Shown: in pieces, positions 1 to 21,365 of the stretch
Layout: every line of letters starts with the position of its first letter
Numbering within the stretch: the first letter of the stretch is position 1
IMG/VR virus record: IMGVR_UViG_3300030107_001583
Location: 1-21,365 of that record
Strand: one strand, 5' to 3'
DNA from: a virus
Length of the DNA: 21,365 bases
Notes under the pieces: generated by a model
What the model saw: the letters and a program-made list of their open reading frames with translations, nothing else
What the model was told of the DNA's origin: nothing
Database searches by the model: none
Made by a program: the position numbers and the translations under genes

Positions 1-2
1 TA

Positions 3-3000
3 ATAAATACTGTACGAGGTAAATTATTTCGAAGTTATGTAATTAATTTAAATGCGTACCCTGTATTCAAAGAAACTTTAGGTATAGCTACTACTGCAAG
101 TATAGCTCAAGCTGCTGTTGTAGAGATTTTTGCAACAACCGATAAAGATGATCCAAATGATAAACCTCTTCTTAATTACTATTCTGCTAATGGTTTGGGT
201 GCATTAATATATGCTTTTGGAGGAAAGTATATGATAGTTAATCCTATAAAAGGAACTATCAATGTAATAGCGGGAGCAGGAAGTTTAGTATCAGGTAAAG
301 CTCCAAAAATAAGTTCACTTATGACAGAAGTGTTAGGATTAAGTAGCGTTGTAGGTGTTCCAAAACAATTTTTTCGTGACGGAAATATGTTAAAATATGA
401 ACAATTTTTAGCATCAAAAGGACAAAGACTAACCCGTAAACAAAGAATGGCATTGAACTATGTTTTTAGATTAACTCAAAATTTAAGTGAGGAGGGGTTA
501 GATTTAGTAATAAAATCAATAGAAGATTATGGTAGAATAGAAAGAAGAATAGTTGATTCATTTAAAAACAATCCTGAAATACAAACAAAAGTATCAAATG
601 CGTTAAGAACAACGTTTGCATCTTTAACATCTATGGGGTGGTTAAAAAGTGTTGAAAGAAGTGCTGCGGGTAATATTGATATTAGAGACATGACATCATT
701 AAAAAATGTTGACACGTGGGTTGCAACTCAAACAGAAAAAGAAGAAGCTTTAAAATTAACGTCACGTGGAATAGATAATTTAAAAAATAAATTAGGATCA
801 ACTTTTGATACTAATGAAGATGTTAATAGAATTGTAAGAAAATTAGAAGACACTCTTGCAAAAGAAAAACTTGACCTTATAACCAGTCAAACGAAAGCTG
901 CTGTTATTGTCAATGACACTTTAAAAACCATATTAAAAGACCCTAGATCAGACGATTTTACAAGTGAAAATTTTAAAGACTTAGTTAATGCAGCACTTAA
1001 ATTAGATATGAACATACAACCTACTTTAGATAGAGGTGATGCTATTAATAAAGTGATGAATAATGTTCATAAAGCACTCTTAAAACGTGCTGAAATTATG
1101 AAAACTAATAGACTTAGTGATGAATATTTAAAGAAAATGGATGTAATGGTAGAAGATTACATAGAAAGTCTTATATTTAGGTCTTACGCAAATGCAAAAG
1201 TAGGTTATAAAGATTTTGACAAAGCAATGGAAAGTGAAGGTAAAAGTGTAGACGTGCTTCCTTTATTAAAAAGTTTAAATGAAGAACTACGAAAATTAGA
1301 AAAATTTAAAACTCCATTAAGTAAACGTTTTTCAGCAAAAGGAAAATTTTTACAAGGCCCTTTAGCAACACAATTAAGAACATCAATAAAAGAACTAGCA
1401 ATAAAAAATTTAAAAGAAAAGTTTAGTCAAACAACTATAGATAAATTAAAAACTTTGCACCGACAAGAATTTATAGTAGATAAAATAACAGGCACTAAAA
1501 AACTAAATCCTAAATTTATAAATGAAAATGCAGATGAATTAGATATAGCCATGTGGTATGCTGAAAATGATGAATTTGAAGGTTTTAAAGCTTTACCTAG
1601 TGAAGTTTTTGACGTGCAAGCTGTGTTTCGAAATTATGCTTACAGAACAAAAAATAAAGACTTAGCTTATGAAATTGATCAATTTGAGGATGAAATTGAT
1701 AGATTAATTACTAGTGCTGCAGGAGATTTAAAAAATTTACAAGAACCTGCTAAACAAATATACAAGTCTAACATATTCGATAGACTCAGAGAAGATGGCC
1801 CTTTATCAACTTACAACAACTCTAAAAGTAATGTTTTACCTGAGAAAACTAAAAAAGGCACAAAACAAGAAACAGAAACACGGGCAGTGTTTACAAAACA
1901 AAAACCCGGAGAAATATTTAATCCATTAATAGAAAAATTAAATTTTTATTTAAAAGACAGCACTGACCCTTTAAAAAAGCAAGCTATAGAAAAAGAATTT
2001 AAAAAAATATTTACCCAACTATCTGATAGAAAAAACTTTAAAGAGGTGTTTAATTTAGATGACCCTGAATCTGCTGATGCTTTTAATATTACAAAAGAAA
2101 TTATTGAAGGTATGGTTTACACAAAATGGGCAAATACTTTTATTAAAAATGCGGAAAGAATAAGTCCAAAACCAAAAGTATCTTTAAAACCCGGGGCATT
2201 AATTACACAAGATAAGGGTTACAATTTTACAGAACTTAATATAAAAACATTAGAAGAACTTAAAGAATTAAGTAGAGTGACAGTGATAAAAAATGGAGAA
2301 GAAAGCACTGAATACCTTGTAGATTTTGCTAAAATGATATCTGATGAAAAAGATATTGTTAAACAACTAGGAAGACATAAAGTGTTACAAAATCAATACG
2401 AAAGATTTAAAAGTAGAATAGAAAATCGCATAACAGAAGTAGGAACTGCAGCAAAAAACATAGCTGCAATTGAAGACAGATATTTAGAAAGATTGAGACA
2501 GTTTTCGAAAACCACAGAACCTGATGACTTTTTTAAAAAGTATGTAGAAAGTGGTGATCTTTTTGGTATACAACGATTAAAATCTGATTTATTAAATTTA
2601 GGAGATAAAGATTTAAAAAAATATGAAGAGCAAATAGACGTTGTTATACGTAAATTAATTATAGAAGGGTTGTTAAACAAAGGAAACAGAAAAGTTGTTA
2701 AAGGAAAATTTATTACGGGCGTTGACGGTACTAAAAGTAAAGTTTTTGAATACGAAACTCCAGAAAAAATTTTAGACGCAATGGAAAATAAAGATACTTT
2801 AAAAATTCTTCAAAATGTTATGGATCAAGAACATATAGATGATTTAAAAGCTTTGTTACAATACTTAGATTATACACAAGAAAACGTGGCTACGCAAAAA
2901 CTTTTCGGTACGACTGAAGGTGTAGCTACATTTAGAAGAATTGGGTTTAGTATTCAAGAAGTATTAAGTAGAGCTTTTAACCTTGCTAGAGGAATGGTTA

Positions 3001-3260
3001 GTCCTCAATATGTTGGTGCAGAATTTGCTATAAGAATATCTGCAAACGCTGCTATGGACATGATAAAGTTAGCGGCAGGAGACCCTAATGCTGCTAAAAT
3101 TTTAAAAGATGCAGTGTTATATCCAGAAACATTAACCAAAGTTAAATTAAAAGAATTTGAAATATTAATGTATGATTTTATTGCTCTTGATTTAGCAAAA
3201 CAAGATATTAGAGAATTGCCCGTTTTTAATCAAGAACTGGTACTTGAAGGTGGATTTTAA
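3..3260 (+). CDS. Large virion-type protein, 5'-truncated by window edge
   Basis: The reading frame is open from the first bases of the window to the TAA at 3258-3260, so at least 1085 residues are visible and the true start lies to the left. The TTG at 195 is only an internal codon: the 64 codons before it contain no stop and read as ordinary protein. The visible part is highly charged, Lys/Glu-rich and mostly helical in character. It has an Ala-rich, more hydrophobic C-terminal stretch (about 2990-3120) around AARGM-type and AGDPNAAKIL-type sequence. No catalytic motif was recognised. Size, composition and position at the end of the plus-strand module suggest an internal virion or ejection protein of a podovirus, comparable in place to T7 gp15/gp16. 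That is inference only. A small Met-rich gene follows within 20 bases. Confidence 0.72.
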   Translation: MNTVRGKLFRSYVINLNAYPVFKETLGIATTASIAQAAVVEIFATTDKDDPNDKPLLNYYSANGLGALIYAFGGKYMIVNPIKGTINVIAGAGSLVSGKAPKISSLMTEVLGLSSVVGVPKQFFRDGNMLKYEQFLASKGQRLTRKQRMALNYVFRLTQNLSEEGLDLVIKSIEDYGRIERRIVDSFKNNPEIQTKVSNALRTTFASLTSMGWLKSVERSAAGNIDIRDMTSLKNVDTWVATQTEKEEALKLTSRGIDNLKNKLGSTFDTNEDVNRIVRKLEDTLAKEKLDLITSQTKAAVIVNDTLKTILKDPRSDDFTSENFKDLVNAALKLDMNIQPTLDRGDAINKVMNNVHKALLKRAEIMKTNRLSDEYLKKMDVMVEDYIESLIFRSYANAKVGYKDFDKAMESEGKSVDVLPLLKSLNEELRKLEKFKTPLSKRFSAKGKFLQGPLATQLRTSIKELAIKNLKEKFSQTTIDKLKTLHRQEFIVDKITGTKKLNPKFINENADELDIAMWYAENDEFEGFKALPSEVFDVQAVFRNYAYRTKNKDLAYEIDQFEDEIDRLITSAAGDLKNLQEPAKQIYKSNIFDRLREDGPLSTYNNSKSNVLPEKTKKGTKQETETRAVFTKQKPGEIFNPLIEKLNFYLKDSTDPLKKQAIEKEFKKIFTQLSDRKNFKEVFNLDDPESADAFNITKEIIEGMVYTKWANTFIKNAERISPKPKVSLKPGALITQDKGYNFTELNIKTLEELKELSRVTVIKNGEESTEYLVDFAKMISDEKDIVKQLGRHKVLQNQYERFKSRIENRITEVGTAAKNIAAIEDRYLERLRQFSKTTEPDDFFKKYVESGDLFGIQRLKSDLLNLGDKDLKKYEEQIDVVIRKLIIEGLLNKGNRKVVKGKFITGVDGTKSKVFEYETPEKILDAMENKDTLKILQNVMDQEHIDDLKALLQYLDYTQENVATQKLFGTTEGVATFRRIGFSIQEVLSRAFNLARGMVSPQYVGAEFAIRISANAAMDMIKLAAGDPNAAKILKDAVLYPETLTKVKLKEFEILMYDFIALDLAKQDIRELPVFNQELVLEGGF

Positions 3261-3279
3261 AAAATATGGAGAAAAACTA

Positions 3280-3561
3280 ATGAAAATGTATAACAACGGA
3301 CAACGACCTGCTAAAATGTATGGTGGGGGTATGGTAATGCCACGCAAACCTATGCAAATGGGTGGACTTGCTCAACAAAACAGAAAAATGACTACAGGTA
3401 TGGCAAGCATGGAAAACCCAATGGGTCGCATGACTGAAAAGAAAAGATACGACATGGGTATGAAAAAAGGTGGCAAACTAAATAAAGGTTTGATGGCTTT
3501 AAAAAAAGAAGCACCCGATGTTGTAAAAAAAATGGGTTTTAAAAAAGGCGGTAAGTCTTAA
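3280..3561 (+). CDS. Small Met/Gly/Lys-rich protein
   Basis: A 93-residue protein of extreme composition: 16 Met, 15 Gly and 17 Lys, no Cys and no Trp. It has short repeats such as KMYGGG, QMGG and a doubled KKGGK near the C-terminus. The ATG at 3280 is preferred over an upstream in-frame TTG at 3244 because GGAG (3268-3271) stands 8 bases before it. The gene follows the large virion-type gene by 19 bases and is presumably co-transcribed with it. Its stop overlaps the stop of the convergent minus-strand operon by 4 bases. I recall similar Met/Gly/Lys-rich small proteins near structural genes of marine phages, but no function is known to me. A basic, flexible DNA-associated or virion protein is a guess. 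Confidence 0.75.
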   Translation: MKMYNNGQRPAKMYGGGMVMPRKPMQMGGLAQQNRKMTTGMASMENPMGRMTEKKRYDMGMKKGGKLNKGLMALKKEAPDVVKKMGFKKGGKS

Positions 3562-3785
3562 ATATAATTCCTTGAGCCGTTCATAATATCATCTGCACAT
3601 TTTCGTAAGTAACGAAGCAGTGATGCAACCTGACTTGTGCCATCATACATAGGAAACCCTGTATTAAGTTCTCGTTCTAAATCTTCAGGTTTGACTGCTT
3701 CGTAATTTAACTCTACATTACCATCTTTATTTAGGTATGCTTCTAACGTAAATAATTTAGCTTTTGTTTTATTGTTGAATTTCAT
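3558..3785 (-). CDS. Hypothetical protein, last gene of leftward operon
   Basis: A 75-residue protein beginning MKFNNKTKAKLF, mixed alpha/beta in character and acidic in the middle, with a C-terminal amphipathic segment around SLLRYLRKCADDIM. I do not recognise a family. The ATG at 3785 lies 17 bases inside the end of the upstream PD-(D/E)XK-like gene. The ribosome binding site is weak (AGG about 15 bases upstream), so translational coupling to the upstream gene is likely. The stop overlaps the stop of the convergent Met-rich gene. It is the promoter-distal end of the replication operon. Confidence 0.6.
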   Translation of the reverse strand: MKFNNKTKAKLFTLEAYLNKDGNVELNYEAVKPEDLERELNTGFPMYDGTSQVASLLRYLRKCADDIMNGSRNYI

Positions 3786-4257
3786 GTATGGGATTTAACC
3801 TGTCTATTCTAATGTTATAACAATCAGCTTTGAATGTATAACCATTATCTGTGTCAATATCCCCTTTTCTATATAGAGTGGCTTTATCATAAAAATCTTC
3901 CTTCGACATGCCACCAAGAATCCAAGCTTTACTCAAATTGTCTAAGACTCGGACAAACACATAAACATCACAATCTTGTTTTGTTCCGTGAAACGCTACA
4001 GAACAATCATAGTGTGGGTATGGTTTAGAGGTGCATCTCTTCGTTTTTACATCTATTCGCATACCGCCCTTAATCAAATCATAATGATATGTGTTAACTT
4101 CCTTCGCCTTAATACTATCAGCAACAACTACCTCACCTATCGCTCCTAAAACGTTCCTAGAGCCACCTGTAATACTTCCCTGTAGGATGCCCATCTGGGA
4201 AGCCTTTTCCCTCGCACGGCTCATATAATCGCTACTAATCGGTATCTCAATAATCAC
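3769..4257 (-). CDS. PD-(D/E)XK-like nuclease-fold protein
   Basis: A 162-residue protein. The GTG start at 4257 is chosen because it forms a GTGA overlap with the stop of the reductase gene. An in-frame TTG at 4284 and an internal ATG at 4224 are alternatives. A run beginning GEVVVAD has Glu42, followed by YDLIKGG with Asp60 and RIDVKTK with Asp69-x-Lys71. This E...D...D-x-K layout fits the active site of the PD-(D/E)XK restriction-endonuclease fold, followed by a strand of the type DVYVFVRV. Such proteins cut DNA or serve in repair or recombination, and the substrate cannot be told from sequence. It is co-transcribed with the replication genes. It could help degrade host DNA for the reductase-fed nucleotide pool, which is inference. 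Confidence 0.65.
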   Translation of the reverse strand: MIIEIPISSDYMSRAREKASQMGILQGSITGGSRNVLGAIGEVVVADSIKAKEVNTYHYDLIKGGMRIDVKTKRCTSKPYPHYDCSVAFHGTKQDCDVYVFVRVLDNLSKAWILGGMSKEDFYDKATLYRKGDIDTDNGYTFKADCYNIRIDRLNPIHEIQQ

Positions 4258-6185
4258 GATGCACTTAAGTCTACAACTTCGCAAGCATCTGCAGTGCAGG
4301 CAAGTTCACGAGAACCACTTGTATTATCTTCTTTTTCATACAATGAAAACTTATCCCAATCCAAACTAGATGGAACAAATTCTTTCCACTCATTATACTC
4401 ATTAACATTTATATCTTGATACGGTGCTTGTTTGTATGTATGATCACTAAAGGGTAGAAAGGAAACCCCTGAAGATATATCAAAATTTTTATACATCCAA
4501 GCACCCACTTCCATCCATTCTTCTTCCTTTACAGAAATTGTAACAGATGGCTTGTGTTCACACCACAAGTCTGCATATAACTTCCACAGTTCAAGTTGCT
4601 CAATAGCAGTCATTTCTGTTCGAGTAATTGCACCACTTGGGGATTTCATTGGAAAAGAAAAAACAGTTACACTGTCTGGCTTCGTAACATCTGGTTCATT
4701 AAACACATTTTCTTCTTTCATAAACTTTGTTAAAGGGTCTTTGTTATCTCCTCTAACTGTTCTTATATAAAAGTCATTGTGTCTTGCATGAATACCAGAA
4801 GAAGCATCGACAAGTTGTGATACTGTTCCACTTGGTTTAACACATGTAATTGCGGTAGATTGAGGTATTCCTATAGCTTTAGCATATTCTTTGTTTGTAT
4901 CTATTGCAACTTGTTTCATATCCTGTAACCAAATTTTAGAATCTGTTGTTCTAGATAGAATACCATGATCCATGATTCCTGTCAAGGACACACCAAGTAA
5001 TCTTTCATCTTCCGTGTTATTTTTCCAAATTTTTCGTATATATTTAAGGTCAGTTAATGTTGATTGAAACGTTCCAAGTATTGTTGCAACACGCACTTTA
5101 CTTCTTAACGTTACCAAATCATCTGTTTCTCTAATAACAACCTCAGACAAATTACAAAATTGATAGGGTCTAAGTATAATCTCTGAACACGGGTTTGTTC
5201 CCCACATGTGACCAACTTCTCTTCTACCATTTTTTGCAACCTGTTTGTCTGCGGCCTGACGGTTAAACATACCACGTTCTCCAGACTTTGACTCATACAG
5301 AGCTAACCATTCTCTCATGTATGTGTCCATATCTGGCTTGCCTTTATACGCAATAGAGTTGTTTGCTAATGCACGTTGTCCATTTGCGTTCCACCACTCT
5401 CCTGCTTTAGCATGTCTCATCTGGTCATCACCTAAATTAGATAGACTAATTAATGCTGAACGTCTTACACCCCCAACAACAACAACCTCACCAACCTTGC
5501 ACATAATATCGTGACATTCTACTGGGTAAAGTTTGCGACCTTTTGCATTTCTAAATTTACGAACAGTAAACTCAAACAAATTAACTAACGGGTCTGCACC
5601 TGATGCTCTACCCCCCATAACTTTAAGTCTTGCACCCGCAGGTCGTATCTTAGACACATCCCAACTCGGTATCATCCCTGAATAAAGCAAAGCAATTAAC
5701 TCACGATAAGATTTTGCCCACCCCATTTTGCTATCATCCACAACAATAACCACATCAGACTTTTGCATACTTTCACTAACCACAGGTAATTTATCTACGT
5801 TTTCTCGTTCTACAGAAAACCCCACACCTGTGCCACACATAAGTATATACATCGCTTCATCAAATGAACGTGGACTATCTACAGGAAGATAACTGCAGTT
5901 GTAACCACACACGTTATCCCGTTCAAGTGCTTCTCCTGCCGTCATCATTGCTCTCATCGATGGCATTACAGATAAGTTAGTTATGTATTCTGTAATCGTT
6001 GCTTTATCTGTTTTAGATATATTGTAGTTGTGATTTTCTTTTAAAGATTTTTCCATAAAAGAAACGTAACGTTCTACTGTTTCATTCCAATTTTCTCTGC
6101 GATTTTCTTCTTCAATCCAACGGGCATACCGTGATTTGTGAATAAATTGTTGATACGATGTTGGTAAACTATTTGATATTGACAT
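4254..6185 (-). CDS. nrdJ: Class II (adenosylcobalamin-dependent) ribonucleotide reductase
   Basis: A 643-residue monomeric B12-dependent ribonucleoside-triphosphate reductase, which makes deoxynucleotides for phage DNA synthesis. All cysteines expected from the Lactobacillus leichmannii enzyme are visible. The thiyl-radical Cys333 sits in TNPCSEI, its partner Cys344 eleven residues later, and the other redox partner Cys97 in GYNCSYLP. A C-terminal pair, Cys630 and Cys635, has CxxxxC spacing matching the regenerating pair of the family. The finger loop MCGTGVGFSVE is also present. The start is the ATG at 6185, preceded by GGAGG with 8 bases of spacing; an ATG at 6209 in the same frame is less likely. 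It overlaps the DUF3310 gene by 17 bases. The class needs cobalamin from the host but no small subunit, and none is encoded here. Confidence 0.95.
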   Translation of the reverse strand: MSISNSLPTSYQQFIHKSRYARWIEEENRRENWNETVERYVSFMEKSLKENHNYNISKTDKATITEYITNLSVMPSMRAMMTAGEALERDNVCGYNCSYLPVDSPRSFDEAMYILMCGTGVGFSVERENVDKLPVVSESMQKSDVVIVVDDSKMGWAKSYRELIALLYSGMIPSWDVSKIRPAGARLKVMGGRASGADPLVNLFEFTVRKFRNAKGRKLYPVECHDIMCKVGEVVVVGGVRRSALISLSNLGDDQMRHAKAGEWWNANGQRALANNSIAYKGKPDMDTYMREWLALYESKSGERGMFNRQAADKQVAKNGRREVGHMWGTNPCSEIILRPYQFCNLSEVVIRETDDLVTLRSKVRVATILGTFQSTLTDLKYIRKIWKNNTEDERLLGVSLTGIMDHGILSRTTDSKIWLQDMKQVAIDTNKEYAKAIGIPQSTAITCVKPSGTVSQLVDASSGIHARHNDFYIRTVRGDNKDPLTKFMKEENVFNEPDVTKPDSVTVFSFPMKSPSGAITRTEMTAIEQLELWKLYADLWCEHKPSVTISVKEEEWMEVGAWMYKNFDISSGVSFLPFSDHTYKQAPYQDINVNEYNEWKEFVPSSLDWDKFSLYEKEDNTSGSRELACTADACEVVDLSAS

Positions 6186-6504
6186 GATTGTTCTCCTCCC
6201 TTTCATCAATTATTTTTATCAATTTATCTAAATACCATCGTGCTTTCCTTAAATCTTCTGCTCCATTCTTGTATCTATATCTCCACAAGTATTTCAAAAT
6301 ATTCCCCTGCAAATAATACTCAAATCCTTCTTCTGTTACAGATTCTATAGCATCAATAGTTTCAATACCATTCTTGTTATAATGAGGTGGATGGTTCACC
6401 ATATCCATTGTCTGTCTGTGGTCAGACTGCATTTGTGCTTGTTCTTTTGCCACTTGGTTGCCTACTTCCTTATATCGTTTTTTTATCATTTCTCTATATT
6501 TCAT
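6169..6504 (-). CDS. DUF3310 protein (phage nucleotide-kinase-like)
   Basis: A 111-residue protein whose second half matches the DUF3310 pattern. It has VNHPPHYN followed by GIETIDAI, then a QGNILKYLWRYRYK segment and EDLRKARWYLDKL. The same domain occurs in T7 gp1.7, known as a nucleotide kinase, which is the usual basis for annotating such proteins. Whether this short form is catalytic is uncertain, as the domain alone lacks a Walker A motif. The first 35 residues are basic and helical. The ATG at 6504 is chosen because it starts one base after the upstream stop (TGATATG); a TTG at 6528 is the alternative. Its position directly before the ribonucleotide reductase fits a role in nucleotide supply. 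Confidence 0.82.
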   Translation of the reverse strand: MKYREMIKKRYKEVGNQVAKEQAQMQSDHRQTMDMVNHPPHYNKNGIETIDAIESVTEEGFEYYLQGNILKYLWRYRYKNGAEDLRKARWYLDKLIKIIDEREENNHVNIK

Positions 6505-6505
6505 A

Positions 6506-6853
6506 TCAGTGTTCGCTACCAAAGTCAATTTTAATTACGTTATCTTTATATTCTATTTTTTCTCCAGTTTTATCGTGTATCTCATCAAACAATCTTTTAC
6601 CTGCATACTGTATAGATAACTCCCCCATACCTACATTAAACACATCATCACCCCGTTGTTTAAGCAATGAAATCAATCCTTCGTGAGTAATAGAACCTAC
6701 TGTGTGGTCTGATTCATTTTTGTAACTATTTCCAGTTGTATCGTATGCAATCATATTAAATTTATCTTCATCAATATCTGTAAGAATAATGTAGTAATGT
6801 CCTTTTTGCAAATTCATTTCCTTCATTTTCTTTTTTAATTCATTTTCATTCAT
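6506..6853 (-). CDS. Hypothetical protein
   Basis: A 115-residue acidic protein beginning MNENELKKKMKEMN, then strands around HYYIILTDID and FNMIAYDTTG and a helical middle. It ends in a Lys/Asp-rich strand segment. I do not recognise a family. The ATG at 6853 is supported by AGGAG about 10 bases upstream and overlaps the end of the endonuclease I gene by 8 bases. A longer reading from an in-frame upstream codon would run deep inside that gene and is unlikely. It lies between the endonuclease and the DUF3310 gene in the replication and nucleotide operon. Confidence 0.6.
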   Translation of the reverse strand: MNENELKKKMKEMNLQKGHYYIILTDIDEDKFNMIAYDTTGNSYKNESDHTVGSITHEGLISLLKQRGDDVFNVGMGELSIQYAGKRLFDEIHDKTGEKIEYKDNVIKIDFGSEH

Positions 6854-7217
6854 TTTTAAACCACTCCTCAGGTATTGTTTTTTCTGCCCAACGAAAATCA
6901 TACCTATTACACCAGTCAGCATAGGTTGTTTTACTTCCTCTGTATATTCTATTTCGTGCGTTCATAAACACAAAACGAATATCCAAGTCTTTGTGTTGTT
7001 CTTTTACAAGAACCATCTTTACTCTATCTGCTTTATCAAGATGTCCTTTTGCTTCTATAAATATATTTGTATCAGGCAAATAAAAATCTGGTGTGTATGT
7101 TCTTACTTTAGGAACGTAAAGAAACTTCTTTGACTCGTATTCAAACTTTATCTTTTTCTCCGCTAACGTTTTTGCTAATCTTAACTCAAACTGCGACCTA
7201 TACTTTAACCTTTTCAT
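6846..7217 (-). CDS. T7-type endonuclease I (Holliday junction resolvase)
   Basis: A 123-residue homologue of T7 gp3, a little shorter than the 149-residue T7 protein. The active site is clear: Glu11 in SQFELRLA, Asp44 in YTPDFYLP, and Glu55-x-Lys57 in IFIEAKG. Spacings closely match Glu20, Asp55, Glu65 and Lys67 of T7. The family tail is also present: IRFVF, then SKTTYADWC and IPEEW. The enzyme resolves branched DNA, frees packaging concatemers from junctions and helps break down host DNA. The ATG at 7217 is chosen because it makes an ATGA overlap with the upstream stop. A longer form from 7337 would overlap the upstream gene by more than 100 bases and adds residues foreign to the family. 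Confidence 0.93.
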   Translation of the reverse strand: MKRLKYRSQFELRLAKTLAEKKIKFEYESKKFLYVPKVRTYTPDFYLPDTNIFIEAKGHLDKADRVKMVLVKEQHKDLDIRFVFMNARNRIYRGSKTTYADWCNRYDFRWAEKTIPEEWFKNE

Positions 7218-7606
7218 TTCTTTAATTTCATCCGAAAGTTTAACGATTCCATTCGTTTTTTTATATACCCCGCTAGTTTTAAAGATTGTTTTTCTAACAT
7301 AATAATTTCTTTTGTTAAGGGGAACATTGGCACACATACGATTTTTCCATAATTTAATGCTTGACTAATTGTTTGAAATTCATTTTCTACTTTCATTATA
7401 TCTCTTTGTTCTGTGGCAGAGGTAAGAGTGCCGTTCTCCGAAAAGTTTTCACGAAGAGTAAGGGGAATACCTCTTTCATGTTGACGTAAGAAAACGACAT
7501 CTCTACCACCCCCCATCTCACGATGGGATTCTATATAAACATGATACAAATCTTCATTGTGTTCTAAAAACTCTGTATGGTAATCGTGCATATACATAAT
7601 TGACAT
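7214..7606 (-). CDS. Hypothetical protein
   Basis: A 130-residue protein with no family I can name. It starts with an aromatic and His-rich segment (MYMHDYHTEF), has a GGGRDVVFLRQ segment in the middle, and ends in a basic helical stretch (KKRMESLNFRMKLKK). The start at 7606 is one base after the stop of the RecB/Cas4-like nuclease gene. The end makes an ATGA coupling with the endonuclease I gene. Lying between two nucleases, it may be an accessory factor of DNA processing, but nothing in the sequence proves this. Confidence 0.6.
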   Translation of the reverse strand: MSIMYMHDYHTEFLEHNEDLYHVYIESHREMGGGRDVVFLRQHERGIPLTLRENFSENGTLTSATEQRDIMKVENEFQTISQALNYGKIVCVPMFPLTKEIIMLEKQSLKLAGYIKKRMESLNFRMKLKK

Positions 7607-7607
7607 C

Positions 7608-8498
7608 TCATATTACTTTCTTTTTTAATTTGGAATACCACGCTTGAGGTGGATTTTTTGCCCGTGATGTAACTCTGTTATATAACACTGCATCTTTCCA
7701 ACAATGTTTTTTAAACCCACACATATTACAGGGTTTTGGTAACATCTTATTTCCAGTTCGGACATCTTCTCCTTTGTGTCTGTATGTTTCAAATATATCT
7801 TTGTATGGAACAACAAACTCTTTATCTGGCTTTCTTAATATTTGTATTCTTCTTTTTGCATCTTCTAAATATTCTTTTCTATCTTCCTCTTGCCACTCTG
7901 GTGCTTCTACGACTGCTACTTCCCCACTAGATTTGTTAATAGCTATCCAGCCACCAAACGGCAATCCCGTTGCTTCACCATACAAATGTCCTTGCATAAT
8001 ATAACCAAACGGGTCATCCTCTTTTATTTTATCATACCCGCCATACCCTGTGTATTTGTATTTAAATGCCCAATCACTAGCAGATTTTATATCCCAAACT
8101 TTCTCTTGTCCTAATTCATCTCTTATAATTAAATCTAATGTTCCTGTAACTTCTACACCATCTATATTTAACTTAACTGCCTTTTGTTTTGCAACAATAT
8201 CAACTCCTGCTTGTTCTAAAATAAGAACGGCTATTGACTCAACTATATCACCAAATAAAAATCTAAACAAAAGATTGTATTCTGTCTCTTGTTCAATACC
8301 TTGACTCTCAAGGAGTTGCTGACAGATTGGTCTGCCCAATCCAGACATGCGTATCTTGTATTCTTTTAGTTTGTTGAGTTGTATAAGAACGGACTCTGTG
8401 CAGGAATCAGCAAAGTCTTTAGTTGCTTCAGGGGGAATACTAACTTCCCCCCTACTTGCCCGTTCCATGTAGTCTTGGATTTTAAGCGTTAGCAACAT
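7608..8498 (-). CDS. RecB/Cas4-like PD-(D/E)XK exonuclease with likely Fe-S cluster
   Basis: A 296-residue nuclease of the PD-(D/E)XK exonuclease branch. Visible signature: Glu87 in GDIVES, Asp122 in TGTLDLII, Asp136-x-Lys138 in VWDIKSAS, and the QGHLYG segment (Gln169, Tyr173) typical of RecB/Cas4-type enzymes. Three C-terminal cysteines lie in PCNMCGFKKHC (Cys257, Cys260, Cys266). An N-terminal Cys59 in the GLGRPICQQL motif completes the four ligands that hold a 4Fe-4S cluster in Cas4 and AddB relatives. Cluster binding here is inference. The ATG at 8498 has AGGTGA 8 bases upstream and lies 17 bases inside the preceding gene; a GTG at 8510 is the alternative. It probably fills the place of T7 gp6 exonuclease. 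No other cas genes or repeats are near, so it is not a CRISPR component. Confidence 0.85.
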   Translation of the reverse strand: MLLTLKIQDYMERASRGEVSIPPEATKDFADSCTESVLIQLNKLKEYKIRMSGLGRPICQQLLESQGIEQETEYNLLFRFLFGDIVESIAVLILEQAGVDIVAKQKAVKLNIDGVEVTGTLDLIIRDELGQEKVWDIKSASDWAFKYKYTGYGGYDKIKEDDPFGYIMQGHLYGEATGLPFGGWIAINKSSGEVAVVEAPEWQEEDRKEYLEDAKRRIQILRKPDKEFVVPYKDIFETYRHKGEDVRTGNKMLPKPCNMCGFKKHCWKDAVLYNRVTSRAKNPPQAWYSKLKKKVI

Positions 8499-9336
8499 TG
8501 TCAAAGTCACCTGCTAGGTTATCATCCTCTGCAGGAGAATTTAACTTAGTTGTTTCTCTGTATTGCTCCATAATGTTTTCGTTATGAGCCTTTACAGTTT
8601 CGGCATACTTTTTCATCAACGCCTTATCATCTTCAGTTATTTCACACTCAGAAGAAAAAGTTGGCACAGGAACAAAATAGTTAAGTGAACCTTTCTTCTG
8701 TCTATTTGTTGTTAACTTAATCCAAACTTTTTGCATAATCTTTTTTTGTTTGGTTAGGCTATTTATAAAATTACTCATAGGTAAAAACCCCGAACGTTTA
8801 AAGTATGCAACGACTGGGTGGCTATCTAGTGTAACTTCTTCACCATTACCTTTTTTAAAAGAGCCACTTACCATTCCGTAAAGAACTTGATTGCAAGTCG
8901 CAGACCTTGACCTCAATCTTATCGGGTCATCCTCTTGGAGTTGCTCTTCTTCAGTGGCGGTTAATCTACCACATTTAGTTCCGCCTTCTGTGTCAGGAAA
9001 ATCCCCCGCCAATGTGGGTTTCTGCACAGACCTACACGAAAAAGTGTTCTCATTGGGGTCAAATAAACTCCATTGAAAAGTGCGTAAGATTGGTCTAAAA
9101 AGCACTTCTTTAGAATATAAGTATTCACCACTTACAAATACTTTCCAGTCTCCTCTTTTGAGAGTAGAACCATCTTCTGTCTCAGCATCGTAGTTAATAC
9201 TTATTCGTGATAACCCTTCACTTTTACCTGAAGAACCTTGTCCAGTAACTTCCATTAAAGTTTGGGTATCATCTGCACTGAAAGCATCAACAATTTGATT
9301 CATTTCAGTATCTATAGTTTGTAAATTATTATCCAT
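8482..9336 (-). CDS. Possible single-stranded DNA-binding protein
   Basis: A 284-residue protein with a soluble, beta-rich middle (for example GDWKVFVSGEYLYS, VWIKLTTN) and a strongly acidic C-terminal tail (AEDDNLAGDFDNVANA). Such tails are typical of phage ssDNA-binding proteins, where they contact polymerase and helicase. Five cysteines are scattered, with no clear zinc-finger spacing. I do not recognise the sequence family. The assignment rests on the tail and on the place between DNA polymerase and exonuclease, where no other binding-protein gene is found. The ATG at 9336 has AAAGGA with about 8 bases of spacing. It follows the polymerase gene by 44 bases, the largest gap between genes inside the operon. 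A recombination mediator is another possibility. Confidence 0.5.
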   Translation of the reverse strand: MDNNLQTIDTEMNQIVDAFSADDTQTLMEVTGQGSSGKSEGLSRISINYDAETEDGSTLKRGDWKVFVSGEYLYSKEVLFRPILRTFQWSLFDPNENTFSCRSVQKPTLAGDFPDTEGGTKCGRLTATEEEQLQEDDPIRLRSRSATCNQVLYGMVSGSFKKGNGEEVTLDSHPVVAYFKRSGFLPMSNFINSLTKQKKIMQKVWIKLTTNRQKKGSLNYFVPVPTFSSECEITEDDKALMKKYAETVKAHNENIMEQYRETTKLNSPAEDDNLAGDFDNVANA

Positions 9337-9380
9337 ATTTTATTCCTTTTCTAGATAATTAAGGTTTATGTAATTTGAGA

Positions 9381-10904
9381 CTACAAATTAACTTCACATA
9401 AGTCAAGCCAATTTTTACCTACTTTTAATTCTATGCCAACTGGCATGTCATACTCGACTCCATACCTGTGTTTTGTCTCACTAGGTAAACATAGCATGGA
9501 GTCTTTAAGTATCTGAATACATTGATTTTTTTCGTCTGGATGAACATCAATCACAATCGAGTCGTGGACTGTGTTACAAATTACTGATTTCATATTTCTC
9601 ATTGCCTTGTCCAATTTTACCAGTGCAATGGGTAATAAATCAGCAGTTGCAAAACCTTGAACGGGGTAATTACATATAGCCGTTCTATTTGTTGCAGACC
9701 CCCACTCTGTCCATCTAGCATCAGGGAAAGCATACTCTCTTCCAGATGGTAATTTAATTACTTTATTTGTTACTGCTTGTTTCTCAAGTTCTTTGTGCCA
9801 CTCGGTAACTTGCTCATACTTTTCTTTAAATCTTTGATAATATTGTTGCTGACTACGTGTGCCACTTACCCCGCCATAAAGAGGTTTAAATGTATGTGCC
9901 TTTGCTTCTTGTCTGCTACACCCTATAACAGATGCAGTGTAGTTATGCACATCTGTTCCTTCAAGAACATCTTTGTAAACTTGAGAATCCCTTGCAAGAA
10001 AACCCGCCACCCTAAACTCTAACTGAGAGTAATCTCCCTCAAGTATAAAACCACCATCAAATCTACTTTCAACAACTTTACGTATAGCAAATGTTGAACC
10101 TCGTGGCATGTTTTGAAAGTTTGGATTACGACTAGATAGGCGACCAGTAGCCGTAACACATTGCATAAACTCTGGATGAATAAAATTATCATCATCCACA
10201 TTATTTTTCATACCCTCAACAAAAGTTGAAAGGTATGTCCGCAACGCATTGTATCTGGAGTATGCCGAACAAAACTCACGAGCATCACCTTCTAGTTCAG
10301 ATAACCTATCTTCAAGAGTTGTCTTATCTGTTTTAAAACCTGCCGCTGCCGTATCTCTAATTGTGCGGGGTATTAGTTTAAATCCTGCAACTTCACCAGT
10401 AGATGTATACACCACACCTTTACCCATGCAAGTTTTACAAATTCTTTTTGCTTTACCAAGTGAACCATCTTTTCTAGGTAGTCTAACTCTTCCTGTTCCA
10501 CCACAATTTTTACACTGGTTACCAATTGTTTTGTATACTATATCAGTCATCCTACGAACGTGTCTAACAAAGTCAGTGTGTTTCATACGAGTTCGCATTT
10601 TTGGTTTTATTGTATTACCACGCATTTCATGTCCAAGATTAAATGTAAGTGACCAAAGATTTTTATCTCTTACTTTACGTGAATACAAAAGAACACTTTT
10701 ATCATCTGGACTAGCTAGATTAATAGGTGTATCACCCATAGCTTTTTTTGCCAGTTCCCTTAACTTGTTTTCTAGTGTATTCATTTCGTTTTCATATTCT
10801 TTTTCAATTTCTTTTAATGTATCAAGATTAATTTTTAATCCGTTGTGTTCTATCCTAGATAGTGTATCAGTCATTTGAAATGATAATTTAAGAGTTTCTT
10901 TCAT
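9381..10904 (-). CDS. Family A DNA polymerase, polymerase domain with DnaJ-like zinc insert
   Basis: A 507-residue replicative polymerase lacking its own exonuclease domain, which is the gene just upstream. Motif A is DYSQLEF (catalytic Asp291). Motif B has Arg331, Lys335, Phe339 and Tyr343 with the exact Pol I spacing, so the residue equivalent to E. coli Phe762 is Phe. Motif C reads HDS (447-449) where HDE is usual. TATGRLSS and PNFQNMP precede motif A. Residues 131-163 hold two CxxCxGxG units (Cys131, 134, 156, 159), like the DnaJ zinc domain, placed in the thumb between the INLASP helix and the TDKTTLED segment. The ATG at 10904 has GAGG 6 bases upstream; a TTG at 10916 is possible. It overlaps the exonuclease gene by 17 bases. 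Confidence 0.95.
   Translation of the reverse strand: MKETLKLSFQMTDTLSRIEHNGLKINLDTLKEIEKEYENEMNTLENKLRELAKKAMGDTPINLASPDDKSVLLYSRKVRDKNLWSLTFNLGHEMRGNTIKPKMRTRMKHTDFVRHVRRMTDIVYKTIGNQCKNCGGTGRVRLPRKDGSLGKAKRICKTCMGKGVVYTSTGEVAGFKLIPRTIRDTAAAGFKTDKTTLEDRLSELEGDAREFCSAYSRYNALRTYLSTFVEGMKNNVDDDNFIHPEFMQCVTATGRLSSRNPNFQNMPRGSTFAIRKVVESRFDGGFILEGDYSQLEFRVAGFLARDSQVYKDVLEGTDVHNYTASVIGCSRQEAKAHTFKPLYGGVSGTRSQQQYYQRFKEKYEQVTEWHKELEKQAVTNKVIKLPSGREYAFPDARWTEWGSATNRTAICNYPVQGFATADLLPIALVKLDKAMRNMKSVICNTVHDSIVIDVHPDEKNQCIQILKDSMLCLPSETKHRYGVEYDMPVGIELKVGKNWLDLCEVNL
10416..10514 (-). other. DnaJ-like zinc-binding module inside DNA polymerase
   Basis: These bases encode CKNCGGTG and CKTCMGKG, separated by a short basic loop. 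Each has the CxxCxGxG form of the DnaJ cysteine-rich domain; two units would bind one zinc ion. DnaJ itself has four such units, so this is half a domain. I recall that a partial DnaJ central domain was described for the polymerase of SAR116 phage HMO-2011. T7 polymerase also has a thumb insertion, which binds host thioredoxin. By analogy a clamp, processivity or partner-binding role is possible. Confidence 0.8.
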
Positions 10905-11451
10905 ACAATTCCTCAAAAGTTAAACCTAAAGATTCTAATTGTTTTACTGCAACCTGCTCTGTTGCAATCACATCCGCCTTACCATACTCCTCTACAATCT
11001 CAGCAGGGATTTCATAAAACGTTTTACCATCTTTGAGATACGGTGCAACCAAGTCTGTTTCTTTTTGGGTAACGTTATAGCGTTTTGCAAGAGCATCAAG
11101 TGCCAAAGACCAACGCCTTCCTTTCGCTTTGATGTATTCCGCAACCATCGTATCATAAATCTCTCCCTCATAAACAAACCCACATGAACGCAACCAAGTT
11201 ATGTCAAATTTTATATTTTGTCCAACAAGCACATCAGTATTGTCAAGGTCTTTTTGTATACGTTCGACTGTTGTTGACTCATACCAGTTCTTTTTATCTT
11301 TGTGATAGAAAAATTCGTAGTTAACATTTTCGTTTAAAAGCCACTTCCAACCAACTGATACCAAACGGTTATTAAAGTAAGGCAGAGCAGTTGTGCCACC
11401 CGATAATTTTTCTTTGTGTGTTGTTTCAACGTCTAGGGTAAGAATCTTCAT
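10888..11451 (-). CDS. 3'-5' exonuclease (proofreading half of DNA polymerase)
   Basis: A 187-residue DnaQ-like exonuclease of the DEDDy type. Asp7 and Glu9 lie in LTLDVETT, Asp83 in GQNIKFDITW, and the last Asp in YGKADVIAT with the Tyr four residues before it. It matches the proofreading domain that is normally the N-terminal part of phage family A polymerases, and ends (LGLTFEELYERN) just where that domain would join the polymerase domain. The next gene supplies the polymerase domain, with its own ribosome binding site and ATG 17 bases inside this one. The ATG at 11451 has GGAG about 10 bases upstream. The product likely works in complex with the separate polymerase. Confidence 0.92.
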   Translation of the reverse strand: MKILTLDVETTHKEKLSGGTTALPYFNNRLVSVGWKWLLNENVNYEFFYHKDKKNWYESTTVERIQKDLDNTDVLVGQNIKFDITWLRSCGFVYEGEIYDTMVAEYIKAKGRRWSLALDALAKRYNVTQKETDLVAPYLKDGKTFYEIPAEIVEEYGKADVIATEQVAVKQLESLGLTFEELYERNS

Positions 11452-11572
11452 TTCTTAACTTCTCCATTGAACATTTAAAACAACACAATTTTTTTTCAAT
11501 CCAAAACATTTTTGTGAAAATAAATTTCTGCCAACATACTTCACATTTTTCTTCGTGTTCATATTTATACAT
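11426..11572 (-). CDS. 48-residue zinc-ribbon-like protein
   Basis: A short gene filling the gap between helicase and exonuclease. The ATG at 11572 shares its A with the helicase stop (TAATG), and AGAGGAG lies about 10 bases upstream, in the end of the helicase gene. The 48-residue product has KCEVCWQKF and KLCCFKCSME, that is CxxC, 16 residues, CxxC, which could bind one zinc ion. It is Lys/Glu-rich otherwise and ends in SYPRR. Its end overlaps the exonuclease start by 26 bases. The gap has no other explanation, and the tight coupling on both sides supports a real gene. Function is unknown. A small adaptor of helicase and polymerase, or a regulator, is possible. Confidence 0.72.
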   Translation of the reverse strand: MYKYEHEEKCEVCWQKFIFTKMFWIEKKLCCFKCSMEKLRNEDSYPRR

Positions 11573-12798
11573 TAATAATACACTCCTCTTTGAACATCTA
11601 TTTGAACATTAATCATTCCATGCCATCCATTTATTTTATTTTTTGAAATACAAATGTGTCGCACAATATTGTCAACTTCACTAGAACCTGTCTTACCTAT
11701 ACCAACTATAATGTCAGCTTCTCCCGCCTTACCTGTCTTAGAATTGTCAAGCATAGAGTAGTCAATAAACTGTCTGTCGTGAGCATCATAACTTGCTTGA
11801 CTAACTGCCCAAACTAAACATTCATTTCGTTTAGCTATCTCTCTTGCCATTACATAAGTTTCCTTCAATCGTTCATCACCACGATTATACTCACCTTTAA
11901 TTCTAAACTTGTCAAGTTGGTCACAAAACATTATGTCGGGTTTATTTAATTTAGCATACTCATCAACTTCCTCAATCGAAGTTCCAACTGAATCCATAAT
12001 CATTAAGTAGGGTTCTATTTCTTTTTTGTATCTATCTAATAAATCAAATCTTTTTTCTATCATGTCATCTTTTGTCAACTCAAAATAAGACTGTATAATC
12101 CTCAACTTAATTCGTGTTGCAGGTTCTTCGTTTGCCCAGTATACAATTTGAAAACCTTGCTTTATATATGATGCGGCCAGAAAACAACAAAAGGTAGTTT
12201 TGCCCACTTCAGGTCTTGCAAATATAATTCCCAAGTTACCCTTATCCAAACCTTTAACGTGTTCGTTAATCAAATGAAACTTAAATGGGAAGTCATTATC
12301 TCCTGCTTCTTCTGTCAGCAACTCATCTAGGTTTTTATCTACAATGGTATAGGTTGTTTTGTCACTTATCCTACCATCCTCAACAACTTCAATAAGTTTC
12401 TTTAACTCTCCAAACTCTTCACTTTCTCCCGTAAAAATGTCAAGTGCTTTCTCCCCTATCTGTCTAGCTCTGTCACGCAACCATAGATTATTTACCAAGT
12501 CTGTGTGAACATCGTCAACAGACTCAGCAGGAATTAACTCAGCTATTATCTCTTGTATTCGTGTTCTACTTGAGCTAGGCATAGCGGGATTTCTGTCATT
12601 AAAAATACCCGACAGTTCTGAAACGGATAATGTTCTTTCGTATTTTGTGTGGGAATAAACTAGAGTGTCATAAATGTCACGTAGTTCACTATCAAACATT
12701 TCTCTGTCAATTTTATTTTTGACTTGAGAAAAGAAATCAATGTTCAGACAATATCCTAAAACTTGTCGGTCAATTGATATACCGTTTGATAAGCTCAT
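11572..12798 (-). CDS. Replicative DNA helicase, DnaB/gp4-like (SF4)
   Basis: A 408-residue RecA-fold hexameric helicase. Residues 1-110 resemble the DnaB N-terminal domain, including DRQVLGYCL at the start. The motor has Walker A ARPEVGKTT at 194-202 (Lys200, first Gly replaced by Ala), the NEEP segment with catalytic Glu224, Walker B PDIMFCDQLD with Asp293, and the sensor-like WAVSQASYDAHD (329-340). It unwinds DNA ahead of the polymerase 5'-3' on the lagging strand. In T7 the primase is fused to the helicase; here it is a separate gene overlapping by 29 bases. The ATG at 12798 follows an AAAGGGGAAAGAG ribosome binding site. Confidence 0.93.
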   Translation of the reverse strand: MSLSNGISIDRQVLGYCLNIDFFSQVKNKIDREMFDSELRDIYDTLVYSHTKYERTLSVSELSGIFNDRNPAMPSSSRTRIQEIIAELIPAESVDDVHTDLVNNLWLRDRARQIGEKALDIFTGESEEFGELKKLIEVVEDGRISDKTTYTIVDKNLDELLTEEAGDNDFPFKFHLINEHVKGLDKGNLGIIFARPEVGKTTFCCFLAASYIKQGFQIVYWANEEPATRIKLRIIQSYFELTKDDMIEKRFDLLDRYKKEIEPYLMIMDSVGTSIEEVDEYAKLNKPDIMFCDQLDKFRIKGEYNRGDERLKETYVMAREIAKRNECLVWAVSQASYDAHDRQFIDYSMLDNSKTGKAGEADIIVGIGKTGSSEVDNIVRHICISKNKINGWHGMINVQIDVQRGVYY

Positions 12799-13561
12799 CT
12801 CTTTCCCCTTTATTCATATCTTTTAAATCTTTGTTCAAAACAATCAACTTTGTTGGAACGTAGTTCCGTAATTTTCTTACCATCAATATTGCCTTACTTG
12901 TTGCATCTTTGTCAAGTGCTACATAAACTTTTTTAAATTGTTTAAGAACCTCAAGGTGTTCATCTAATAGAGATGTTCCCATTAAGCTTATTCCGTATGC
13001 AAGGTGACTAACACTGCAAGCACTAGGACAATCTTCGACAATAATTCCACAAAGTCCGTTTCCACATAAAAAAGGATTTCTGCTATTTCCATATCTTCTC
13101 CATTTTGGTTTTCTATTTGATAGACTTCTACCAGTAGCATCTACCACTCTTCCATTATTAATACTTCTTACAAGAAACACTACTCTATCCTGTTGGAAGT
13201 CATATCTTATATCGGCTAATCCAGACTGATAAGCATCAAATGAACCTACCTTACGCACATACTCTTTTGCTGATTCATTTCTTGACAACAAAACAAATGT
13301 ATCGGGTATAACAAACTCTTCTGTCTGTTCTTCTTTTTTACCTGCTCGTTTCTTAAATGCAACCTTAGAATTTTCTTTTGTCAGTTGCATACCTGTTGAA
13401 CCTTTAGTATCACAGTCCGCATGAAAACAATTCCAAAGTCTTTCAAACCCAGTATCGACTACACTAAAGGTATTGACCCTATCGCATATAGGACAATCCC
13501 CACGATAACGCCCGTAAGGAACAATGTGTAAATTTCCCACATAATTTCTTATCCAATTCAT
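12770..13561 (-). CDS. DNA primase, zinc-binding and TOPRIM domains
   Basis: A 263-residue primase that makes RNA primers for lagging-strand synthesis. An N-terminal zinc-binding site is formed by Cys23 and Cys26 (CPICD) with Cys45, His47 and Cys50 in WNCFHADC. A middle segment contains GRVVDATGRS, common in phage primases. The TOPRIM core shows Glu176 in IIVEDCPSA and Asp217-x-Asp219 in YVALDKDAT. The protein is short next to bacterial DnaG and has no helicase part. It is the first gene of the leftward operon. The ATG at 13561 follows AAGGGGAAA, and the divergent promoter region lies upstream. Confidence 0.9.
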   Translation of the reverse strand: MNWIRNYVGNLHIVPYGRYRGDCPICDRVNTFSVVDTGFERLWNCFHADCDTKGSTGMQLTKENSKVAFKKRAGKKEEQTEEFVIPDTFVLLSRNESAKEYVRKVGSFDAYQSGLADIRYDFQQDRVVFLVRSINNGRVVDATGRSLSNRKPKWRRYGNSRNPFLCGNGLCGIIVEDCPSACSVSHLAYGISLMGTSLLDEHLEVLKQFKKVYVALDKDATSKAILMVRKLRNYVPTKLIVLNKDLKDMNKGERDELIKRYIN

Positions 13562-13591
13562 TTAGAAATTTCCCCTTCCATACTTGTCAGC

Positions 13592-13620
13592 ATATAATCA
13601 CGGGCAAATTTTATTGTCAA
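13592..13620 (-). promoter_or_regulatory. Candidate promoter of the leftward replication operon
   Basis: On the minus strand TTGACA (13620-13615) is a perfect sigma70 -35 box. The -10 element is weak: TTATAT at 17-base spacing or GATTAT at 15 bases. It points at the primase gene, 31 bases further on, and is the only evident promoter for the 10 kb operon. The spacing fits the host's housekeeping polymerase, and no phage RNA polymerase gene is seen in the window. Confidence 0.5.
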
Positions 13621-13642
13621 CAAAAAAAATAAAATAAATAAT

Positions 13643-13671
13643 TTGACACAATTTTACATCTGTGATATTCA
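13643..13671 (+). promoter_or_regulatory. Candidate sigma70-type promoter of the rightward genes
   Basis: TTGACA at 13643-13648, a 17-base spacer and TATTCA at 13666-13671. It faces away from the leftward promoter, with the two -35 boxes 22 bases apart as an inverted TGTCAA/TTGACA pair across an A-rich stretch. The expected start of transcription is near 13678, about 20 bases before the ribbon-helix-helix gene. Confidence 0.55.
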
Positions 13672-13700
13672 TGTGCTAACCCGTTGGGAGATACACCATT

Positions 13701-13892
13701 ATGACTAGACCAAACAAGATACTTAGCAAAACAATGACATACAATTTAACAATAGAAAAAAAAGATTATGAAGAGTTGAGAAAATTCTCGACATCAGAAT
13801 CAGATAAGTTTAATATGCAAGTAAGTATTGCGGACTTGATACGCACATCTGTTAAATTATATTTAGATGATTTACGAACACCAGAAAAATGA
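13701..13892 (+). CDS. Ribbon-helix-helix-type transcriptional regulator
   Basis: A 63-residue protein with the layout of an Arc/MetJ-type DNA-binding dimer. A strand around TYNLTIEK is followed by a helix (KDYEELRKFS), a turn and a second helix (IADLIRTSVKLYLDDL). The ATG at 13701 has GGGAG 10 bases upstream. It is the first gene to the right of the divergent promoters, the usual place of an autoregulating repressor that would also control the leftward operon. That role is inference. It overlaps the next gene by ATGA, so it is co-translated with the oxygenase. Confidence 0.62.
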   Translation: MTRPNKILSKTMTYNLTIEKKDYEELRKFSTSESDKFNMQVSIADLIRTSVKLYLDDLRTPEK

Positions 13893-14410
13893 TTATATCT
13901 GAACTTACTTTTTGTGAAAAACACCCTATCGCAACCATTGATTATAGTGATGAATTTAAATTATTACAAAATGACATAATTGAAGCTATTCTACAACAGG
14001 GAGATTGTCAAAAACGAAAGTCTAATGTTCAAGCAGATATGACAAGTTGGCACATGCACAAAACAAATAGTTCTTTTCAATGGATATGTGATAGAGCATT
14101 AAAGTCAGCACAAAGCATTACTCCTAATATTAAATTAAATATGTATGTTAGAGATTGTTGGGGGGCAGTATATAAAAAGGGAGACCACACAAATGAGCAT
14201 GACCATTTTCCTTCTTTATGGAGTTTTGTTTTTTATGTTGATTGTTGTGAAAAATGTTCACCTTTAGTTTTTCCAACGGCGAATAATTATAAGTTAATAC
14301 CAAAAGTAGGAAGTTTAACAATATTTCCTTCATTTGTTTTTCACTTAGTGCCTATTCAACAATGTGAACATAATAGAATAGTTGTTTCTGGTAATATAGA
14401 GTTTAAATAA
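13889..14410 (+). CDS. 2-oxoglutarate/Fe(II)-dependent oxygenase, type 1
   Basis: A 173-residue protein that looks like the putative 2OG-Fe(II) oxygenase family common in marine phages (TIGR02466/PF13759 type). Its double-stranded beta-helix shows NEHDHFPSLWSF with His104, Asp105 and His106 as proximal metal ligands, then PKVGSLTIFPS, the distal His152 in FVFHLVPI, and Arg163 in NRIVVSGNIEF as likely co-substrate ligand. These enzymes hydroxylate proteins, small molecules or nucleic acids, and the substrate of the phage members is not known to me. It starts with an ATGA overlap on the regulator gene and ends directly against the second oxygenase. Several cysteines (Cys119, Cys120, Cys123) lie close together. 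Confidence 0.72.
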   Translation: MIISELTFCEKHPIATIDYSDEFKLLQNDIIEAILQQGDCQKRKSNVQADMTSWHMHKTNSSFQWICDRALKSAQSITPNIKLNMYVRDCWGAVYKKGDHTNEHDHFPSLWSFVFYVDCCEKCSPLVFPTANNYKLIPKVGSLTIFPSFVFHLVPIQQCEHNRIVVSGNIEFK

Positions 14411-15001
14411 ATGAACATTAATTACAACGACCACATATTAGTTATTGATAACGCATTGCCAGATGATGTATGCGACAATGTTATAAAAGCAGTCGAATAT
14501 TCTAATAGGGCTAAACTAGATAGAACAGAAGAAAATAGCATTAAACGAAAAGACATACAATGGCAGGGTAATTCTATTTTAGATGGATTAATAGCAATAC
14601 AAAAAGATAACACCGATAAGTTTATAAAATGTTTAAATGACTCTTTGATGCAATATGGTTTTGTCAATGAAGTTGTCAGAAATTTTTATTTAGAAACGTC
14701 AGGTATATCGTTTTCAAGTTTTAAAGTTCAGTTAACACAAATTGGTGGAGGATTCCATAGTTGGCACTTTGAAGATTACATGAACAAGACAAGGTTTCTT
14801 GTTTGGTCACTTTTTTTAAATGATGTTGAAGAGGGTGGCGAATTAGAATTTTTACAATACCCTAGAAGAGTAAAAGCAAAGAAAGGGTCAATGTGTTTAT
14901 TCCCTTGCGGTTTTACTCACACACACAGAGGTAATCCACCTATCTCAAATGATAAATGGATTGCTACTGGTTGGTATGAATATTTCCCAAAGGAGAATTG
15001 A
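14411..15001 (+). CDS. 2-oxoglutarate/Fe(II)-dependent oxygenase, type 2
   Basis: A 196-residue protein of the prolyl-4-hydroxylase-like branch. The metal site is His119-x-Glu121 in SWHFED, preceded by the Gly-rich GGGFHS. LVWSLFLND and EEGGELEF follow, then GSMCLFPCGFTHTHRGNPP with the distal histidine (His170 or His172) and Lys182 in NDKWIATGWYEY as the probable 2-oxoglutarate contact. Such proteins are frequent auxiliary genes in marine phages. The ATG directly follows the TAA of the first oxygenase, so the two are co-translated. The two sequences are different subfamilies, not a recent duplication. Confidence 0.82.
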   Translation: MNINYNDHILVIDNALPDDVCDNVIKAVEYSNRAKLDRTEENSIKRKDIQWQGNSILDGLIAIQKDNTDKFIKCLNDSLMQYGFVNEVVRNFYLETSGISFSSFKVQLTQIGGGFHSWHFEDYMNKTRFLVWSLFLNDVEEGGELEFLQYPRRVKAKKGSMCLFPCGFTHTHRGNPPISNDKWIATGWYEYFPKEN

Positions 15002-15003
15002 TA

Positions 15004-15276
15004 ATGGAAGAAACACAAATAGAAATTGAACAACGACAAGACGGTAACTGGATAGTTTACGCAAAATTGTCAGCAGTAAGAATAGGATTACAAAACAAAG
15101 AATTTGTCAAAAATGGTAACAACAAAGATTATTTAAAATGGATAACTTGTTTTGTCGGCAAGACAGAAAAAGCGTGTATTGATTGGCAAGAAGATAATAA
15201 ACTTAAATTAGATAAGCTAGGTCAAAAATATTCTGTGAATGTCAAGCAGTATAAAGAAAGCACAACCCCCCACTAA
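15004..15276 (+). CDS. Hypothetical protein
   Basis: A 90-residue charged protein (MEETQIEIEQ at the start) with an early strand pair around NWIVYAKLSAVRIG and a Lys-rich second half. I do not recognise a family. The ATG at 15004 is supported by AGGAG about 8 bases upstream, which lies in the end of the oxygenase gene. A TTG at 14998 in the same frame is less likely. It closes the first rightward cluster; a new promoter follows. Confidence 0.6.
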   Translation: MEETQIEIEQRQDGNWIVYAKLSAVRIGLQNKEFVKNGNNKDYLKWITCFVGKTEKACIDWQEDNKLKLDKLGQKYSVNVKQYKESTTPH

Positions 15277-15292
15277 AAAAAATATTTTTTAT

Positions 15293-15319
15293 TTGACACC
15301 TTGTAATTACTTGTATAAC
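15293..15319 (+). promoter_or_regulatory. Candidate internal promoter
   Basis: TTGACA at 15293-15298, then TATAAC at 15314-15319 (15-base spacer) or TAACTT at 17 bases. It shares TTTGACAC with the rightward promoter at 13643 and lies in the 69-base gap between genes. It would drive the methyltransferase cluster. Confidence 0.5.
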
Positions 15320-15345
15320 TTACCCTGTAATGAAAGGGGGCAAGT

Positions 15346-15642
15346 ATGCCAGTAATTAGTCATGGGTGGGAAACAACACCCTTCTTTACTAATCAAAAAA
15401 GGATTTATTATAAAACCTTTGTTAAAAAATATAAACCACTAGAAGAATGGTTTTGGGTTAATGATGATAAATTTATAGAACAAATGAACAAACCAAATGG
15501 TGATAGAAATGTTTGGACTATCCACGATGAAGATGGTTATCGATACATTCAAAGTGGTTATCATCTGGTTAACAGAATTGATTTTTTTATAACAGAAAAT
15601 CAATGGGAAAAATACACACATATTCAAATACCATTTAATTAA
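15346..15642 (+). CDS. Hypothetical protein
   Basis: A 98-residue protein unusually rich in Trp, Tyr and Phe (for example EEWFWVNDD, GYRYIQSGYH). No known motif was found. It has GGGGG upstream of the ATG and sits about 25 bases after a candidate promoter. A purine-rich ribosome binding site separates it by 13 bases from the DNA methyltransferase gene. Confidence 0.6.
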   Translation: MPVISHGWETTPFFTNQKRIYYKTFVKKYKPLEEWFWVNDDKFIEQMNKPNGDRNVWTIHDEDGYRYIQSGYHLVNRIDFFITENQWEKYTHIQIPFN

Positions 15643-15655
15643 AAGGGGAAAAATA

Positions 15656-16786
15656 ATGAATTGGCTTAATTTATGTAGTGGTGGCGAAACTGGTCGCCAA
15701 GCAGTAAAAGAGTTGGGATTGCCAGTAACTAATTGGTTTAGTTCTGAGATAGATAAGTTTGCTATCAAGGTAGCTGATGATAACCACGATGATATAACCC
15801 ATCTAGGTGACATAAGAACTGTCATTGAAAAAACAAAGAACTTACCTATTGACGTAATGCTTTGTGGCTCACCTTGTCAAGGTTTTTCAGTTGCGGGTAA
15901 AGGTTTGAATTTCGAACATCCTCAATCCAAACTATTCTTTGAATTTGTCAAGATATATAAATATCATTACGAACGATTCCCACGAATGAAATTACTATTT
16001 GAAAATGTCAAAATGAAAAAAGAGTGGCAAGATATTATTGTCAACACATTACAAGAGATAAATCCAAATTTAAAATTACACATTATTAATTCATCTATCG
16101 TATCTGCACAGAATAGAGTAAGAATGTATATCACGGATTTTGATTTTGAGATACCTAAAGACAAAGACATCAAACTAAAACACATAATTGAGTGTGGTTG
16201 TGTAGACAGAGAAAAGTCATACTGTTTAGATGCTAACTATTGGAAAGGTGGTAACTTAAAAACTTACTTTAAAAAGTCACGCAGACAATTAGTATTTGGA
16301 GATGGTTGCAAACAAATTGGAGTAGCTGATTTGAAAGGTTATGATATTATTAAAAGAGTTTATTCTGTTGAGGGTAAATCACCCACTTTGACTACCATGC
16401 AGGGTGGACACAGAGAACCCAAAATACTTTGTCGCCCCGCTTCAATTACTGGTCGTAGACTAGACAAACAAGGCATACGCAAAGATAACGATTTGTCAAT
16501 TCCAATAACACAAACATTAGAAGTTTCAGACAAAGATAAATCTCGTTGTCTATCTACACTAACTAAAGATACAGTAGTTTCACCACTACCAGTTGGTCGT
16601 TATCCAGATGCTTACGAAAATAAAACTTTACAATGGAGAAAGCTTACTGTAAAAGAATGTTGTCGGTTGCAAACATTACCAGATGACTATTGTAAATCAG
16701 TTAGTAATAGTCAAGGTTATAAGATACTTGGTAATGGTTGGACTAACGAAGTAATTAAATTCATTTTGAAAGGGGAAAATAAATGA
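15656..16786 (+). CDS. DNA (cytosine-5) methyltransferase
   Basis: A complete 376-residue C5-cytosine methyltransferase. Motif I is LNLCSGGETG at the N-terminus. Motif IV is GSPCQGFS with the catalytic cysteine (Cys75), motif VI is FENV, motif VIII is QNRVRMYI, and motif X is ILGNGWTNEVI at the C-terminus. The region between about residues 190 and 300 would be the target recognition domain. The specificity cannot be read. No partner restriction enzyme is seen, so it more likely protects phage DNA from host restriction or is part of a base-modification route. It has an AAAAGGGGAAAAATA ribosome binding site, and its stop overlaps the next gene by ATGA. Confidence 0.95.
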   Translation: MNWLNLCSGGETGRQAVKELGLPVTNWFSSEIDKFAIKVADDNHDDITHLGDIRTVIEKTKNLPIDVMLCGSPCQGFSVAGKGLNFEHPQSKLFFEFVKIYKYHYERFPRMKLLFENVKMKKEWQDIIVNTLQEINPNLKLHIINSSIVSAQNRVRMYITDFDFEIPKDKDIKLKHIIECGCVDREKSYCLDANYWKGGNLKTYFKKSRRQLVFGDGCKQIGVADLKGYDIIKRVYSVEGKSPTLTTMQGGHREPKILCRPASITGRRLDKQGIRKDNDLSIPITQTLEVSDKDKSRCLSTLTKDTVVSPLPVGRYPDAYENKTLQWRKLTVKECCRLQTLPDDYCKSVSNSQGYKILGNGWTNEVIKFILKGENK

Positions 16787-17472
16787 CACAAAACAATCAC
16801 TACGAACACAAGCTAGTCAATGTAGGCGAAGAAGTTGATAGTCTTATAGAAAGCTTACGAGAACAAAATAGAGGTTTACAAATTATTTTAGATAGCAAAA
16901 AAAATGTTCCTGAAGATTTTGAGAAGGAAAAGAAAGTTTATCAGTTTAGAATAGATACACTTGAAAAACAAAATAAAAAATTGAGGGATGATATGGCAGA
17001 TGCTTTTAAACATTCACTTAATGAAGGAGAGAGAGTAGACTATCTAGAAAAGGTGAATAACCAACATAGATTTGTTTTTAGCGAGATACCCAACAATGAT
17101 TTTGGTAGGGATTTTGTCAACAGAATGAAATACTATTTGAACTCTAAAAGATATAGATTACGAAAACGGGGTCAATATCTTGATGACAAGACAAAAGAAA
17201 CAGAGGGGTGGAAACCTTATTCAGATGGACAGCCACTTAACAAATCAAAATGTATTCGTGTTTACATAGACTGTGTAGCTAACGATACGCCTGAAGGTTT
17301 TAACTTACAAGAAGTTAGTCTTATTGTAGATGGATTAAAACAGTTAGAATTTAATAGTGGTGTAAATGGTATTTGTGAACGAACTTTGTCACTTATAAAA
17401 TATTTTGAAGAAATGAAAACACACATAGAAGAATGTCAATCTAACATGGGGGAAACAAATAATGTCACATGA
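16783..17472 (+). CDS. Coiled-coil hypothetical protein
   Basis: A 229-residue protein. About residues 12-95 are predicted by eye to be coiled coil: long Lys/Glu/Leu/Gln runs such as SLIESLREQNRGLQ and FRIDTLEKQNKKLRDDM. The remainder is mixed, with RYRLRKRGQYL and a Leu-rich C-terminal helix pair. I do not recognise a family. The ATG overlaps the methyltransferase stop (ATGA), with AAAGGGGAAAATAA before it. It overlaps the next gene by 11 bases. Confidence 0.65.
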   Translation: MTQNNHYEHKLVNVGEEVDSLIESLREQNRGLQIILDSKKNVPEDFEKEKKVYQFRIDTLEKQNKKLRDDMADAFKHSLNEGERVDYLEKVNNQHRFVFSEIPNNDFGRDFVNRMKYYLNSKRYRLRKRGQYLDDKTKETEGWKPYSDGQPLNKSKCIRVYIDCVANDTPEGFNLQEVSLIVDGLKQLEFNSGVNGICERTLSLIKYFEEMKTHIEECQSNMGETNNVT

Positions 17473-17653
17473 TGGAAACAGTAGAGTTTACGACCAGTTG
17501 TATGACGAAATTCACAACATGACTATTGGGGATTTGTCTGATTGGATAGATAAGAATGTTACAAATGAAACAGATAAAAAACACACAGAAGAAACGTTAT
17601 CTGAACTGATTAAACTTTTTTGTTTAACAGAATTTGACAAACGTTCTGAATGA
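17462..17653 (+). CDS. Small acidic hypothetical protein
   Basis: A 63-residue acidic helical protein (for example MTIGDLSDWIDKNV and TLSELIKLFCL). No family was recognised. GGGGGAAACAAAT precedes the ATG inside the end of the coiled-coil gene. Small acidic early phage proteins often inhibit or redirect host enzymes, which is only a general expectation here. Confidence 0.55.
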   Translation: MSHDGNSRVYDQLYDEIHNMTIGDLSDWIDKNVTNETDKKHTEETLSELIKLFCLTEFDKRSE

Positions 17654-17695
17654 TGATAACTGTTTATTTGTCTTAAATTTTTAAAAGGGGAAAAT

Positions 17696-17956
17696 ATGAG
17701 TGGACATAGCTTTAGTGCAGACTGCCCAAATTGTGATGGGTCAATGAGTGCATACTCTGATTACAAACCATTTCAATACGAGAGTGGCGAATGTTATGAT
17801 TGTGGGTTTCATTACTTCACAGTAGCAAAACAAATGGATTTAAAATCTCTTAATCTATGTAGAGCAGATGAAGAACTACAAGGGGAGAAACTAGAACCAT
17901 TAAAGAAACTGCCAAAGATACAAGACTATCTTAAACCATACATTAGAGGAGGTTAA
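17696..17956 (+). CDS. Zinc-ribbon hypothetical protein
   Basis: An 86-residue protein with a likely zinc site: CPNCDG at residues 10-15 and CYDCGF at 33-38, about 19 residues between the pairs. A basic and proline-containing tail follows (KLPKIQDYLKPYIRGG). Zinc ribbons of this kind bind nucleic acid or protein; the partner is unknown. The ATG follows AAAAGGGGAAAAT, and GAGGAGG near the end serves the next gene. Confidence 0.65.
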   Translation: MSGHSFSADCPNCDGSMSAYSDYKPFQYESGECYDCGFHYFTVAKQMDLKSLNLCRADEELQGEKLEPLKKLPKIQDYLKPYIRGG

Positions 17957-17958
17957 TA

Positions 17959-18171
17959 ATGAAACTGTATAATGTATATTATATTGAGCAAGACCAAAGT
18001 AACTTGTTTGGACACAGAAGATACCAAGTAACTACAGACGATTTTAATGAATGGTTGAAAAAACACAATGCTCAAAGAATTGCGGAAGGCAACGAACCAG
18101 AAAAGGCAGATGACTTTCAAGTAGACTTAACTAGTTTATCTATATACAGTAAGGAGAATACGGATGACTAA
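17959..18171 (+). CDS. Hypothetical protein
   Basis: A 70-residue protein (MKLYNVYYIE at the start, then a DDFNEWLKKHNAQRIAEG helix). No family was recognised. It has a strong AGGAGG ribosome binding site and overlaps the next gene by 8 bases. Confidence 0.58.
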   Translation: MKLYNVYYIEQDQSNLFGHRRYQVTTDDFNEWLKKHNAQRIAEGNEPEKADDFQVDLTSLSIYSKENTDD

Positions 18172-18760
18172 AACAGATAGAGTAAGAGTTTATTACAATA
18201 TACATAAGAAATGCTTTTCTGTTCAAGATTACAAAACTGGATTAGTAAAAAGACACGCTAGAAATATATCCTTGACTAATGCTATGTTTGTTGTTCGTAA
18301 GAGTGGTAACGAACGAGTTAAGAGTGAAGGCAAAAAGAATGTTCATGCTTTTGTCAATGGAATTGTTGTCAATAGGTATGCCAAAATTGATAATGAATTT
18401 TGCTTTCCAGTTCGTTACAATCCATACACAATGGATTACTTTCACTATCAAAGGGATGTCAACAACAAATTAGTTTGGTTACCAGTTGATAAGCATTGGA
18501 TAGGAAATGTCACTTTGACTATTATTAATGTCAAGCCAATTATCTATGCAGATATTGACAAACTAAGCGACACTAAGAATGACAAATCGGACGACACTAA
18601 AAGTAGTAAGGAATTTGGGGTTACGGATTTGTTAAATTCCCAGTTTTTAAAATCATCAAAAATTGGCGGTGAATTTTTAAGAAGAAAAATAAAAATTCTT
18701 GAAAATAAAAATAAAATAAAAAAAGAAAACTATTGTAATCTAAACAGAATAAGTTTATAA
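18164..18760 (+). CDS. Hypothetical phage protein
   Basis: A 198-residue basic protein. The first 70 residues (VYYNIHKKCFSVQDY, then KNVHAFVNG) resemble a segment I recall from uncharacterised proteins in several phages, but I know no function. A Ser/Asp/Lys-rich linker near residues 140-160 leads to a very Lys-rich C-terminal helix. AAGGAG lies 7 bases before the ATG. Its last part is more AT-rich than the first, so the Lys-rich tail may be a recent extension. Confidence 0.6.
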   Translation: MTKTDRVRVYYNIHKKCFSVQDYKTGLVKRHARNISLTNAMFVVRKSGNERVKSEGKKNVHAFVNGIVVNRYAKIDNEFCFPVRYNPYTMDYFHYQRDVNNKLVWLPVDKHWIGNVTLTIINVKPIIYADIDKLSDTKNDKSDDTKSSKEFGVTDLLNSQFLKSSKIGGEFLRRKIKILENKNKIKKENYCNLNRISL

Positions 18761-18800
18761 ATGAATTTCATTTTAATTATTTTATAGAAAGGGTTTTAAA

Positions 18801-19829
18801 ATGAACTATATAAATCAAAACTTTACTAAAGAAGTAAATACTCATAAAGATTATACAGATGTTAGTTTTTATGAAGATAATTCCAAGATAACTAAAGTTA
18901 ATCTTACCGCAGAAATACCAGTTAACACTAATATTAAATGCGTGGATGGTTTAAACCATACTCAAGAATATTTGGAAACTAAAAATCTTAAGGGATATTT
19001 TGGTTTATACAATGCTAGTTTGGATAGGTTACTGATTACTCGACCAGTAAGTGAAACTTATAGATTAATTCCGCATCACGAATTATTTGGTGAACAAGCT
19101 AAGATACTAAGTCAATCTGATTTGCCTTTAGATAATATAACAGTAGTTGACCAGTTATATAAAGACGGGTTACAAGCTCATAGAATTATTTATTTTCATG
19201 ACCTTGAAAAATCAGTTGGAGAAAAACAAGATAAAGTTTTATGCAGAATTGATATATTTAATTCTTGTGATATGTCTTGGAGCTTCCAAGTTTTTTCTGG
19301 TGCGTATCGTAATTTATGTAGGAATACAATGGTATTTGGCGGACAAAAATCTTACCATCAAATAGCAAAACATACTCGTAACTTATCGACTACCGCTTTA
19401 ATGACTAAGGCAAGTATTGGTTTGGAACATTGGACTAGCCAATCAGAACAGATGGATAACTGGGTTAATTCTAAAATGGATATTGAACAGTTTGGAAATG
19501 TCCTTAAAGAAACCATTTGTAAAAAGAAAGGTAAATCTGCAGAGTTAAATCTAACAAACCCAGTTAATGAAACTAAGCTTAATTATTTACTGGATAGATT
19601 TCAAAAAGAACAAGTTGAACTTGGGGAAACTCTTTGGGCGGGTTACAATGCTTTGACACATTGGGCAACCCATACTGATGAAACTATTGAAAAAGAAATT
19701 GACAATAAGCTTGTTAAAATTCGTTCGGGGAAATCAACCGCAGATAAACCAAGTGTTCAGCGAACTCGAAATGATGAAGTAAGAACTGTTATTGAATGTG
19801 ACAGTTGGAAAACATTGGAAGTAGCTTAA
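18801..19829 (+). CDS. DUF932-like phage/plasmid protein
   Basis: A 342-residue protein of the DUF932 type found on phages and plasmids. Family-like segments are the early YFGLYNASLDRLL, the middle YRNLCRNTMVFGG followed by a helical stretch with HTRNL, and LWAGYNALTHWATH near residue 285. Its function is not established. It is often expressed early and lies among small genes. The ATG follows GAAAGGG after a 40-base AT-rich gap. A 30-residue membrane peptide begins one base after its stop. Confidence 0.75.
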   Translation: MNYINQNFTKEVNTHKDYTDVSFYEDNSKITKVNLTAEIPVNTNIKCVDGLNHTQEYLETKNLKGYFGLYNASLDRLLITRPVSETYRLIPHHELFGEQAKILSQSDLPLDNITVVDQLYKDGLQAHRIIYFHDLEKSVGEKQDKVLCRIDIFNSCDMSWSFQVFSGAYRNLCRNTMVFGGQKSYHQIAKHTRNLSTTALMTKASIGLEHWTSQSEQMDNWVNSKMDIEQFGNVLKETICKKKGKSAELNLTNPVNETKLNYLLDRFQKEQVELGETLWAGYNALTHWATHTDETIEKEIDNKLVKIRSGKSTADKPSVQRTRNDEVRTVIECDSWKTLEVA

Positions 19830-19830
19830 C

Positions 19831-19923
19831 ATGAATGACGGTTTAGAATTAGCTTACGTTATATACAGAACAGTTGTTGTTATACTGTTCTGTCTAATTA
19901 TTTATGCAATCATACAATGGTAA
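19831..19923 (+). CDS. 30-residue single-span membrane peptide
   Basis: A very short reading frame between two real genes: MNDGLELAYVIYR followed by about 15 hydrophobic residues (VVVILFCLIIYAII) and a short QW end. It starts one base after the DUF932 stop, with GGAAG about 9 bases before the ATG. Its stop lies directly before the GAAAGGGGAAAAC ribosome binding site of the next gene. The single membrane span with a short polar N-terminus fits a small membrane-acting peptide such as a holin-like, superinfection or host-inhibitor peptide. No family was recognised. Confidence 0.55.
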   Translation: MNDGLELAYVIYRTVVVILFCLIIYAIIQW

Positions 19924-19937
19924 TGAAAGGGGAAAAC

Positions 19938-20291
19938 ATGAAAGCTATAAACATAGATACTACTATTGACGCATTGGAAACTGTCAGCAACAATGCAAGA
20001 CAAAAACACAACACCAGTCGTTCAGCAATTCGCATACATGAACTGACGGTGAACTTGTCAAAAGCTTGGCGGAAATATAAAGTCAATAGTCAAATGTTCG
20101 CACACAAAGAACTTGTTTTATTTGTCATAAAAAATTCAAGTAATGGTTTAAAATTTAATTCTATTGTTCGGCGGTCTGGATTACCAGTCGCAGAAGTAAA
20201 ATATATTTTAACCGATTTAAACGAACTTAATATTATTTCTTCAATTCGAAATAAATACGAATTAAAAAATGGTATAAAAATAATATCTTGA
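19938..20291 (+). CDS. Winged-helix-like hypothetical protein
   Basis: A 117-residue basic protein. The C-terminal half (about 60-117) looks like a winged helix: LKFNSIVRRSGLPVAEV as a helix-turn-helix, then LTDLNELNIISS and a short hairpin around NKYELKNG. This suggests a DNA-binding regulator, not proven. The ATG at 19938 is chosen because AAAGGGGAAAAC stands just before it. An ATG at 19917 in the same frame would lie inside the membrane peptide gene. It is followed by the 20288-20353 promoter and terminator element. Confidence 0.6.
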   Translation: MKAINIDTTIDALETVSNNARQKHNTSRSAIRIHELTVNLSKAWRKYKVNSQMFAHKELVLFVIKNSSNGLKFNSIVRRSGLPVAEVKYILTDLNELNIISSIRNKYELKNGIKIIS

Positions 20292-20316
20292 CATCTAAAA
20301 AAATATGTAATCTAAT
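20288..20316 (+). promoter_or_regulatory. Strong sigma70-type promoter
   Basis: TTGACA at 20288-20293, a 17-base spacer and TCTAAT at 20311-20316 (five of six matches to TATAAT). It is the best promoter in the window. It begins in the last codons of the upstream gene and runs straight into a terminator hairpin. It would drive the last two genes. Confidence 0.68.
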
Positions 20317-20317
20317 T

Positions 20318-20353
20318 GGGTTAGGTTAGAAATTAATCTAACCCTTTTTTTTT
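20318..20353 (+). terminator. Rho-independent terminator nested with a promoter
   Basis: GGGTTAGGTTA (20318-20328) pairs with TAATCTAACCC (20334-20344), an 11-pair stem with one G-U and a 5-base loop, followed by nine T. It is placed to stop transcripts coming from the upstream genes. The stem starts 2 bases after the -10 box of the promoter, so transcripts made there would begin inside the left arm and form only a shorter 6-pair hairpin. Confidence 0.8.
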
Positions 20354-20382
20354 AAAAGTAACATTAGAAAGGTATTTTAAAA

Positions 20383-20799
20383 ATGGAAATTAAAAAACAA
20401 GTATATACTCGAAAGTATAATAAAGACACCCAAACATTTGAAACTATTGGCGGTCAATTAATCGAGATGCAATTCACAGTATTTGAGAATTTTACAATCT
20501 GTAAATTGCGTATTTTTGATGAGAATAATAACGTCATTTTAACACTTGAATTAAATACGACACCTGACCAAGTTATAACTTGTTTGCCAACAAGGTTAGC
20601 AACAACTATATCTAAAACCAGAAGAAAGCATTTTAAACACGCTGAAGAGATGGGAAGGTTTCATTTCTATACTTCGACTAAGTGGGGAACACCTGATAGA
20701 AAGCTCTGGGATAATGGTGAGATTAACAAGTTTAAAAAAGACTTGGATAATAAACAGATTGACCTTGAAGAGTTAATAGCAGAAAAAAAGGCGGGTTAA
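20383..20799 (+). CDS. Hypothetical protein
   Basis: A 138-residue protein with a beta-rich first half (QFTVFENFTICKLRIFDENN) and a basic, helical second half (SKTRRKHFKHAEEMGRF), ending in an acidic LDNKQIDLEELIAEKK helix. No family was recognised. GAAAGG lies about 10 bases before the ATG. It is the first gene after the nested promoter and terminator. Confidence 0.6.
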   Translation: MEIKKQVYTRKYNKDTQTFETIGGQLIEMQFTVFENFTICKLRIFDENNNVILTLELNTTPDQVITCLPTRLATTISKTRRKHFKHAEEMGRFHFYTSTKWGTPDRKLWDNGEINKFKKDLDNKQIDLEELIAEKKAG

Positions 20800-20800
20800 T

Positions 20801-21100
20801 ATGTTTGCATTAAAGAAAGTAGAAAACTTTAAAAATTGGAAGGGTCGAGCAATTCCAAACCAATTTATTATATCAGAGAGAGAAGGGAATATAACCCGCC
20901 AGACTTTTCAAAGCTATGAAACTATTATAGCGGTTAAAGTTCAAAATGATGAAATGGACGCAACATATTTAGATTGTAATTGTTGGGATTATTCTTCAAC
21001 TACTAGCCGTTATAGAAATCAGTTTTTAGGCGAGAACAGAAAAGAAACTGAAAGAAAAATAAAATCTGGCGAATATAAAATATGTGATTTAAATAAATAA
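20801..21100 (+). CDS. Hypothetical protein
   Basis: A 99-residue protein. A strand segment around YETIIAVKV leads to TYLDCNCWDYSSTTSRYRNQFLG, an odd Cys/Trp/Tyr/Ser stretch. The C-terminal part is basic, and no known motif was found. The start is one base after the previous stop, and the ribosome binding site (GGCGGG) is poor, so translational coupling is likely. The stop is followed by a terminator. Confidence 0.58.
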   Translation: MFALKKVENFKNWKGRAIPNQFIISEREGNITRQTFQSYETIIAVKVQNDEMDATYLDCNCWDYSSTTSRYRNQFLGENRKETERKIKSGEYKICDLNK

Positions 21101-21121
21101 ATAAAGCTTTCCTCCGAAAGA

Positions 21122-21156
21122 AACCCGCTTAGCTTCATAGTTAGGCGGGTTTTTTT
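21122..21156 (+). terminator. Rho-independent terminator of the rightward genes
   Basis: AACCCGCTTAG (21122-21132) pairs with TTAGGCGGGTT (21141-21151) with two G-U pairs, followed by a run of T. A small CTTTC/GAAAG hairpin at 21107-21120 lies just before it. It comes 22 bases after the last stop and should end the rightward operon. Confidence 0.85.
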
Positions 21157-21284
21157 ATGCCAACAAGCCAAAATAATATATAACTTGTTATTATCATTGG
21201 TTTTATTGTTTGGTCGTCTGGTGGGATTTAAACGCAACATGAACATCAAATATCAATATGGCGGGTTAACTTGTATGATTAACT

Positions 21285-21305
21285 AAATGACAAATGACAA
21301 ATGAC
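21285..21305 (+). repeat. Three tandem AAATGAC heptamers
   Basis: AAATGAC occurs three times head to tail without a mismatch (21285, 21292, 21299). Short perfect tandem repeats in a non-coding region can be iterons or regulator sites. Confidence 0.85.
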
Positions 21306-21307
21306 AT

Positions 21308-21319
21308 ACACGGGCGTGT
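21308..21319. repeat. Short inverted repeat ACACG-GG-CGTGT
   Basis: A perfect 5-base inverted repeat around GG, GC-rich within AT-rich DNA and directly after the heptamer array. It could be an operator half-site pair or the base of a small hairpin. It could also be chance. Confidence 0.5.
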
Positions 21320-21365
21320 GTGAGATGCGTTAATAGTTTAATTGATTGGTTTTATTGGCGGGTTG

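What the first reader, a model, noticed from the sequence alone, without database searches (positions are those of the whole stretch)
20288..20353. Promoter nested into a terminator: insulated relay or attenuator
A near-consensus promoter ends 2 bases before an 11-pair terminator stem with nine T. Transcripts from upstream contain the whole stem and should stop. Transcripts started here would begin near 20323, inside the left arm, and could form only a 6-pair hairpin using the second copy of the overlapping GGTTAG repeat. One element would thus end one unit and start the next, or the alternative hairpin could act as an attenuator or a 5' protective cap on the mRNA.
Basis: partly seen in the sequence, partly recalled or inferred. 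Interest (0 to 1): 0.6.

Follow-up and report, generated by a model that had tools for sequence, protein, structure and literature searches.

The report
Promoter fused into a phage terminator
In abundant ocean phages, probably infecting SAR11 bacteria, one short DNA element appears to end one gene group's transcript and start the next, because transcripts begun there lack part of the stop hairpin; comparison across many relatives supports this, but no RNA data yet do.

Summary
A promoter-like pair (TTGACA-17-TCTAAT, 11 of 12 consensus bases) ends one base before an 11-pair hairpin followed by nine T. It lies between two same-strand genes of an HMO-2011-type marine phage. All 29 relatives whose DNA covers the site keep promoter and hairpin in the same register, with changes that preserve pairing in both the full stem and a shorter hairpin available to locally started RNA. 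The cultured pelagiphage HTVC033P has two unrelated hairpins in the same geometry, and about 40 of its metagenomic relatives show six hairpin clusters. There the -10 box falls 1-3 bases before the stem, far beyond chance. HTVC033P also uses a second geometry with the -35 box inside the hairpin.

Best explanation: upstream polymerases make the whole stem and stop. Polymerases starting here begin about five bases inside the left arm, lack its outer pairs, pass through, and make mRNA starting with a small hairpin. The relay reading is supported, the 5' hairpin plausible, the attenuator less likely. Start sites and termination are inferred; no RNA ends were available. Precedents for the principle exist (frd-ampC, penA), so this is a new variant of a known kind.

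The parts
19941..20291 (+). Upstream gene (116 aa, or 124 aa from 19917), probably a small winged-helix protein; its stop codon overlaps the -35 box
   Evidence: ORF; only sub-threshold Pfam matches, several of them winged-helix families
20288..20293 (+). -35 box TTGACA
   Evidence: Sequence; TTGACN, TTGATT or TTGCAT at the same place in relatives
20311..20316 (+). -10 box TCTAAT (TATAAT or TTTAAT in relatives)
   Evidence: Sequence; conserved position 1-2 bases before the stem
20318..20344 (+). Full 11-pair terminator stem-loop, formed only by RNA coming from upstream
   Evidence: Fold; covariation and full pairing in 9 aligned variants
20323..20323 (+). Predicted transcription start (A), five bases inside the left arm
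   Evidence: Inference: seventh base after the -10 box; no RNA data
20324..20343 (+). Alternative 7-pair hairpin at the 5' end of locally started RNA
   Evidence: Fold; paired in all 9 aligned variants with two doubly changed pairs
20345..20353 (+). T-run (nine T), predicted release site for upstream transcripts
   Evidence: Sequence; at least four T after the stem in all relatives of this family
20366..20372 (+). Likely ribosome-binding site AGAAAGG, 10 bases before the ATG
   Evidence: Sequence
20383..20799 (+). First gene of the downstream unit (138 aa, unknown function)
   Evidence: ORF; no PHROGs or Pfam match
20801..21100 (+). Second gene of the downstream unit (99 aa, phrog_21575-like, unknown function)
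   Evidence: ORF and PHROGs match
21122..21156 (+). Ordinary strong terminator closing the downstream unit; no promoter fused to it
   Evidence: Terminator scan

Best explanation
The element works as a one-way relay made of a terminator and a promoter sharing the same bases. Host RNA polymerase arriving from the upstream genes transcribes the whole hairpin and is released in the T-run (inferred from structure). The sigma-70-type promoter just before the stem starts a new RNA about five bases inside the left arm (inferred). That RNA lacks the outer pairs and cannot form the full terminator, so transcription continues into the 138-aa and 99-aa genes. The truncated arm folds into a smaller hairpin at the extreme 5' end of the new mRNA, which may also slow its decay (speculative). 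The geometry, its conservation and its recurrence are shown; start site, termination and stability effects are inferred.
For: (1) All 29 relatives with sequence over the site keep promoter-then-hairpin in the same register although promoter, spacer and flanking genes diverge; the upstream protein falls to 33% identity between contigs with the identical hairpin. (2) Outer pairs 1-27 and 4-24, upstream of the predicted start, show changes on both sides; likewise outer pairs of two unrelated HTVC033P-type hairpins. Such pairing matters only in RNA that starts upstream. (3) HTVC033P carries two non-homologous hairpins in the same geometry, conserved in most of about 40 relatives and joined by further hairpin families. 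(4) In that group the -10 end lies 1-3 bases before the stem for 23 of 55 distinct hairpins, in 6 of 16 clusters, against a background of 0.02% per position (binomial P about 2e-14 with clusters taken as independent, an idealisation). (5) Truncating at the predicted start cuts the hairpin from -13..-18 to about -7..-10 kcal/mol and lowers a terminator score in all six cases, from +30 to -22 in the window. (6) A promoter placed close to a terminator was reported to interfere with that terminator (PMC6045580).
Against: No RNA 5' or 3' ends. The window's -10 lacks its usual second-position A. In the window's family the short hairpin still sits next to the T-run, so some termination of the element's own transcripts is possible. 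For the commonest hairpin variant (few T) the terminator score contrast is modest, -4 versus -15. Genome compaction alone could bring promoters and terminators together, although it would not predict such a fixed register.
Confidence: 0.7

Rival explanations
1. Attenuator: most polymerases starting at this promoter also stop in the T-run because of the short hairpin, yielding an RNA of about 30 bases, and the downstream genes need an anti-termination factor or particular conditions, as in E. coli ampC.
For: The short hairpin covaries and stays paired in every aligned variant, and in this family it lies 0-1 base from the T-run.
Against: In the HTVC033P-type elements the truncated hairpin is separated from the T-run by 2-4 bases and scores poorly; the stem is short and AT-rich; no switch partner was identified.
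Confidence: 0.15
2. DNA operator: the inverted repeat overlapping the start is bound by a repressor, for instance the winged-helix protein encoded just upstream.
For: The neighbouring gene looks like a winged-helix protein (sub-threshold) and the repeat overlaps the predicted start.
Against: Identical neighbour proteins (L020 and L010; L025 and L026) sit next to hairpins that differ at four positions or are nearly replaced, and proteins 33% identical sit next to the same hairpin. Many pairs are G-U, which breaks DNA symmetry but not RNA pairing. A T-run always follows.
Confidence: 0.06
3. Compaction only: promoter and terminator are both real and merely overlap to save space, with no functional coupling.
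For: The genomes are compact, and three arrangements exist (start in the stem, -35 in the stem, promoter just after the T-run).
Against: The register is too narrow (-10 end 1-3 bases before the stem, nearly always 2) and keeps the start inside the left arm, exactly what lets local transcripts escape.
Confidence: 0.15
4. Polymerase hand-over: polymerases terminating here stay on the DNA, bind sigma and restart at the overlapping promoter, so upstream traffic feeds the downstream unit. This would be an addition to the relay, not an alternative to it.
For: Bacterial polymerase usually stays on DNA after intrinsic termination and can restart nearby (PMC6978322, PMC6978380). In the second HTVC033P geometry the release site lies within the promoter spacer.
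Against: Not tested in these phages or hosts; the restarts reported in PMC6978322 were usually in the reverse direction. It is not needed for the relay.
Confidence: 0.15

Closest known systems
E. coli frd-ampC overlap
   Same: The downstream promoter lies in the end of the upstream operon, and one hairpin next to it terminates that operon (stated in PMC6045580).
   Different: From general knowledge, the ampC start lies before the hairpin, so ampC transcripts contain all of it and are attenuated; here the predicted start is inside the left arm.
Burkholderia nlpD1-penA terminator with a mutant promoter beside it
   Same: A promoter immediately next to a terminator; promoter placement close to it interferes with terminator function (PMC6045580).
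   Different: A mutation in single isolates with an unmapped start site, not a conserved element; here the arrangement is fixed across many phages and repeated within a genome.
5'-terminal stabilising stem-loops (ompA, papA type)
   Same: The predicted mRNA starts with a hairpin 0-1 base from its 5' end; RNase E is much slower on base-paired 5' ends (review PMC3997798).
   Different: Those hairpins are not halves of a terminator, and stability was not measured here.
T7 and lambda terminators
   Same: Intrinsic hairpin-plus-T terminators in phage genomes.
   Different: None of their strong terminators has a fused promoter in this scan.

Membership tests
Intrinsic terminator | GC-containing stem-loop followed directly by a T-run | tested here: met
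Intrinsic terminator | Pairing conserved by compensatory change | tested here: met
   modest numbers of independent changes
Intrinsic terminator | Transcripts actually end in the T-run | not testable with these tools
   No RNA 3' ends available
Sigma-70-type promoter | -35 and -10 hexamers at 16-18 spacing | tested here: met
   TTGACA-17-TCTAAT here; TATAAT in most relatives
Sigma-70-type promoter | A at the second position of the -10 (strongly preferred, not absolute) | tested here: inconclusive
   C in the window, T in some relatives, A in most
Sigma-70-type promoter | Transcripts start about 7 bases after the -10 | not testable with these tools
   No RNA 5' ends available
Attenuator of the ampC type | Own transcripts contain the whole terminator hairpin | tested here: not met
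   Predicted start 20323 lies inside the left arm; depends on the predicted start
Rfam RNA families | Match to a known RNA family at the element | tested here: not met
   No match at 20288-20353 up to E = 1
HMO-2011-type phages | Pol I-type DNA polymerase, DnaB-like helicase and primase related to the HMO-2011 group | tested here: met
   Best polymerase matches HTVC033P 48% and HMO-2011 43%, then CRP phages; helicase family match; no whole-genome phylogeny made

The most novel reading that the evidence does not exclude
SAR11-type HMO-2011 phages organise their early genes as a chain of fused terminator-promoters in two fixed geometries (start inside the stem, or -35 inside the stem). Each unit is thereby isolated from its neighbour, and polymerases released at one terminator may be re-used at the promoter they are sitting on.
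Probability: 0.35. Interest if true: 0.72.

Novelty: new variant of a known kind. Interest (0 to 1): 0.52.

Why it matters
It gives a simple way for a phage without an identified RNA polymerase of its own to keep neighbouring units independent with almost no DNA: the start inside the stop hairpin makes the stop apply only to upstream traffic. HTVC033P-type phages are reported among the most abundant pelagiphages (PMC9038755), and the HMO-2011-type paper never mentions promoters or terminators. The parts are short and portable, so they would make compact genetic insulators, and the second geometry offers a natural test of polymerase re-use after termination.

Tried and rejected
Rfam: nothing at the element. 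One bacterial genome hit for the hairpin pattern (L076, Desulfobacterales MAG): no T-run or similar context, taken as chance. Further copies in the same phage: none in six records. An operator for the neighbouring winged-helix protein: rejected by the mismatch between protein and hairpin variation. An N4-type hairpin promoter was considered and set aside: the hairpin lies at and after the start, not upstream. The same fused geometry in HMO-2011, four CRP phages, HTVC010P, HTVC011P, HTVC019P, T7 and lambda: none found. P-SSP7 was fetched but not scanned. Literature searches for promoters embedded in terminators found only the penA/ampC type of precedent; the library is open-access only.

Full report
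WHAT IS THERE. The window is part of a 35,088-base virus record. At 20288-20353 lie TTGACA, a 17-base spacer, TCTAAT, one T, then GGGTTAGGTTAGAAATTAATCTAACCC and nine T. The stem has 11 pairs (-14.2 kcal/mol with its tail). The -35 overlaps the stop codon of a 116-124-aa ORF, and the next ORF starts at 20383 with AGAAAGG ten bases upstream. The mismatch in the -10 is at its second base, so the promoter is near-consensus by count but not at the most critical position; the simple scanner did not list it.

WHICH PHAGE. The DNA polymerase is closest to the HMO-2011 group: Pelagibacter phage HTVC033P (48%), Puniceispirillum phage HMO-2011 (43%), then roseophages. G+C is 33%, like the HMO-2011-type subgroups thought to infect SAR11 (31.9-35.4%, PMC9038755). 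A SAR11 host is therefore likely but inferred. No phage RNA polymerase was noticed, but no dedicated search for one was made and the record is incomplete, so the use of host polymerase is assumed. The genes upstream include a DUF932 protein; terminase-like genes follow downstream.

CONSERVATION. The DUF932 gene brought in 31 loci. All 29 that cover the site carry a promoter followed after 1-2 bases by the hairpin and a T-run. A pattern scan found 42 contigs, giving 31 distinct variants with the other loci; because that pattern limits which variants can be found, the unbiased set is the stronger evidence. The element occurs once in each of six records checked. Most members read TTGCAT-18-TATAAT, others TTGACN-17-TTTAAT or TCTAAT, in the same register. 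The hairpin is unchanged where the upstream protein is only 33% identical.

TWO STRUCTURES. In nine aligned hairpins the full stem is 100% paired, with two pairs changed on both sides (1-27 and 4-24) and several G-U intermediates. The 5' bases of both pairs lie upstream of the predicted start, so only RNA from upstream can form them. The short hairpin is also 100% paired, with two pairs changed on both sides. In GGTTAAG/CTTAGCC versus GGTTAGA/TCTAGCC the left-arm changes fall in the loop of the full stem but in paired positions of the short one. All eight non-consensus variants keep both structures, while random transitions of the same number would do so 8-47% of the time each. The evidence for the short hairpin beyond the long one is suggestive rather than overwhelming, since the variants are few and related. 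One divergent member, L026, has a largely replaced hairpin that still allows a long and a short fold.

RECURRENCE WITH UNRELATED SEQUENCES. HTVC033P has TTGACA-17-TATAAC before a 13-pair hairpin at 2097 and TTGACA-17-TATTAT before another at 3134. The hairpins do not resemble that of the window, nor do the genes flanking the second one. Fifty-four contigs encode relatives of the gene after 3134. Nearly all with upstream sequence keep that element, some with entirely different stems such as GATACTACTG...GGTAGTATC, a few of them with a shorter T-run, and further families appear elsewhere in them. Covariation supports both HTVC033P families, including outer pairs. Against 55 distinct terminators in 16 clusters, promoter positions form two sharp peaks: -10 end 1-3 bases before the stem (23 hairpins, 6 clusters), and -10 end 42-46 bases after the stem start, which puts TTGACA inside the hairpin and the T-run in the spacer. 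A promoter of that score occurs at 0.02% of positions. The clusters are made by a crude similarity cut-off and some may share ancestry, so the binomial P is an idealisation; the narrow register is the robust point. In HTVC033P all four strong rightward terminators are fused to a promoter, two in each geometry, and the leftward one is not. HMO-2011, four CRP phages, three other pelagiphages, T7 and lambda show none.

MECHANISM. With +1 placed seven bases after the -10, the start falls five bases inside the left arm in the window. Locally made RNA loses the outer pairs. A terminator score (d'Aubenton-Carafa form, written from memory) falls from +30 to -22 in the window, from +28 to -37 and +15 to -39 in HTVC033P, and from -4 to -15 in the commonest family variant. 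So upstream transcripts should stop while local transcripts pass. A reported precedent has promoter placement near a terminator interfering with its function (PMC6045580). The new mRNA would begin with a hairpin 0-1 base from its end; base-paired 5' ends are poor RNase E substrates (PMC3997798), so protection is possible but unmeasured. Because polymerase usually remains on DNA after intrinsic termination and can restart nearby (PMC6978322, PMC6978380), hand-over at the element is an attractive but untested extension.

RIVALS. An attenuator is less likely, because in HTVC033P-type elements the truncated hairpin no longer touches the T-run, but it remains possible for the window's family. An operator for the adjacent winged-helix protein is unlikely: identical proteins accompany different hairpins and very different proteins accompany the same one, and G-U pairs are common. 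Compaction alone does not explain the fixed register.

KNOWN OR NEW. Bifunctional promoter-terminator junctions are known in principle (frd-ampC; nlpD1-penA). What appears new is a conserved, repeated phage element with the start placed inside the stop hairpin in a fixed register, plus a second geometry with the -35 inside the hairpin. I found no description in an open-access full-text library; subscription papers were not searchable. Verdict: a new variant of a known kind, well supported by comparison, without RNA evidence.

Noticed in passing
HTVC033P (L073) 613-642 and 1245-1275, with relatives in L083, L089, L091 and L153: A second fused geometry: TTGACA lies inside the terminator loop or right arm and the T-run forms part of the promoter spacer (-10 end 42-46 bases after the stem start).
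   Followed up: partly
L151 (G007) around 12446 and 10510, - strand: A third arrangement: a TTGACA promoter begins within about 10 bases after the terminator T-run.
   Followed up: partly
window 9381-10916 and 10888-11451, - strand; L068 11368-13450: DNA polymerase is split into an exonuclease ORF and a polymerase ORF overlapping by about 30-40 bases, conserved in a relative, while HTVC033P has one fused gene; a natural split or programmed frameshift.
   Followed up: no
window 20383-21100: Two small downstream genes of unknown function (138 and 99 aa), kept in order in relatives with divergent first genes (METKTYL and MNNDFQT types).
   Followed up: partly
window 21157-21365 and on to about 21787 of the record: About 600 bases without recognised genes between the strong terminator at 21122 and the terminase-like region, with repeats of GGCGGGTT.
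   Followed up: no
window 18801-19829: DUF932 protein (PF06067, E 1e-20), strongly conserved (about 74-88% identity) in these marine contigs and almost absent from annotated phages.
   Followed up: partly
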